Shown here: one piece after another, positions 1-64,000 of the stretch
How positions within the stretch are numbered: position 1 is the stretch's first letter
How the letters are laid out: every line of letters starts with the position of its first letter
Origin: an uncultured Psychroserpens sp.
GTDB lineage: Bacteria; Bacteroidota; Bacteroidia; Flavobacteriales; Flavobacteriaceae
DNA: 64,000 nt
NCBI RefSeq assembly: GCF_947492715.1
Contig: NZ_CANLNS010000001.1
Location: forward strand, 682,001 to 746,000
Reading direction: 5' to 3'
Notes under the pieces: model-generated
Databases searched by the model: none
The model's input: only the letters and a program-made list of their open reading frames with translations
What the model was told of the DNA's origin: nothing
Position numbers and translations under genes: made by a program

Positions 1-812
1 GAAACTGTAACAGCGAAACCATTTTCCATTAAACCTGTAGAATACGTTACTCCAAATTTTCGGTACCCATCATTAGCAAGTGTTGTCATAATGTTTCCAC
101 CAGCTTCAGCATCTGTCGTTTTAGTCAAGATATTGATTGTTCCTCCTACAGATGGCACGGCAACTCTTGCTGCTCCAAGACCTCTTTGCACTTGCATTGA
201 ACTAGTAACATCTCCTAATCCAGCCCAGTTACTCCAGAATACACGACCATTTTCCATGTCGTTTACTGGAACACCATTAATCATTACGGCAACATTCTCA
301 GAATTAAATCCACGTAAATTAATACGACCATCACCAAAACCACCACCTGCTTTAGTAGCATAAACACCAGGTGTAGATTTTAATACTTCAGGAAATTCTT
401 GTGTTCCTAATTTTAATTGAATATCTGCAGCTCTTACCGTTGATACAGCAACAGGTGTTTTTCTGTCTACTGCTACAGATGCAATAATTTGAACTTCTTG
501 TAAGCCTACTTCGCTCGAAACAAGAGTAATCGTCCCAAGATCCATATCTCCTGAAAAAGTAATTGTTTGCGAGTTATAACCCACAAAAGTAATTACTATT
601 TCTCCAGACGACGCTTGAGTTTTAAGGGTGAAATTTCCATCAAAATCGGTGTTGGTACCATTTGATGTTCCCTTTTCAATGATATTTGCTCCAGGTAATG
701 GTTCGTTCATATCAGAACCAACTAATTTACCTGTAATTGTGCTTTGTGAAAAAGCAATTGTAGTGCACAATAAGACTACAAATACCAATAAACATTTTGA
801 AATTTTTTTCAT
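1..812 (-). CDS. TonB-dependent receptor, N-terminal part (runs off window edge)
   Basis: Reading the complement from an ATG at 812 gives 270 codons with no stop before the window edge, so only the N-terminus is present. It starts MKKISKCLLVFVVLLCTTIA, a Sec signal peptide. A carboxypeptidase-like beta-sandwich follows (about residues 25-105; ITGKLVGSDMNEPLPGANI, then a GTSNGTNTDFDGNF stretch). The plug domain follows, with INGVPVNDMENG and VPSVGGTINI. This is the architecture of Bacteroidota TonB-dependent receptors that import ligands across the outer membrane using TonB energy. No SusD partner can be seen because downstream sequence is missing, so the substrate is unknown. The family call is secure; it resembles general TonB receptors more than SusC. 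Confidence 0.93.
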   Translation of the reverse strand, partial: MKKISKCLLVFVVLLCTTIAFSQSTITGKLVGSDMNEPLPGANIIEKGTSNGTNTDFDGNFTLKTQASSGEIVITFVGYNSQTITFSGDMDLGTITLVSSEVGLQEVQIIASVAVDRKTPVAVSTVRAADIQLKLGTQEFPEVLKSTPGVYATKAGGGFGDGRINLRGFNSENVAVMINGVPVNDMENGRVFWSNWAGLGDVTSSMQVQRGLGAARVAVPSVGGTINILTKTTDAEAGGNIMTTLANDGYRKFGVTYSTGLMENGFAVTV

Positions 813-845
813 TGTTTAAAATTATTTAGAGTTTTAATTTTGCGG

Positions 846-853
846 CAAAAGTA
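846..853 (-). promoter_or_regulatory. Candidate -7 element TACTTTTG for the TonB receptor
   Basis: The complement reads TACTTTTG, matching the Bacteroidetes -7 consensus TAnnTTTG, 33 bases before the receptor start codon. A CAAA (TTTG on the complement) at 880-883 could be the -33 element, though its 26-base spacing is long. Confidence 0.5.
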
Positions 854-973
854 CACCTGATAAAGGGATACTATATTACCAAAATGTTAAGATTTGTTAA
901 CCTTTAAAAATACTTAAAATTTTCTTAAAATTTGAAATTGACCTGTTGTTAAAGCAATAAGTATTTAACAACC

Positions 974-2620
974 TCATCTTAGGTTTTGGTAGTGTTTAAT
1001 GAGGTTTTGGGTAGATTCGTCATGATTGTTAATAACATTTTCATTTTGAAGTTCGTCTAAAATTGTATTTGCAAGCTGTTTTCCAAGCTCAACACCAAAC
1101 TGATCATAACTAAAAATATTCCAAACAATTCCCTGAACAAATATTTTATGTTCATACAAGGCAATCAATTTCCCAAGACTTTGTGGCGTTAATTTCTCAA
1201 TTAAAATCGTGGTTGTTGGCTTATTTCCTTCAAAAACTTTAAAAGGTTTTAATGCCTCTATTTTCTCTTTGGAAAGTCCTAAATCTTGTAATTCTTTAGT
1301 TACAGTACCCTCAGATTTACCATTCATTAACGCCTCTGTTTGGGCAAAGAAATTAGACATTAATTTGTCATGATGATCTTGGTTTCCATGTAGTGGTTTT
1401 GCGAAACCAATAAATTCGGCAGGAATTAATTTTGTGCCTTGATGAATTAACTGAAAAAATGCGTGTTGAGAATTGGTTCCAGGTTCTCCCCAAATTATGG
1501 TTCCGGTTTGATAATTAATAGTATTGCCATTGCGATCAACGCTTTTACCATTACTTTCCATAATACCTTGCTGAAGATAGGTAGCAAATTGATTTAAATA
1601 CTGAGAATATGGTATTACTGCTTCGCTTTCAGCATTAAAAAAGTTATTATACCAAACACTTAAAAGCGCCGTAATTACTGGGATATTCTTTTCGAAATCT
1701 TCAGTCTTAAAATGTATGTCCATGTTATGAGCTCCTAAAAGCAACTCATCAAAATACTTAAACCCAACGGCCAAACTAATAGAAAGTCCAACAGCACTCC
1801 ATAGTGAAAAGCGTCCACCAACCCAGTTCCACATAGGGAAAATATTGTTTTCATCAATACCAAAAGCTTTTACTTTTTCAATATTTGTGGAAACAGCTAC
1901 AAAATGTTTTGATACAGCATCTTGAGGGGCTTGCTCTAAAAACCACTTTCTAATGGTGTTGGCATTAGACAACGTTTCTTGAGTTGTAAATGTTTTAGAG
2001 ACAATAACGAATAATGTTGTTTCTGGATCTAAATTTTTTATAACCTCATTGACATGATCACCATCAACATTACTGACAAAATGTGTTTTGAGGTGATTTT
2101 TGTAAAAGCTCAATGAATCTACAACCATAGCAGGTCCAAGGTCTGAACCTCCAATTCCAATATTGACTATATCTGTAAAAGGTTTATTAGTATAACTTCT
2201 AAGTTCACCATTAATAACGCGATTAGAAAAATCTTTTATTTTGTTTTTGACCTGAAATATCTCAGGCATTACATTAGTTCCATTTACTACAACCTCATCA
2301 TTTTCAGATGCTCTTAACGCAGTATGCAACACTTCCCTGCCTTCAGTTTGATTAATAACATCTCCTCCAAAATACTTATCTATGGCATCCTTTAAACCTA
2401 CTTCCTCTGCCAGTTCTAATAATAGCTCTACTGTTTCTTTTGAAATCCGTTGTTTAGAATAATCTACATAAAAGTCTTCCCAAGACACAGTCATATTACT
2501 GGCTCTGCCAAGATCGTCTGCAAACAATGTTCTTAAATGCGTATGCTCTATGGTTTTAAAATGCGCTAGTAATTTACTCCAGGCTTTGGTGGTGGTTGGG
2601 TTGACTGTTTGTAATGCCAT
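974..2620 (-). CDS. pgi: Glucose-6-phosphate isomerase
   Basis: A 548-residue full-length cytosolic enzyme that interconverts glucose 6-phosphate and fructose 6-phosphate in glycolysis and gluconeogenesis. Visible family marks are [12 protein letters not shown] near residue 155, the [12 protein letters not shown] phosphate-binding segment near 210, [12 protein letters not shown] near 355, and the C-terminal signature [18 protein letters not shown] with its catalytic-region lysine. Its ATG overlaps the TAA of the upstream M23 gene by one base (TAATG), so translation is probably coupled. It is the last gene of the DUF3108 / dioxygenase / M23 / pgi unit. Nothing unusual in length or motifs. Confidence 0.97.
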
Positions 2621-3909
2621 TATTGTATTTTGGACGTTAATACATCTTCTTCTGTTGGTAAATGTATTTTGTTATCTTCAAATTGAATATTATCAAGTTG
2701 AGATTTTAAAGGTTTAATAAACTCTGTATAGTTTGATTTAAGTGAATCAGGAATAGATTCGGCTGCTGGTAATTTTTCTCTAAATGGATCAACTTGTTTA
2801 CCATTTTTCCAAAAACGATAACACACATGTGGTCCTCCTGTATTTCCTGTCATTCCTACCCATCCAATCACATCTCCTTGTTTTACAAAATCACCCTTTT
2901 TTACATTTTGAGCTTTCATATGCAAGTATTGAGTGCTATAAGTCCCATTGTGTTTTATTTTCACAAATTTCCCATTTCCACCTCGTCTTGTAGATTCTGT
3001 AACAGTTCCATTGGCTGTTGCTAAGATTGGCGTTCCAATTGGTGCTGCAAAATCTGTTCCTCTGTGAGGCCTTAGTTTATAGCCATAATATTTGATACGG
3101 CGATTAAGATTATAACGCGAAGAAATTCGACTGAACTGAACAGGTGCTTTTAAAAATGTACGTCTTAAACTCTTTGTATTTTCATCAAAGTAATCTGAAA
3201 TTTGTTTAGTGCTATCTACCTGAAAATTGAAAGCGTAAAACGGCTCACTTTTATGCTCAAAATAGGCCGCATCTATGCTTTCTATACCTGCATAAATTGT
3301 ATCCTCAATGAAGCGTTGATTATAAATAATTTTAAATCGATCTCCTTTTTGTAGTCTAAAAAAATCTATGGTCCAAGCATAAATATCACTCATATCATTA
3401 ATTAATTGATAAGGTAATCCTTGAGCTTCCATAGTTTCAGACAAGTTATTCATCACTACTCCTGAGGCTTCCTTCTGAACAATAGTAATTGGTTTTTTCT
3501 CTTTATATGCAACCACAGAATCAATCATTTTGATAACCACATAGTCTATACTGTTAGGTTGATAAATAAAGTATTCTGGAGTTTGAAGTGTGTCTTTCGT
3601 GCAAAAAAGTGTATACGGCTTACCAATTTTTAATTTTCCAATATCGAATGAATCTTTGATTTTTTCTGCAATATTGAAGATTCTTGGGTAACCAATGTGG
3701 TTACGTTCCAATATTTCCCCAAAACTATCCCCTTTTTTTATCGTATCCCTCTTAACGATATAATCTTCAAGTATAAAACCAAATTCTTTTAGAGGTTCTG
3801 GCTCAACATAGGTTTGTAATTGTTCTAAATTTGGTTCTTTCTCCTCGTCCTTACATGAAAAAAAACCAATACAAATAAAAAGTGCTATTAATAATTGTTT
3901 TGGTTGCAT
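2620..3909 (-). CDS. M23-family peptidoglycan endopeptidase, lipoprotein
   Basis: A 429-residue protein with a lipoprotein signal ([12 protein letters not shown], lipid cysteine at residue 19), so probably anchored in a membrane facing the periplasm. The C-terminal third is an M23 (LytM/NlpD-like) domain: HRGTDFAAP supplies H282 and D286, QYLHM supplies H330, and [10 protein letters not shown] supplies H361. M23 enzymes cut peptide cross-links in peptidoglycan. The usual second histidine of the HxH zinc motif is a cysteine here (C363). The remainder (about residues 45-240) is a LysM/opacity-associated-like lead region with no clear catalytic marks. It sits 12 bases after the dioxygenase gene and overlaps pgi by one base. 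Confidence 0.88.
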
Positions 3910-3921
3910 TAAGCTAATTTG

Positions 3922-4854
3922 TTATATGTTTTCTCCCCAATTTTCTAATTCTTGTTCGCTCCAAAGTTCAGGAAAAAATATTCGTTTTTGGTATTTTGGA
4001 TGCATATATTTTTTCCAGTCGCTTCCTCCTGTTGCTTCACCATCTCCTGTTCCACTTTCAATATAATGTCTTGCAGCGTTATAATGCGCCATAACCCATG
4101 TGATATTAACGGTGTAATCGAAATGTCTCATGGCTTTTACTAAATCTTCGTCTTGCTGATCTTCTTTAGGAAGTTCTTTAAAGCGCGTCCATAAGTTTTT
4201 CGTGTTGTAGGTTTGCATGAATCGAATAAAATCTCCTTTATAGCGCTTTTCAAAATTGACTAAAAGCGTTGATTTTTTACCAGTTGCATAATCTTTTCCT
4301 GCTGCTTGCCAATATAAATGTTCAAAGGCATGCTCGAAAGGAGTATTACGATCTATTGTTTTTCGAAATCTATAGTCTATAAGATTGATGAGTTCAGTTG
4401 AAGCAAACTCAATCATACGATACTGTGCACTTTGAAATCCGCTCGCTGGAGTTAAAGTATATCTAAACTTCATATACTGTTCTATCTCCATACCCTCTCT
4501 CATAATATTAAAAGACGTTGTGAGCATATCAAAATAACGGCTAATACGCATAATTTTACTTTCAAAAAATTCGACCGTTAGGCCTTCTTTTTCTGCGACT
4601 TGTTGGATTTCCCATAAGATCATTTTAAAAATGAGTTCATTTATTTGATGATATGCAATAAAGACCATTTCATCTGGAAGCGTTGTTCGTTGAATTTGTA
4701 AATTGAGTAACGCATCAGTTTGAATATAGTCCCAATATGTAATAGGCTTGCTATAAAGCAAGCCATAAAGGTGATCATCTGTATCTTGATCTATGTTTGT
4801 GTACTTCTCTTGAAGTTGTTTTATTATCTCGTCAAAATTTTGAGTGTCATTCAT
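3922..4854 (-). CDS. Tryptophan 2,3-dioxygenase family protein
   Basis: A 310-residue haem dioxygenase of the tryptophan 2,3-dioxygenase family, which opens the indole ring to N-formylkynurenine. Supporting motifs are YHQINELIFKMILWE near residue 68 (the proximal active-site helix), LTPASGFQSAQYR near 133 (SGFQS), and GTGDGEATGGSDWKKY near the C-terminus, the GTG-containing loop that closes over the substrate. Length is somewhat above the usual 270-290 of bacterial enzymes. No other kynurenine-pathway genes are adjacent. The gene lies 5 bases after the DUF3108 gene. Substrate specificity is inferred from the family, not shown by the sequence. Confidence 0.9.
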   Translation of the reverse strand: MNDTQNFDEIIKQLQEKYTNIDQDTDDHLYGLLYSKPITYWDYIQTDALLNLQIQRTTLPDEMVFIAYHQINELIFKMILWEIQQVAEKEGLTVEFFESKIMRISRYFDMLTTSFNIMREGMEIEQYMKFRYTLTPASGFQSAQYRMIEFASTELINLIDYRFRKTIDRNTPFEHAFEHLYWQAAGKDYATGKKSTLLVNFEKRYKGDFIRFMQTYNTKNLWTRFKELPKEDQQDEDLVKAMRHFDYTVNITWVMAHYNAARHYIESGTGDGEATGGSDWKKYMHPKYQKRIFFPELWSEQELENWGENI

Positions 4855-4859
4855 GTTGA

Positions 4860-5639
4860 TTAGTCAAATTGAATAGGAAAATAATGTTTTAACCCTTTAT
4901 AATCTTCAAGATCTGCCCTTAAAGACCCCACGGCTAAATCTGCTTTGATTTTTAAAGGAATCTTATTTTCATCTGCACTTACCCAAAGCGTTAGACTTTC
5001 TTGTTCCTTAAAAACACGTCCAGCCATAACATATGGTCTAAACTTTAGAGTTTTTATTTTTCCAAATTTCGTTTTAATAGTTTCTCGTCCCAAGAACTTG
5101 AGCCTAAAGTTATAATTCTCTTCATCAAAGAACATATTTAGTGACACAACTTCTCCTACTTTAATATTATCGGTATCATAGTTATTTCTGAGATAGTAAA
5201 ATGCCGATACCATATCTTGAACATCCTGTTCAGTCGTAATTTTTTTCTTTGTTTTATGTTTTTTGTTTTCTACTAAGGCTTCTTTCTTGCCTTGATTGAA
5301 TTTGATTACAATATCTTTAGTATGACCTCCTTCATCTATTTTCCTAATAAATTTATAGGGAACACCTGTTTCTTTATCAAAGTAACTTTCGTATCTATCT
5401 TTTACTTTAAAAAACCACTTAATTGCTCCTGTAGTCCATCCTTTTCCAACCACATGATACACGGGTTTTCCATTCAAAGTTGTCTCTTTAAGTGATAATG
5501 TGGCATTTCCAGCTTTAAGAAATCCACTATAACTCATTCTAAATTTAAACCATTCGCCATCTTTGAATGCACTTTTCTTTTGGGCAGAAGACGTTTGCAA
5601 ACAAAATAGAATTCCAATTATAAGTAGTATGTTTTTCAT
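4860..5639 (-). CDS. DUF3108 domain-containing periplasmic protein
   Basis: The call starts at MKNILLIIGILFCLQTSSAQ, a clean signal peptide. An upstream in-frame ATG at 5675 would add 12 residues before it and is less likely, though a candidate promoter lies upstream of both. The mature protein is a lipocalin-like beta-rich fold of the DUF3108 type (FRMSYSGFLKAGNATLSLKE, then KVKDRYESYFDKETGVPYKF, and a lysine-rich hairpin near residue 140). DUF3108 proteins are exported and of unknown function. It is first in the unit leading to the dioxygenase, M23 and pgi genes, with a -7 element at 5714-5721. Confidence 0.8.
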   Translation of the reverse strand: MKNILLIIGILFCLQTSSAQKKSAFKDGEWFKFRMSYSGFLKAGNATLSLKETTLNGKPVYHVVGKGWTTGAIKWFFKVKDRYESYFDKETGVPYKFIRKIDEGGHTKDIVIKFNQGKKEALVENKKHKTKKKITTEQDVQDMVSAFYYLRNNYDTDNIKVGEVVSLNMFFDEENYNFRLKFLGRETIKTKFGKIKTLKFRPYVMAGRVFKEQESLTLWVSADENKIPLKIKADLAVGSLRADLEDYKGLKHYFPIQFD

Positions 5640-5713
5640 CATATATAGTATTGTAAATGTAACTTTCTGCATCACATTTTATTGTTCATTAAGAAGAATT
5701 ACAATTACTATTC

Positions 5714-5721
5714 CAAAAATA
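5714..5721 (-). promoter_or_regulatory. Candidate -7 element TATTTTTG for the DUF3108-dioxygenase-M23-pgi unit
   Basis: The complement reads TATTTTTG, an exact TAnnTTTG match, in the gap between the hppD terminator and the DUF3108 start. No convincing -33 TTTG was found at the usual distance. Confidence 0.45.
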
Positions 5722-5772
5722 TAAATTTTATTGAAATCATTATAAACAAAGGTGTTATAGTTCTGTTAGATT

Positions 5773-5808
5773 TAAAAGAAACGCCATCCAAAAAAGGACA
5801 GCGTTTAA
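5773..5808 (-). terminator. Intrinsic terminator after hppD
   Basis: On the complement, AAACGCTGTCC pairs with GGATGGCGTTT around a short T-rich loop and is followed by TTTT. It lies about 12 bases past the hppD stop codon. Confidence 0.75.
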
Positions 5809-5819
5809 AACATTATCAT

Positions 5820-6980
5820 TTATAAGGTTCCTCTTTTGGCTTGTTCTCGCTCAATAGACTCGAACAACGCTTTAAAATTCCCTGCTCCAAAACCTTGTGC
5901 TCCCATTCTTTGAATAATTTCAAAGAACAGTGTAGGCCTATCTTCAACTGGTTTTGTGAAAATTTGCAGTAGATACCCTTCTTCATCAGCATCTACAAGA
6001 ATTGACAATCTTTGCAACTCTTTAATATCTTCTTTCATCATATCCATATGTACTCCTAATCGTTCTGGAATCATATCATAATAAGATTGAGGTGGTGGTG
6101 GTAAGAATTCTACACCTCTTGCCTTAAGTTGAGCAACGGTTTTTATAATATCATCGGTTGCTACAGCAATATGTTGTACACCAGAACCTTCATAAAAGTC
6201 TAAATATTCCTCAATTTGAGATTTCTTAGCTGCCTTTGCAGGCTCATTTATTGGAAATTTAATGCGCCCATTTCCATTACTCATTACTTTGCTCATTAAC
6301 GCAGAATACTCGGTGTGGATTTGCTTGTCATCAAACGACAAGAAATTAACAAACCCCATAACATCTTCATACCATTTAACCCATGTGTTCATTTGTCCCC
6401 AACCAACATTACCAACCATGTGATCTATATATTTTAATCCAACTGATTCTGGATTATAATCTGACTCCCATTTTTGGAATCCAGGCATGAATGTTCCGTT
6501 ATAATTTTTTCGTTCTACAAACATATGAACGGTTTCACCATAAGTGTAAATTCCTGCTCTCACAACTTCACCAAACTCATCGGTTTCTACCACAGGCTCC
6601 ATATAAGATTTGGCACCTCTTTTTGTCGTTTCTTCATAAGATTTTCTTGCGTCATCAACCCAAAGCGCTACTACTTTAACGCCATCACCATGTTTAACAA
6701 TATGATCATTAATTGGTGATTTACTATTTAAAGGTGTTGTTAACACCAACCTTATCTTATCTTGCTTCAAAACGTAACTAACAGAATCTGTTGATCCTGT
6801 CTCTAAACCTTTGTATGCATAAGATTGAAACCCAAAGGCGGTTTTATAAAAATGAGCCGATTGCTTAGCGTTTCCTACGTAAAACTCTACATAATCTGTT
6901 CCTAAAAGTGGTAAAAAATCTTTAGCATCTTCAAAGATTTTCTCTAATCCATAATTGACACTTTTTACTTCTTTTGCCAT
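5820..6980 (-). CDS. hppD: 4-hydroxyphenylpyruvate dioxygenase
   Basis: A 386-residue non-haem iron enzyme that converts 4-hydroxyphenylpyruvate to homogentisate in tyrosine and phenylalanine breakdown. Two glyoxalase-like halves are visible. The iron ligands sit in IDHMVGNVGWGQM (His), GVQHIAVATDDI (His) and PTLFFEIIQRMG (Glu), and the C-terminal gating helix includes GAGNFKALFESIE. Length is normal for the family. The gene has its own promoter, overlapped by an inverted repeat that shares a half-site with the hmgA upstream region. The CCC-motif gene separates it from hmgA, whose product acts on its product. Confidence 0.97.
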   Translation of the reverse strand: MAKEVKSVNYGLEKIFEDAKDFLPLLGTDYVEFYVGNAKQSAHFYKTAFGFQSYAYKGLETGSTDSVSYVLKQDKIRLVLTTPLNSKSPINDHIVKHGDGVKVVALWVDDARKSYEETTKRGAKSYMEPVVETDEFGEVVRAGIYTYGETVHMFVERKNYNGTFMPGFQKWESDYNPESVGLKYIDHMVGNVGWGQMNTWVKWYEDVMGFVNFLSFDDKQIHTEYSALMSKVMSNGNGRIKFPINEPAKAAKKSQIEEYLDFYEGSGVQHIAVATDDIIKTVAQLKARGVEFLPPPPQSYYDMIPERLGVHMDMMKEDIKELQRLSILVDADEEGYLLQIFTKPVEDRPTLFFEIIQRMGAQGFGAGNFKALFESIEREQAKRGTL

Positions 6981-7014
6981 AATATTTATTTTTAATACTT
7001 CTCTAGTCGAAGTG

Positions 7015-7035
7015 ACTCAAATATATAATTTGAGT
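7015..7035 (-). promoter_or_regulatory. hppD promoter with overlapping inverted repeat
   Basis: A -7 element (TATATTTG on the complement, 7018-7025) lies 37 bases before the hppD start codon. It is embedded in a perfect inverted repeat: ACTCAAAT at 7015-7022 and ATTTGAGT at 7028-7035, separated by ATATA. A protein bound here would compete with RNA polymerase, so this is a candidate repressor operator. CTCAAA half-sites also occur upstream of hmgA. Confidence 0.6.
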
Positions 7036-7044
7036 TCATTGTTA

Positions 7045-7551
7045 TTAGTTAATTAAACTATCTTGAGCGGTTTTAGCCGTATTTAGTTTTTCATTTTTTA
7101 TTTGTATCGAATCTATATTAATCGAGTCGCTTTCTATTTCATAGTAATCATCTTCTTCATAATCATATATTGTATCATTTTCCCATTCATATTCGAAATC
7201 GTCTGTATTACGTTGTTTTAATATTTCTTCATAGAAATCTTGCGAAGACAGGGTTCCAAAAAATGTAACAGCTGCAACAAAGAACAGTAAAACCACTGCA
7301 TTAAACGCAATAGCTATTATGTTTAATATTTTTGCCGTCGCCACGTTACTTCTACTTTGATGATTATAAGCTTCTGGGTCTTGCTCAAATGCTTTCAAAC
7401 TCTTGTTCGCAATAACTAACCCAATAATACCTAGTGCAAGCGGTACAATCGCAAAAACACCATAGCAACAACAACCAGCAAAACCAATTAAAATAGCTCC
7501 AATTCCTAAAATTAATGCAGTTGGATCTGCGGGTAATTTATTATAAGACAT
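7045..7551 (-). CDS. CCC-motif membrane protein (DUF4190-like)
   Basis: A 168-residue protein with two predicted membrane helices in the first half (ALILGIGAILIGFAGCCCYG and VFAIVPLALGIIGLVIANK), containing the CCC motif typical of a small Bacteroidota membrane family. A third hydrophobic segment (IIAIAFNAVVLLFFVAAVTFF) is followed by a very acidic, tyrosine-rich tail (about residues 115-150, many D, E and Y). Function is unknown. It starts 10 bases after hmgA, so it is probably co-transcribed with it, while the hppD promoter lies in the 64-base gap on its other side. A role in aromatic catabolism is not supported by the sequence. Confidence 0.75.
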   Translation of the reverse strand: MSYNKLPADPTALILGIGAILIGFAGCCCYGVFAIVPLALGIIGLVIANKSLKAFEQDPEAYNHQSRSNVATAKILNIIAIAFNAVVLLFFVAAVTFFGTLSSQDFYEEILKQRNTDDFEYEWENDTIYDYEEDDYYEIESDSINIDSIQIKNEKLNTAKTAQDSLIN

Positions 7552-7561
7552 ATTCTCTTTT

Positions 7562-8722
7562 TTAGTGTTCTAACCAAGATTTAAAATAATCTTCGTCTGC
7601 TATTTTTAAAGCCTCTTCAGTAACTTGTAATGGTTTAAACGTATCTACCATAACAGCCAATTCATCTGTTTTGACCTTTCCTATACTACGTTCTGTAGCT
7701 CCTGGATGAGGACCATGAGGAATACCGGCTGGATGTAAGCTAATATGACCTGCATCTATGTCATTTCTACTCATAAAATCACCATCAACATAATACAACA
7801 CCTCATCACTGTCTATATTGCTATGATTGTAAGGCGCTGGAATAGCATCTGGATGATAATCATATAAACGTGGCACAAAACTACACACAACAAAAGCATC
7901 TGTCTCAAAGGTTTGATGCACAGGAGGTGGCTGATGAATACGACCTGTTATAGGTTCAAAGTCATGAATAGAAAAAGCATATGGATAATTAAAACCGTCA
8001 TATCCTACCACATCAAAGGGATGAGATCCATAAACCATTTCAAAAATATCATCTTGTTTTTTAACTTTAATTAAAAAATCTCCCGCTTCATTATACGTTT
8101 CAAGCTCTTGCGGTTGACGTAAATCACGTTCACAAAAAGGTGAATGCTCTAACAATTGCCCAAACCAATTTCTATAGCGCTTAGGCGTATAAATTGGCCT
8201 ACGAGATTCTACAATAAACAACCTATTGTCTTCGGTATCGAAATCCATTTTGTAAATAATTCCTCTTGGTACTACAAGATAATCTCCATACTTAAAATCT
8301 AAATTCCCAAGGTGCGTGCGTAGTTTTCCAGTTCCTTTATGCACAAAAATGAGTTCATCAGCATCAGAGTTTTTATAAAAGTACTCTCTAGTAGAATGCT
8401 TTGGAGCCGCTAAAATAATTGTACAATCACTATTTGTTAAAACTGCTTTTCTGCTCTCTAAATAATCGTTTTCAGGTTTGACTTGAAACCCTTTAAAACG
8501 ATATGATTGTATGTGATTTGCTTTTGCAATTTTTGGAGCAACACTGTACTGTTTATTTATTGCTTTTACCTGTGTTGGTCTTTGTTCGTGATAACTGTTA
8601 GTGGACATCCCATCAAAGCCAATGGTGCCAAATAATTGTTCGGCATATAAGCTACCATCTTCTTTTCGAAATTGCGTGTGGCGTTTAGGTGGAATTTTTC
8701 CTAATTTATGATAAAAAGGCAT
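7562..8722 (-). CDS. hmgA: Homogentisate 1,2-dioxygenase
   Basis: A 386-residue cupin-fold iron dioxygenase that opens the homogentisate ring to maleylacetoacetate. The C-terminal metal-binding region is clear: HPAGIPHGPHPGATERSIG with its cluster of histidines, preceded by the SNIDSDEVLYYVDGDF segment. PPPVHQTFETDAFVVCSF in the middle is also typical. It is shorter than the roughly 430-450 residues of proteobacterial and animal enzymes, as in other Bacteroidota. It acts on the product of hppD, two genes downstream. Fumarylacetoacetase and the isomerase are not in this window. Confidence 0.95.
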   Translation of the reverse strand: MPFYHKLGKIPPKRHTQFRKEDGSLYAEQLFGTIGFDGMSTNSYHEQRPTQVKAINKQYSVAPKIAKANHIQSYRFKGFQVKPENDYLESRKAVLTNSDCTIILAAPKHSTREYFYKNSDADELIFVHKGTGKLRTHLGNLDFKYGDYLVVPRGIIYKMDFDTEDNRLFIVESRRPIYTPKRYRNWFGQLLEHSPFCERDLRQPQELETYNEAGDFLIKVKKQDDIFEMVYGSHPFDVVGYDGFNYPYAFSIHDFEPITGRIHQPPPVHQTFETDAFVVCSFVPRLYDYHPDAIPAPYNHSNIDSDEVLYYVDGDFMSRNDIDAGHISLHPAGIPHGPHPGATERSIGKVKTDELAVMVDTFKPLQVTEEALKIADEDYFKSWLEH

Positions 8723-8753
8723 ACGTATTTATATTAAATAGTTGAAATTAAAG

Positions 8754-8777
8754 GTTTGAGTTTACTAAGTCTCAAAC
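8754..8777. promoter_or_regulatory. Interrupted palindrome upstream of hmgA (candidate operator)
   Basis: GTTTGAG at 8754-8760 and CTCAAAC at 8771-8777 are perfect 7-bp inverted arms separated by 10 bases, 32 bases before the hmgA start codon. The same six-base half-site CTCAAA/TTTGAG, in opposite orientation, forms the inverted repeat on the hppD promoter. No exact TAnnTTTG box was found nearby. Confidence 0.4.
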
Positions 8778-8911
8778 ATTTTGACTTGACATAAAGATAC
8801 AAATATGTGTGCTTATTCAGGATTTCTCTTGATAAGAAAATGAAGATAATTTAATAAATCTTTAAAGAATAGATTTGACATGTTTCAAATATCGTGAAAA
8901 TTCTTAATATT

Positions 8912-11149
8912 CTAAAACCAAAAACCAATATTAAAGTACCAAATACTTTTACGTAGCTCTGGAGAATAACTAAATTTAGCTTGGATTGGCCCTAAAAATG
9001 TTTCAATTCCATAGCCCACGCCATAACCTCTAAAATCTGGTAGTGTAAACCATTCTCCCGATTCAAAAATATCATTATCCATATTGGCCCAATTGGCTTC
9101 TAGTGTTATGTGATTTTTATTAAACACCTCATAATCTAGACACGCGTATGCTTTTACATAACTATTTCCAGTTAACGAAATAAAGTCATACCCTAAAAAC
9201 GGAATAAAATTATTAATGAGGTCATTGCCATAACCACCAAGGGCAAAATCTAAGGTCTGCGTAGAATTATCTCCTAGTTTAAAACCGCCACTCGTTTGAA
9301 GATTAACACTCATTTTATCTGAAAAGCTAAAAGCATATCCAATTTCGGCCTTAGCAATTGCAAAACGGTCAAATTCTTTATTAAAGTTTGATGCAAAGAG
9401 GTATGAATGAAAGTTACCACTAAAAAAAATACCATTTGACGGATAATATTTATTATCATAAGTATCCAATTTCAATGATCCAAAAACACTAAAATAATCT
9501 GTATTCTCAAAGACAAACTCATCTGTTTCGGTATCTATTGTTATAGTTTCAGATTTAATATTTAGACGTTTATGTTCGGCACCAATGCTAAGCGCGAAAT
9601 CTTTTCTAAACAGTGTTTGCAAATAAAACTGATTTGTTTGATCTCGTAATTTAACTTCTAGTTTATTTATTCCTGTAGCCGTTATTTGAGCGTCATCTAG
9701 CAATAATTCGGCATTAATACTTTTTTTAAATTGATTATATCTTGACTTTATACCTATACTCCAGTAAAATCCTTTATCAATAAGATACTCAAAATTATAC
9801 CGCACATTATCACCCAAAATGACATCAAGTGAAGCCATATCATTGTCAAAAAGCAAACGTTTCTTTGTGAAATTAACCAAAGCTGCACTTTTATATAAAT
9901 CGTCAAAATGTATACCCAATTTTAAAAACGTAGATACTCTACTCTCTTCAAGTTTAGCATTAAGATCATAGCCTTCTTTATTTGGTGATTTTTTAAAATC
10001 ATACTGAAAGGCATCAAAATTATTTGTAGCCACAAGGTTATTTACGCCTCTATCAAAATCTGAATAGCTTACCTTCTCATTTCCTTTTATCTTTAATTTT
10101 CCGAGTATATAAGAGCGTGTATATTGACTATTTCCACTCAAATAGATATCATTAATGCGAATACTATCCTTGTTAACTACACGAACTTGTTTTGTTTTAT
10201 CTTCCGAACTCATTTTTGGTAATGTAGACAGTGCTTCTAATTGTGCTAAAGCAGCTACCTCTCCATTTTCAATAATTTTCTTTCCTTCACTAAATGAGAC
10301 TACCGAAAAACCTTTAATATCGGGTTTGATATAAATATCTGTCTTTTTAGATTTCAACTTCATATCATTAATTGTTCTAAAATTATTGATTTGAAGAAGT
10401 ACATCTGGAGCCGAGGTCATCTCCTCTCGTGTGGCCAATCCATCTTGAACGTCGACACCTATTATGATATCCATTCCTTTTGCCCTAAGTTCATCTATTG
10501 GATAATTGTTTACAACTCCTCCATCAATAAGTAATCGACCATCAATATTTACGGGTTGAAACAATGACGGAAATGCTCCACTCGCTGTAACATTAAGTGG
10601 CAAATTTCCTGAATCGAGCATAACTGGCTCTCCAGTTTCCACATTTGTAGCAATACAAAAAAATGGGATTGGTAAATTATCAAAATCGTCAATTTCACTA
10701 ACATGAAGTGTTAGCTTAGATAATAAATTAAAAACATTTTGCCCTCTCGACAAGGCCGATGGCAACTTTAATTTAAACTTGTTAAAAGGGAGTGCTATGG
10801 CATATTTTTCGGTATTATTTCGTTCATAAAAATTCTTTGCCGATCGTGGTAAATTATCATTAATAACTTTATCAAAATCTAGACTTCCAAAAATAGAATC
10901 TAGTTGCTTTCCCGAATAACCAGCACAGTACAGCGACCCAACTATTGCTCCCATACTTGTTCCAGCAACATAATCTACTTTTATACCCAAACTATCAATC
11001 ACTTTAAGCGCTCCAATATGAGCGAACCCTTTGGCTCCACCTCCACTTAACACTAAACCAATCTTTGGTTTATCTGTTTCATTGTGAGTTTGTGCTTTCA
11101 TTGAAAACGCTAAACCTAATACGAATATGATAACAAGTATGTTTTTCAC
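8912..11149 (-). CDS. Patatin-like phospholipase with C-terminal outer-membrane barrel
   Basis: A 745-residue exported protein (signal MKNILVIIFVLGLAFSMKAQ). Residues about 28-230 form a patatin domain: the oxyanion loop GLVLSGGGAKGFAHIGAL, the nucleophile elbow GTSMG and the catalytic Asp in LIDGGVVNNYP. A POTRA-like segment (IYLSGNSQYTRSYILGKLKI, about 330-400) leads into a beta-barrel of the Omp85 type ending in an aromatic residue (YFNIGFWF). This is the layout of PlpD-like type Vd secreted lipases, where the barrel carries the lipase to the surface. Its ATG overlaps the uvrC stop by 4 bases, so translation is likely coupled. Confidence 0.92.
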   Translation of the reverse strand: MKNILVIIFVLGLAFSMKAQTHNETDKPKIGLVLSGGGAKGFAHIGALKVIDSLGIKVDYVAGTSMGAIVGSLYCAGYSGKQLDSIFGSLDFDKVINDNLPRSAKNFYERNNTEKYAIALPFNKFKLKLPSALSRGQNVFNLLSKLTLHVSEIDDFDNLPIPFFCIATNVETGEPVMLDSGNLPLNVTASGAFPSLFQPVNIDGRLLIDGGVVNNYPIDELRAKGMDIIIGVDVQDGLATREEMTSAPDVLLQINNFRTINDMKLKSKKTDIYIKPDIKGFSVVSFSEGKKIIENGEVAALAQLEALSTLPKMSSEDKTKQVRVVNKDSIRINDIYLSGNSQYTRSYILGKLKIKGNEKVSYSDFDRGVNNLVATNNFDAFQYDFKKSPNKEGYDLNAKLEESRVSTFLKLGIHFDDLYKSAALVNFTKKRLLFDNDMASLDVILGDNVRYNFEYLIDKGFYWSIGIKSRYNQFKKSINAELLLDDAQITATGINKLEVKLRDQTNQFYLQTLFRKDFALSIGAEHKRLNIKSETITIDTETDEFVFENTDYFSVFGSLKLDTYDNKYYPSNGIFFSGNFHSYLFASNFNKEFDRFAIAKAEIGYAFSFSDKMSVNLQTSGGFKLGDNSTQTLDFALGGYGNDLINNFIPFLGYDFISLTGNSYVKAYACLDYEVFNKNHITLEANWANMDNDIFESGEWFTLPDFRGYGVGYGIETFLGPIQAKFSYSPELRKSIWYFNIGFWF

Positions 11150-12939
11150 TTTTTACTGTAATAATCTATAATTTTTTGAGCTCTAGATACACCAACAACT
11201 TTTTCTAAATCTTCTTTTTTTGCTTCGGAAATGCGCTTTACCGACTTAAATTTCTTCATTAATGCTACAACCGTTTGCTCTCCTATTCCAGGAATAGTTT
11301 CGAGCTCTGTTGTAAGCGCACTCTTACTTCGACGATTTCGGTGATGTTCAATACCAAATCGATGTGCTTCGTTTCTTAATTGTTGAATAATTTTAAGCGT
11401 TTCGCTTTTTTTATCTAAATATAACGGAATTGGGTCATCTGGATAAAATAATTCTTCCAAACGCTTTGCAATTCCGATGATGGCAATTTTATCTCTTAAT
11501 TTTAAGGCATCTAAACTTTTTAAAGCCGAAGATAGTTGCCCTTTTCCTCCATCAATAATGATAAGTTGAGGTAAGGATTGTTTCTCATCCAGTAAACGCT
11601 TATAGCGTCTAAACACAACTTCTTCCATCGATGCGAAATCATCTGGACCTTCAACTGTTTTGATATTAAAATGTCTATAGTCTTTTTTACTTGGTTTCCC
11701 ATCTCTAAACACTACACAGGCAGCAACAGGGTGGGTTCCTTGTATATTTGAATTATCAAAGCATTCAATATGTCTAGGCTCTTCAGATAAACGCAAATCA
11801 GATTTCATTTGGCCCATAATACGATTAGCATGACGATCTGGGTCTATAATCTTTACTTGCTTAAAACGTTCCATGCGATAATACTTGGCATTTCTAAGCG
11901 ATAAATCTAAAATGTGTTTCTTATCTCCCAATTTAGGGACAGTCACTTTAATCTCATCTCCCAAATCAACTTTAAATGGCACATAAATCTCTTTAGATTT
12001 AGAGTTAAATCGCTGTCGTATTTCAGTAATCGATAACTCCAACAGTTCTTTGTCTGTTTCGTCTAATTTCTTTTTTATTTCTAAGGTATGTGACCTAATT
12101 ATGCTGCCATAAGATAATTGCAAAAAGTTAATGTAAGCATAGCTTTCATCACTCATTATACTAAACACATCAACATTACTAATTTTAGGGTTTACAATGG
12201 TTGACTTAGCTTGGTAATTCTCTAAAACCTCAATCTTTTCTTTAATGCGTTGAGCATCTTCAAACTGCATATCTTGAGCCAACCGTTTCATTTGGGACTT
12301 AAATTGAGACAGCGAATCTTTAAAATTTCCTTTTAAAATCTCTCGTATGGCCACAATACTATTATTGTAGTCTTCTTCAGTTTGTAAGTTTTCACATGGT
12401 CCTTTACAATTTCCTAAGTGATATTCTAAACAGACTTTATATTTACCAGCTTCAATTTTTTCTTTAGAAAGATTAAAATTGCACGTTCGTAATGGATATA
12501 GTCCTTTAATTAAATCGAGTAAGGTATGAACCGTTTTCATGCTTGTATAAGGTCCAAAATACTCCGAACCATCTTTATACACGCGACGCGTTGAAAACAC
12601 TCTTGGAAAACGTTCTTTTTTAATACAAATCCATGGATATGATTTGTCATCTTTAAGCAATACATTATAACGCGGTTTGTATTTCTTAATAAGGTTATTT
12701 TCTAATAATAAAGCATCTGTTTCTGTTTCAACAACAATATGTTTTACGCTAGCTATTTTCTTTACTAAAACTCTCGTTTTTCCATTATCGTGAGTTTTTG
12801 TGAAGTACGAACTCACACGTTTCTTGATGTTTTTAGCTTTTCCTACATAAATCAAATTATCATCGGCATCAAAATATTGATAGACACCAGGTTGGTGAGG
12901 CAAGGTTTTTAATTGTATCTCTAATGTAGGCTTTTGCAT
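11146..12939 (-). CDS. uvrC: Excinuclease ABC subunit C
   Basis: A 597-residue nucleotide-excision-repair nuclease that makes both cuts around a UvrB-bound lesion. Domain order is standard: the N-terminal GIY-YIG nuclease (QPGVYQYF...LIYVGKAKN, residues 15-40), a cysteine cluster (CNFNLSKEK...CLEYHLGNCKGPC, 150-180), the UVR motif (FEDAQRIKEKIEVLENY, about 205-225), the RNase H-like nuclease (IECFDNSNIQGTHPVA and IIIDGGKGQLSSA, about 375-465) and C-terminal helix-hairpin-helix motifs (IPGIGEQTVVALMKKF). The -7 element lies only 4 bases before its ATG, implying a leaderless mRNA. It is co-transcribed with the patatin-barrel gene. Confidence 0.97.
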   Translation of the reverse strand: MQKPTLEIQLKTLPHQPGVYQYFDADDNLIYVGKAKNIKKRVSSYFTKTHDNGKTRVLVKKIASVKHIVVETETDALLLENNLIKKYKPRYNVLLKDDKSYPWICIKKERFPRVFSTRRVYKDGSEYFGPYTSMKTVHTLLDLIKGLYPLRTCNFNLSKEKIEAGKYKVCLEYHLGNCKGPCENLQTEEDYNNSIVAIREILKGNFKDSLSQFKSQMKRLAQDMQFEDAQRIKEKIEVLENYQAKSTIVNPKISNVDVFSIMSDESYAYINFLQLSYGSIIRSHTLEIKKKLDETDKELLELSITEIRQRFNSKSKEIYVPFKVDLGDEIKVTVPKLGDKKHILDLSLRNAKYYRMERFKQVKIIDPDRHANRIMGQMKSDLRLSEEPRHIECFDNSNIQGTHPVAACVVFRDGKPSKKDYRHFNIKTVEGPDDFASMEEVVFRRYKRLLDEKQSLPQLIIIDGGKGQLSSALKSLDALKLRDKIAIIGIAKRLEELFYPDDPIPLYLDKKSETLKIIQQLRNEAHRFGIEHHRNRRSKSALTTELETIPGIGEQTVVALMKKFKSVKRISEAKKEDLEKVVGVSRAQKIIDYYSKK

Positions 12940-12943
12940 TACT

Positions 12944-12951
12944 CAAAGGTA
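12944..12951 (-). promoter_or_regulatory. Candidate -7 element TACCTTTG for uvrC
   Basis: The complement reads TACCTTTG, then AGTA, then the uvrC ATG. A start site 4-7 bases beyond the box would fall on or beside the start codon. No TTTG is seen near -33. Confidence 0.45.
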
Positions 12952-13060
12952 AATGAAAAGCTCCTACTGTAAAAATTAAATACTAACCTATTTTAGTATA
13001 TTGCAACATAGTAAATTGAGTTTGATTGATGCGAAAAGTCAAACACTATAAACACCTCTT

Positions 13061-13936
13061 ATGAATATTGTTATTTTATCCAGAAATCCGCAGTTATATT
13101 CTACGCAACGTTTGGTGAAAGAAGGTGAACATCGAGGTCACGAGATGGAGGTTATAGACCCTCTTAAATGCGATATTATTATTGAAAAAGAGAAGCCAAC
13201 CATCTACTATAAAGATCGTTATTTAGATTATGTAGATGCTATCATACCTCGAATTGGTGCTTCAGTTACTTTTTATGGTTGCGCTTTGGTACGACAGTTT
13301 GAAATGATGGGCGTTTTTACAATTGTTACTTCAGATGCAATATTGCGATCTCGAGATAAATTAAGAAGCCTGCAACGCTTAAGCAAAGCAGGCATTGGGA
13401 TGCCAAAAACGGTATTTACTAACTATTCTAGAGATGTTGAAGAAGTTATTGAGCATGTTGGAGGAACTCCTGTAATTATCAAACTTCTAGAGGGTACTCA
13501 AGGTTTAGGAGTTGTATTAGCCGAAACTAAAAATGCCGCAGAATCTGTTTTGGAAGCATTTAATGGGCTCCAAGCTAGAGTGATTGTACAAGAATATATT
13601 AAAGAAGCTAAAGGCGCAGATATTAGAGCACTTGTTGTTGACGGACAAGTAGTTGGCGCAATGAAAAGGCAAGGAAAAGAAGGTGAGTTTAGATCAAACT
13701 TACATCGTGGTGGAACTGCCTCCATCATAAAATTAAATACCGATGAATTACGCGTAGCAATGAATGCTTCAAGAGCATTGAAATTACCCGTTTGTGGTGT
13801 TGACATGTTGCAATCTGGACGTGGCCCTTTACTATTAGAAGTAAATTCTACACCAGGATTGGAAGGGATAGAAACTGCAACAGAAAAAAATATTGCTAGA
13901 GCCATCATCACGTTTATAGAACGTAATAGAAAATAA
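13061..13936 (+). CDS. rimK: RimK-type ATP-grasp glutamate ligase (ribosomal protein S6 modification)
   Basis: A 291-residue ATP-grasp ligase of the RimK family, which adds glutamate residues to the C-terminus of ribosomal protein S6 in E. coli. The N-terminal domain carries [20 protein letters not shown]. The ATP-binding region includes [19 protein letters not shown] (about 138-156), [20 protein letters not shown], the FRSNLHRGG loop, and metal ligands in [15 protein letters not shown] near the end. The stop codon directly abuts the ATG of the next gene, a zinc carboxypeptidase-like protein. S6 as target is inferred from the family; no rpsF is nearby to confirm it. Confidence 0.93.
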
Positions 13937-14908
13937 ATGAGCGACAAAGACATATTAGAAATTTTAGGCGAAAATGTTGCCTTAGGAAAAAGTAAAACAG
14001 TTAGCTTCAATGTGGCTAAACTCCATACACAAAATACCATTGATGTTCCGGTAATTATTGAGCGTTCTAAAAAACCTGGACCTACAGTTTTAATTACGGC
14101 TGGTATTCATGGAGATGAAGTTAACGGCGTTGAAATTGTTAGGCAAATTATTGCTAAAGGGATTAACAAACCGAAAAGAGGAACCATTATTTGTGTTCCT
14201 GTTATTAATGTTTTCGGGTTTATACATATGGATCGTGAATTTCCTGATGGTCGTGATTTGAATCGCGTATTTCCAGGAATAAAAGGAGGATCGTTAGCCA
14301 GTAGAGTTGCCTTTAAATTAGTCACTGAAATTTTACCTCATGCAGATTTGGTAATGGATTTTCACACTGGTGGAGCCGATCGCTTCAATGCTGCTCAGGT
14401 AAGAATCATTAAAGGTGAAAAGAATCTAAAAAAACTAGCCCAAGTATTTGGCGCTCCTTTTGTTCTATACTCTAAAAACCTCAATAAATCGTTTCGAAAT
14501 ACCTGCTACAAATTAGGCATTCCTGTTTTACTCTTTGAAGGAGGAAAGTCCTTCAATATTGATAATACTATTACCAATACTGGTGTTAATGGTGCAAAGC
14601 GCGTATTGAATCATCTAGATATGCTTAGTAGCAAGTTTAAGGTTTCTGAGCCTAAAAAATCATGTGTATTTATTTCAAACAGTAAGTGGATTCGTGCTAA
14701 CTACTCTGGAATGTTTAAGTCTTCAGTGAAAATTAACGCACATGTTTCTAAGGGAGATGTTATTGGTCATATTACAGATCCTTATGGAAGTTTTAATCAC
14801 TTCGTCAAAGCACCAAATGATGGCTATATCTTTAATATTAACGAATCGCCAATTATTTATCAAGGGGACGCTATTTTTCATATTTCAACAGCTTTAAAGA
14901 ATGACTAA
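13937..14908 (+). CDS. Succinylglutamate desuccinylase / aspartoacylase-family zinc hydrolase
   Basis: A 323-residue M14-type zinc enzyme. The metal ligands are visible: H58 and E61 in AGIHGDEVNGVEI and H143 in MDFHTGG. DREFPDGRDLNRVFPG matches the substrate-binding segment of the family, and a C-terminal beta-rich domain (about 235-323; HVSKGDVIGHITDPYG) resembles a biotinyl/lipoyl-like fold. Family members hydrolyse N-acyl amino acids such as succinylglutamate or N-acetylaspartate. It begins at the base after the rimK stop and overlaps the next gene by 8 bases, so it is translated with rimK. Context suggests it acts on glutamylated peptides, perhaps trimming tails that RimK adds. That is inference. 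Confidence 0.85.
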   Translation: MSDKDILEILGENVALGKSKTVSFNVAKLHTQNTIDVPVIIERSKKPGPTVLITAGIHGDEVNGVEIVRQIIAKGINKPKRGTIICVPVINVFGFIHMDREFPDGRDLNRVFPGIKGGSLASRVAFKLVTEILPHADLVMDFHTGGADRFNAAQVRIIKGEKNLKKLAQVFGAPFVLYSKNLNKSFRNTCYKLGIPVLLFEGGKSFNIDNTITNTGVNGAKRVLNHLDMLSSKFKVSEPKKSCVFISNSKWIRANYSGMFKSSVKINAHVSKGDVIGHITDPYGSFNHFVKAPNDGYIFNINESPIIYQGDAIFHISTALKND

Positions 14909-15464
14909 GGCCGAATTGCGAAAAACATATAAATTACTTCGGAAGACACTTTCAGAAGAACACATAGAGGAGCGAAGTTTACAAATTGCAAATCAACTTC
15001 TTACCTTGACTATTTGGGACTTTAATTTCTATCACATTTTCTTGTCTATTGAAGAACACAAGGAAGTAAATACTGCATATATTTTAAACATTCTTGCTGG
15101 TAAAGACAAACATATAGTAATCTCTAAAAGCGATTTTTCTACCCTAGAAATGTCTCATTATTTACTTACCGATAACACAAAAATTAAAAAAAATGAATGG
15201 AATATTCCTGAACCAATAAACGGTATTCCTATTGATACTTCTCAAATTGATGTCGTCTTTATTCCGTTATTAGCTTTTGATAGATTAGGCAATCGTGTTG
15301 GTTATGGCAAAGGGTTTTACGACAGATTTTTAGCCAAATGTAAACCTGAAACGATTAAAATAGGCTTGTCTTTTTTTGATGCTGAAACTGAGGTTTTTGA
15401 AACTGCACCAGATGATATTAGGTTGGATTATTGCGTGACAGCCGATACTATTTTCACTTTTTAA
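14901..15464 (+). CDS. 5-formyltetrahydrofolate cyclo-ligase
   Basis: A 187-residue ATP-dependent enzyme that converts 5-formyl-THF to 5,10-methenyl-THF in one-carbon metabolism. The basic N-terminus (MTKAELRKTYKLLRKTLS) and the C-terminal substrate-binding signature VVFIPLLAFDRLGNRVGYGK followed by GFYDRFL are diagnostic. Length is standard. The start overlaps the 3' end of the zinc hydrolase gene by 8 bases, making a three-gene rimK unit. It converges with the T9SS gene, the two stop codons being 5 bases apart with no obvious hairpin between. Confidence 0.94.
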   Translation: MTKAELRKTYKLLRKTLSEEHIEERSLQIANQLLTLTIWDFNFYHIFLSIEEHKEVNTAYILNILAGKDKHIVISKSDFSTLEMSHYLLTDNTKIKKNEWNIPEPINGIPIDTSQIDVVFIPLLAFDRLGNRVGYGKGFYDRFLAKCKPETIKIGLSFFDAETEVFETAPDDIRLDYCVTADTIFTF

Positions 15465-15469
15465 ATAAC

Positions 15470-17782
15470 TTAACGTTTCAAGGTAAAGTGCCCAGAATAT
15501 CGTTTCCCGTTTTGTCTTTCAAGTACAAACCAATAATCACTGCTTAACATTTTCGTCCCATTAAAAGTGCCATCCCAGCCAATGTCAGTAGCACTTAGCT
15601 CTTTTAAGAGTTTACCATATCGATTAAAAATAAATATCTTATTTATTGGCTCTCTAAATCCATTAATAATTTGCCAAGTATCATGATACCCATCCCCATT
15701 TGGTGTGAAATATTTTTGATATCCTAAGAGATAGACTGATTCTGACACTATTCCACAACCTCGTTTATCCCTTACATAAACAGTATAGTCATATGCGCTA
15801 AGATTGGTAAACGTATTAGAGTCCTGAAAAACAAATCCATTTATAGAATATTCGTAATCTCCATTACCTTCAACATTAACGATAATTGCATTCGTTCCGT
15901 TTGTTAAATCTATTGTTTCTATTTCTGTTATGGTTGCTTCATTAGAGGCAATGACTGTTACAGTTTTCATTGTATTGCAAATAACATCTCCATAATTATT
16001 TGAAACAGTTACCGTGTAGTTACCTGGAGCATCTACTATAATTGATGAGCTTATTTCTCCCGTTGACCACAAATAGCTATCATATCCATCATCTGCAATA
16101 ATTTCTACACTACCATCTTCGCACAAATACCACGTGTCTGCCATTGATAAAGAAGAAAAATCACCCACTTCGTTGACTTGAAACGATGTCGTATCATAGC
16201 AATATGGAAAACCTGTAAGTTCTAATCTAGCGTATATAATTTGCGGATTTGAAGTGTTTACAAAACTAGTGCCAATAGGATTGGTATTATTGTCAGCCTC
16301 AATTTGTGATAAGTGATATGTAAGGGTAGTTGCGGTTGGTGACTGTCCGTTTAGAATAGATGTATTTTGAATACTTAGATCAATGTCTTGGCCATAGCAA
16401 ACATATAAATCCTCTGCGTGATGTGCTACAGGAGTATCATATATGATGACGGTTTGGTATAACGATAAAGTTTGAGTACCATTAATTAGGTTAACGGAAA
16501 CTTCGTAAGTTCCTGGTGCAGAAAAAACATGCGAAGGCGTCACATCTGTTGATATATTATTAGCACCTGAGGCTGGGTCATCAAAGTTCCAAATAATGGT
16601 GTCAAACGCTCTATTATTTGTTAAAGAAAACTGCGTACTTGAACCAAAACAAGCTGGGTCAAATCGAATACGATCTAAAAAAAATGTTGGTACAAAATTA
16701 GGGAGTCCTTCCTTACAGATTGCTCCATTTAAATATAAATGATCACTTATGAAATTAGCACCTATTCCACCTAAATTATTTGGATATTCTATAACTGAAA
16801 GATATGGACTATCTCTATTGGCGATATAGATTTTACCATCTGGAGCCAATTGAGCACCAAAATACATGAATTGATCTGTATTAAGTTGAAACTTAGAGCT
16901 AATAATACCAGATGTAGGCTGCGCTTGTAAATTGTACTGATATATAAAGCTATTTGCTACGGAGTATAGTACCTTACTATTTGGAGAAAACTCAACGCCA
17001 CTATAAATGTCGTCACTATCTAATGTAATAGGGTTAGAAACCGCTCCTGTTGAGGCATCAAAATCAAATAACTGAAGTGCTAAATGCACACTACCTATTG
17101 CCAGTTTAGTACCATCAGGAGAGATTTTCATTGATCCTTGAAAAGCATTAGAATGATCATTTGCTCCAATATTTGCTCCACCCGGACTGATTACAGCAGT
17201 GTGATTTACTCCTGCTGCCGACACATTATAACTTATAAACTCATTAGCATCCCATTTATGACTCACTATCCAATATTCATTAGACGTTGAACTTTTAGTG
17301 GCTGTAATCATTTCTGGGGTTGGGCTATGTAAAAAAATATTTTTTGCTGATGTTACGCCACCAAGTCCATCATCTAGTGTCATATTAACTTCAGAGTACT
17401 GCAGGCCATTAGGTTCAGTTTCATGATCGATGGTAAAAATATAATAGATATTTGTGTCTTGTGGGTTAGGTACTATAATAGCCGATTGAAAACTACTTAA
17501 ACCACCTTTTAAACCTTCTCCATTAAACATTATGTCGTGTGCTCTATTCCACACTGTAATACCATCTGTATAAAACAACAAATTACCCTCAAAATCAGAC
17601 ATCACTGCACTACCTTCTCGAGCATTCATTTGGCTATTCGATAAAATAACTGGACTTCCATTATTAAAATCTAGTCCTGCATATTTACCAAAATACCAAA
17701 TATTCGCTTCATTCTGAGAACACACCAAAGAAGAAAAAAGCACGAAAATAAGAGGCACTACTTTTTTAAAAAGAAGCTCCAT
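15470..17782 (-). CDS. T9SS type B sorting-domain surface protein with PKD domain
   Basis: The call starts at MELLFKKVVPLIFVLFSSLV, a good signal peptide; an ATG 42 bases upstream (17824) would add a charged leader and is unlikely. The mature protein begins with a beta-propeller-like region (NIWYFGKYAGLDF, then repeated strand segments to about residue 340). A PKD-like domain follows (IIWNFDDPASGAN...VFSAPGTYEVSVNLI, about 390-460), then immunoglobulin-like segments. The C-terminus is the type B gliding-motility-associated sorting domain (KYFTPNGDGYHDTWQI and IFIFNRYGKLLKEL). It should cross the outer membrane by the type IX system and stay on or leave the surface. Ligand or function unknown. 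Confidence 0.92.
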   Translation of the reverse strand: MELLFKKVVPLIFVLFSSLVCSQNEANIWYFGKYAGLDFNNGSPVILSNSQMNAREGSAVMSDFEGNLLFYTDGITVWNRAHDIMFNGEGLKGGLSSFQSAIIVPNPQDTNIYYIFTIDHETEPNGLQYSEVNMTLDDGLGGVTSAKNIFLHSPTPEMITATKSSTSNEYWIVSHKWDANEFISYNVSAAGVNHTAVISPGGANIGANDHSNAFQGSMKISPDGTKLAIGSVHLALQLFDFDASTGAVSNPITLDSDDIYSGVEFSPNSKVLYSVANSFIYQYNLQAQPTSGIISSKFQLNTDQFMYFGAQLAPDGKIYIANRDSPYLSVIEYPNNLGGIGANFISDHLYLNGAICKEGLPNFVPTFFLDRIRFDPACFGSSTQFSLTNNRAFDTIIWNFDDPASGANNISTDVTPSHVFSAPGTYEVSVNLINGTQTLSLYQTVIIYDTPVAHHAEDLYVCYGQDIDLSIQNTSILNGQSPTATTLTYHLSQIEADNNTNPIGTSFVNTSNPQIIYARLELTGFPYCYDTTSFQVNEVGDFSSLSMADTWYLCEDGSVEIIADDGYDSYLWSTGEISSSIIVDAPGNYTVTVSNNYGDVICNTMKTVTVIASNEATITEIETIDLTNGTNAIIVNVEGNGDYEYSINGFVFQDSNTFTNLSAYDYTVYVRDKRGCGIVSESVYLLGYQKYFTPNGDGYHDTWQIINGFREPINKIFIFNRYGKLLKELSATDIGWDGTFNGTKMLSSDYWFVLERQNGKRYSGHFTLKR

Positions 17783-18016
17783 CTTTCTTTTCTTTAACCT
17801 ACATTCAGATAATAAAAATGACATAATTAAACAACCATACTTTAGAAAAATACAACGAAAACCGTTAATATTATAAGCATTACACTTACTAGACTCTTGC
17901 TTTGTAAAAAGGTTGCGTGTATATAATATTTTTTAGAAGAAGTATTTCAATTTGTTTTGATGACACCTCATTAGAATCTTTCTCAAGAACTCAAACTTCC
18001 AGTGATTTCAAGGGGC

Positions 18017-18631
18017 TCAAGATTTAAAAGCGCGTTTATTAAAGAAAATTAATATCCCAATACCTGTACTAATGGCCATATCTGCAATATTAAAAACTGG
18101 GTCAAAAAAGGTAAAATATTGCCCTCCATAAAACGGAATCCAATCTGGTAATACACCACTCCACATAGGAAAGTGAAGCATATCTACCACATGACCATGA
18201 AATAAAGAGTCATAACCCTGTTCTGGCATAAAAGTAGCAATTTGACCGTGACTGGAATCAAAAATCACACCGTAGAATACAGAGTCAATAATATTCCCTA
18301 ATGCGCCAGCCAGAATAAGAGCAATAGCAAAAATCAAAATTCTGGAGTTCTTATTCATTATAGATTTTTTGAGCCAATACCCTATTCCGATAACGGCTAA
18401 AATTCTAAAAACAGTCAAACAAACTTTTGCCGTTCTATCAGAAATTGAAGGAATAAAATCGCTAATTTTTGTTCCCCAAGCCATACCTTCATTCTCTACA
18501 AATGCAATTTGAAACCAGCTAAATATTTCTAATTTATCATTGAGTGCAAAATGTGTTTTAATATAGAATTTACTTATCTGGTCAATAAGTAAAATAATTA
18601 CGATAAGTAAAGTGGCTTTTTTTAAAGACAT
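18017..18631 (-). CDS. lspA: Lipoprotein signal peptidase
   Basis: A 204-residue inner-membrane aspartyl protease (signal peptidase II) that removes signal peptides from diacylated prolipoproteins. Four membrane helices are apparent. The two catalytic aspartates sit in GALGNIIDSVFYG and FNIADMAISTG, and the N-terminal helix begins ATLLIVIILLIDQISKFYIK. It is longer than the roughly 165 residues of E. coli LspA because of an extended periplasmic loop (about 128-165), common in Bacteroidota. A TATTTTTG box precedes it. Confidence 0.96.
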   Translation of the reverse strand: MSLKKATLLIVIILLIDQISKFYIKTHFALNDKLEIFSWFQIAFVENEGMAWGTKISDFIPSISDRTAKVCLTVFRILAVIGIGYWLKKSIMNKNSRILIFAIALILAGALGNIIDSVFYGVIFDSSHGQIATFMPEQGYDSLFHGHVVDMLHFPMWSGVLPDWIPFYGGQYFTFFDPVFNIADMAISTGIGILIFFNKRAFKS

Positions 18632-18650
18632 TGCTTAGGTTTAGGCATCA

Positions 18651-18658
18651 CAAAAATA
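18651..18658 (-). promoter_or_regulatory. Candidate -7 element TATTTTTG for lspA
   Basis: The complement gives an exact TAnnTTTG match 19 bases before the lspA start codon, just downstream of the terminator of the preceding gene, so lspA is probably transcribed on its own. Confidence 0.5.
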
Positions 18659-18704
18659 GTATTATTATTGTTAACGTTAATGAGGCCATACAATTGTTAT
18701 ATAT

Positions 18705-18732
18705 AAAAAAACGCCTCGAATGAGACGTTTTA
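18705..18732 (-). terminator. Intrinsic terminator after the DksA-like gene
   Basis: On the complement, AAACGTCTC and GAGGCGTTT (one G-T pair) flank a four-base loop and are followed by a run of T. It lies 18 bases after the stop codon. Confidence 0.8.
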
Positions 18733-18749
18733 TTTATAGTTTATGCTAT

Positions 18750-19127
18750 TTATTTTTGCATATTCTTAGCTTCAATGCTCAACGTAGCATGCGGTACTAA
18801 TTCTAAACGTTTTTTGTTTATTAGCTTCCCTGTTACACGACAAATACCATAGGTTTTATTTTCAATACGAATTAGCGCATTTTTTAAATCGCGAATAAAT
18901 TTTTCTTGTCTAATTGCCAACTGGGAATTTGACTCCTTGCTCATAACAGCACTACCTTCGTCAAACGCCTTAAAGGTTGGTGATGTATCATCAGTACCAT
19001 TATTATGATCGTTCATATAGGCACTTTTAATCAATTCTAAATCATGTTGCGCCTTATCTATTTTTTCTTGAATAAGTCCTTTGAACTCGTTTAAATCCTT
19101 ATCTGAATATCTTATTTTATCAGGCAT
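18750..19127 (-). CDS. TraR/DksA-family protein with degenerate zinc finger
   Basis: A 125-residue protein with an N-terminal coiled coil (about residues 8-92, with the acidic-tip-like region around 41-60) and a C-terminal DksA-like finger fold. In the finger, YGICRVTGKLINKKRLELVP keeps the fold-defining residues, but only one of four expected zinc cysteines remains (C96). The others are replaced by T99 and by Thr/Ser/Ala around 115-120. Family members bind the secondary channel of RNA polymerase. Similar Cys-poor forms are common in Bacteroidota, so this is probably functional. It starts 5 bases after ileS and is likely co-transcribed. Confidence 0.85.
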   Translation of the reverse strand: MPDKIRYSDKDLNEFKGLIQEKIDKAQHDLELIKSAYMNDHNNGTDDTSPTFKAFDEGSAVMSKESNSQLAIRQEKFIRDLKNALIRIENKTYGICRVTGKLINKKRLELVPHATLSIEAKNMQK

Positions 19128-19132
19128 AATTT

Positions 19133-22100
19133 CTACATTTTTTTAATAAACAATTTGGTATTTACATCATCGAAAGCAATTTCTATACCATTATTTAAGT
19201 CATCTAAAATCTCTAATTTTTCGGTTAAAGTTTCGGTTTTTATATACTCTAAATTTGTGTTTATTGCGTTAATAATTTGTTCGTCTTTTTTAAACTGTAC
19301 TGCAATTCTATCAGTGAGTTCAAAACCAGAATCTTTTCTTAAATTTTGAATTCTATTGACTAGCTCTCTAGCAATACCTTCTTTTTTCAAATCTTCTGTT
19401 AGAGTAACGTCTAAGGCTACGGTTAATGCTCCTGAACTTGCCACAAGCCATCCTTCTATATCCTTAGAGGTAATCTCAACATCAGATTGTTCTAAAGTAA
19501 TGTTTTTTCCATTAACTTCAACGTTTAAAACGCCGTTTTGCTCGATTTTTTTGATATCTTCTGCTGTAAATTCGTTAACTACCTGAGCAACAGCCTTCAT
19601 ATCCTGACCAAAACGAGGTCCTAAAACTTTAAAGTTTGGCTTAATCTGTTTCACTAATATATCTGAAGCATCTTCTAAAACCTCAACGTCTTTAACATTA
19701 ACTTCAGACTTGATTAAATCTGAAACCGCTAAAATTTCATCCTTTTGAGTTTGACTGTCAATAGGAATCATAATTTTCTGTAACGGCTGTCTTACTTTTA
19801 TCTTTTCTTTAGCTCTTAACGACAATACAAGAGAAGAAATTGTTTGAGCACTTTCCATTTTACGTTCTAGGCTCTTATCAACATAAGACGCATCGTATTT
19901 TGGAAATTCTGCTAAATGCACACTCTCGAATGTCTCTTTTTGTGTTACCGAATTAAGATCCATATATAAACGATCCATAAAGAAAGGTGCTATTGGCGCT
20001 CCCAACTTTGCAATGGTCTCCATACATGTATATAATGTTTGATATGCCGAAATTTTATCAGATTGATAATCGCCTTTCCAGAAACGTCTTCTACTTAAAC
20101 GCACATACCAATTACTTAAGTAATCTTGTGTAAAATCTGAAATAGCTCTTGCTGCTTTAGTTGGCTCATACTCGGCATAATAATCGTCTACCTTCTGAAT
20201 CAATGTATGTAACTCTGATAAAATCCAACGATCAATTTCAGGTCTTTCTGCCAATGGAATATCGGCTTCACTATAGGTGAATTTATCTAAATTTGTATAT
20301 AATGTAAAGAACGAATATGTGTTATAAAGGGTTCCAAAAAACTTACGTCTCACTTCTTCGATACCATCCAAATCAAACTTTAAATTATCCCATGGATTGG
20401 CATTCATAATCATATACCAACGTGTTGCATCGGCACCATATTTACCTAGGGTTTCAAAAGGATCGGTTGCATTACCAAGTCGTTTAGACATTTTTTGTCC
20501 GTTCTTATCTAATACCAATCCGTTAGACACCACATTTTTATACGCTACAGAATCGAATACCATCGTTCCAATAGCGTGTAATGTATAGAACCATCCTCTT
20601 GTTTGATCGACACCTTCGGCGATAAAATCTGCAGGAAATGACTTATTATCGTCAATGAGTTCCTTATTTTCAAAAGGATAGTGCCATTGCGCATAAGGCA
20701 TTGACCCAGAATCAAACCATACATCAATTAAATCACTTTCTCTGGTCATAGGTTGACCGCTTTCAGAAACTAAAATAATCTCATCAACAATATTTTTATG
20801 TAGATCAATATGAGCATAGTTCTCTTCGGAAAAATCACCAACTTTAAAATCTTCGAAGATATCTTTTGAAAGTACCCCAGCTTGAACGGCTTTTGCCATT
20901 TCAGATTTTAACTCTGCAACAGAGCCAATGCATAATTCTTCTTTACCATCTTCGGTTCTCCAAATTGGCAACGGAATTCCCCAATATCTAGATCGTGATA
21001 AATTCCAGTCGTTTGCATTTGCTAACCAGTTTCCAAAACGCCCTTCACCAGTTGATTTAGGTTTCCAATTAATGGTTTTGTTCAACTCATGCATTCTATC
21101 TTTTACATCTGTCACTTTGATAAACCAAGAGTCTAACGGATAGTATAAAATAGGTTTATCAGTACGCCAACAATTTGGATAACTGTGTTTATATTTTTCA
21201 ACCTTAAAGGCTTTATTCTCTTCTTTTAATTTAATAGCAAGTTCTACATCAACTGAGCGCTCTGGCGCTTCACCATCACTGTAATATTCGCTCTTTACAT
21301 ATTTACCAGCAAACTCATCTAATTCTGGTCTAAAACGACCTTGTAAGTCTACTAAAGGCACTAAATTACCATTCTCGTCTTTTACTAATAATGGTGGTAC
21401 TTCTGGTGTAGCTTGCTTCGCAACAAGGGCATCATCGGCTCCAAAAGTTGGTGCTGTGTGTACAATTCCTGTACCATCTTCGGTCGTTACAAAATCTCCT
21501 GAAATCACTCTAAAGGCATTTTCCGGATTGTCATTAGGAAGTGCGTACGGTAATAATTGCTCGTAAGTAATTCCAACTAAATCTGTGCCTTTAAATTCTT
21601 TCACAACATAATATGGAATCTTCTTATCACCCGAATTATAGGCTAATAAATCTGCCTTGTTTTCTACCAAATTGAACTTTCCAGAGAATTGATAGTTAAC
21701 CAATTTCTTAGCTAAAATCACATTCATTGGCTGAAATGTATACTGATTATAGGTTTCAACCAACACATAATCAATCTTTGGTCCAACCGTTAAAGCTGTA
21801 TTACTAGGTAATGTCCAAGGTGTCGTCGTCCAAGCTAAGAAATAGATATCACCTTCATCTTGTAAAAAGTCAGGCAACGTATTTGCATTTGCTTTAAACT
21901 GAGCAACTACAGTTGTATCAGTCACATCCTGATATGTTCCAGGTTGATTAAGCTCATGCGAACTTAATCCTGTACCTGCTTTTGGCGAGTACGGTTGTAT
22001 GGTATAGCCTTTGTAGAGTAAACTCTTATCGTAGATTTGCTTTAATAACCACCAAACACTTTCCATATATTTTGGGTCATAAGTAATATACGGATCGTCC

Positions 22101-22537
22101 ATATTTACCCAATAGCCCATTTTTTGGGTGAGGTCATTCCATACGTCTGTATAGCGCATTACAGCTTTACGACAAGCGGCATTATAATCTTCAACAGAAA
22201 TGGTTTTACCAATATCTTCTTTGGTAATTCCGAGTTCTTTTTCTACACCAAGTTCTATAGGTAAGCCATGAGTATCCCAGCCCGCCTTACGCTTCACTTG
22301 GTAACCTTTCATGGTTTTATATCGCGGAAAAATATCCTTGATAGCACGTGCTAAAACGTGGTGTACTCCAGGCAATCCGTTGGCAGACGGAGGCCCTTCA
22401 AAAAAGACAAATGGTGTATTGCCTTCTCTAGTAGAGATACTTTTTTCAAAGATGTCATTCTCTTGCCAATAGTTGAGGATGTCTTCTGCAACTTTTGGTA
22501 AGTCAAGTCCTTTATATTCAGGAAAGTTAGCGCTCAT
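19133..22537 (-). CDS. ileS: Isoleucyl-tRNA synthetase, type 2, with swapped GXHH signature
   Basis: A 1134-residue class I synthetase that charges tRNA-Ile. It is the long, eukaryote-like IleRS2 type (E. coli IleRS is about 940). The Rossmann active site, the CP1 editing domain (FLAWTTTPWTLPSNTAL, about 235-251) and the KMSKS loop (NGQKMSKRLGN) are all present. The first signature normally reads HXGH; here NGLPGVHHVLA gives GVHH at residues 57-60, a swap of positions 1 and 3. The C-terminal part (about 930-1134) is the extended anticodon-binding region. The downstream DksA-like gene lies 5 bases away. Confidence 0.97.
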   Translation of the reverse strand: MSANFPEYKGLDLPKVAEDILNYWQENDIFEKSISTREGNTPFVFFEGPPSANGLPGVHHVLARAIKDIFPRYKTMKGYQVKRKAGWDTHGLPIELGVEKELGITKEDIGKTISVEDYNAACRKAVMRYTDVWNDLTQKMGYWVNMDDPYITYDPKYMESVWWLLKQIYDKSLLYKGYTIQPYSPKAGTGLSSHELNQPGTYQDVTDTTVVAQFKANANTLPDFLQDEGDIYFLAWTTTPWTLPSNTALTVGPKIDYVLVETYNQYTFQPMNVILAKKLVNYQFSGKFNLVENKADLLAYNSGDKKIPYYVVKEFKGTDLVGITYEQLLPYALPNDNPENAFRVISGDFVTTEDGTGIVHTAPTFGADDALVAKQATPEVPPLLVKDENGNLVPLVDLQGRFRPELDEFAGKYVKSEYYSDGEAPERSVDVELAIKLKEENKAFKVEKYKHSYPNCWRTDKPILYYPLDSWFIKVTDVKDRMHELNKTINWKPKSTGEGRFGNWLANANDWNLSRSRYWGIPLPIWRTEDGKEELCIGSVAELKSEMAKAVQAGVLSKDIFEDFKVGDFSEENYAHIDLHKNIVDEIILVSESGQPMTRESDLIDVWFDSGSMPYAQWHYPFENKELIDDNKSFPADFIAEGVDQTRGWFYTLHAIGTMVFDSVAYKNVVSNGLVLDKNGQKMSKRLGNATDPFETLGKYGADATRWYMIMNANPWDNLKFDLDGIEEVRRKFFGTLYNTYSFFTLYTNLDKFTYSEADIPLAERPEIDRWILSELHTLIQKVDDYYAEYEPTKAARAISDFTQDYLSNWYVRLSRRRFWKGDYQSDKISAYQTLYTCMETIAKLGAPIAPFFMDRLYMDLNSVTQKETFESVHLAEFPKYDASYVDKSLERKMESAQTISSLVLSLRAKEKIKVRQPLQKIMIPIDSQTQKDEILAVSDLIKSEVNVKDVEVLEDASDILVKQIKPNFKVLGPRFGQDMKAVAQVVNEFTAEDIKKIEQNGVLNVEVNGKNITLEQSDVEITSKDIEGWLVASSGALTVALDVTLTEDLKKEGIARELVNRIQNLRKDSGFELTDRIAVQFKKDEQIINAINTNLEYIKTETLTEKLEILDDLNNGIEIAFDDVNTKLFIKKM

Positions 22538-22654
22538 AGTATCAATATTCTAATCGAGTCGCGAAATTAAGGAATTTTGAGAAAATTATAAGTTTATTGT
22601 AAGCAAAAAAGAGACTGTAATACTTGTAGTTTGATAAGATGTTATCTTATACTG

Positions 22655-22831
22655 ATGCATTCTATAAAATTCAACTAAAAAAACACCACCTTAAAAATAA
22701 TTAATAATGCTATTAAGGATAAGACTCTTTTAGTGTTTTTCATTGGAAATACATACGAAATTCGTGTTCAGTATTTAGACACTAAAGTTTTAAAAAGTCA
22801 CATCCCTATTGGAGTAAATTTAGATTTATAG
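22655..22831 (+). pseudogene. Possible small ORF interrupted by one in-frame stop
   Basis: The 288-base gap between ileS and the next gene holds a 7-bp hairpin (ATAAGAT at 22634-22640, ATCTTAT at 22644-22650). After it, an ATG opens a frame reading MHSIKFN, a TAA at 22676-22678, then 50 further codons including LLVFFIGNTYEIRVQYLDTK. The part after the stop looks protein-like but has no ATG; a GTG near 22736 could start 33 residues. One base change (TAA from CAA) would join the pieces. No family was recognised. This may equally be chance. Confidence 0.2.
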
Positions 22832-23413
22832 CATCTCCAAAGTTTTAGTATATTCATCTATAAGCATATTTTCATAACTACCTAATTCTTGCCGTATTGA
22901 CCACATCAAACGCAAGGCATCTGAATATTTTGCGGTTGAATTAAAATCAAAAAACTTACTTAAAAACGTATCTCTTGTTTTATTCAATCCTTGTTGAGCT
23001 GCATACGTTCTAGATAATTGCGTCGCGACAGCAACATCCATACTAGACAGCATATTGCTAAATTTTGCCATTTCGAACATGGCATTAGATAATTCGCCAC
23101 TTCCTACACCTCTCCAATTAGGAAATCGTTCATTAAACTCTCTATCAAATAAATTCTCATTAAGTAAATCATTAGTTAGTAAAGGCTGTAAACTGTCAAG
23201 AGATTTATTAAACTTAATTCTGTTTTTCTTTGCGTTTTTTACAATTTCTAAATTAGATTTTATTTCTAATTTTATATTTTTTAAAACCTCTTTATGATTA
23301 TTCTCTAGATTTTTTGAAGCGTTCCACTCTGAAGCTAAAATACCAAGGAAGACACCAAGCACTACTAAAGTGAGTTGAATAATATATTCTGAAATTTTAT
23401 GTTTCTTTTTCAT
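22826..23413 (-). CDS. DUF6090-like single-pass membrane protein
   Basis: A 195-residue protein with a basic N-terminus (MKKKHKISEY) and one membrane helix (IIQLTLVVLGVFLGILASEW), followed by a long helical, charged region (about 35-90) and further helices. The opening pattern, a basic leader then a helix ending in EW with a following N-rich segment, matches small Bacteroidota proteins often listed as DUF6090. Function is unknown. It stands alone between ileS and radA, all on the same strand. I could not identify a promoter box. Confidence 0.65.
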   Translation of the reverse strand: MKKKHKISEYIIQLTLVVLGVFLGILASEWNASKNLENNHKEVLKNIKLEIKSNLEIVKNAKKNRIKFNKSLDSLQPLLTNDLLNENLFDREFNERFPNWRGVGSGELSNAMFEMAKFSNMLSSMDVAVATQLSRTYAAQQGLNKTRDTFLSKFFDFNSTAKYSDALRLMWSIRQELGSYENMLIDEYTKTLEML

Positions 23414-23475
23414 TCAAGTTCGATTAACGTGTTTCAATTGCTCCAAGTTATAAATTTTTAGGCGATATTATAAAT

Positions 23476-23512
23476 TAAAAAAAGCAAGGTCCTTTAAGAC
23501 GCTTGCTTCTTT
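23476..23512 (-). terminator. Hairpin upstream of the DUF6090-like gene, downstream of radA
   Basis: On the complement, AAGCAAG (23502-23508) pairs with CTTGCTT (23482-23488) around a 13-base loop that can pair further, followed by a run of T. It lies about 140 bases past the radA stop codon and would terminate radA transcription. Confidence 0.6.
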
Positions 23513-23648
23513 TCAGTTTGCTATTAATTAGGGATTATTTTTAGTTATTAACTGGAGTTGCAAACCTAACCAGTATTCTTTACATATGAATTAACATATG
23601 TTAATTTTCGATATAACGTTTATAAAATTATAAAAAAAGAATCAAGCA

Positions 23649-25007
23649 TCAAACTATGAACTCTACCAAATCTTCAATTTTAGAAATAAGTTGGACTTTT
23701 ATAACGGTATTTTTTAATGAAATTTTATTGTATTTCGACACAAAAATAGTTGAGAAGCCTAGCTTTTCGGCTTCTAAAATACGTTGTTCCACGCGTTGAA
23801 CGGGTCTTATCTCTCCAGACAAACCAACTTCAGCAGCAAAACAAACATCCTTCTCTAAGGCCTCATCTTCGTTAGAAGATAAAATGGCTGCAACTACAGC
23901 AAGATCAATAGCAGGATCATCAACACTAATACCTCCTGTTATATTTAAGAAAACATCTTTAGCTCCCAGTCTAAATCCTGCACGCTTTTCTAAAACAGCA
24001 AGAAGCATATTTAATCGTTTAGCATTGAAACCTGTTGCACTTCGCTGCGGCGTTCCATAAACCGCAGTACTCACTAAAGCCTGCACTTCTATCATTAAGG
24101 GTCTCATTCCTTCTAAAGTAGCCGCAACAGCATTACCAGAAAGTTCCTCGTCTTTGGCTGAAATTAAAATTTCAGAAGGATTAGAAACCTCTCTTAGTCC
24201 AGAACCTTGCATTTCATAAATACCGAGTTCATTAGTAGAACCAAATCTATTTTTATGTGCTCTTAGAATTCTAAACACATGATTACGATCGCCTTCAAAC
24301 TGCAAAACAGTATCTACCATGTGTTCTAATATTTTCGGACCTGCAATATGCCCATCTTTTGTGATATGCCCTATTAAAACTACAGGTGTAGCCGTTTCCT
24401 TTGCAAATTTAATTAGTTCTGTTGTACATTCTTTTATTTGTGATATACTTCCAGATGATGACTCAATGTAATCACTATGCAAGGTTTGTATAGAATCTAT
24501 AATAACAACATCGGGTTGAAGCGTTGAAATTTGTTTGAAAATGTTTTGGGTTTTTGTTTCGGTTAAGATGTAGCAATTGTTTGTATTCGGGTTAATACGT
24601 TCAGCCCTCATTTTTATTTGCTTTTGGCTCTCTTCACCTGATACGTACAATGTTTTAAAAGGTAATTTTAACGAAACTTGTAATAGCAAAGTACTTTTTC
24701 CAATGCCAGGTTCACCACCTAAAAGTGTTAGAGACCCAGGAACCAAACCACCTCCAAGAACACGATTAAACTCTTCATCTAGGGTGTTAAGCCTCGCCTC
24801 TTGAGACGTATCTATATCATTAATTTTAAGCGGCTTTGAAACACGTTTCGAAGTATCTGAAGGTGTTTTCCAATCACTTTTTTCGGGTTTTTGAATTACT
24901 TCTTCTGTGATCGTATTCCACTCTTTACATGCAGTGCATTGTCCTTGCCACTTGGCATATTGGGAGCCACAGTTTTGACAAAAAAAAGTCGTTTTTAATT
25001 TAGCCAT
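23649..25007 (-). CDS. radA: DNA repair protein RadA
   Basis: A RecA-like ATPase that drives branch migration in recombination. The start is taken at MAKLKTTFFCQNCGSQYAKW, the usual RadA N-terminus; an upstream ATG at 25040 would add 11 atypical residues. Features in order: a four-cysteine zinc finger (CQNC and CTAC, residues 10-27), Walker A (GGEPGIGKSTLLLQ near 100), Walker B (VVIIDSIQTLHS), the RadA-specific KNRFGSTNELG motif near 250, and a C-terminal Lon-protease-like domain (GISVDDPAIDLAVVAAIL). At 452 residues it is full length. Confidence 0.96.
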   Translation of the reverse strand: MAKLKTTFFCQNCGSQYAKWQGQCTACKEWNTITEEVIQKPEKSDWKTPSDTSKRVSKPLKINDIDTSQEARLNTLDEEFNRVLGGGLVPGSLTLLGGEPGIGKSTLLLQVSLKLPFKTLYVSGEESQKQIKMRAERINPNTNNCYILTETKTQNIFKQISTLQPDVVIIDSIQTLHSDYIESSSGSISQIKECTTELIKFAKETATPVVLIGHITKDGHIAGPKILEHMVDTVLQFEGDRNHVFRILRAHKNRFGSTNELGIYEMQGSGLREVSNPSEILISAKDEELSGNAVAATLEGMRPLMIEVQALVSTAVYGTPQRSATGFNAKRLNMLLAVLEKRAGFRLGAKDVFLNITGGISVDDPAIDLAVVAAILSSNEDEALEKDVCFAAEVGLSGEIRPVQRVEQRILEAEKLGFSTIFVSKYNKISLKNTVIKVQLISKIEDLVEFIV

Positions 25008-25068
25008 ATTTATTTTTCCGCGAAAAACGGAAAGGTTCAAATTAGAATTTCAGCTAAATTAAACTATT

Positions 25069-25221
25069 TTAATTGATATCTTTAAACCAACTTGCTAGAG
25101 CCATTATTTTTAAAGCAATCACTTTTGAAGGCATATTTGAAAATAAAAAGTGTTTTATTTTACGATATAACCACTCAAAAAAATAGTCTGTCGAGTATAT
25201 ACTTATTTTAGTTTTCTTCAT
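25069..25221 (-). CDS. Possible small basic protein (50 aa)
   Basis: An open frame starting MKKTKISIYSTDYFFEWLYR overlaps the last 14 bases of the upstream esterase-like gene and fills the 200-base gap before radA. It is lysine-rich with aromatic and hydrophobic stretches (FEWLYRKIKHFLF, VIALKIMALASWF), so it could be an amphipathic or membrane-associated peptide. AGAGGA before the ATG resembles a ribosome site but is part of the upstream acidic coding tail. No family was recognised, and chance cannot be excluded. Confidence 0.25.
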   Translation of the reverse strand: MKKTKISIYSTDYFFEWLYRKIKHFLFSNMPSKVIALKIMALASWFKDIN

Positions 25222-26386
25222 CGTCCTCTTCTGTTTCTGTATCGTCATCAACCACTTTTAATCCTTCAACATGAGACATGATAAACGCTCTATCAATATG
25301 TGCCATATCTTCTAAAGTAAGGGCAGATTCGTACAATTTTAGTGCTTTTTTTGTTTTCCCCAATTTCTCGGCGTATAAAGCCATATGGTAAGTACCAAAT
25401 GATGAATTCGGGTTTAGTTTATTAGCAAGTTTTCCAATTTTATAAACTGATTCGAGATCATCGCGTTCTTCAGCTGCTATTATAAGCTGTTGCAGTTCTT
25501 CTTCTGAAATAGGTTTATAAATGCCAAACAAATCATCGATACGTTTATATCTATCTACAATGTAATCGTCTAGTGTTCCATCATATGGCATTACTTTTTC
25601 TTTGATTTCTTTATCATCAAGTGGTTTATATAATTCGAAAATTCTATCCATTGCTTTTGACAACGCCCCAGTCACCAATTGATAATGAGAATCACCTTTA
25701 AGTTCATCAAAATAGTAGGTTAATTTTTGATTATCAATAGTTTTTAAACTTTGATCAGTACTTCTAACGATATCTCTAATGGATTTAATATCCCTATCAG
25801 ATGTGGCCATATAATAAAAGATATCATCGTCCAACCATTCTAATCGCGTAGCAACATTTTGGCTCATAGTACCTTTAAAATCTGGGCTTAAATTAATGTA
25901 TGCCTGAAACACAGGTTCTTCATGGAATAAAAATGAATTGATAAAATTCCCCATGAGGTTATGCCCTACTGCAACTTTAAACTTACTGGTATTGTAATTA
26001 GCATCGATATAAGGGATTAACTCTTGTTCAATAAACTTATAAAATCGATCTCCAGACTCAAATGGAAGTCCAGATACCTCATCAAAATAACTATCATAAA
26101 AGCGTTCTTTGCCTTGAACGATACCAACAACAATAGATTCTGGCATTTCATCAAAATGTGTTTGAAAACTTACTTGTCCACATACAGGTTCAAATAAATA
26201 TTCTCCATCAAACACAATAATAACAGGGTGTTTTAATTCTGATTCAGGATCATAACTATCGGGAAGTTTGATTTTTAAATCTCTAGAAGAGTTTAATTTT
26301 CTTGATTCAAATTTCTCATAAACGATTTGTGCAGATAATTGGACACAAAAACATAAAGAGAAGACAAAAATTAAGGCATTTTTCAT
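25208..26386 (-). CDS. Exported esterase-fold protein lacking the catalytic serine, with C-terminal TPR
   Basis: A 392-residue protein with a signal peptide (MKNALIFVFSLCFCVQLSAQ). Residues about 22-260 match the alpha/beta-hydrolase-fold putative esterase family (LPDSYDPESELKHPVIIVFD, a conserved opening). The nucleophile elbow, normally GHSxGG, reads VGHNLMGN, with Asn at residue 143. The late histidine is kept (GDSHYQL). A C-terminal helical part (about 295-375) resembles one or two tetratricopeptide repeats and ends in an acidic tail (ETEEDDEEN). It is a tandem paralogue of the upstream gene, which has also lost the serine. Probably a binding or scaffold protein rather than an esterase; function unknown. 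Confidence 0.8.
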   Translation of the reverse strand: MKNALIFVFSLCFCVQLSAQIVYEKFESRKLNSSRDLKIKLPDSYDPESELKHPVIIVFDGEYLFEPVCGQVSFQTHFDEMPESIVVGIVQGKERFYDSYFDEVSGLPFESGDRFYKFIEQELIPYIDANYNTSKFKVAVGHNLMGNFINSFLFHEEPVFQAYINLSPDFKGTMSQNVATRLEWLDDDIFYYMATSDRDIKSIRDIVRSTDQSLKTIDNQKLTYYFDELKGDSHYQLVTGALSKAMDRIFELYKPLDDKEIKEKVMPYDGTLDDYIVDRYKRIDDLFGIYKPISEEELQQLIIAAEERDDLESVYKIGKLANKLNPNSSFGTYHMALYAEKLGKTKKALKLYESALTLEDMAHIDRAFIMSHVEGLKVVDDDTETEEDDEEN

Positions 26387-26468
26387 CTTAAGTAGGTTAA
26401 TTTAGGGAATGTAAATATACCTAAATTAAGTTAAAATGCCAATTTATTCGACGAAATGCACAAATTAA

Positions 26469-27614
26469 TCAATTTTGGTCTTGAATGTCATAGATTAAAT
26501 CTAGCAACATATCCTTAGAAATAAATTCAGATTCTTCCAGCAATAAACCAGACTGGTAACTTTGCAGTGCTTTTTTTGTATTACCATTCATATCATGATA
26601 TTGCCCAGCATAATAGGCACTAATCATGGATTCTGGATATTCTTTACGAGCCAATTTTGATAAATTCTTAAGCGCTTCAACGTCATTTTTCTTCTTGGCC
26701 GCAGCAAGTACAGCTCTTAAATCATTTTCTACAACTTTCTTCTCAAACCCGTAGAAAAATTCAATATCCTCATACTTTTTCATGAGGTAATCGTAAGGAC
26801 TTCCTTCATAAGTGAGCATTTTTTCTTTGTATTCTTTCCTATTAATAGGCTTATACAATCCAAAAATCTCATTGATAGCTTTAGGGATACCCAAACCAAC
26901 AAGTGAATAATGATCTGCATCTGTGAAGTCGTCAAATCTATAATGCAATTTATCGTTTTCAATTCCAGCCAAAGCTGTATTGAATTCTAAAATATCTTCT
27001 CTAAGGCTTTTAACATCGTTATCGGCAGTTGCTAAATAATAGAAGGTATCTTCTGTGGTTGTTGACAGTTTTTCTTGTAAACGAGTAGCCATATCTGGCG
27101 CTAAGTCTGGACTAAATGCGATATATCCTCTAAACAATGGTTTATCCTTAAACAGCCAATAATTTATAAAGTTAGCACTTTGGTCATGGCCAACCATAAT
27201 TCTAAAATCCGACGTTAAATAATTATCATTGATATAAGGTATCAATTCCTGTCCTATAAACTCAAAAAACTGCGCACCTCCATCATCAGAAGGGAAACCA
27301 AATTCGTCACTATAAGATAAATCAGAATCACGTGACTTAGCTTGATTAACACCAACAACGATAGACCTTGGCATATCTCCCCAATAAGAATGATAATCTG
27401 CATTACCAATCATAGGCTCGAACAAATAATCGCCATCCAACACAACAACTAAGGGATATAAAATGTCTCCCTCGGGGTCATAATTTCTTGGTAATTGTAT
27501 TTTTATCTCTCTAGATTCTCCTAGTTTAGACGATTCAATAGTCTCATAAATGACCTGAGAAGACGCTATTTGAAAAAACAGGCCACAGAGTATAAATAGT
27601 ATAGTTTTATTCAT
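26469..27614 (-). CDS. Exported esterase-fold protein lacking the catalytic serine (tandem paralogue)
   Basis: A 381-residue paralogue of the following gene with the same plan: signal peptide (MNKTILFILCGLFFQIASSQ), esterase-fold domain (LPRNYDPEGDILYPLVVVLD), and C-terminal TPR-like helices (SAYYAGQYHDMNGNTKKALQ). The elbow reads VGHDQSANF, with Asp at residue 144 where the nucleophilic Ser should be, while the late histidine is kept (DADHYSLVG). It lies 82 bases upstream of its paralogue and 36 bases after the flippase-like gene, all on one strand. Divergence shows an old duplication with the active site lost before or in both copies. Confidence 0.8.
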   Translation of the reverse strand: MNKTILFILCGLFFQIASSQVIYETIESSKLGESREIKIQLPRNYDPEGDILYPLVVVLDGDYLFEPMIGNADYHSYWGDMPRSIVVGVNQAKSRDSDLSYSDEFGFPSDDGGAQFFEFIGQELIPYINDNYLTSDFRIMVGHDQSANFINYWLFKDKPLFRGYIAFSPDLAPDMATRLQEKLSTTTEDTFYYLATADNDVKSLREDILEFNTALAGIENDKLHYRFDDFTDADHYSLVGLGIPKAINEIFGLYKPINRKEYKEKMLTYEGSPYDYLMKKYEDIEFFYGFEKKVVENDLRAVLAAAKKKNDVEALKNLSKLARKEYPESMISAYYAGQYHDMNGNTKKALQSYQSGLLLEESEFISKDMLLDLIYDIQDQN

Positions 27615-27650
27615 GACAAGCTAGGTTTAATAATAAAGCAAGGTAAAAAA

Positions 27651-28604
27651 TTATTTAGTTCTATTGTAAATTGGCAGATAAATTAAAGATAAACCACCTA
27701 GTACAATAATCATAAATGTTTGCGAAGACCACATAATCCAACCAAAAGCAATACTTGGTTCTTTAGCAATATTAAAAATTGAAAATGCCGCGTATACGGC
27801 TACTGGATAAGATCCAATTCCACCATTGGTTGCGGCAATACTAAAACTTGCAGAAATAAAACCAATTAAAATTGCAGCTAATGGTAAATGGGAAGTTGCA
27901 GGAATAGCCAAAGTGGTTATATAAAACATAAGGACATACATGGTCCAAATGAATAGTGTGTGAAAAATAAACGCCCACTTGTGTTTCATTTTAAAAATAC
28001 TCAATATACCCTCAAGTAAACCACTTAAAAATGTGCGTACTTTAATTGCAAATTTGGACTGACTTTTTTTAATGAATAAAAATAATAAGACCCAAAAAAT
28101 GATAAGACCTATGATTCCAATTATAATTTTAGAAGGATCAAAGCGTTCAACAAAAAACTGATAGATAAAATCAAACTCCAAAAACAATGTTACTGCAATT
28201 ATCACTAGCATTACAACCATATCGGCTATACGCTCTGCAACAATAGTTCCAAATCCCTTTTCAAAAGGAACACCTTCATAATTTGTTAAGATAGTGGCTC
28301 GAGTAATTTCTCCAGCGCGAGGGATGGTATAATTAACTAGGTAAGTTGCAAATACAGCCATTATACTATTGGGTAATCTCAACGTATACCCCATTGGTTC
28401 TATCATAAACTTCCAACGATATGCACGAGACAAATGGCTTAAAAAGCCAAAGAATAGACCTAATCCTATATAACCATAATCGGCATTCTTGAAATAGGTT
28501 ACGAGTTCTTCAATTGAAATTTTAGACAGAGAATACCAAACCAAAGCCACTCCTAATAATAAAGGCAGTGTTATTTTCAGGATTTTACTCGTCTTTTTAT
28601 CCAA
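27651..28604 (-). CDS. Flippase-like (lysylphosphatidylglycerol synthase TM region) membrane protein
   Basis: A 317-residue polytopic inner-membrane protein with about eight hydrophobic helices and almost no soluble part. LSKISIEELVTYFKNADYGY near the start, YRWKFMIEPMG near 65, IPRAGEITRATIL near 95 and NGGIGSYPVAVYA near 260 match the AglD/MprF-like flippase domain (UPF0104). Such proteins are thought to move lipids or lipid-linked molecules, but the catalytic MprF domain is absent. It follows panD by 4 bases, a common arrangement in Flavobacteria that says little about function. Confidence 0.85.
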   Translation of the reverse strand: MDKKTSKILKITLPLLLGVALVWYSLSKISIEELVTYFKNADYGYIGLGLFFGFLSHLSRAYRWKFMIEPMGYTLRLPNSIMAVFATYLVNYTIPRAGEITRATILTNYEGVPFEKGFGTIVAERIADMVVMLVIIAVTLFLEFDFIYQFFVERFDPSKIIIGIIGLIIFWVLLFLFIKKSQSKFAIKVRTFLSGLLEGILSIFKMKHKWAFIFHTLFIWTMYVLMFYITTLAIPATSHLPLAAILIGFISASFSIAATNGGIGSYPVAVYAAFSIFNIAKEPSIAFGWIMWSSQTFMIIVLGGLSLIYLPIYNRTK

Positions 28605-28608
28605 AAGT

Positions 28609-28959
28609 CTATTTTAAAAGATTAGTTGCCTCATCAGGAAACACCAATGAAGGCCTAAATACTTTCGCGTCTTCAATGTCCATAAACGCATAAGTGATTA
28701 AAATAAGTGTATCGCCAACAGAAACTTTACGTGCTGCTGCTCCATTTAAAGTAATTTCACCACTACCGCGTGGTCCAGGAATACAATATGTTTCTAAGCG
28801 TTCTCCATTATCATTATTAACAATTTGAACTTTCTCACCTTGAATAATATTCGCAGCCTCCATTAAATCTTCATCAATAGTGATACTACCAATGTAATTA
28901 AGTTCTGCTCCCGTTACTTTTACTCTGTGAATCTTAGATTTTACGACTTGAATTTGCAT
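28609..28959 (-). CDS. panD: Aspartate 1-decarboxylase
   Basis: A 116-residue pyruvoyl-dependent enzyme that makes beta-alanine from aspartate for pantothenate and CoA. The self-cleavage site is visible as Gly-Ser in [14 protein letters not shown]; the serine becomes the pyruvoyl group. [20 protein letters not shown] contains the conserved substrate and folding residues. Length is normal. It lies 13 bases after panC, which uses its product, so the pair makes the two final steps toward pantothenate together. Confidence 0.96.
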
Positions 28960-28972
28960 GTGGCAAAGATAA

Positions 28973-29824
28973 TTAATTTAGAGCGATATTATCTATTAGT
29001 CTAATATCATCTGCATAAACTGCAATAAATGCTCTGTATGAAGATTTGTTTGATTTTCGTTTTACCGTTTTTAAGGTTTCAGCATCTGCTATGATAAAAT
29101 ATTCTAGTTCTAATAATTCATGCTTCGCAAATTGTTTGCTCACCCATTCTGTCACCTTATTAGCACTTTTTGTCTCAAACTTTTCTTTTGCAGACTTTAA
29201 AGTTTTATAGATAAATGGTGAGGCATTTCTATACTCTGGCTTTAATCTCATATTTCGAGAACTCATGGCTAGGCCATCTTCAGCACGATGAATCTTACAA
29301 CCGTTAACTTTTACCGGAATGTCATATTTTTCAACCAATTTTTTAATAATCATAAGTTGTTGAAAATCTTTTTCTCCAAAATATGAGTTATCTGGTCTAA
29401 CAATTTCAAAAAGACGTTTTACAATCGTTCCTACACCATCAAAATGCCCATCCCTAAATTTGCCTTCCATTTCATGCTCTAAACCATCATATGAAAACGA
29501 AGTTGAAACTACATTATCTCCATAAATATCTTCTACAGTTGGGGCATAAACAATGATTTCATCTTCGGAAATCTTAGACAATAAGCCCACATCGCTATCT
29601 AAAGTTCTTGGGTATTTTACTAGATCTTCTTGCTTATCAAATTGAGTTGGATTCACAAAAATACTAACTGCAACAAAGTCATTTTGTTTCAAGCCTTCAA
29701 TAATTAGAGAGGCATGTCCATCATGTAATGCACCCATAGTTGGCACAAAACCGAGTGTTTTATTATTAGACTTAATAGTATCTACATATGCTATTAGGTC
29801 TGTTTTATTTTTAAAAATTGTCAT
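28973..29824 (-). CDS. panC: Pantoate--beta-alanine ligase
   Basis: A 283-residue enzyme that joins pantoate and beta-alanine with ATP to give pantothenate. The nucleotide-binding signature is [16 protein letters not shown] (HxGH), with [23 protein letters not shown] and AMSSRNMRL following as expected. It is divergent from the short glycogen-synthase-like gene, with the two promoters in a 109-base spacer. panD and the flippase-like gene follow in the same unit. Confidence 0.96.
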
Positions 29825-29849
29825 ACAATAACAAAAGTTTAACAGCCTG

Positions 29850-29857
29850 CAAACTTA
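29850..29857 (-). promoter_or_regulatory. Candidate -7 element TAAGTTTG for panC
   Basis: The complement is an exact TAnnTTTG match 25 bases before the panC start, within the divergent spacer. Confidence 0.5.
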
Positions 29858-29888
29858 ATATTTTACTGGCAATTTGCATAAATTTTTG

Positions 29889-29896
29889 TAATTTTG
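29889..29896 (+). promoter_or_regulatory. Candidate -7 element TAATTTTG for the glycogen-synthase-like unit
   Basis: An exact TAnnTTTG match 37 bases before the chosen ATG. TTTG at 29873-29876 is closer than expected for a -33 element. Confidence 0.5.
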
Positions 29897-29933
29897 CATG
29901 TTTTTTATTTTTAATTCCAAAAACGCAAGATTT

Positions 29934-30743
29934 ATGAAAGATAAGAGAATATTGTATGTGTCATCTGAGGTTGTACCATATTTACCAGAAACTGAGATTT
30001 CTTCAATGTCGTTTGAAGCTCCAAAAATGGTAAACAAACAAGGAGGACAGATAAGAATATTTATGCCTCGTTATGGAAATATTAACGAAAGGAGACATCA
30101 GCTTCATGAAGTGATTAGATTATCTGGAATTAATTTAGTAATCAACGATTTAGATATGCCATTAATTATAAAGGTGGCATCGATCCCAAAGGAAAGAATT
30201 CAGGTTTACTTCATTGACAACGAAGAATATTTCAAAAGAAAAGCAACGTTAACAGACGAAGATGGAAAGTTATTCGATGATAATGATGAACGTGCCATAT
30301 TTTTTGCCAAAGGGGTTATTGAGACCGTAAAGAAACTAAACTGGTCTCCAGACATTATTCATGTTAATGGCTGGCTCGCATCATTGCTTCCATTGTACCT
30401 TAAAGAATTCTATAAAAACGAACCTTTATTTACGGAAAGTAAAATTGTGACCTCTGTATACAATCAAAGTTTTGATGGAACGTTAGATAAGAACATGATT
30501 AATAAAGTGAAATTTGATAATGTGGATGAAAGCAAGATAGAATCTTTGGTTAACCCGACATATAACAATCTTATGAAGATTGCTATAGACCATTCAGATG
30601 CATTAATTAAAGGGTCGAGCGATTTACCACAAGAGCTTGATGATTATCTTGGGGCTACAGACAAACCTGTTTTAGACTACTATCCATTAGAAGATTTCGC
30701 AGACCAATACACAGAATTTTACAATACTAAAGTTTTAGATTAG
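29934..30743 (+). CDS. Short glycogen/starch-synthase-like protein (GT5 N-terminal domain only)
   Basis: Starts at MKDKRILYVSSEVVPYLPET; an earlier in-frame ATG at 29898 lies on top of the -7 box and is unlikely. The 269 residues cover only the N-terminal Rossmann half of a GT5 glycogen synthase (LYVSSEVVPY, GGQIRIFMPRYGNINERRHQ, WSPDIIHVNGWLASLLPLYL). The ADP-glucose-binding C-terminal half is missing. The KxGG motif of active synthases is not seen; KQGGQ occurs in a different setting. Such short forms are conserved next to panC in Flavobacteria, so it is probably not a broken gene. Catalysis is doubtful. It is 12 bases before the DUF4270 gene. Confidence 0.8.
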   Translation: MKDKRILYVSSEVVPYLPETEISSMSFEAPKMVNKQGGQIRIFMPRYGNINERRHQLHEVIRLSGINLVINDLDMPLIIKVASIPKERIQVYFIDNEEYFKRKATLTDEDGKLFDDNDERAIFFAKGVIETVKKLNWSPDIIHVNGWLASLLPLYLKEFYKNEPLFTESKIVTSVYNQSFDGTLDKNMINKVKFDNVDESKIESLVNPTYNNLMKIAIDHSDALIKGSSDLPQELDDYLGATDKPVLDYYPLEDFADQYTEFYNTKVLD

Positions 30744-30755
30744 TAAACATAATTT

Positions 30756-32411
30756 ATGAAAAATAGAAAAATTGCTCTAAGAAATTTAGCAGTACTAAGC
30801 TTTTTAGTTAGCTGCTTTATAGCTTGTGATAAAGACTTTGCTGATATCGATTCTGATATTATCAATGACGATAATGCAACACATTTTAATACGACATCTA
30901 GAGATTTTGACGTTATTGCGTACACAAAATCCTTAGATCCCGTTCAAACAAATGGTTTACCCGTTAATTTATTAGGGGTTTATAAAGACGAAATTAATAA
31001 TGGCTTAACAACCTCTAGTTTTGTAACAGAAGTTGAATCTACACTTATTAATCCAACATTTGGAAACAATGTTGTTATTGATTCGGTAGTATTAAACATT
31101 CCTTATTTTAGTACACCTACCGAACTAGAAGAAGATGGAGGAACGTTGTACGAATTAGATTCGGTATTTGGTGGCTCTGGAATAAAATTATCACTTTTTG
31201 AAAGCAACTATTTTTTAAGAGATTTCAACCCTTCAGGAGACATTAATGATCCACAATTATACTACGCCAACATGAGTACGGGATTAGATTTTATTGATCA
31301 AAGTCAATTAGAAGCTGTTCCAATAGACTTATTAGTGGATGACGACGGTGAAACAGATTTAGATTTCAATAATTTTGTTCCTAGCCCACTACAAATAAAA
31401 CTAACAGATGAAGCTGGTGAATTAACAGGTAGACTTGTGCCGGCTTTAAGAGCTAGACTTGACACAACATATTGGCGTGAAAAAATTATTGACAAGGAAG
31501 GAGAGCCAGAGTTGAGTAATGCCAATAACTTTAATGACTATTTTAGAGGTATTTATTTCAAAGCAGAGGCTATTGGCAATAATGGAAACCTTTCTCTATT
31601 AAACATTACAGCACCAGCTGCTAACATTACCATTTTTTATAAAAGAGATAGCGATGTTGAAGATGCCGACCCTGTGAGTGCCACTTATGTATTAAACTTT
31701 AGAAATAATCGCGTGAATTTTATTTCTAACAGTTTTACAATTCCAAATGGAAATGAAACTACAGGTGATGAGAACCTTATTTTAAAAGGAGGTCAAGGCT
31801 CTGTGGCCGAAATCAAACTATTTAATGGTGATGACCTTGATGATGATGACACCAATGATAATGTTTTCGAAACTTTCAAAAATGAATTTGTAGTCACAGA
31901 TGCAGATGGTAAATTTGTAAGTAGTAAAAAACTTGTTAATGAAGCTAATCTTGTGTTTTTCGTTGACCAATCTCAAGTGGATGGTGATGAACCCGATCGT
32001 CTATATATGTACGACGCAGAAAACAGAACACCATTAACAGATTATTTCCTAGATAATGCTAACACAGCTTTTCCTTCATTTTCGAGAATCAACCACCTAG
32101 GGAGATTACAACGTGTTGATGAAGATCCAACCCAAGACGGTATTAAGTACAAAATCAAAATAACAGAACACATAAATAATTTACTGTTAAGGGATTCTAC
32201 CAATGTAAGACTTGGTTTATCTGTATCTGGAAACATAAATTTAGAAAACAATACGTTTTTATTTGATGTTTTAGATGGAACCGAGGCTGTTGAAGGTGTT
32301 CCTGTTAGTTCTATCATCTCACCTCGAGGTACAGTTCTTTTTGGTAATAATACTTCTAATGAGGAAAAAAAGTTATATTTAGAAATATTTTTTACTGAAC
32401 CAAACAACTAA
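30756..32411 (+). CDS. DUF4270 lipoprotein
   Basis: A 551-residue lipoprotein with a signal ending FLVSCFIACDKDF (lipid cysteine at residue 24). The body matches the DUF4270 pattern of Bacteroidota: an early segment TTSRDFDVIAYTKSLDPVQT, VDSVVLNIPY-like strands with alternating hydrophobics, acidic loops (DDLDDDDTNDN) and an extended C-terminal jelly-roll-like region. These proteins are presumed to lie on the outer membrane and their function is unknown. The gene lies between the short synthase and glmS with 12- and 6-base gaps, an order that recurs in Flavobacteria. Confidence 0.88.
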   Translation: MKNRKIALRNLAVLSFLVSCFIACDKDFADIDSDIINDDNATHFNTTSRDFDVIAYTKSLDPVQTNGLPVNLLGVYKDEINNGLTTSSFVTEVESTLINPTFGNNVVIDSVVLNIPYFSTPTELEEDGGTLYELDSVFGGSGIKLSLFESNYFLRDFNPSGDINDPQLYYANMSTGLDFIDQSQLEAVPIDLLVDDDGETDLDFNNFVPSPLQIKLTDEAGELTGRLVPALRARLDTTYWREKIIDKEGEPELSNANNFNDYFRGIYFKAEAIGNNGNLSLLNITAPAANITIFYKRDSDVEDADPVSATYVLNFRNNRVNFISNSFTIPNGNETTGDENLILKGGQGSVAEIKLFNGDDLDDDDTNDNVFETFKNEFVVTDADGKFVSSKKLVNEANLVFFVDQSQVDGDEPDRLYMYDAENRTPLTDYFLDNANTAFPSFSRINHLGRLQRVDEDPTQDGIKYKIKITEHINNLLLRDSTNVRLGLSVSGNINLENNTFLFDVLDGTEAVEGVPVSSIISPRGTVLFGNNTSNEEKKLYLEIFFTEPNN

Positions 32412-32417
32412 ATCAAT

Positions 32418-34265
32418 ATGTGCGGAATTGTTGGTTACATAGGGCATCGTGAAGCTTATCCTATTATTCTAAAAGGTTTAAAACGATTAGAATATAGAGG
32501 TTATGATAGTGCTGGTATTGCTCTTTACGACGGAACAGACATTAAATTATCTAAAACTAAAGGCAAAGTTGCCGATTTAGAGACGAGGCTTGAAAATGAA
32601 ATTTCAACACATGGTTCTCTTGGTATTGGTCATACACGCTGGGCAACACATGGTGTCCCAAATGATGTCAATTCTCATCCTCATTATTCAAATTCTGGAG
32701 ATTTAGTAATTATCCATAATGGAATTATTGAAAACTATGAATCTCTAAAAAAAGAATTAATTAAAAGAGGTTACATCTTCAAATCAGACACTGACACCGA
32801 AGTCTTAGTTAATCTCATTGAAGATGTCAAAAAAAACGAAAACATCAAACTTGGTAAAGCAGTTCAAATCGCATTAAATCAAGTGGTAGGTGCTTATGCC
32901 ATTGCCGTTTTCGACAAAAACAAACCTAATGAAATTGTTGTAGCACGCTTAGGAAGTCCACTTGCCATCGGTATTGGTGAAGATGAATTTTTTATAGCTA
33001 GTGATGCCTCTCCTTTTATAGAATATACTAAAAATGCTATTTATCTTGAAGACGAAGAAATGGCTATAGTAAGACGGAATAAAGGTGTTAAAATTAGAAA
33101 AATTAAAGATGATTCTTTGGTAGACCCTTACGTTCAAGCACTTCAATTAAATCTTGAACAAATAGAAAAAGGAGGGTATGATCATTTCATGCTAAAAGAA
33201 ATATACGAGCAGCCAAGTGCTATTTTAGACACCTTTAGAGGGCGACTTTTAACCAATGAGGCCATTATAAAAATGGCTGGTGTTGAAGACAACATGAAAA
33301 AGTTCCTCAATGCTCATCGCATTATTGTTGTGGCTTGTGGTACATCTTGGCATGCTGGATTAGTATCAGAATATATTTTTGAAGATTTAGCTAGAATCCC
33401 GGTGGAAGTTGAATATGCATCTGAATTTAGATACAGAAACCCTGTAATAACTGAGAATGATGTTGTTATTGCAATATCTCAATCTGGTGAAACAGCAGAC
33501 ACATTAGCGGCTATTAAATTAGCGAAATCTAAAGGCGCATTTGTATTTGGCGTTTGTAACGTTGTTGGTTCTTCTATTGCAAGAGAAACTCACGCTGGAG
33601 CCTATACACATGCTGGTCCCGAAATTGGAGTTGCTTCTACCAAAGCATTTACCACGCAAATTACAGTATTAACACTTATTGCACTTCGTTTGGCTCGTGC
33701 TAAGGGAACAATATCTAGTACAGATTATAGACATCACTTAATAGAATTGGAACTTATTCCTGAAAAAGTAAGAACAGCTCTAGAATCTGACGCTTACGTA
33801 AAAACAATTGCATCTATTTATAAAGATGTCCATAACTTTTTATACTTAGGAAGAGGCTATAACTTTCCTGTAGCCCTTGAAGGCGCCTTAAAACTAAAGG
33901 AAATTTCATACATTCATGCCGAAGGTTACCCTGCTGCTGAAATGAAACATGGTCCAATTGCGCTTATTGATGAAAATATGCCAATTGTTGTTATTGCTAC
34001 TAAAAAAGGCCATTATGAAAAAGTTGTAAGTAATATCCAAGAAATAAAATCGCGTAAAGGGAAAATTATTGGTATTGTTACAGAAGGTGACAAACAAGTA
34101 AAAGGTTTAGCAGATCATGTTATCGAAGTCCCTGAAACTATTGAATCTCTAACACCTTTATTAACAACAATTCCTTTACAATTACTGTCATATCATATTG
34201 CCTTAATGCTTGGAAAAAATGTAGACCAACCTCGAAATTTAGCTAAGGCCGTTACAGTAGAATAA
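32418..34265 (+). CDS. glmS: Glutamine--fructose-6-phosphate aminotransferase
   Basis: A 615-residue enzyme that makes glucosamine 6-phosphate from fructose 6-phosphate and glutamine, the entry to peptidoglycan and LPS amino sugars. The N-terminal amidotransferase keeps its nucleophile Cys2 (MCGIVGYIGHREAYPI), with GIGHTRWATHGVPNDVNSHP and the ammonia-channel elements. Two SIS isomerase domains follow (ACGTSWHAGLVSEYIFEDLA; ISQSGETADTLAAI), and the C-terminus DQPRNLAKAVTVE is diagnostic. No glmS ribozyme is expected in this phylum and no leader is available, since the DUF4270 stop is 6 bases upstream. Confidence 0.98.
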   Translation: MCGIVGYIGHREAYPIILKGLKRLEYRGYDSAGIALYDGTDIKLSKTKGKVADLETRLENEISTHGSLGIGHTRWATHGVPNDVNSHPHYSNSGDLVIIHNGIIENYESLKKELIKRGYIFKSDTDTEVLVNLIEDVKKNENIKLGKAVQIALNQVVGAYAIAVFDKNKPNEIVVARLGSPLAIGIGEDEFFIASDASPFIEYTKNAIYLEDEEMAIVRRNKGVKIRKIKDDSLVDPYVQALQLNLEQIEKGGYDHFMLKEIYEQPSAILDTFRGRLLTNEAIIKMAGVEDNMKKFLNAHRIIVVACGTSWHAGLVSEYIFEDLARIPVEVEYASEFRYRNPVITENDVVIAISQSGETADTLAAIKLAKSKGAFVFGVCNVVGSSIARETHAGAYTHAGPEIGVASTKAFTTQITVLTLIALRLARAKGTISSTDYRHHLIELELIPEKVRTALESDAYVKTIASIYKDVHNFLYLGRGYNFPVALEGALKLKEISYIHAEGYPAAEMKHGPIALIDENMPIVVIATKKGHYEKVVSNIQEIKSRKGKIIGIVTEGDKQVKGLADHVIEVPETIESLTPLLTTIPLQLLSYHIALMLGKNVDQPRNLAKAVTVE

Positions 34266-34292
34266 GATTATCATTAGACTCATTAATAAATG

Positions 34293-34335
34293 AAGCTGAA
34301 AATGTAAAATTCACATTTTCAGCTTTTTATTTTTA
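34293..34335 (+). terminator. Intrinsic terminator after glmS
   Basis: AAGCTGAAAATGT pairs perfectly with ACATTTTCAGCTT around a short A/T loop, then a T-rich tail. It closes the three-gene unit. Confidence 0.85.
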
Positions 34336-34375
34336 CGGAATATTCAAATAATACCCCTTTTTTTAGTTAAAAACT

Positions 34376-34391
34376 ATTATGCATGCATAAT
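34376..34391. promoter_or_regulatory. Perfect 16-bp palindrome upstream of TonB receptor
   Basis: ATTATGCATGCATAAT is its own reverse complement, 74 bases before the receptor start codon and outside the glmS terminator. It could be an operator for the receptor and GDSL unit. A near-match to the -7 box (TATATTGC at 34430-34437) lies downstream of it. Confidence 0.45.
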
Positions 34392-34464
34392 TTTTGTGAT
34401 TTTTTTCATTTCAGTATCATATAATTATTTATATTGCTTTACTAAATTTAACTAATTCCCTAAA

Positions 34465-37218
34465 ATGAAGACAATTTTTAAGATTATGATGCTGTTTTGT
34501 TGTGCATTTGCTTTTGCGCAAACAACAGTTAAAGGTAAAGTCGTTGACAATAATGGTATTCCCTTAGCAGGAGCCAATATTCTTGTTGTAGGAACAACGA
34601 CTGGTGCAATTACAGATTTTGATGGTAACTATACCTTAGTAGTAAATCAAGACCCTCCTTTTTCTATTCAAATAAGTAGTGTTGGTTTTGATACCGTTAC
34701 CAAAGAAGTGACAACTAATCCTCAAACCATAGATGTTACTATGATTGAAGGAACATCACTTGATGAAGTTGTTATTTCTGCATCTAGAACTCCAGAACGT
34801 ATTTTTGAATCTCCCGTAACGGTTGAACGTTTTGGTTTAAAAGAAATTAAAAACACAGCATCAGCCGATTTTTATGGTGGATTAGAAGACCTTAAAGGTG
34901 TTGATGTTAACACTAACAGTTTAACTTTTAAATCTATAAACACAAGAGGTTTTGCCACATTTGCTAATACACGTTTTATGCAATTAGTTGATGGAATGGA
35001 CAACTCTACGCCTGCATTAAATTTCCCTATTGGAAACTTAGTAGGTATGACAGAAACCGATGTGTTGAGTGTAGAACTTCTACCAGGTGCGTCTTCTGCA
35101 CTATATGGAGCAAATGCATTTAATGGTATTTTATTCATGAGAAGTAAAAATCCTTTTGACCATCAAGGTATTAGCGGATACATTAAAACTGGTATCACCT
35201 CTCAAGAGGCCGCTGGAGATAATAACTATACAGATTTAGGCTTCCGTGCAGCATATAAGTTTAGCGATAAGTTTGCAGCGAAAGTTAATTTTGGTTACTT
35301 AAAAGGAACCGATTGGGCAGCAACTAGTGAGGTTGATAATGACCTTGTTGGAGGCACAAGAGCAACGAATATAAACTATAATGGTATTAATGTATATGGA
35401 GATGAAGTTTCTGCTAACATTAGAGGATTAGCCGGAGGCGTTGGTATAGTTCCAGATGTTGAAGTAAGTAGAACTGGTTATAACGAGCGTGACTTAACTA
35501 ACTATAATGCCGAAAGTGTAAAAGCAGATTGGGGATTATACTATCGTCCAATTGAAGGCAATAGCCTAGAATTATCTTATGTTGGTAAAGTAGGAACAGG
35601 ATCTACAATTTACCAAGGAACAAATAGGTATAATATTAATGGGTTCTTCCAAGAGCAACACAAACTAGAAGTTAGAAACGACAATTTCTTCTTAAGAGGT
35701 TATGTAGTTGCTGATAAAGCAGGAGACTCATATGATATGGTATTTACTGGTATTAACATTAACAGAGCATGGAAAAGTGATGAACAATGGTTCGGGGAAT
35801 ACATTGGCACTTATGTAGCACAAACATTAGGAGGTGCTACCGACGCTCAGGCACATGCTGCGGCAAGAGCTCAAGCAGAATCTGGTCGTTTCGAACCTGG
35901 ATCTCCAGAATTTCAAGCAGCATTTGATAGAAGTATTAACGACCCAGATTTAACGACGGGATCAAAGTTTCAAGATGCTTCTAAATACTATCACGCCGAT
36001 GGTAACTACAATTTTAGTCACCTAACAGATTTTGCTAATATTCAAGTTGGTGGTTCTTACAGACGTTATAGTCTAAATTCAGGAGGAACAATATATACAG
36101 ATACCGATGGTCCTATTAACTATTCAGAATTTGGTATTTACACACAAATACAAAAAGAATTTGAGCTGAATGAAACTATGGATTTAAAACTAACAGGATC
36201 TGTTCGTTACGATAAATCTGAATTCTTTGATGGTTTCTTCTCACCAAGATTATCTGCTGGACTTACAGTGAATCAAAATCATAATATTAGAGCTTCTGTA
36301 CAAACAGGATTTAGAAACCCAACAACTCAAGATTTATTTATTGGTTTAGATGCTGGTAGAGCCATTTTAGTTGGTGCTGCTCCTGACAACTTAGAAAGAT
36401 ATACAAGAGACTATGGCATTAGTGCCGCAGGTCAAGCATTAGGAATACCTGCTACAGTAAATCAAACTGGAGCTGCAGCTTATAATAATTCTTATACATT
36501 GAGCTCTGTATTAGCTTTACAAGAAACAGGAGATCCAACAGCACTAGAAGTAGGTAATCCTAGTTTAGTAGAACCAGAACAGGTAATTTCATTTGAAGCT
36601 GGATATAGAGGAAAGTTCAATAAATTAATTGTAGACTTTAGTGCTTATTATAACAAATACAAAGACTTCATTTCTCAAGAAGTTGTTATTTCTCCACTTT
36701 ACGGAACTGTAGGAGACGGATCGTTATCTGTTGCTGCAATTGCAAATGGAGACTCTCAAGCGTACAGTACGTATACAAATTCTGATGCCGATGTAAATTC
36801 ATACGGAGCTTCTCTTGGTTTATCGACCAAAGTTTTTGGTAATTTTGATTTAGGCGGAAGTTATACATTCACTAAACAAGATTTTGATCAAGAAGCTAAT
36901 CCAGATTTCATGACAAACTTTAATACACCAGAGCATAAATTTAAAGCATCATTTGGAAATACCGAATTGTTTAAAAACTTTGGATTTAATATTGCTTACA
37001 GGTTTAGTGATGACTATTTCTGGGAAGCTACCTTTGGAGAAGGTGTTGTTCCTGAATTCCATGTCTTAGATGCGCAAATAAACTATAGAGTTCCTAGTTT
37101 AAAATCATCTTTTAAAGCTGGTGCTACGAACTTAACTGGTAAGGAGTACTTTACTGCCTTCGGTACTGGATTTATTGGATCTATGTACTATGTATCTTGG
37201 ACAATTAATAACTTATAA
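34465..37218 (+). CDS. TonB-dependent receptor
   Basis: A 917-residue outer-membrane receptor with signal peptide MKTIFKIMMLFCCAFAFAQ. A carboxypeptidase-like domain (TVKGKVVDNNGIPLAGANI, about 21-105) precedes the plug (LDEVVISASRTPERIFESPV; ELLPGASSALYGANAFNGI, about 112-230) and a 22-strand barrel ending in a TonB-receptor-like C-terminal strand (MYYVSWTINNL). It lies 11 bases upstream of a GDSL lipoprotein gene, so the two are co-transcribed, an arrangement that suggests a shared substrate, perhaps a lipid or ester. No SusD partner follows, so a SusC role is unlikely. Substrate unknown. Confidence 0.95.
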   Translation: MKTIFKIMMLFCCAFAFAQTTVKGKVVDNNGIPLAGANILVVGTTTGAITDFDGNYTLVVNQDPPFSIQISSVGFDTVTKEVTTNPQTIDVTMIEGTSLDEVVISASRTPERIFESPVTVERFGLKEIKNTASADFYGGLEDLKGVDVNTNSLTFKSINTRGFATFANTRFMQLVDGMDNSTPALNFPIGNLVGMTETDVLSVELLPGASSALYGANAFNGILFMRSKNPFDHQGISGYIKTGITSQEAAGDNNYTDLGFRAAYKFSDKFAAKVNFGYLKGTDWAATSEVDNDLVGGTRATNINYNGINVYGDEVSANIRGLAGGVGIVPDVEVSRTGYNERDLTNYNAESVKADWGLYYRPIEGNSLELSYVGKVGTGSTIYQGTNRYNINGFFQEQHKLEVRNDNFFLRGYVVADKAGDSYDMVFTGININRAWKSDEQWFGEYIGTYVAQTLGGATDAQAHAAARAQAESGRFEPGSPEFQAAFDRSINDPDLTTGSKFQDASKYYHADGNYNFSHLTDFANIQVGGSYRRYSLNSGGTIYTDTDGPINYSEFGIYTQIQKEFELNETMDLKLTGSVRYDKSEFFDGFFSPRLSAGLTVNQNHNIRASVQTGFRNPTTQDLFIGLDAGRAILVGAAPDNLERYTRDYGISAAGQALGIPATVNQTGAAAYNNSYTLSSVLALQETGDPTALEVGNPSLVEPEQVISFEAGYRGKFNKLIVDFSAYYNKYKDFISQEVVISPLYGTVGDGSLSVAAIANGDSQAYSTYTNSDADVNSYGASLGLSTKVFGNFDLGGSYTFTKQDFDQEANPDFMTNFNTPEHKFKASFGNTELFKNFGFNIAYRFSDDYFWEATFGEGVVPEFHVLDAQINYRVPSLKSSFKAGATNLTGKEYFTAFGTGFIGSMYYVSWTINNL

Positions 37219-37229
37219 AAATTACAATA

Positions 37230-38879
37230 ATGAAAACTATAAAATATATTCTATTGTCTGCGATCCTTATTGGATTTACGGCATGTAATGATGAAGAAGA
37301 CTTCGACACAACAGAAGCGGCCGTTGAGTTACCAGCCTTAACAGCTGGATCTGCAAACTTTTCTAATTACGTTGCTTTAGGAAACTCATTAACAGCTGGA
37401 TTTACAGATAATGCATTGTTTATTGCTGGTCAGCAAAACTCATATCCAAACACTTTATCTCAAAAATTCGCATTAGTTGGTGGTGGAAATTTTACACAGC
37501 CATTAACAAGCGATAATGTTGGAGGCCTTTTATTAGCAGGAAATCCTGTTCTAAACCCTGTAACTGGCGAACGTTTATTTGCGCCTAGATTAGTGTTTAA
37601 TGGTTCAAGTCCTGTGCCTTTAGAAAGTTTAAATCCATTGGCAATGTCAACTACAGATTTTGCTTTAAATAATCCTACAGGACCATTTAATAACCTAGGG
37701 GTTCCTGGAGCTGCAAGTTTTCATTTACTAGCAAACGGCTATGGCAGTTTGGCAAACTTTCCTGCTGCTGCTAATCCATATGCTATTAGAATTGCAGGAA
37801 ACACAGATGCTTCTATGTTAGAATTAGCAATGGCACAGTCGCCTTCATTTTTCTCACTATGGATAGGAAATAATGATGTATTAGGTTATGCCACTTCTGG
37901 TGGAGCTTCTGGCGGTTTAACAGACCAAGGAACTTTTGACTTTGCTTATGGTACGCTAATTACAACGCTGACATCTCAAGGTGCTCAAGGTATTATTGCC
38001 AATGTTCCTGATGTAACATCTATACCATTCTTTACCACTGTACCTCATAATCCTCTTGATCCATCTAATCCTAGTTTTGGACCTCAGATACCAACACTTA
38101 ATGGTATTTTCGGGCAATTGAATCAAGTATTTGCTTTCTTAGAAACGCAAGGGGTTCCAAATGCTACAGAACGACAAATTGTATTTTCTGAAACAGCAGC
38201 AAGTGCAGTTGTTATTAGAGATGAAAGTTTAGCAGATTTATCCACTCAAATTACTGGAGTATTACTTGCTAGTCCAACTTTCCCTGCATTTGTTCAGTCG
38301 TTTGGATTACCTGCTGCAGCTGCGCCGCAAGTAGCTGGTTTATTAGGATTTGTTTATGGACAAGCTAGACAAGCTAATGCTAATGATTTAATGGTACTAC
38401 CTAGTTCAGCAGTTATTGGAACAGTTAACGAAGATTTCGCTGCATTCTTAGGAACACAAGGCTTACCACCTACTTTAGCTGGACAATTTGCTGTAGAAGG
38501 TGTATCGTTACCTTTAGAAGATAAATGGGTTTTATTACCTACAGAACAAGCTGAAATTGCACAAGCTACTTCTGGTTATAATGCTACTATTGCTGCTAGT
38601 GCTACTCAAGCTGGTTTAGCATTTGTAGATGCCAATGCCTTACTTAATCAATTAGCTAATGGAGGTATTGCTACAGGCGATTTCATTTTAACAGATGACT
38701 TAGTGACTGGAGGTGCATTCTCTTTAGATGGTGTTCATCCAAATGCTAGAGGATATGCTCTAATTGCAAATGAATTTATGAAAGCTATTGATGCCGCTTA
38801 CGGATCGAACTTCGAGGCTTCAGGTAATTTTGTTAATGTTGGGGATTTTCCAACGAACTATTCGCCTGCACTACAATAA
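37230..38879 (+). CDS. SGNH/GDSL-family lipoprotein
   Basis: A 549-residue lipoprotein (signal ending LIGFTAC, lipid cysteine at 19). The GDSL motif is present as YVALGNSLTAGFTD, with the catalytic Ser at 53 and Asn replacing Asp. Later blocks match SGNH hydrolases: NLGVPGAAS (Gly block), WIGNNDVLG (Asn block) and SLDGVHPNARGYALIANEF (Asp and His). A long insert rich in Ala, Gly and Thr (about 290-430) is unusual for small GDSL enzymes but common in Bacteroidota versions. The enzyme probably cleaves esters at the outer membrane, working with the receptor encoded just upstream. Confidence 0.88.
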   Translation: MKTIKYILLSAILIGFTACNDEEDFDTTEAAVELPALTAGSANFSNYVALGNSLTAGFTDNALFIAGQQNSYPNTLSQKFALVGGGNFTQPLTSDNVGGLLLAGNPVLNPVTGERLFAPRLVFNGSSPVPLESLNPLAMSTTDFALNNPTGPFNNLGVPGAASFHLLANGYGSLANFPAAANPYAIRIAGNTDASMLELAMAQSPSFFSLWIGNNDVLGYATSGGASGGLTDQGTFDFAYGTLITTLTSQGAQGIIANVPDVTSIPFFTTVPHNPLDPSNPSFGPQIPTLNGIFGQLNQVFAFLETQGVPNATERQIVFSETAASAVVIRDESLADLSTQITGVLLASPTFPAFVQSFGLPAAAAPQVAGLLGFVYGQARQANANDLMVLPSSAVIGTVNEDFAAFLGTQGLPPTLAGQFAVEGVSLPLEDKWVLLPTEQAEIAQATSGYNATIAASATQAGLAFVDANALLNQLANGGIATGDFILTDDLVTGGAFSLDGVHPNARGYALIANEFMKAIDAAYGSNFEASGNFVNVGDFPTNYSPALQ

Positions 38880-38902
38880 AAACAAAGACACATTTAATTA
38901 GA

Positions 38903-38943
38903 AAACACCTTCATTTAACGTTTGAAAATGAAGGTGTTTTTTT
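38903..38943 (+). terminator. Intrinsic terminator after the GDSL gene
   Basis: AACACCTTCATT and AATGAAGGTGTT form a 12-bp stem around an 11-base loop, followed by a run of T. It separates the receptor unit from the atp promoter. Confidence 0.9.
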
Positions 38944-38965
38944 ATACATAAAAAAGCCGTAAAAA

Positions 38966-39000
38966 TTTGCTTTAAGTTTAAATTAAAACCTGTATATTTG
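38966..39000 (+). promoter_or_regulatory. Promoter of atpD-atpC
   Basis: A -7 element TATATTTG at 38993-39000 with a TTTG at 38966-38969, 23 bases upstream, matching both halves of the Bacteroidetes promoter within a slightly long spacing. A strong promoter is expected for ATP synthase genes. Confidence 0.65.
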
Positions 39001-39004
39001 CAGC

Positions 39005-39027
39005 GCGAAAAAACAGGTGTTTTTCGC
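39005..39027 (+). promoter_or_regulatory. Hairpin at the 5' end of the atp mRNA
   Basis: GCGAAAAA at 39005-39012 and TTTTTCGC at 39020-39027 form a perfect 8-bp stem with a 7-base loop. It begins about 5 bases past the -7 box, so it would sit at or near the very 5' end of the transcript, 35 bases before the atpD ATG. Confidence 0.5.
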
Positions 39028-39059
39028 ATCAAATTTATATCTAAACATTAAACACATAA

Positions 39060-40571
<1,512 letters not shown>

Positions 40572-40588
40572 TCTAAAATTATAAAAAC

Positions 40589-40864
40589 ATGCTTTTAGAA
40601 ATTGTATCACCAGAAGCTACACTATTTAGCGGAGAAGTAACTAGCGTTACAGTACCAGGTGTGATGGGTGAATTTGAAATGTTAAATAATCACGCGCCTA
40701 TTATCTCTTTATTAAAAGAAGGTCATGTGAAAATTAACGGCAACATTACTTTAGAAGAAAATGTTGAATCCTTATTCAATAAAACAGATAAAGGATTTTG
40801 GCTACCAATTACTTCTGGAACAATTGAAATGAAAGATAATAAAGTTATTGTTTTAGCAGACTAA
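40589..40864 (+). CDS. atpC: F0F1 ATP synthase subunit epsilon, short form
   Basis: A 91-residue epsilon subunit with only the N-terminal beta-sandwich (MLLEIVSPEATLFSGEVTSV; PGVMGEFEMLNNHAPIISLL). The C-terminal helical hairpin that inhibits ATP hydrolysis in the usual 130-140-residue subunit is missing. Short epsilons are seen in other Bacteroidota. The gene follows atpD by 17 bases and ends before a bidirectional terminator. Its absence of helices suggests no epsilon-type latch on the motor. Confidence 0.94.
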   Translation: MLLEIVSPEATLFSGEVTSVTVPGVMGEFEMLNNHAPIISLLKEGHVKINGNITLEENVESLFNKTDKGFWLPITSGTIEMKDNKVIVLAD

Positions 40865-40890
40865 GACAGTATATTTATTTACACATATAT

Positions 40891-40922
40891 AAAACGTCAA
40901 ACTTTTAGTTTGGCGTTTTTTT
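40891..40922. terminator. Bidirectional terminator between atpC and umuD
   Basis: AAAACGTCAAAC and GTTTGGCGTTTT pair around TTTTA with T runs on one side and A runs on the other, so it can stop transcripts from both converging genes. Confidence 0.85.
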
Positions 40923-40934
40923 ATGCGCATATTC

Positions 40935-41375
40935 TTAAACTTTCTTTATCACATTAGTGACAATACCCCAAATCACAAAGTTATTCGCTTCGGTGATATG
41001 TATTATAGGATAATCTGGGTTTTCGGGCTGTAACCACATTTGATTATCTGAAACCCGCAAACGTTTCACTGTAAACTCTCCATCTAAAAAACAAACGGCT
41101 ATTTTATTATTAGCTGGTTCTATACTTCTATCAATAACCAATAAATCATTATCCTCTAATCCTGCACCAATCATAGATTGCCCACTCACACGAGCGTAAA
41201 AAGTAGTGTCCTTATTTTTGACTAGCTCTGCATCTAATGACAAACGCTGCTCATTAAAGTCTTCTGCTGGCGATGGAAAACCAGCCGAAATTCCTGCATC
41301 AAATAATTGTGCTGCCGCACCTTCAATAACTTCTGGTATAAAGAAGTCTAAATGTTCTGTGTTTTGTGTTTTCAT
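40935..41375 (-). CDS. umuD: UmuD-like autocleaving S24 peptidase
   Basis: The call starts at MKTQNTEHLDFFIPEVIEG; an ATG 33 bases upstream is less likely. The 146 residues match UmuD: a cleavage site region SAGFPSPAEDF (Ala-Gly bond), the nucleophile in SGQSMIGAGL, and the lysine general base in GEFTVKRLRV. In E. coli, RecA-triggered cleavage of UmuD activates an error-prone polymerase. Here no umuC lies beside it; the neighbouring polymerases are a DnaE type and a DinB type on the opposite strand. It follows the S24 repressor gene by 43 bases, so both come from one transcript. Confidence 0.9.
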   Translation of the reverse strand: MKTQNTEHLDFFIPEVIEGAAAQLFDAGISAGFPSPAEDFNEQRLSLDAELVKNKDTTFYARVSGQSMIGAGLEDNDLLVIDRSIEPANNKIAVCFLDGEFTVKRLRVSDNQMWLQPENPDYPIIHITEANNFVIWGIVTNVIKKV

Positions 41376-41418
41376 ATGGATATAAATTTTGTTAATCACT
41401 GTAAGCACTTAAATATCC

Positions 41419-42186
41419 TTACATCTGCTTTATAGCTTCTAATTCTACGCGTAACTCTTGAAACATGGCCATAATATTACTCATCTTTAATTCCTTTTCA
41501 TCATACTCCTGCGTATTAATACAACACGTAAACTCCCAAAGCTCTAAAATAGCCTCTTTTCTAACCAAATACGGTTCATAAGATGTATTATCTGAACTTA
41601 ATAATAGATTAACCTCATCGTCTTTCGGTATATAAACACGTTTGTATACCAAACCATCATTCTTTGTTAATACAATATAGGTTCTTCCGTTTTTAACTTC
41701 ATCAATAGATTCAACAAATTTTGCAACAATAAATGCTCCATCCTTTACTGGTAACATAGAATCTCCTTTTATAGGAAACGCACGATGTGTTCCTGTTGGT
41801 AAAAAAGGCAGTTTAATTTTTTGCAATTGCTCAATATATTCTGGATCATCATAACCTTCAAGATAACCTGCAGATGCCTTTGTTGGAATAATTTCAATCA
41901 AATCTTCATTATCTTCATTAACTGTGATAGGAAATAGTACACGTTTATTTCCTATTTGTATAAATGATGTGTCTTTGGCTTGTCTTAAATCTTTTTTAAC
42001 TAAGATATCTATGGGTATATTTATATAGCGAGATAACTCAATTAATCGCTCAATTGGAGGCTCAGAACGTCCTTCTTCATAAGATCCTACCATTGATCTT
42101 GACCAACCTAATTCTTCTGCAAAACGTTCTTGTGAGAACTTTTTCAAGGAACGTAAATGCCTAATATTTGCTTGTATATTTTTCAT
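41419..42186 (-). CDS. LexA-like HTH-S24 repressor
   Basis: The start is taken at MKNIQANIRHLRSLKKFSQE; the frame runs upstream to 42231 but would cross the promoter. The N-terminus is an XRE-type helix-turn-helix (FSQERFAEELGWSRSMVGSY, residues 17-37). The C-terminal half is an S24 peptidase: ASAGYLEG carries an Ala-Gly bond for self-cleavage, IKGDSMLP the serine, and DGLVYKRVYI the lysine. This is the design of phage-type and LexA-type repressors that cut themselves when RecA is activated by DNA damage. It is divergent from the polymerase genes with repeats in between, fitting control of the whole cassette. Confidence 0.88.
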   Translation of the reverse strand: MKNIQANIRHLRSLKKFSQERFAEELGWSRSMVGSYEEGRSEPPIERLIELSRYINIPIDILVKKDLRQAKDTSFIQIGNKRVLFPITVNEDNEDLIEIIPTKASAGYLEGYDDPEYIEQLQKIKLPFLPTGTHRAFPIKGDSMLPVKDGAFIVAKFVESIDEVKNGRTYIVLTKNDGLVYKRVYIPKDDEVNLLLSSDNTSYEPYLVRKEAILELWEFTCCINTQEYDEKELKMSNIMAMFQELRVELEAIKQM

Positions 42187-42209
42187 TATTAAAATGACTT
42201 TAACAGTAT

Positions 42210-42248
42210 TTACTACAAATATAAGCAACAATTACTACAAATAGTAGT
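42210..42248. promoter_or_regulatory. Repeat operator between the S24 repressor and dnaE
   Basis: TTACTACAAATA occurs twice exactly, at 42210-42221 and 42232-42243, 22 bp apart (two helical turns). The second copy also forms an inverted pair: ACTAC at 42234-42238 and GTAGT at 42244-42248. The first copy overlaps a -7 box for the repressor gene (complement TATATTTG, 42216-42223) and the second ends just before the -7 box of dnaE. A bound dimer pair would block both promoters. Confidence 0.65.
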
Positions 42249-42256
42249 TAATTTTG
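42249..42256 (+). promoter_or_regulatory. Candidate -7 element TAATTTTG for dnaE-dinB
   Basis: An exact TAnnTTTG match 12 bases before the dnaE ATG. The operator repeats occupy the position where a -33 element would be. Confidence 0.55.
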
Positions 42257-42268
42257 TTAATCCTTGTC

Positions 42269-45200
42269 ATGTATCTTAATTGTCACACATATTACAGTCT
42301 ACGTTATGGTTCAATTGCACCAAAACAATTGCTTGCTATGGCCTTTGCAAACAATTTAAATACTTTAGCACTTACTGATATTAACAATACTTCTGCATGC
42401 TTAGACTTTGTACGTCTTTCTAGCAACTATAATATTAAACCAATTCTTGGCGTAGATTTTAGAAATGGTACAGAACAGCAATTTATTTTAATTGCTAAAA
42501 ACAATAATGGTTTTCAAAATATTAATCATTACTTATCTAAACATTTATACAATCAAGAGCTAAAAATTCCTGACCGACCAGAAACAAAAATCAATGACTG
42601 TTATGTCATTTATCCATATCTAAAAGGAGTAGATTATAATTTAAAAACCGATGAATTTTTAGGGGTTACCCCTAAAGACCTTAATAACCTTAAATTTTCT
42701 CGTTGGAATACACTGCAACATCAATTAGTGATTTTAAAAACAGTCTCCTTTCAAAATAAAAAAGGATTCAACACTCATCGTTTGTTGCGTGCTATTGACA
42801 ATAATACTTTACTAAGTAAACTTCCTAAGACCGAAGAAGGAGATTCTAATCATACGATGATGCCTTACCAACAGCTGTGCAGTACCTATGAAGAGTTTCC
42901 AACACTTATTGAAAACACAAAACAGTTAATGGACAAATGTTCTATTAATTTTGACTTCTCGCAACAAATACCAAACAATCAAAAAACATACACTAATAGC
43001 GAAGTTCTAGATTTTAAACTTTTAAAAAAACTCACCTATGAAGGTTTACACTATCGCTACAAAGATCCAGATACAACTATTTTTAAACGTATAGAAAAAG
43101 AACTTTCTATTATTAATGCAAAAGGGTTTGTATCCTATTTTTTAATTAATTGGAAAATTTTAAAATACGCACGTAGTAAAGGTTATTTCTATGTTGGTCG
43201 TGGTAGTGGGGCCAATAGTATTATTGCCTACCTACTTCGTATTACAGATGTAGATCCTATAGAACTCGATTTATATTTTGAACGTTTTATTAATCTCTTT
43301 CGGCAAAACCCACCAGATTTTGATATTGATTTTTCCTGGAAAGACCGTGATGATATTACCCAATTCATTTTCAAAACTTTTAAAAACACAGCACTTATAA
43401 CAGTTTATAATACTTTTAAATTTAGAGCATCGGTTCGAGAATTAGGTAAAGTTTTTGGTTTACCTAAATCGGAAATGGATATACTCACTAGAGGGAAGTA
43501 TAATATCAATCAGCTCGATCAATTGTCACAACTCGTTATTAAATACAGTACTTATATTGAAGGTTTTCCAAATTATTTAGGTATCCATGCTGGAGGTATA
43601 TTAATTTCAGAAAAACCCATTCATTATTATGGTGCTACATTTATGCCTCCTAAAGGATTTCCTACGACACAGTTTGATATGGTAGTTGCTGAAGATATTG
43701 GCTTATATAAGTTTGATATTTTAAGTCAACGCGGACTAGGAAAGATAAAGGATGCTGTTGCCATTGTTAGATATAATCGCCCTCAATTACCACCAATAGA
43801 TATTCATGATATAAAACGTTTTAAAAAAGACGAACGCATTAAATATTTACTTCGGAATGCTAAAGCAATTGGTTGTTTTTATGTAGAATCACCAGCTATG
43901 CGTATGCTTCTAAAAAAGTTACAGGTTGACAATTATTTAGGATTGGTTGCAGCAAGTTCGGTAATTCGTCCTGGTGTTGCCAAAAGCGGAATGATGCGTG
44001 AGTATATTTTAAGGTATCGTTATCCCGAAAAGCGCAAAGAAGCACACCCTGTACTATCTAAACTTATGCCAGAAACTTATGGTGTTATGGTTTACCAAGA
44101 AGATGTTATTAAAGTAGCTCATCACTTTGGCAGACTCACTTTAGGAGAAGCCGATATGTTACGACGAGGGATGTCTGGAAAGTTCCGTTCACGAGAAGAA
44201 TTTTTGAAGGTGAAACAACAGTTTTTTGATAATTGTAAAACAGCTGGAGAACCAGAAGCATTTACTGCAGATGTTTGGCGACAAATTGAAAGTTTTGCTG
44301 GCTATGCTTTTGCAAAAGGTCACTCTGCATCTTATGCAGTAGAAAGCTATCAAAGTCTTTTTTTAAAAGCCTATTTCCCATTAGAATACATGACAGCCAC
44401 CATTAATAATTTTGGAGGGTTTTACAGAACCGAACTCTATGTACATGAAGCAAGAATGCATGGAGGAATTATAAAGCCACCATGTATCAATACAAGTTTT
44501 ACTCAAGCTATTATTAAAGCCAAGACCATATATTTAGGGTTTATGTTTTTGCAATCATTCGAATCTAAACTTATGAAGCAAATCATTGCAGAACGTGAGC
44601 AACATGGGACTTATAAAACTCTTGATGATTTTATTGAACGCATTCCTATTTCCGTAGAACAAATCTCTATCTTAATTAAAATTAATGCGTTTAGGTTTAC
44701 TAAAACAAATAAGCGAGAATTGCTTTGGGAAGCACATCTAAAAATTAGTAAAACTGTAATTCAGGAGCATATTATGACCTTATTTAAAACAGAAAAAATA
44801 AGTTATAAAACACCTCAACTGTCAAGTACAGATTTAGAAAATGCTTTTGATGAAATAGAACTCTTAGGCTTTCCTTTATGTAACCCATTTCATTTACTAA
44901 ACAAACCGTCTTTAACACATATACGTGCTAAACATTTAATAGGTTTTCAACATAAAACAATCACTATTGAAGGCTATCTAATTACAACAAAAAACACAAC
45001 TACCTCAAATGGAAAACGCATGTACTTTGGCACTTTTTTGGATTACGATGGTGATTTTATAGACACCGTTCATTTTCCTCCTATAGCTGCAAAATATCCA
45101 TTTAGAGGCAACGGTATTTATTCGATTACAGGAAAAGTAATACTAGAATTTGGATGCGTTAACATTGAAGTCTCTAACATGGAACGTCTTGCAATTATAG

Positions 45201-45286
45201 AAGACCCGCGTTATGCAATAGACTCTTCAAATCCAACATTCCAAAAGAAAAGAAATTTTGAAGATTTAAAAGTACGCTATGAGTAA
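42269..45286 (+). CDS. DnaE-type DNA polymerase III alpha subunit, probable error-prone accessory form
   Basis: A 1005-residue C-family polymerase starting MYLNCHTYYSLRYG. The N-terminal PHP domain has lost metal ligands: the usual H-x-H reads N-C-H and TDHxN reads TDINN. The palm region has GRGSGANSIIAYLLR and the catalytic aspartates in PPDFDIDFSWKD (about 348-353). SFAGYAFAKGHSASYAVESY and a C-terminal OB fold (about 895-980; ITGKVILEFGCVNIEV) follow. It is shorter than a replicative DnaE (about 1150-1500 in this phylum) and resembles ImuC/DnaE2 translesion forms. It overlaps dinB by 8 bases. Role as a lesion-bypass polymerase is inferred from context and size. Confidence 0.85.
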   Translation: MYLNCHTYYSLRYGSIAPKQLLAMAFANNLNTLALTDINNTSACLDFVRLSSNYNIKPILGVDFRNGTEQQFILIAKNNNGFQNINHYLSKHLYNQELKIPDRPETKINDCYVIYPYLKGVDYNLKTDEFLGVTPKDLNNLKFSRWNTLQHQLVILKTVSFQNKKGFNTHRLLRAIDNNTLLSKLPKTEEGDSNHTMMPYQQLCSTYEEFPTLIENTKQLMDKCSINFDFSQQIPNNQKTYTNSEVLDFKLLKKLTYEGLHYRYKDPDTTIFKRIEKELSIINAKGFVSYFLINWKILKYARSKGYFYVGRGSGANSIIAYLLRITDVDPIELDLYFERFINLFRQNPPDFDIDFSWKDRDDITQFIFKTFKNTALITVYNTFKFRASVRELGKVFGLPKSEMDILTRGKYNINQLDQLSQLVIKYSTYIEGFPNYLGIHAGGILISEKPIHYYGATFMPPKGFPTTQFDMVVAEDIGLYKFDILSQRGLGKIKDAVAIVRYNRPQLPPIDIHDIKRFKKDERIKYLLRNAKAIGCFYVESPAMRMLLKKLQVDNYLGLVAASSVIRPGVAKSGMMREYILRYRYPEKRKEAHPVLSKLMPETYGVMVYQEDVIKVAHHFGRLTLGEADMLRRGMSGKFRSREEFLKVKQQFFDNCKTAGEPEAFTADVWRQIESFAGYAFAKGHSASYAVESYQSLFLKAYFPLEYMTATINNFGGFYRTELYVHEARMHGGIIKPPCINTSFTQAIIKAKTIYLGFMFLQSFESKLMKQIIAEREQHGTYKTLDDFIERIPISVEQISILIKINAFRFTKTNKRELLWEAHLKISKTVIQEHIMTLFKTEKISYKTPQLSSTDLENAFDEIELLGFPLCNPFHLLNKPSLTHIRAKHLIGFQHKTITIEGYLITTKNTTTSNGKRMYFGTFLDYDGDFIDTVHFPPIAAKYPFRGNGIYSITGKVILEFGCVNIEVSNMERLAIIEDPRYAIDSSNPTFQKKRNFEDLKVRYE

Positions 45287-46496
45287 CAATCGATCTATAG
45301 TACATATGGACTTAGATACTTTTTTTGTGTCTTGCGAGCGACTCTTAGACAGTAGGCTTAATGGAAAACCTGTGCTTATTGGTGGTACAAGTGATCGAGG
45401 TGTTGTTGCATCTTGCAGCTATGAAGCTAGAACATATGGCATACACTCTGCCATGCCCATGCGTATGGCGAAACAACTATGCCCTGAAGCAATCATACTA
45501 AGAGGAAACTCTGGAATATATACCAAATTCTCACAAAATGTAACTGAGGTAATAAAAGAAACCGTTCCGTTATATGAAAAAACCTCTATAGATGAATTTT
45601 ACCTAGATCTCACCGGAATGGATAAGTTTTTTGGGTGTCATAAATTGGCTTCAGAATTACGTCAACGCATTATTAAAGAAACAGGTTTACCTATTTCATT
45701 TGGCCTATCACTCAATAAAACTGTATCCAAAATTGCCACAGGTGAAGCAAAACCTAATAATGAAATACGTGTTATTTCAGGAACAGAAAAGCCATTTTTA
45801 GCTCCTCTTTCAGTTAAAAAAATACCAATGGTTGGACATGTCACTTACAAAGCGTTATGTGATTTAGGTGTGAAACGGATTAAAACTGTACAAGATATGC
45901 CTATGGAACTCATGCATAAAGTGCTAGGTAAAAACGGACTTTCTATATGGAAAAAAGCAAACGGTATAGATAATAGCCCAGTAGTTCAATATCATGAACG
46001 CAAATCAATTTCTACAGAACGTACTTTTAATAGAGATACAACTGATGTTTCAAAACTTAAAGGTATTGTTATTGCTATGGCAGAAAATTTAGCATATCAA
46101 TTACGTCGTGGAAATAAATTAACAGCTTGCGTAACATTTAAAATACGTTATTCTGATTTTCAAACCTATACGCAACAGCAACGTATTCCGTATAGCGCAA
46201 TGGATCATTCTATTATTCCTGTAGTATTAGATTTATACAAAAAACTTTATAACCGTAGATTATTAGTACGTTTAGTTGGTGTGAAATTTAGCCATTTAGT
46301 AGAAGGTGGTCATCAAATTCATTTATTTGAAGATGACGAAAAGCTATTACATTTAAGTCAGGCCATAGATAAAATGCGAGAACGTTATGGCGATCGAGCA
46401 GTCATTAATGCAGCAGGAATGGAAGCCAAATCTATTAGTAGGTGGAATCCTTTCACAGGAGAACCCCCTCCTCTATTGGCTAATAGAAGACAATAA
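45279..46496 (+). CDS. dinB: Y-family DNA polymerase IV
   Basis: A 405-residue lesion-bypass polymerase. Catalytic acidic residues are visible in SIVHMDLDTFFVSCERL (Asp) and KTSIDEFYLDLTG (Asp-Glu). Also present are SYEARTYGIHSAMPM, the GLSLNKTVSKIATGEAKPN segment, helix-hairpin-helix motifs, and the little-finger domain (about 235-345). QIHLFED near 347 fits a beta-clamp-binding motif (QxxLF). It overlaps the DnaE-type gene by 8 bases and must be expressed with it. No ImuB-like loss of the active site is seen, so unlike the imuA-imuB-dnaE2 cassette, this Y-family member should be catalytic. Confidence 0.94.
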   Translation: MSNNRSIVHMDLDTFFVSCERLLDSRLNGKPVLIGGTSDRGVVASCSYEARTYGIHSAMPMRMAKQLCPEAIILRGNSGIYTKFSQNVTEVIKETVPLYEKTSIDEFYLDLTGMDKFFGCHKLASELRQRIIKETGLPISFGLSLNKTVSKIATGEAKPNNEIRVISGTEKPFLAPLSVKKIPMVGHVTYKALCDLGVKRIKTVQDMPMELMHKVLGKNGLSIWKKANGIDNSPVVQYHERKSISTERTFNRDTTDVSKLKGIVIAMAENLAYQLRRGNKLTACVTFKIRYSDFQTYTQQQRIPYSAMDHSIIPVVLDLYKKLYNRRLLVRLVGVKFSHLVEGGHQIHLFEDDEKLLHLSQAIDKMRERYGDRAVINAAGMEAKSISRWNPFTGEPPPLLANRRQ

Positions 46497-46515
46497 TAAA
46501 ATCGTCATTTTAAAT

Positions 46516-47064
46516 CTATGAAATTGGTAAACTAATAAGTTCCCAAGTTTCATTGTTTGAAACATAGGTTTTTAAAAGTTCAAAACCTACAGCTTGATGC
46601 GCTTTAGACGAACGTACATTTTTGACATTAACCTCGGTAATTATAGCTTTAAAATCTGGCTTTAAAACGTTGGACATAAACCTATACAATCCTCTAAAAA
46701 TGCCTTGTTTTCTATATGGTTTAGAAACACAAACTTGTCCCATTACAATATAATTTAGCCGCTTAGGTATTATAGACTCAATCTCGTTAAACATAGAAAT
46801 TAATATAGGAATTTCATCTTTAAATTGTTTAGTCATGCATAAGGCATACCCAACAATATGACCATCGTGTTTTGCAATAATATGCGCGCAAGAATCATTC
46901 ATGCGTTTTAAAATATCAAAGGAATGATGAATGGTGACATAGCCTTCTTTTTCTTGTTCTGAAACTGTTATTCTTTTGGGCAGGTTATCGCTTTGAAGTC
47001 TTAAAATAGCATTTAATTCATCATCCGTTTTTACTCTATGATATGTAATATCAGTTATCGACAT
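46516..47064 (-). CDS. GNAT-family N-acetyltransferase
   Basis: A 182-residue acetyltransferase. The acetyl-CoA pyrophosphate-binding motif is VMGQVCVSKPYRKQGIFRGL (the QVCVSKPYRKQGI segment, R/Q-x-x-G-x-G/A type), followed by ITEVNVKNVRSSKAHQAVGF, the usual motif B. The acceptor substrate is not predictable. Its start overlaps the XRE gene by 14 bases, so it is the last gene of the DUF2975 operon. It converges with dinB, the two stop codons being 20 bases apart. Confidence 0.88.
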   Translation of the reverse strand: MSITDITYHRVKTDDELNAILRLQSDNLPKRITVSEQEKEGYVTIHHSFDILKRMNDSCAHIIAKHDGHIVGYALCMTKQFKDEIPILISMFNEIESIIPKRLNYIVMGQVCVSKPYRKQGIFRGLYRFMSNVLKPDFKAIITEVNVKNVRSSKAHQAVGFELLKTYVSNNETWELISLPIS

Positions 47065-47257
47065 ACTCTAAAATATCGGCAGGTTGACACTCTAAAGCTT
47101 CGCAAATAGCTTCCAAAGTAGAAAACCTAATTGCCTTGGCTTTTCCAGATTTTAAGATCGACAAGTTTGCTGTAGTAATACCAATAATCTCAGCCAAGTC
47201 TTTACTTTTCATTTTTCGCTTAGCAAGCATTACATCAAGATTAACAACTATTGGCAT
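47051..47257 (-). CDS. YozG-like XRE regulator
   Basis: A 68-residue single-domain helix-turn-helix protein (MPIVVNLDVMLAKRKMKSKD, then LAEIIGITTANLSILKSGKA and ALECQPADILEYVD). This is the Cro/C1-type family that often sits next to DUF2975 genes. It lies 2 bases after one DUF2975 gene and overlaps the acetyltransferase gene. It has no sensor domain, so its activity would depend on a partner, possibly the membrane proteins of the operon. It is the best candidate for binding the twin palindromes at the operon promoter. Confidence 0.9.
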   Translation of the reverse strand: MPIVVNLDVMLAKRKMKSKDLAEIIGITTANLSILKSGKAKAIRFSTLEAICEALECQPADILEYVDN

Positions 47258-47259
47258 AA

Positions 47260-48075
47260 TTAGATGGTTAAATTGTTTTCTCGTTGCATTTTATTCCCAG
47301 ACCTTAATAGCGCGCTCAAAACAATAAGCGAAAGTCCTACTAAAAGGAATGAAAAATCAAAACCTAAATGCGAACTCATCGTTATATCCATATATTTTAA
47401 GGCATCATCTAAAGGGGTTATACGAATCTCTTTTAATGCTCTCCCCAGAACAGAATTAATTATTATGGAGAGTAACACCTTAACAATCATTATTACTCCT
47501 AATATTTGTATTAATCTATATAGCTTTTGAGAAAACCGAATATCGATTCTTAGCATCTTAAATATATTCTTAAGAAAGAAGAAAACAAATATTAAAATGA
47601 CAAAATCCATATAAGTTCTAAGCACAATAAGCACTTTATCGAATGCTGTTTTAGGTTTTATACGTATATAACCATCTCCCCTAAGCACTTTAGAAGTTAG
47701 TTCGAAATTATCTTCCATTCCATAATTATTGATACTTATAATAGTCTTAAAATTTAAGGAATCCTTTATAGTTATTGGAGTAGCATATTGAGGTATCGTA
47801 TAATATCTTTTCTTCCCATTAGTATCAATCTCTTCTTCATAATTAGTAAAAAGTATATTATTAAACATCGGGCTTTTAGGTCTTACTTCAAACTTAACAG
47901 GCATTTCATACCCATGTGAGCTATTAAATTTCGGAGAAAAATTACCCATTTTACCATCGTCAGTAAAGACCTCGGTAACTAATGCAAAGCCAAAAGCGAT
48001 AATTAATAAATAAAACGAGATACTACATATCAAAAATAGTATATCGGCAAGTGCTGTTCCTGTTTTCATAATCAA
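47260..48075 (-). CDS. DUF2975 membrane protein, large form
   Basis: A 271-residue protein. One helix near the N-terminus (ILFLICSISFYLLIIAFGFAL) precedes a soluble loop of about 110 residues (FSPKFNSSHGYEMPVKFEVR onward), then three helices (FVILIFVFFFLKNIF; LGVIMIVKVLLSIIIN; FSFLLVGLSLIVLSALL). It ends MQRENNLTI, matching the conserved C-terminal tail of DUF2975 proteins. The extra loop makes it longer than its two siblings in the operon. It overlaps the upstream sibling by 4 bases and precedes the XRE gene by 2. Function unknown. Confidence 0.78.
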   Translation of the reverse strand: MIMKTGTALADILFLICSISFYLLIIAFGFALVTEVFTDDGKMGNFSPKFNSSHGYEMPVKFEVRPKSPMFNNILFTNYEEEIDTNGKKRYYTIPQYATPITIKDSLNFKTIISINNYGMEDNFELTSKVLRGDGYIRIKPKTAFDKVLIVLRTYMDFVILIFVFFFLKNIFKMLRIDIRFSQKLYRLIQILGVIMIVKVLLSIIINSVLGRALKEIRITPLDDALKYMDITMSSHLGFDFSFLLVGLSLIVLSALLRSGNKMQRENNLTI

Positions 48076-48551
48076 ATAGTTAAATCGTTTTCCTCTTTAA
48101 TAACGCCTCCATTTTTAATAAAATCAGAAAAGATTAACAAGCCCATTCCAACTAAAACTACCAAAAAAGCCATAATAAAACTATTTATCAATTCGTTCAA
48201 TTTAAATTCGTTTCTAGCTAAAATAATATAAGCAGTCCTAAGTAATGCAAAGCCCACAAAAATTAAACCTGCCTTTCTAAATTTAAGTTCACTAATACGA
48301 TTAAAAAAGCCATCTTTTATGATATGTTTTATGCCTTGTTGAATCTTAAAAGACCCCATTAAAATAACACTTAAAAGCCCCGTTAAAATAAGATTATTAA
48401 ACGCACCTAAGACATGATTTTTAGTTTGACTAGAATTAACAATATCTGGAATTACCAGTCCAAAAATTTGCGTCACAATTAAAACAAACGTTGCAAGGTT
48501 TATAAAAATTAGTAATCGGTATAATAATTTAACTTTCTTCATATGTTGCAT
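48072..48551 (-). CDS. DUF2975 membrane protein, short form
   Basis: A 159-residue protein of four hydrophobic helices (LLIFINLATFVLIVTQIFGL; NLILTGLLSVILMGSF; LIFVGFALLRTAYIIL; SFIMAFLVVLVGMGLLIF) ending IKEENDLTI, the DUF2975 signature tail. The start could also be the ATG at 48542 (MKKVKLLYRL). It overlaps the next DUF2975 gene by 4 bases and follows the DoxX-like gene by 30. DUF2975 has no known biochemical role. Confidence 0.82.
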   Translation of the reverse strand: MQHMKKVKLLYRLLIFINLATFVLIVTQIFGLVIPDIVNSSQTKNHVLGAFNNLILTGLLSVILMGSFKIQQGIKHIIKDGFFNRISELKFRKAGLIFVGFALLRTAYIILARNEFKLNELINSFIMAFLVVLVGMGLLIFSDFIKNGGVIKEENDLTI

Positions 48552-48581
48552 GTATAAACAATAGTCATTTCTACAATTGTA

Positions 48582-49841
48582 TTAATAGTTATAAGTAGAT
48601 TCATTTACCCAATGAAACTTCCGATTGATGAGTCTAAAATCAGATTCAGGTTTTCTTTTGAAATAAACTTGTAGCGAATCTCCGTCTAGAACACCCTTTA
48701 ATTCTAAGGTTGTATCATCATTCAAATTATAAAAAAAATGTTGTGGAATTAAATCTGCTTCGCGATTAAAAACAATCTTCTTTTGTACAGTATCGAATTT
48801 AAATTGATATCTATCTATGGAATCGTTCATCTTTTTTATCGCTGCCTTTTTCTTAAGATCTACTATTAAATATCGCCATCTATAAGTATCTGTTAGAAGT
48901 GGTGGTATTGTGTCTTTGTTTTTTATAAATAACTGCGATTCCCAAATACCATAAAACTCAGATTTCGATTTTAATTGTTCCCTCAGTTCAAATTGAACGA
49001 AACATTGAACGATTAGAATTAATGTAAGCAAGACGACAACAAACCCTCTACCTCCTCGTATTACTTTTTTTAAAGTTCCATTAGCTAAAGGTTTATAGAA
49101 TTCAATCTTTTCTACCGTTTTATTTTTAAAGAACATATTAATTATACGATACCTATCTGGCCATAGGAGTATAATAGCCATCAATGTAAGGTGCATTGAA
49201 AATAATTTTACAGGAATATCATAAATAAGATTCATCACAACAACATTGGTCATTACACCAACAATAATGAGACTCCCAATTGTTTGTGTTTTACGATAAA
49301 GAAGTAAAACGCCTCCAAGAATTTCTATAAAACCAATAAAAATACTATAAGCCAGAGAATAACCCATAAACGTCCATGCTAATCCCATAGGAGACATTTC
49401 TCCAACAGGTTGCATTAATAATTCTAAGCTAGGGCTTCCAAATTGGCCGTTAAAAACTTTAGCTAGACCATAAAAAAGCATCGCAATAAACAACGCCACT
49501 CTAAGAATAACTTGAAACCAATAGAAAAGTGTGTTATACGAGTGCCTTTTACGATCAGCAACAGTCCAAATTATGCTTACGAGTAATGCCAAAACTAAAT
49601 TTAAAGCAAAGCGAACATAGTCGAAAGAGCGATCACCACTTCCTGTGCTTTCCGTACTGAAATCTGAACCCCAACCTAGAAAAATATCAGCAAACCATCT
49701 CAAAAACCCTTCAAATAATAGTGCTGTAAACAACAGCAAAATGAACAATATAACATACGAAAAAAAGACTCTAAAAGCGATTTTATCTATGATACTCCAA
49801 TTCGTTTTTTGATGTTTAACACTTTCCATAGCAAATTTCAT
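48582..49841 (-). CDS. DoxX-like membrane protein
   Basis: A 419-residue membrane protein. After an N-terminal helix (IAFRVFFSYVILFILLLFTA), the central part has the DoxX-like pattern: a helix with FYGLAKVFNGQFGSP, then YSLAYSIFIGFIEILGGVLL and VGVMTNVVVMNLIYDIPVK. After a final helix (VVVLLTLILIVQCFV), about 130 residues form a soluble C-terminal domain that predicts beta-rich and probably periplasmic. DoxX relatives are linked to quinones and redox in some bacteria, but the role here is unknown. It lies between two DUF2975 genes with a 1-base gap upstream. Confidence 0.72.
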   Translation of the reverse strand: MKFAMESVKHQKTNWSIIDKIAFRVFFSYVILFILLLFTALLFEGFLRWFADIFLGWGSDFSTESTGSGDRSFDYVRFALNLVLALLVSIIWTVADRKRHSYNTLFYWFQVILRVALFIAMLFYGLAKVFNGQFGSPSLELLMQPVGEMSPMGLAWTFMGYSLAYSIFIGFIEILGGVLLLYRKTQTIGSLIIVGVMTNVVVMNLIYDIPVKLFSMHLTLMAIILLWPDRYRIINMFFKNKTVEKIEFYKPLANGTLKKVIRGGRGFVVVLLTLILIVQCFVQFELREQLKSKSEFYGIWESQLFIKNKDTIPPLLTDTYRWRYLIVDLKKKAAIKKMNDSIDRYQFKFDTVQKKIVFNREADLIPQHFFYNLNDDTTLELKGVLDGDSLQVYFKRKPESDFRLINRKFHWVNESTYNY

Positions 49842-49842
49842 T

Positions 49843-50367
49843 TTAAATGGTTAGATCATTTTCTTCTTTTGCCTGTTTTCCGCGTTTAAAAATTTCGGCA
49901 AGAACGTAAAATGCTAAACCCGCAGGAATTAGGAACATAAACTCAGTCTTGAGTTCATCGAAAAAGTCGAATGTAGATTTTCCAACGGCAGCTAATAGAA
50001 ATCTCAAGACCAAAACACTAATTGTATATTGAATAAAGATGTTTCCTATTTTTTTAAAATATCTAATATTATTATCACTAAAGTAATGCCCATTATCTAT
50101 CTCTTTCAGAATAGATAAAAAATAGGAAAATCCATAAATGAGATACCCTTTCCAAAAAAATATCCCTGCACTAATAGTATAATAACTCCATTTAATGGCA
50201 TTTTGTGACGTGAGCCAAGTTTCGTTTTTATTTGCAGATTTCGCCCAATTTTGAAATTCTTTAAACTGATTAAAGTCAAACTCGCGCATATCATTAAGTA
50301 ATACCGAAATTGATGTAAGCAAAACACCCCATGTAATTACAGTTAAAAGGTTGGTATTATCTTTCAT
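49843..50367 (-). CDS. DUF2975 membrane protein, first gene of operon
   Basis: A 174-residue protein with four hydrophobic segments (LLTVITWGVLLTSISVLL; AIKWSYYTISAGIFFWKGYL; FIQYTISVLVLRFLLAAVG; EFMFLIPAGLAFYVLAEIF), ending KQAKEENDLTI, the DUF2975 tail. It is the promoter-proximal gene of the operon. Twin palindromes and a -7 box lie upstream, with one palindrome on the expected transcription start. It is one of three paralogues in one operon, which is more than the usual single DUF2975 gene beside an XRE regulator. Confidence 0.82.
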   Translation of the reverse strand: MKDNTNLLTVITWGVLLTSISVLLNDMREFDFNQFKEFQNWAKSANKNETWLTSQNAIKWSYYTISAGIFFWKGYLIYGFSYFLSILKEIDNGHYFSDNNIRYFKKIGNIFIQYTISVLVLRFLLAAVGKSTFDFFDELKTEFMFLIPAGLAFYVLAEIFKRGKQAKEENDLTI

Positions 50368-50381
50368 TACAATCTATTTTA

Positions 50382-50434
50382 TTATCGTTTAACGATAACA
50401 AATATATAAAAATTATTGATAAACAATAATTTTT
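50382..50434. promoter_or_regulatory. Twin palindromic operators flanking the DUF2975 operon promoter
   Basis: TTATCGTTTAACGATAA at 50382-50398 is a perfect inverted repeat (7-bp arms, 3-bp centre). A second, TTATTG-N5-CAATAA at 50413-50429, extends to perfect 11-bp arms at 50408-50418 and 50424-50434. Both fit TTATYG-N5-CRATAA, with centres 31 bp apart. The -7 box (complement TATATTTG, 50399-50406) lies between them. Likely binding sites for the operon's XRE regulator. Confidence 0.7.
50399..50406 (-). promoter_or_regulatory. -7 element TATATTTG of the DUF2975 operon
   Basis: Exact TAnnTTTG on the complement, 31 bases before the first start codon and between two palindromes. The start site predicted from it falls within the downstream palindrome. 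Confidence 0.6.
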
Positions 50435-50494
50435 TATTTAAAAAAGACAATTTTTATTCTCTTTAATTCACTCTTTATTAACTATTTCATTAGC

Positions 50495-50502
50495 TATCTT
50501 TG
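50495..50502 (+). promoter_or_regulatory. -7 element TATCTTTG of the bioF unit
   Basis: Exact TAnnTTTG match ending 5 bases before the ATG at 50508, implying a leaderless or nearly leaderless transcript. Confidence 0.55.
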
Positions 50503-50507
50503 TCCTT

Positions 50508-51035
50508 ATGGATTCAATTATTACTTACACCAGAAAAGTTCCTATTTGGAAGATTATAGCAGGAATTGCTGCAATATTGGTTGGACTTTATGGATTGATT
50601 AAATTAGACCTTCGAATGTTAGTTCCCATTTTATTCGGTTTAGTTCTTTTAAAAACGGAAGGCTCAGACATTAATTTAAAATCTAATACCTACAGAAAAA
50701 CCATTTCATTTCTGGGTATTCGTTTTGGTACTTGGCGAACATTAGAAAACCTAGAATACATCTCAGTTTTTAATACAACCGAAGACATCACATTAAGAGC
50801 ACTTACCGCAGAAACAACAAATTCTTTACCAATAATAGTTTTAAACCTCTTTTATGAAAGAAATAAAAAAATAACTGTTTACAAAACTGAAAATGTCAAA
50901 GACGCTTTCAATGTTGCATCACATATTGCAGATGCCTTAATAATTGATCTTTTAGACGCCACAGAAAAAGGCGATTACAAATGGGTAAACAAAGATATTT
51001 TAAGAGAAAAAGGAGAACTAGTTTATATCGATTAA
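50508..51035 (+). CDS. Conserved hypothetical membrane protein upstream of bioF
   Basis: A 175-residue protein with two adjacent N-terminal helices (IIAGIAAILVGLYGLI; MLVPILFGLVLL) and a cytoplasmic-looking C-terminal domain (TYRKTISFLGIRFGTW; ALTAETTNSLPIIVLNLFYE) of alternating strands, resembling a PH-like or bacterial Pleckstrin-like membrane-anchored fold. I do not recognise a named family. It is the first gene of the biotin unit, 6 bases before bioF, with the promoter just upstream. A role in biotin synthesis is not evident from sequence. Confidence 0.7.
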   Translation: MDSIITYTRKVPIWKIIAGIAAILVGLYGLIKLDLRMLVPILFGLVLLKTEGSDINLKSNTYRKTISFLGIRFGTWRTLENLEYISVFNTTEDITLRALTAETTNSLPIIVLNLFYERNKKITVYKTENVKDAFNVASHIADALIIDLLDATEKGDYKWVNKDILREKGELVYID

Positions 51036-51041
51036 TTGTAC

Positions 51042-52226
51042 ATGATGTTACCTAAAAAACTTCAGCATAAACTTAATAAGCGAAAAGAAGACAACGCATT
51101 TCGAACCCTAGGTTCGTCTGCTAATCTTATTGATTTTTCGTCAAATGATTATCTAGGTTTTTCGAAATCAAAAGCTCTACACGACATATCGATAAACATT
51201 TTAAAAACACAACATACTGTTCAAAACGGTGCAACAGGATCCAGACTTTTATCTGGAAATCATCCATTATATGACATAGTAGAACAACATATAAGTACAT
51301 TTCATAATGCTGAAAGTGCCCTTATTTTCAACTCTGGTTATGACGCTAATTTGGGCTTCTTTTCTTGTGTGCCTCAACGACATGATATTATCCTTTATGA
51401 CGAATACTGCCATGCTTCAATTAGAGACGGTATCACAATGAGCCACGCTAAAGCCTACAAATTTAAGCACAATGATCTTTTAAATTTAGAGCAACTTATT
51501 AACGAGCATTCTCGGTTTGTTTCAGAATCTCAAAACAGTATTTATGTTGTTACAGAATCTATATTTTCAATGGATGGGGACGCTCCAGATTTAATTAATC
51601 TATCTCAACTTTGCAAAGCACATCATGCTCACCTTGTTGTTGACGAAGCACATGCTATTGGTGTTTTTGGAAATAATGGTAATGGTCTCATTGCTCAACA
51701 CCAACTTGAAACTCATGTTTTTGCTAGAATTGTAACATTTGGAAAGGCTTTAGGGGCTCATGGCGCTGCCATTTTATGTAGTCAAAAACTAAGAGACTAT
51801 CTTATCAATTTTTCAAGACCATTTATTTATACCACTGCGCTTCCACCACACACTTTAGCCTTAATAAAAGCTGCCTACGATACGCTACAAAACCATAAAT
51901 CTGATACATCCTCTTTACATTCTAATGATATACTTAGACTTCATAATAATATTAAGTTCTTTACATCTGAAATCGCTCTGCTAAAGATGCAAGAGCATTT
52001 TATAGACAGCAACTCTGCTATTCAATGTTGCGTCATCCCCGGAAATGATAACGCTAAACATATATCCAATCTGTTGCATGAAAAAGGATTCAATGTTAAA
52101 GCCATTTTATCTCCTACTGTTCCAAAAGGGAAAGAACGTTTAAGATTTTGCATACATTCCTTTAATACTGAAAAAGAAATATCGGAAGTCTTGCGCATAC
52201 TTACTACCTTTGTAAAAACATTGTGA
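51042..52226 (+). CDS. bioF: 8-amino-7-oxononanoate synthase (BioF)
   Basis: A PLP enzyme that condenses pimeloyl-ACP or pimeloyl-CoA with alanine in biotin synthesis. The start is ATG at 51042 or 51045, since the preceding in-frame codon is TTG. Features: DFSSNDYLGFSKSK near 30, GATGSRLLSGNHPLYD, YDEYCHASIRDGI, VDEAHAIGVFGNNG (PLP aspartate), and the PLP lysine in TFGKALGAHGAA near 236. About 394 residues, standard. The rest of the unit (DUF2007, bioD, bioA) follows closely. Acts one step before bioA in the pathway. Confidence 0.92.
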   Translation: MMLPKKLQHKLNKRKEDNAFRTLGSSANLIDFSSNDYLGFSKSKALHDISINILKTQHTVQNGATGSRLLSGNHPLYDIVEQHISTFHNAESALIFNSGYDANLGFFSCVPQRHDIILYDEYCHASIRDGITMSHAKAYKFKHNDLLNLEQLINEHSRFVSESQNSIYVVTESIFSMDGDAPDLINLSQLCKAHHAHLVVDEAHAIGVFGNNGNGLIAQHQLETHVFARIVTFGKALGAHGAAILCSQKLRDYLINFSRPFIYTTALPPHTLALIKAAYDTLQNHKSDTSSLHSNDILRLHNNIKFFTSEIALLKMQEHFIDSNSAIQCCVIPGNDNAKHISNLLHEKGFNVKAILSPTVPKGKERLRFCIHSFNTEKEISEVLRILTTFVKTL

Positions 52227-52248
52227 ACAGCGCATGTTTTAACCCTAA

Positions 52249-52662
52249 ATGAGTCAGAAATTTAAAACCATAGCACGATTTCAATACACAACTGAAGCTC
52301 AAATTATTAAAGGACGGTTGGAAGCTGAAGGCATAAAAGTCTTTTTACAAGATCATCTCACAATTGATACAGATCCCTTAGTAAGCAACGCTATTGGAGG
52401 CGTAAAATTGAAAGTGCTATCTGAAGACGCCATGAAAGCGCAACATATTTTGAGTACTATTAAAAGGTACTCCTTAGACGATGAAGGAAATACCATTCAT
52501 TGCCCTAATTGTAATAGCGAAAAAATAGAATTATTTTCTACGATTACAGATTTTAAGTCCTTTTTTTCCTTTTTAGTTGGATTTTTATTTGGAACACTTC
52601 CATTTCATACGCGCTATAAATATAAATGCGAAACTTGTAGTACAGAATTTAAACAAAAATGA
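52249..52662 (+). CDS. DUF2007 protein with C-terminal zinc ribbon
   Basis: A 137-residue protein. The N-terminal ferredoxin-like DUF2007 domain (TIARFQYTTEAQIIKGRLEA, then IGGVKLKVLSEDAMKAQHIL) is followed by a zinc ribbon with two pairs of cysteines (HCPNCNSEK near 85 and CETCSTEF at the end), separated by a hydrophobic hairpin (FFSFLVGFLFGTLPF). DUF2007 is called a putative signal-transducing domain without proof. It overlaps bioD by 4 bases, so is co-translated with the biotin genes. Confidence 0.85.
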   Translation: MSQKFKTIARFQYTTEAQIIKGRLEAEGIKVFLQDHLTIDTDPLVSNAIGGVKLKVLSEDAMKAQHILSTIKRYSLDDEGNTIHCPNCNSEKIELFSTITDFKSFFSFLVGFLFGTLPFHTRYKYKCETCSTEFKQK

Positions 52663-53267
52663 ACACATACTTTATCACAGGAATAGGAACCGATGTTGGC
52701 AAAACCGTAGCCTCAGCAATACTCACAGAAGCACTCGAAGCTGATTACTGGAAACCAATACAAGCTGGAGAATTAGAACATTGTGATACTAAAAAAGTAC
52801 AATCTTATGTCTCTAACTCTAAATCACATTTTCACAAAAACACATATGCTCTGCACACACCAATGAGCCCACATGCAGCAGCAGATATTGATGGTGTCTC
52901 AATACAACTAAAAAACATAAAACCGCCTCAAACAGATAACCATTTGGTAATTGAAGGCGCAGGAGGTCTACTTGTTCCAATTAACCATAGCAATACCATT
53001 CTGGATCTCATTAAACCAAATTATAAAGTTATTGTGGTTTCTAGGCATTACTTGGGCAGTATTAACCATTCCTTGCTCACTATTAATTTGTTGTTAGAAA
53101 AAGGGTTTGATGTTTCTGTTATTTTCAGCGGAAATGAGCACAAAACAACCGAAGATATCATTATAAAAATGACCAAAGTCAATGTAATTGGACGCATAAA
53201 TGAAGAACCTTATTTTGATAAAAATGTAGTAAAAGCATATGCCGAAACATTTAAAGATAAATTATGA
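52659..53267 (+). CDS. bioD: Dethiobiotin synthetase
   Basis: A 202-residue ATP-dependent enzyme that closes the ureido ring of dethiobiotin from DAPA and CO2. The P-loop is TGIGTDVGKTVASAIL at the start, and VIEGAGGLLVPI is the conserved Walker B-like segment. YWKPIQAG near 30 binds substrate. Length is normal for the family in Bacteroidota. It overlaps both neighbours by 4 bases. Confidence 0.95.
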   Translation: MNTYFITGIGTDVGKTVASAILTEALEADYWKPIQAGELEHCDTKKVQSYVSNSKSHFHKNTYALHTPMSPHAAADIDGVSIQLKNIKPPQTDNHLVIEGAGGLLVPINHSNTILDLIKPNYKVIVVSRHYLGSINHSLLTINLLLEKGFDVSVIFSGNEHKTTEDIIIKMTKVNVIGRINEEPYFDKNVVKAYAETFKDKL

Positions 53268-54529
53268 GCTTAAAAGAAAGAGATAAAAAACACATTTGGC
53301 ATCCATTAACTCAACATAAATTGCATCCCGAAGCTATTGCTATCACAAAAGCTAAAGATTGCACCTTAACTGATGAAGATGGTAATACCTACATTGATGC
53401 AATTGCTTCATGGTACACTTGTATGTATGGGCATTGCAATCAAGATATCGTCAATAAGGTTTCAGAACAAATGAATAGACTAGATCAGGTTGTATTTAGT
53501 GGTTTCACCCATGAACCTGCTGTTCAACTTTCAGAAGCTCTAATTGCTATTCTCCCAGAAAATCAAAACAAGATTTTTTTTAGTGACAATGGCTCAACAT
53601 CTGTCGAAATAGGAATTAAAATGGCACTGCAATATCATTTTAACACAGGTGAAAAACGACATACTTTAATTGCATTTGAAGACGGATTTCATGGTGATAC
53701 ATTTGGAGCAATGAGTGTTTCCGGCTTATCAGTTTATAATGGTCCTTTTGAAGATTTTTTTTTAGACGTTAAACGTATTCCAACGCCTAATGGTCATAAC
53801 CATGATATTATTTTAAAGCAACTGGAAGACATCACAGCTAATCATAAGGTAGCAGGTTTTGTGTACGAGCCTTTAGTACAGGGAGCAGCGGCCATGAAGA
53901 TGCATGATGCCAATGGATTAGAATTAATTTTAAAGTTTTGCAAATCAAATCAAATCATTACTGTTGCTGACGAAGTGATGACTGGTTTTGGAAAAACAGG
54001 ACGCTATTTTGCTTCAGACTATATGGAAACCAAACCAGACGTCATCTGCTTAAGTAAAGCACTAACCGCTGGCCTATTACCTATGGCAATAACGAGTTGT
54101 TCTCAAAACATCTATGACGCATTTTATAGTGACGAGATTGGCAAAGGTTTATTTCATGCCCATACATACTCTGCTAACCCAATAGCTTGTACAGCTGCAT
54201 TAGCAGGGATTGAATTATTAACTTCTGATAAGATTCAAGACGATATAAAACGAATCATAACATCTCATCAAGCATTCGATAATCATATCAAGACACACCC
54301 AAAAGTAGCATCTACTCGGCAAACTGGAATTATATTTGCTTTAGATCTTCAAATTGAAATGGAACGTTATGGAAATTTGCGTGATAAACTTTTCAACTTC
54401 TTTATGCAAAATGGTGTATGCCTGAGACCATTAGGAAATACCATTTACATCTTAGCGCCTTATGTGATTTCAGAAAAGGAACTAGACACAGTGTATCGAG
54501 TTATTGAGGGTGTATTAGATATTTTATAA
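53264..54529 (+). CDS. bioA: Adenosylmethionine--8-amino-7-oxononanoate aminotransferase
   Basis: A 421-residue class III PLP aminotransferase that makes 7,8-diaminopelargonate using SAM as amino donor. It opens with HIWHPLTQHKL, typical of BioA. VADEVMTGFGKTGRYF holds the PLP aspartate, and LSKALTAGLLPMAIT the PLP lysine. The substrate-binding SWYTCMYGHC replaces the more usual SWW of proteobacterial BioA. It ends the first biotin block, facing a convergent Coa1-like gene 4 bases away. Confidence 0.95.
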   Translation: MSLKERDKKHIWHPLTQHKLHPEAIAITKAKDCTLTDEDGNTYIDAIASWYTCMYGHCNQDIVNKVSEQMNRLDQVVFSGFTHEPAVQLSEALIAILPENQNKIFFSDNGSTSVEIGIKMALQYHFNTGEKRHTLIAFEDGFHGDTFGAMSVSGLSVYNGPFEDFFLDVKRIPTPNGHNHDIILKQLEDITANHKVAGFVYEPLVQGAAAMKMHDANGLELILKFCKSNQIITVADEVMTGFGKTGRYFASDYMETKPDVICLSKALTAGLLPMAITSCSQNIYDAFYSDEIGKGLFHAHTYSANPIACTAALAGIELLTSDKIQDDIKRIITSHQAFDNHIKTHPKVASTRQTGIIFALDLQIEMERYGNLRDKLFNFFMQNGVCLRPLGNTIYILAPYVISEKELDTVYRVIEGVLDIL

Positions 54530-54533
54530 TGGG

Positions 54534-54965
54534 TTAATCCCCTTCCATAGTCTTTTTTAATAAATTAATTTTTTCCTGAGTGTCTTTAATAACTACATAA
54601 AGTTTTTCGTATTGCCATCCTTCATTGTCTTTTTCGGCAAGAACAACAATAACTCCTTCTCCTTTTTCTCCTTTAATAGGGATTTTTAAATCGGCCTCTC
54701 CTGTACTATTATTAATGGTAATATTGCCTTGAAAAAGACCATCCGTATCAATAGATTCTCCCAAAGCCAATTGAACCTCGTTATTGTCTTTAGCAGATTC
54801 AACGGCATATTCATAAGGTGCAGATTCTTTTATAATTTTAGACACGCCAAAAATTGCCGCACCTATTCCAAATATAAATAGCAATATAACTCCTAGGCAT
54901 CCTCCTACAGGTAAAACCCAAAGCCAGTTTCTGCCAAACCAACTTTTTTGACGTATTTGTTCCAT
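54534..54965 (-). CDS. Coa1/Tim21-like single-pass membrane protein
   Basis: A 143-residue protein with one membrane helix (WVLPVGGCLGVILLFIFGIG) after a short basic N-terminus, then an exported beta-rich domain (LGESIDTDGLFQGNITINNS; GEADLKIPIKGEKGEGVIVV) resembling the cytochrome c oxidase assembly factor Coa1 fold found in many Bacteroidota proteins. The domain is common and its role in bacteria is not established. It is the only minus-strand gene in the biotin region and sits between bioA and the ketoacyl synthase gene. Confidence 0.75.
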   Translation of the reverse strand: MEQIRQKSWFGRNWLWVLPVGGCLGVILLFIFGIGAAIFGVSKIIKESAPYEYAVESAKDNNEVQLALGESIDTDGLFQGNITINNSTGEADLKIPIKGEKGEGVIVVLAEKDNEGWQYEKLYVVIKDTQEKINLLKKTMEGD

Positions 54966-55010
54966 AATTATGATTGATTTATTTGATAGGTATCATTTAA
55001 TTCTGTTTTG

Positions 55011-55044
55011 TTACTTAAACTATCATCATTTTATGTTTACATAA
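55011..55044. promoter_or_regulatory. Candidate BirA-like biotin operator upstream of KAS
   Basis: TTACTTAAAC (55011-55020) and GTTTACATAA (55035-55044) form an interrupted palindrome with 14 bases between, 8 of 10 arm positions pairing. TAAAC-N14-GTTTA resembles the widely seen BirA operator (TGTAAAC-N15-GTTTACA). It lies just upstream of the -7 box of a gene in the biotin locus. No equal site was found before bioF or bioB, which weakens the case. Confidence 0.3.
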
Positions 55045-55057
55045 ATATACAATATCC

Positions 55058-55065
55058 TATTTTTG
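55058..55065 (+). promoter_or_regulatory. -7 element TATTTTTG of the KAS gene
   Basis: Exact TAnnTTTG match 12 bases before the TTG start at 55078. It supports the TTG start by placing the transcript start just upstream. Confidence 0.5.
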
Positions 55066-55077
55066 CATAAAATTTAA

Positions 55078-56226
55078 TTGCCCTTGCAACAACCAATCTC
55101 TATAACAGCTATCTCTTCAATATCTCCTTTGGGATCACATCCCGATGAGATTTGGAAAAACTATATAAACAAGAATCATTTTTTTATAGAAGAAAAAGAT
55201 GTACTAATAGCTAAAATTGATTCTGAAACTAAACAGAAAATTGAGTTGCTAAAGCAGTCCAACGTTAAATACAAAAATTTAGACAATACCGTATTATTTG
55301 CCATTCATACATCGAGAGAAGCTATAAAAAAAGCCAACTGGAAGTCGAGTGATAACTTCGGAATTAATATTGGTTCTTCTCGTGGTGCTACAGCCCTATT
55401 CGAAAAATATCATAAAGGATTTATTAAAAATAAAAAAGCAAATACTTTAACCTCTCCAACAACTACTTTAGGAAATATTTCTTCATGGGTTGCACATGAT
55501 TTACAAACAAAAGGTCCAGAAATTTCGCATTCAATTACGTGTTCCACTGCTTTGCATGCCATGCTTAATGGCATTGCTTGGATTAGTGCTGGACTATGCG
55601 ATAAATTTTTAGTTGGAGGAAGCGAAGCGCCTTTAACTCCTTTTACTATTGCCCAAATGCAAGCCTTAAAAATTTACGCAAAAACCAATATCAACCCCTA
55701 TCCAAACCAGTCTCTTAATATTAACAAAAAAGACAATACAATGATCCTTGGAGAAGGCGCGGCAATGGCATGTTTGGAATCTGGTAACGCGCCAAATGCG
55801 ATAGCCACCATAATTGGAATGGGTTATGCTACCGAAATCTTAGAACATAGTGCCTCACTATCAACAAATGCACTTTGCTTTCAACAATCTATGGCTATGG
55901 CTATAGGTAGTTTAAACCCAGATGATATTGATGTTATTGTTACGCATACTCCAGGAACAATTAAAGGCGATTTGGCCGAAATAAATGCTATCAATACAAT
56001 TTTTTGTAACAAAACACCATCATTAACTACTAATAAGTGGAAGATAGGTCACAGCCTTGGTGCTTCCGGACTTTTAAATATTGAAATGGCAATAATGATG
56101 TTGCAACACGAGATGTTTATTTCAATACCTTACCTAAAAGCCAAAACACCTCAACGCATCAAAAACGTACTGGTTAATGCCGTAGGTTTTGGCGGAAATG
56201 CCGTATCTATCTTATTGTCAAAATAA
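55078..56226 (+). CDS. FabF-like beta-ketoacyl synthase in the biotin locus
   Basis: A 382-residue condensing enzyme starting with TTG (MPLQQPISITAISSISPLGS). The full catalytic triad is present: Cys in SITCSTALHAML (near 158), His in VTHTPGTIKGD (near 285) and His in WKIGHSLGASG (near 325). It is about 30 residues shorter than FabF. Position between bioA and bioB, with its own promoter, suggests it builds or elongates the pimeloyl chain, since no bioC, bioH or bioG appears here. BioZ of some bacteria is a KASIII-type counterpart, but this is a FabF-type. The role is inference from context. Confidence 0.85.
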   Translation: MPLQQPISITAISSISPLGSHPDEIWKNYINKNHFFIEEKDVLIAKIDSETKQKIELLKQSNVKYKNLDNTVLFAIHTSREAIKKANWKSSDNFGINIGSSRGATALFEKYHKGFIKNKKANTLTSPTTTLGNISSWVAHDLQTKGPEISHSITCSTALHAMLNGIAWISAGLCDKFLVGGSEAPLTPFTIAQMQALKIYAKTNINPYPNQSLNINKKDNTMILGEGAAMACLESGNAPNAIATIIGMGYATEILEHSASLSTNALCFQQSMAMAIGSLNPDDIDVIVTHTPGTIKGDLAEINAINTIFCNKTPSLTTNKWKIGHSLGASGLLNIEMAIMMLQHEMFISIPYLKAKTPQRIKNVLVNAVGFGGNAVSILLSK

Positions 56227-56297
56227 CATTTGATATATATTGTAAGACTCTTTTAAAGGTCTTATATTTCAGTATTAATTTTTAACACTAACCTATT

Positions 56298-56930
56298 ATG
56301 GAATGGTTTTCAGCTTTAGATGGATTCTCACAATTCTTCTGGATTATTGCGCTCATTGGCTCGTTACTTTTTGTGTTCGTTATTATCACAACCTTTGCAG
56401 GTATTGATGGAGGTGACGACATAGGAGATGTAGACTCTGATATCGATGCCGATACAGGAATTGGATTTCAATTTATAACTTTTAAAAACCTCGTAGGTTT
56501 CTTTACCATTTTTGGATGGACAGGTATTGCATGTCTTAATGCTGGCATGTCTAAATCTGTAAGTGTTATCATTGCTACAGTTTGCGGATTAATTATGATG
56601 GCAATCATGGCTGCCATGTTTTTTTCTATGCGGAAATTGGCAGACAGTGGTACCTTGGATTACAAAAATGCGATAGGAGCCATAGGAGAAATTTATCTTA
56701 CCGTTGGTGCAAACCGAACAAGAATGGGAAAAGTTAGTGTACGTGTTCAAGGCTCATTACGTGAACTTGAAGCACTTTCAGATTCTCTTGTAGAACTCAA
56801 ATCAGGGGCACTTATTAAAGTCGTTGATGTTACCTCCAATGGCATATTAATAGTCGAACAAACAAAGAAACCTATAGAACCAATTAAAACAGAAACACAT
56901 GAACTACCTTCTGACACAACAAAACTTTGA
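56298..56930 (+). CDS. NfeD-like OB-fold membrane protein
   Basis: A 210-residue protein with an N-terminal helix (FFWIIALIGSLLFVFVIITT), an acidic linker (GGDDIGDVDSDIDADTG), two central helices (LVGFFTIFGWTGIACLNAGM; VIIATVCGLIMMAIMAAMFF), and a C-terminal OB fold (AIGAIGEIYLTVGANRTRMG to IKVVDVTSNGILIVEQ). This resembles YqiJ/NfeD partners of flotillin. The next gene is a flotillin whose ATG lies 32 bases inside this frame, which links the two. Together they may organise membrane microdomains. Confidence 0.85.
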   Translation: MEWFSALDGFSQFFWIIALIGSLLFVFVIITTFAGIDGGDDIGDVDSDIDADTGIGFQFITFKNLVGFFTIFGWTGIACLNAGMSKSVSVIIATVCGLIMMAIMAAMFFSMRKLADSGTLDYKNAIGAIGEIYLTVGANRTRMGKVSVRVQGSLRELEALSDSLVELKSGALIKVVDVTSNGILIVEQTKKPIEPIKTETHELPSDTTKL

Positions 56931-58329
56931 TTTAGGCTTTCCAATAGTTATCGTTATTGCGATACTTATTGTATTTGTCTTTCTAATTATTCTTATTAAA
57001 CGTTATAAACGTTGCCCTTCCGACCGTATTTTAGTGGTTTATGGAAAAGTAGGTGGAGGTCAATCGGCCAAATGTATCCATGGTGGAGCCGCCTTTATAT
57101 TTCCTGTTATTCAGGATTATGAATTCTTAGATTTAACACCAATCTCAATAGAAGTTAACTTAGTTAATGCACTATCAAAACAAAATATTCGTGTTAATGT
57201 TCCTTCTCGCTTTACTATTGGTGTCTCTACTGAACCTGGCGTTATGCAAAATGCTGCCGAACGTTTATTAGGTTTAGCACAACAAGATGTTCAAGAATTA
57301 GCTAAAGAAATTATTTTTGGTCAATTACGTTTGGTAGTAGCCTCAATGGATATCGAAGAAATTAACAGTGACAGAGATAAGTTCTTAACCAATATTTCTC
57401 AAAGTGTTGAGTCCGAATTAAAGAAAGTAGGTCTTAAACTTATTAACGTAAATATTACTGATATCGTTGATGAATCTGGCTATATAGAAGCACTTGGTAA
57501 AGAAGCAGCCGCACATGCAATTAACGCCGCACGTAAGTCGGTTGCCGAAAAAACAAGAGATGGTTCTATTGGTGAAGCTAATGCAGTGCAAGATGAAAGA
57601 ACACAAGTTGCTGCTGCAAACGCACAAGCAGTAGAAGGAGAAAACACGGCAAAAATAGCTGTTGCAAACTCAGATTCACTACGTCGTCAAAGAGAGGCCG
57701 AAGCAGAACGTGTTGCAATCGCGGCAGAAAAAGTACAAAGTGCAAAAGCCTTGGAAGAATCTTATGCTGCTGAAAAAGATGCCGAAATAGCGAGAGCAGA
57801 ACGCGAGCGTTCTTCTCAAATGGCAGATGTTATTGTTCCTGCTGAAATTGACAAGCGAAAAGTAGAAATTGATGCCGAAGCCGAAGCTGAAATGATTCGT
57901 CGTAGAGCTAAAGGTGAAGCAGATGCAATTTTATTTAAGGCACAAGCTGAAGCACAAGGACAATTTGAAGTCTTAACGAAGCAAGCTGCAGGTTTACAAG
58001 AAATTGTTAAAGCTGCCGGAAATAGTAGTAAAGATGCTGTATTATTATTAATTGCAGATAAATTGCCTGAGCTTGTAAAAACACAAGCGGAAGCTATTAA
58101 AAATATCAAAATTGATAAAGTCACTGTTTGGGAAAATGGTGGAAATGGAGAAGATGGAAAGTCATCTACAGCCAATTTCTTATCAGGAATGTACAAATCT
58201 GTTCCTCCATTACAAGACATGTTTAACATGGCTGGTATGGACTTACCTGAGTACTTAAAAGGAAAAGACAAGACCAAACCTGAAGAACCAAAATCACTTC
58301 CAGAGAAAAAAGAAGATGATAAAAATTAA
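56899..58329 (+). CDS. Flotillin-family (SPFH) protein
   Basis: A 476-residue protein. An N-terminal helix (FPIVIVIAILIVFVFLIILI) anchors it to the membrane. The SPFH/band 7 domain follows (RILVVYGKVGGGQSAKCIHG; about 35-210), then a long Ala/Glu-rich coiled coil (about 215-390) with repeated AEAEAEM-type segments. The C-terminal tail is polar (LPEKKEDDKN). Flotillins scaffold lipid microdomains. It overlaps the NfeD-like gene by 32 bases; the start codon is the only ATG before the helix. A strong terminator follows, so bioB is transcribed separately. Confidence 0.94.
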   Translation: MNYLLTQQNFDLGFPIVIVIAILIVFVFLIILIKRYKRCPSDRILVVYGKVGGGQSAKCIHGGAAFIFPVIQDYEFLDLTPISIEVNLVNALSKQNIRVNVPSRFTIGVSTEPGVMQNAAERLLGLAQQDVQELAKEIIFGQLRLVVASMDIEEINSDRDKFLTNISQSVESELKKVGLKLINVNITDIVDESGYIEALGKEAAAHAINAARKSVAEKTRDGSIGEANAVQDERTQVAAANAQAVEGENTAKIAVANSDSLRRQREAEAERVAIAAEKVQSAKALEESYAAEKDAEIARAERERSSQMADVIVPAEIDKRKVEIDAEAEAEMIRRRAKGEADAILFKAQAEAQGQFEVLTKQAAGLQEIVKAAGNSSKDAVLLLIADKLPELVKTQAEAIKNIKIDKVTVWENGGNGEDGKSSTANFLSGMYKSVPPLQDMFNMAGMDLPEYLKGKDKTKPEEPKSLPEKKEDDKN

Positions 58330-58333
58330 CCAT

Positions 58334-58363
58334 AAAAAAGCCCGTTATATAGCGGGCTTTTTT
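58334..58363 (+). terminator. Intrinsic terminator after flotillin
   Basis: AAAAAGCCCG and CGGGCTTTTTT flank a short A/T loop, giving a GC-rich stem and a run of T, 5 bases after the stop codon. Confidence 0.92.
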
Positions 58364-58432
58364 GAATTTAAAATTGTTAAAAAACTATTCATATTTACAG
58401 CATACTTTTTATTATAGTATCATTTTATATTT

Positions 58433-58440
58433 TATTTTTG
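58433..58440 (+). promoter_or_regulatory. -7 element TATTTTTG of bioB
   Basis: Exact TAnnTTTG match followed by ATCT and then the bioB ATG, so the transcript probably has no leader. Confidence 0.5.
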
Positions 58441-58444
58441 ATCT

Positions 58445-59539
58445 ATGAATGAAACAAGACACAATTGGACCAAAGAAGAAATTCTAGGAATATACAATAA
58501 ACCGTTAATGGAGTTGTTATACGATGCCGCAACCATTCATCGGAAACATCACGACCCTAATACAGTTCAGGTATCAACATTACTTTCAATAAAAACAGGT
58601 GGCTGCCCAGAAGATTGTGGATATTGTCCGCAAGCAGCTCGATATCACACAAATATTGAAGGTAATGATTTAATGTCTGTTCAGCAGGTAAAAGCTCAAG
58701 CCTTAAGAGCAAAATCATCTGGAAGTTCTCGTGTTTGTATGGGAGCTGCATGGCGAAATGTGAAAGATGGCGTAGAGTTTGACCAGGTTTTAGAAATGGT
58801 AAGAACCATCAATAAACTGGAAATGGAAGTGTGTTGTACTTTAGGTATGATTACCGAAAATCAAGCACAGCGTTTAGCTGAAGCTGGTTTATATGCATAT
58901 AATCACAACTTAGACTCTTCTGAAGAATATTATAAAGAAGTCATATCTACCAGAGGTTATGAAGATCGTTTAGAAACCATTGATAATGTCAGAAAAACCA
59001 ATGTAACCGTGTGTTCTGGTGGTATTATTGGTATGGGAGAAAAAACTGAAGATAGAGCAGGAATGCTGGTTGCTCTATCTACTTTAAATCCACAACCAGA
59101 GTCTGTTCCAATCAATGCTTTAGTGGCTGTAGAAGGCACGCCACTAGAAGATCAAAAACCTGTATCTATTTGGGATATGGTGAGAATGGTAGCAACAACA
59201 AGGATTGTTATGCCCGAAACCCAAGTAAGATTAAGTGCTGGTCGTACCGAAATGACACGTGAAGGTCAAGCTATGTGTTTCTTTGCTGGAGCAAATTCAA
59301 TTTTTGCTGGTGATAAACTTTTAACGACTCCTAATCCAGATGTTAATGAAGATATGGAAATGTTTAAACTGTTAGGTTTAAATCCGCAAAAACCATTCAT
59401 CAAAAAAATGCAACCAGAAACGGTTGAAGCTCAAGACTCTCAATACCAAGCATTAGGTGAAAAACCTAAATGGACGCGACCTGAACATAAAATAGAGCGT
59501 AACGAAGATGCCAAGCAAAAGGCAAAAGCGCTTAAATAA
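58445..59539 (+). CDS. bioB: Biotin synthase
   Basis: A 364-residue radical-SAM enzyme that inserts sulfur into dethiobiotin. The radical-SAM cluster is CPEDCGYCPQAARYH (CxxxCxxC near 52), with the second, sacrificial cluster ligands in CMGAAWRNVKDG, CCTLGMI and RLSAGRTEM downstream. NHNLDSSEEYY is typical. A lysine-rich tail (about 345-364) makes it slightly long. It has its own promoter and is followed 3 bases later by a DUF3784 gene. It completes the pathway begun by bioF, bioA and bioD. Confidence 0.97.
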   Translation: MNETRHNWTKEEILGIYNKPLMELLYDAATIHRKHHDPNTVQVSTLLSIKTGGCPEDCGYCPQAARYHTNIEGNDLMSVQQVKAQALRAKSSGSSRVCMGAAWRNVKDGVEFDQVLEMVRTINKLEMEVCCTLGMITENQAQRLAEAGLYAYNHNLDSSEEYYKEVISTRGYEDRLETIDNVRKTNVTVCSGGIIGMGEKTEDRAGMLVALSTLNPQPESVPINALVAVEGTPLEDQKPVSIWDMVRMVATTRIVMPETQVRLSAGRTEMTREGQAMCFFAGANSIFAGDKLLTTPNPDVNEDMEMFKLLGLNPQKPFIKKMQPETVEAQDSQYQALGEKPKWTRPEHKIERNEDAKQKAKALK

Positions 59540-59542
59540 GTT

Positions 59543-59860
59543 ATGCTGATTCTCGTTGCCATTATTTTTATTCTGCTGGGTATTGCCATAAAATATGGTA
59601 AACTATATTTTCTTATTGCAGGCTATAATACAATGTCAAAAGAAGAACAAGCTAAGTATGATATTGATGGTGTTGCTAGTGTTTTTAGAAATGCCATGTT
59701 TGGTATGGCTCTAATCATGATTATAGGTTACATTGTTTTAAAATTGTTGGGGTGCCAAGAGTTTGAATCCTATGTTCTTTTTGGAGCCCTTGGGATTGGA
59801 TTACCATATTTATTAATCGTTTCTAATTCTGGAAAATTCAAAATCGATAAAAACAACTAA
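59543..59860 (+). CDS. DUF3784 membrane protein
   Basis: A 105-residue protein with an N-terminal helix (LILVAIIFILLGIAIKYGK), the motif LIAGYNTMSKEEQAKYD typical of DUF3784, and two further helices (MFGMALIMIIGYIVLKLLG; SYVLFGALGIGLPYLLIV). Function unknown. It is 3 bases after bioB and so probably co-transcribed. Confidence 0.85.
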   Translation: MLILVAIIFILLGIAIKYGKLYFLIAGYNTMSKEEQAKYDIDGVASVFRNAMFGMALIMIIGYIVLKLLGCQEFESYVLFGALGIGLPYLLIVSNSGKFKIDKNN

Positions 59861-59913
59861 TCCCTACTAACGAAATTTTAACAAACAATTATTTCCGTTT
59901 CATAACGTTTTCT

Positions 59914-59921
59914 TAACTTTG
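59914..59921 (+). promoter_or_regulatory. -7 element TAACTTTG of the cupin-like gene
   Basis: Exact TAnnTTTG match 20 bases before the TTG start at 59942. It supports that start over later ATGs. Confidence 0.45.
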
Positions 59922-59941
59922 AAACCTAAAATTTTTGACAT

Positions 59942-60802
59942 TTGAAACTCAATCTTCAAGATATTCCTCGTGTTAAAAACATTTCCAAAGAGGAGTTTAT
60001 AAAAAACTACTTCAAACCACAAAAGCCTGTGGTAATAGAACGATTTATAGAAGATTGGCCTGCGTACACCAAATGGAGTTTAGATTACATGAAAGACGTA
60101 GCGGGCGACAAAATTGTGCCTCTTTATGACGACAGACCAGTAGATTATAAAGATGGATTTAATGAGCCGCATGCAAAAATGAAAATGAGTGAATATGTTG
60201 ATTTACTCAAAAGCAAACCAACTAAATACCGCATTTTTCTTTGGAATGTTCTAAAGGAAATACCTCAATTACAAAAAGATTACACCTATCCTGATTTTGG
60301 TTTGAAACTAATGAAAAGTCTTCCCATGTTATTTTTTGGCGGAAGAAACTCACATACATTTATGCATTATGATATTGATTTAGCCAATATTTTCCACTTT
60401 CATTTTGAAGGTAAAAAGCTATGTATATTATTTGATCAAAAACAAAGCGATTATCTATATAAAATTCCACATTCGTTAATCACAAGAGAAGATATCGATT
60501 TTTCTAATCCAGATTTCGAAAAATGGCCAGCGCTAAAAAAAGCCAAAGGTTGGCAATGTGAATTAAACCATGGCGAAGTGCTGTATATGCCAGAAGGTTA
60601 TTGGCATTATATGAAATACCTAACACCAGGGTTTTCTATGAGCCTTCGTGCTATAGCTAGGCACCCAAAAAACTTAGGAAAGGCAATATACAACGTCCTA
60701 ATTATGCGTCACTTTGACAACCTCATGAGACGCATAAAAGGTCAGAAATGGATTGACTGGAAAAATGCAGAAGCTGTTACAAGAACCGATAAGAGTTTTT
60801 GA
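59942..60802 (+). CDS. JmjC/cupin-like 2-oxoglutarate dioxygenase-type protein
   Basis: A 286-residue protein that begins at TTG (MKLNLQDIPRVKNISKEEF). The body matches the cupin-like (JmjC, FIH-like) domain: KPQKPVVIERFIEDWPAYTK at the start, the iron ligands in HTFMHYDIDLANIF (HxD) and the later His in MPEGYWHYMKYL, and the strand GEVLYMPEGYW. Members hydroxylate proteins or small molecules using 2-oxoglutarate and Fe(II). The substrate is unknown. A beta-barrel protein gene follows after 64 bases with its own promoter. Confidence 0.87.
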   Translation: MKLNLQDIPRVKNISKEEFIKNYFKPQKPVVIERFIEDWPAYTKWSLDYMKDVAGDKIVPLYDDRPVDYKDGFNEPHAKMKMSEYVDLLKSKPTKYRIFLWNVLKEIPQLQKDYTYPDFGLKLMKSLPMLFFGGRNSHTFMHYDIDLANIFHFHFEGKKLCILFDQKQSDYLYKIPHSLITREDIDFSNPDFEKWPALKKAKGWQCELNHGEVLYMPEGYWHYMKYLTPGFSMSLRAIARHPKNLGKAIYNVLIMRHFDNLMRRIKGQKWIDWKNAEAVTRTDKSF

Positions 60803-60832
60803 TAAAAACCCTTCTGTATTAAAAACTTATAA

Positions 60833-60840
60833 TATATTTG
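60833..60840 (+). promoter_or_regulatory. -7 element TATATTTG of the outer-membrane protein gene
   Basis: Exact TAnnTTTG match 26 bases before the chosen ATG at 60867. It lies after the cupin-like stop codon, so the two genes can be expressed separately. Confidence 0.55.
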
Positions 60841-60866
60841 CTGTCTCAAATTTTAGAATGATGATT

Positions 60867-61358
60867 ATGAAAAAACTACTATTATTTATCGCTTTAATTT
60901 CGGTTTCATTTGTAAATGCTCAAGCATATAAAGGAAAAGGAGACCAAAAATTTCAAGTTGGCGCTAGTATTCAGGACGAAGCAACAGGAATCAATATTAC
61001 ATATGACTATGGAATAGGTGAAAACATCTCAATTGGTGTATCTTCAACCTATGCTTTAGGAGTTGATGATATTTTAGATGCCGATTTCGGTGATCGTTTC
61101 GATTTAAAAGCACGCTTTAATGCTAACCTCGGTAACGTATTAAATATTGATGAAAACTTTGATGTATACCCAGGTTTAAGTCTTAGTTTAAAGAATTTCG
61201 GAGGTCATGTAGGAGCACGTTACTTCTTTACTGATGGTTTTGGTGTATTCACCGAAGCTACATTTCCGCTTGCAAAGTATGACGAAAATAAATTAGAATT
61301 GGCAAATTTTATTCACAACCAATTTGCTATAAATATTGGTGCATCATTTAACCTTTAA
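60867..61358 (+). CDS. Small outer-membrane beta-barrel protein (DUF6646-like)
   Basis: The start is taken at MKKLLLFIALISVSFVNAQ, a clean signal peptide; earlier in-frame ATGs at 60858 and 60753 are less likely, the latter being upstream of the promoter. The mature 145 residues alternate strands and loops (GDQKFQVGASIQDEATGINI; YPGLSLSLKNFGGHVGARYF) and end FAINIGASFNL with a terminal Leu after Asn, as in small outer-membrane barrels of Flavobacteria (DUF6646). No ligand can be inferred. Confidence 0.8.
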   Translation: MKKLLLFIALISVSFVNAQAYKGKGDQKFQVGASIQDEATGINITYDYGIGENISIGVSSTYALGVDDILDADFGDRFDLKARFNANLGNVLNIDENFDVYPGLSLSLKNFGGHVGARYFFTDGFGVFTEATFPLAKYDENKLELANFIHNQFAINIGASFNL

Positions 61359-61385
61359 AGGATGCTTCAAATAACATTTTAAACT

Positions 61386-61418
61386 AAAAAAACCACCTCT
61401 ATAGAGGTGGTTTTTTTA
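61386..61418. terminator. Bidirectional terminator between the barrel gene and recX
   Basis: AAAAAACCACCTCT and AGAGGTGGTTTTTT are perfect inverted arms around a two-base centre, flanked by A and T runs, serving both converging genes. Confidence 0.92.
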
Positions 61419-61889
61419 TGGAATTAATGTTCTAATTTTCTCATAGACAAGATGACTTTCCCAGCCTCTATATAGAAGATAGTCAGCCAATTTCTTTCTT
61501 TTTTTTTGTACGTTAGAGTCTTTAATTGTCATTACTTTTTTTTCTGCCAATGCATGAAAAGTATCATAATAATCTTGCTCATCAATTTCATTTAAAGCAA
61601 TAGATATTAAGGTTTTATTGATATCTCTCCGTTTTAATTCTAATTGTAATCGTTGCTTTCCCCATTTTTTAATTCTGAATTTTCCTCTCACGAAGGCTCT
61701 AGCAAACCGTTCTTCATTTAGAAAATTGTGCTGAAGCAAATGCACAATAATTTGATCTCTAGCTTCTGGAATCATTCTCATTTCATACAATTTCTGAGTC
61801 ACGTCTTTATGGCAACGTTCCTGATAAGCACAATAGCGTTCCATTCTTTTTTGCGCTTCATCGAAAGTATATGTTTTTGATAGATTCAT
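61416..61889 (-). CDS. recX: Regulatory protein RecX
   Basis: A 157-residue RecX-family protein, which binds RecA filaments and limits their activity. It is made of three-helix repeats with the expected signatures: YCAYQERCHKDVTQKLYEMR (first repeat), FLNEERFARAFVRGKFRIKK with WGKQRLQLELKRRDI (second), and LADYLLYRGWESHLVYEKI (third). recA is not in this window. It overlaps the terminator at its 3' end. Confidence 0.94.
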   Translation of the reverse strand: MNLSKTYTFDEAQKRMERYCAYQERCHKDVTQKLYEMRMIPEARDQIIVHLLQHNFLNEERFARAFVRGKFRIKKWGKQRLQLELKRRDINKTLISIALNEIDEQDYYDTFHALAEKKVMTIKDSNVQKKRKKLADYLLYRGWESHLVYEKIRTLIP

Positions 61890-61948
61890 TGTGCGAAAAT
61901 ATAACTTTTTGTTAATAAATACCGTACCTTAAAGCGCTCATTTGTAAG

Positions 61949-61956
61949 TATTTTTG
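61949..61956 (+). promoter_or_regulatory. Candidate -7 element TATTTTTG of the lamin-tail gene
   Basis: Exact TAnnTTTG match 55 bases before the ATG at 62012. A hairpin follows in the leader (TTTGCT at 61971-61976, AGCAAA at 61982-61987). Confidence 0.4.
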
Positions 61957-62011
61957 TGTAAATTCGCACGTTTGCTTTTTGAGCAAAATGTATTTAAATT
62001 AATTCATCCCT

Positions 62012-64000
62012 ATGAAAAAGAATTACTCCCTAATCTTAATAGCATGCTTATGCTTTGTTATATCAAGTTATAGTCAAATCCTAACTTTTGATTTTAATGG
62101 TCTTGCCGGCAACGAAGCTTCAGCTAATTCAAATTTCAATAATGCAAACCTTAGTAATTCAACTATTACAAGAGGAGCTGGTTTAACCGCATCTAATAAT
62201 GGAAATAGATTCAATGCAACCTCATGGGCCGTTACCAATATAGCTAATGCTATTTCGGGTAATGATTATATGGAATTTACGATAACGCCTAACGCATCTT
62301 ATACATTCGATGTTACAACGATAGATGTAATTTTTCAGCGTTCAGGTACAGGAACCAGAGGTATCGCTTTAAGAAGTTCTCTTGATGGCTATGCTGCTAA
62401 TATTGATACTGAAAAAGCAATTACCGATAACACTTCATCTCAATCTTTTACTTTTACAGTTAATCAAACCAACAACGCTGTGGCAGTGACTTACAGAATA
62501 TACGGTTGGGCTGAATCTACAGGAGGATCAGGTGGTTTTGAAGGTACGGGAGATGATATTGTCGTTAATGGGTCTGTAAATTCATCATGTACAGATGCTG
62601 TTGATTTTGCAAACATTCAGTCGCCTAACACGATGCAAACCATAACCGTTGGAAATACTTTTGACGTATATGCTCAAGTTTACGAGCCAGGAGTTACAGA
62701 TACACCGTTTAACCAAGGTGCTGGCATAAATGCTTGGATTGGATATAGCTCTACTAACAATAATCCAAGTTCTGCAGGATGGACTTGGGTACCTGCAACC
62801 TACAACAACATTGGAGGTAATAACGATGAATATCAAGCCGATTTAGGTGCCGCAATTACTGTTCCTGGAACATACTATTATGCCAGTCGATTTGAACTTA
62901 ATAGCTGTGGCTATGTCTATGGTGGCACTGGAGGTATTTGGAGTAACGACTCTGTAGAATTAGTTGTTGAACCTGATCAAGTTAACTTCTGCAATGTTGA
63001 TTTCCCAAAAACAGCGACCATTACAGTAGGTGACAACCACAATGTATATGCTCAGGCATACGAACCTGGTGTAACCGATTCTGCTGGTCAAGGGGCTAAC
63101 CTCTTAGCGTGGATTGGTTATAATACTACCGATAACAACCCAAGCGTAGGCGCAGGATGGACATGGGTTCCGGCTACGTATGATTCTGACTTTGCAAATA
63201 ACGATCAATATGTTGCTGAAATTGGTTCATCTTTACCCGCTGGAACATATTACTATGCGAGTCGTTTTCAATTGAATGGTAGTGATTATAGTTATGGTGG
63301 AATACAATCTGATAATTTTGGAAATTTCTGGGACGCTACAGTTAACAATTCTGGAATATTAATTATTAATAATCCACCTTTAGCTGATGTCGTTATTACT
63401 GAAATTATGTACAACACGCCAACACCTGGCAATGATTATGAATGGATAGAAATTTGTAACCTTAATGGTACTGCAGAGGATATCAGTAACTATACGGTTG
63501 ACGTTAATGGAATTGTAAGATATACATTCCCTGCAAGTACATCTATACCTGCAAATTCTTGTATTACTGTATTAATTGGGGATGATGGTTCATCTTCTCC
63601 AGAATGTACTTTTACACCAGATTACGGATCACCTTCTGGAACTAATATACTACCAAACAGTCCTTCCGCAGCTGGTGTAGATATTGAACTTGTTGCTTCA
63701 GATGGTGTTTCGATCGCTGATAGCGTAAATTATGATGATGCAGACGGTGCAGATGGCAATGGTGCCTCACTTCATGTCGTAAACGGTACTATAGACAACT
63801 CAAATACAGGAGTCAACTGGCAAGAAGTTATGGATGGTGGTTCTCCTAAATTAAATACGTTAATATCGCCATGTTCTGCTCCTGAAATTCAAATCAAAGA
63901 CAGTTCTGGAGTAGATCAAGCATGTGGGGGCTTTACAATAGATTTCGGATCTCAGGCTATAGGATTTGATACCGACTTAACTTTTGATATAGTAAATGAA
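62012..64000 (+). CDS. Secreted lamin-tail protein, N-terminal part (runs off window edge)
   Basis: From the ATG, 663 codons stay open to the window edge, so the C-terminus is missing. Signal peptide: MKKNYSLILIACLCFVISSY. A beta-sandwich region (about 25-190) resembles an adhesion or carbohydrate-binding fold. Two homologous repeats follow (about 193-315 and 326-450), sharing VYAQxYEPGVTD, AGWTWVPATY and YYYASRFxLN. A lamin-tail domain (about 460-600; VVITEIMYNTPTPGNDYEWI) comes next, then the start of a choice-of-anchor-D-like domain (GFTIDFGSQAIGFDTDLTF). It should be a surface or secreted protein, probably exported by T9SS, though the sorting domain lies outside this window. Confidence 0.9.
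   Translation, partial: MKKNYSLILIACLCFVISSYSQILTFDFNGLAGNEASANSNFNNANLSNSTITRGAGLTASNNGNRFNATSWAVTNIANAISGNDYMEFTITPNASYTFDVTTIDVIFQRSGTGTRGIALRSSLDGYAANIDTEKAITDNTSSQSFTFTVNQTNNAVAVTYRIYGWAESTGGSGGFEGTGDDIVVNGSVNSSCTDAVDFANIQSPNTMQTITVGNTFDVYAQVYEPGVTDTPFNQGAGINAWIGYSSTNNNPSSAGWTWVPATYNNIGGNNDEYQADLGAAITVPGTYYYASRFELNSCGYVYGGTGGIWSNDSVELVVEPDQVNFCNVDFPKTATITVGDNHNVYAQAYEPGVTDSAGQGANLLAWIGYNTTDNNPSVGAGWTWVPATYDSDFANNDQYVAEIGSSLPAGTYYYASRFQLNGSDYSYGGIQSDNFGNFWDATVNNSGILIINNPPLADVVITEIMYNTPTPGNDYEWIEICNLNGTAEDISNYTVDVNGIVRYTFPASTSIPANSCITVLIGDDGSSSPECTFTPDYGSPSGTNILPNSPSAAGVDIELVASDGVSIADSVNYDDADGADGNGASLHVVNGTIDNSNTGVNWQEVMDGGSPKLNTLISPCSAPEIQIKDSSGVDQACGGFTIDFGSQAIGFDTDLTFDIVNE

Follow-up and report, generated by a model that had tools for sequence, protein, structure and literature searches.

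The window, the whole 64,000-nucleotide stretch of DNA analysed here, carries on its minus strand a group of three genes at 18017-22537: ileS, a DksA-like gene and lspA. In translation, the ileS reading frame runs from an ATG at 22537 to a stop at 19133 (19133..22537, minus strand) and encodes a 1134-residue type 2 isoleucyl-tRNA synthetase (IleRS), as identified by TIGR00392, Pfam and a search of solved structures. The NCBIfam ileS profile TIGR00392 scored 1001.7 bits, above its cut-off of 621.4, placing the protein within the IleRS family, and Pfam recognized tRNA-synt_1, Anticodon_1 and a C-terminal DUF5915 domain (PF19302; residues 940-1133, 19139..19720, minus strand; E 2.5e-59). Translation and alignment place a swapped class I signature, GVHH instead of HXGH, at residues 57-60 (22358..22369, minus strand), and the second class I signature (KMSKS loop) is translated as KMSKR at residues 682-686 (20480..20494, minus strand).

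Conservation around the gene was followed in 80 loci taken from named records. They are the 80 best of 470 and come exclusively from near relatives, among which Psychroserpens ileS genes reach up to 95% identity; the window thus probably belongs to this genus or to one close by, although its own genome's records may be missing from that set. Directly downstream of ileS lies the gene for a 125-residue DksA/TraR-like protein (18750..19127, minus strand; Pfam PF01258), which adjoins ileS in all 80 loci. A C4 zinc finger has four cysteines; this protein has a single cysteine at the corresponding site, and the aligned stretch contains one cysteine in 80 of 80 relatives. No paper was found in a DksA search covering part of the literature. 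The lspA gene (18017..18631, minus strand), encoding a 204-residue signal peptidase II, matched NF011369 with 283.9 bits (cut-off 200), and LspA was found in 77 of the 80 loci, some of which have cut flanks. Between 17500 and 26000 there was no Rfam match to a T-box or other RNA leader for ileS. Upstream of ileS, a 195-residue protein (22826-23413, minus strand) had no Pfam match and was matched by tblastn in the locus of one of the 80 relatives. Elsewhere on the minus strand lie two adjoining, similar-looking proteins of 392 and 381 residues with signal-peptide-like starts (25208-26386 and 26469-27614), judged by eye to be apparently a tandem duplication, and a 784-residue protein (15470-17824) in which TIGR04131 marks a type IX secretion sorting domain.

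The signature motif and the enzyme type

An earlier note on this DNA had reported GVHH at residues 57-60 of a type 2 IleRS, and its reading proved exact within the 1134-residue frame. The codons GGA GTA CAC CAC, running from 22369 to 22358 on the minus strand, specify G, V, H and H in the context PPSANGLPGVHHVLA. A [GA]XHH motif with a hydrophobic X occurs once in the protein, at this position, and a scan of all 1134 residues returned no HXGH elsewhere. When aligned with solved structures, GVHH stands ungapped opposite the HVGH of chains 8c8u, 8c8v and 8c9d and in register with the GVHH of the top-scoring chain, 8c8w. With G first and H third in register, the protein belongs by motif to the non-canonical G/AXHH IleRS2 enzymes.

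Assignment to type 2 was likewise upheld by bit scores. The four best solved chains, 8c8w, 8c8u, 8c8v and 8c9d, which we take from the published description and their lengths to be forms of P. megaterium IleRS2, scored 789-802 bits, against 290-299 bits for 8c9f, 1ffy and 8c9e, taken as IleRS1; nine rows headed by 8c8w precede the first row taken as IleRS1. The record of 8c8w is titled only 'Isoleucine--tRNA ligase'; judging from the text of PMC10485003, this chain is probably the mutant with GVHH made in that study. P. megaterium IleRS2 (8c8u, 8c8v, 8c8w and 8c9d), the best-scoring solved relative, aligns without gaps across NGLP-[HVGH or GVHH], but its wild type carries the canonical HVGH where the window enzyme has GVHH. 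Its chains are also shorter (1032 versus 1134 residues), its second signature is KMSKS rather than KMSKR, and its His582, given in the published text as replacing Phe586 of IleRS1, aligns with a leucine in the window enzyme.

Mupirocin kinetics of published enzymes

The G/AXHH motif of some IleRS2 enzymes was described by Brkic et al. 2023 (PMC10485003), and Table 1 of that paper bears out the earlier note's association of GXHH with extreme mupirocin resistance, with motif exchanges in both directions shifting the mupirocin Ki ~175- to 823-fold. In D. radiodurans IleRS2, replacing ALHH by HVGH lowered the Ki from 6600 to 8.1 µM (823-fold), and the opposite exchange, HVGH to GVHH, raised it from 0.20 to 35 µM in T. 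thermophilus IleRS2 (175-fold) and from 1.08 to 460 µM in P. megaterium IleRS2 (about 430-fold; all PMC10485003). According to the text of the same paper, the tip of the HXGH helix is shifted in IleRS2 and a third-position histidine is tolerated without disturbing the adenine; its Discussion attributes to this histidine a clash with mupirocin. GXHH versions of IleRS1 were not found in nature, and engineered ones were inactive (PMC10485003). A mupirocin Ki of 10 mM is given for the IleRS of S. griseus (PMC4861432), which has the non-canonical motif according to PMC10485003.

The non-canonical enzymes of S. griseus and D. radiodurans share with the window IleRS both the type and the exchange of signature positions 1 and 3 at the same place, D. 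radiodurans reading ALHH where the window reads GVHH. The published kinetics are those of other IleRS2 enzymes. As far as these sources go, the Ki of a natural GXHH enzyme has been determined for S. griseus and D. radiodurans and for no member of the Bacteroidota, and the word stem Bacteroid occurs in neither main text (PMC10485003, PMC4861432). Searches of part of the literature found no mupirocin MIC for members of the Bacteroidota, nor did passages of PMC6994654, PMC5602931 and PMC10835994 give one, and they found no paper that treats the swapped motif as characteristic of the phylum.

Distribution and origin of the motif

We translated ileS in 110 loci, comprising the window's own, 29 from a sample of the phylum and the 80 from named records. 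An in-frame GVHH (72 loci) or GIHH (37 loci) was present in 109 of them, and among these 109, in which both motifs were read, the second signature was KMSKR in 106 and KMSKS in 3. The remaining locus, from a Lacinutrix himadriensis draft (L117:4001-7401), has an ileS frame break immediately before the signature motif, with PGVHH past the break; the break is likely an assembly error. GVHH or GIHH stands in the same sequence context in 79 of the 80 named-record relatives, so the window's motif is not a sequencing error, a possibility already called unlikely on account of its clean codons.

The phylum sample comprised 395 genomes, 371 of them near-complete (>=90% complete and <=5% contaminated). 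The pattern NGXP[GA]XHH occurred in 392 of the 395, so that the motif is no peculiarity of this organism; the G/AXHH pattern was present in all 371 near-complete genomes and in all 171 genera. These matches were scored mostly as per-genome counts, with placement in ileS checked for 32 genomes: all 32 matches, from outside the organism's class, lay in frame, 126-159 bases past the start of the tblastn match. As a control, the G/AXHH pattern was read backwards and, by a count made by eye, matched in about six of the 395 genomes. The forward pattern was missing from three genomes (G291, G338 and G354), which are 88, 81 and 81% complete, and no N-terminal part of ileS was found in any of them: G291 has a C-terminal ileS fragment only, and G338 and G354 have only weak ileS matches, comparable in strength to those of ValRS, LeuRS and MetRS. 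In one further genome (G176), ileS is present only as a piece at a contig edge, with no complete copy.

We also considered whether a canonical IleRS2 exists elsewhere in the phylum. The pattern NGXPHXGH matched in 15 of the 395 genomes, and inspection of all 15 neighbourhoods placed none of the matches inside an IleRS. Thirteen fall in glutaminyl-tRNA synthetase-like proteins reading RFPPEPNG[YF]PH[IL]GH, one of which was identified by NCBIfam (L168), and the other two lie in short, unrelated open frames (75 and 157 residues) lacking aminoacyl-tRNA synthetase features.

The most plausible reading of the motif is that of an old housekeeping trait shared across the phylum. It is rather probable that GXHH became fixed no later than the root of the phylum as sampled and stayed unreverted throughout the near-complete sample, which would make target-level mupirocin hyper-resistance ancestral across the phylum, in gut and marine members alike. 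A lesser but serious possibility is that something other than mupirocin maintains the motif, such as neutral inheritance or co-adaptation within the active site, with resistance as a by-product; its near-universal presence regardless of lineage fits simple inheritance, and published GXHH enzymes keep good activity (PMC10485003), yet the authors of that paper, in its text, favour antibiotic selection as the origin of the motif. Marine antibiotics of the mupirocin family, the thiomarinols, are described (PMC8159325), but a recent local adaptation to such compounds from marine competitors is highly improbable when the same motif class is found in 371/371 near-complete genomes, 171/171 genera and 79/80 named-record loci; the phylum survey contradicts a recent local swap.

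Copy number, resistance and significance

The assembly containing the window spans 4.2 Mb in 41 contigs and is 99.95% complete. Searched with tblastn, it returned the query gene at full length together with weak matches in two other frames, and TIGR00392 exceeded its cut-off in one place. Further profile matches, all below the cut-off, were in frames of 890, 952, 685 and 497 residues, the first two being ValRS and LeuRS and the last two scoring at most 37.7 bits. No second ileS, a possibility that the earlier note had raised, was found across the 41 contigs by either search. An assembly in 41 contigs could miss a small replicon, but with a single match over the cut-off and the others falling in ValRS, LeuRS and two low-scoring frames, it is very doubtful that a second, mupirocin-sensitive ileS serves as the main enzyme. 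That GVHH is an artefact, with a canonical HXGH elsewhere or a wrong frame, has a negligible probability for a protein that lacks HXGH and whose motif is in register with solved IleRS2 and conserved among relatives.

Acquired resistance is not called for either, as had been supposed. The staphylococcal enzymes MupA and MupB, acquired and mupirocin-resistant, belong to the type 2 IleRS family and show significant similarity to the window enzyme, but the latter falls far below their NCBIfam cut-offs (745.2 and 763.8 bits, against 1900 for each). Unlike them, the window ileS is chromosomal, sits beside lspA, is conserved in relatives and is not acquired.

We consider it very likely that the gene encodes, in a marine flavobacterium close to Psychroserpens, a housekeeping type 2 IleRS with a natural GVHH, that the enzyme behaves like its published counterparts, that the organism is mupirocin-resistant at the target, and that the swap goes back to an ancestor early in the history of the phylum. 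By homology with the published IleRS2 enzymes, the shifted active-site helix would accommodate the third-position histidine without displacing the adenine of ATP, and catalysis would persist; the same histidine would clash with mupirocin and raise the Ki towards the millimolar range. The organism would then be intrinsically resistant at the target, through a swap presumably inherited from that early ancestor and not gained recently. As the assembly yielded no other ileS, the enzyme presumably still activates isoleucine. By analogy with the measured enzymes, the hyper-resistance predicted for the window enzyme is well founded, and its degree is uncertain: the engineered GVHH mutants reached only 35 and 460 µM, so the background sequence matters and a millimolar Ki is not guaranteed.

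The motif finding is real but ordinary, its mechanism being already in print (PMC10485003). The window IleRS is a clean example of that mechanism, and the phylum-wide tally, which shows how widespread the motif is, may be a small addition to published work, since the searched main texts lack the stem Bacteroid. An Ornithobacterium IleRS appears under mupirocin in one genome paper (PMC10835994), and resistome surveys that flag a flavobacterial or Bacteroides ileS as acquired or notable mupirocin resistance are probably describing an ordinary housekeeping gene. Mupirocin has been used in a ppGpp assay in work on P. gingivalis, with E. faecalis as a control (PMC6994654). For bacteria carrying this enzyme, starvation for charged tRNA-Ile by mupirocin would be expected to take very high doses.
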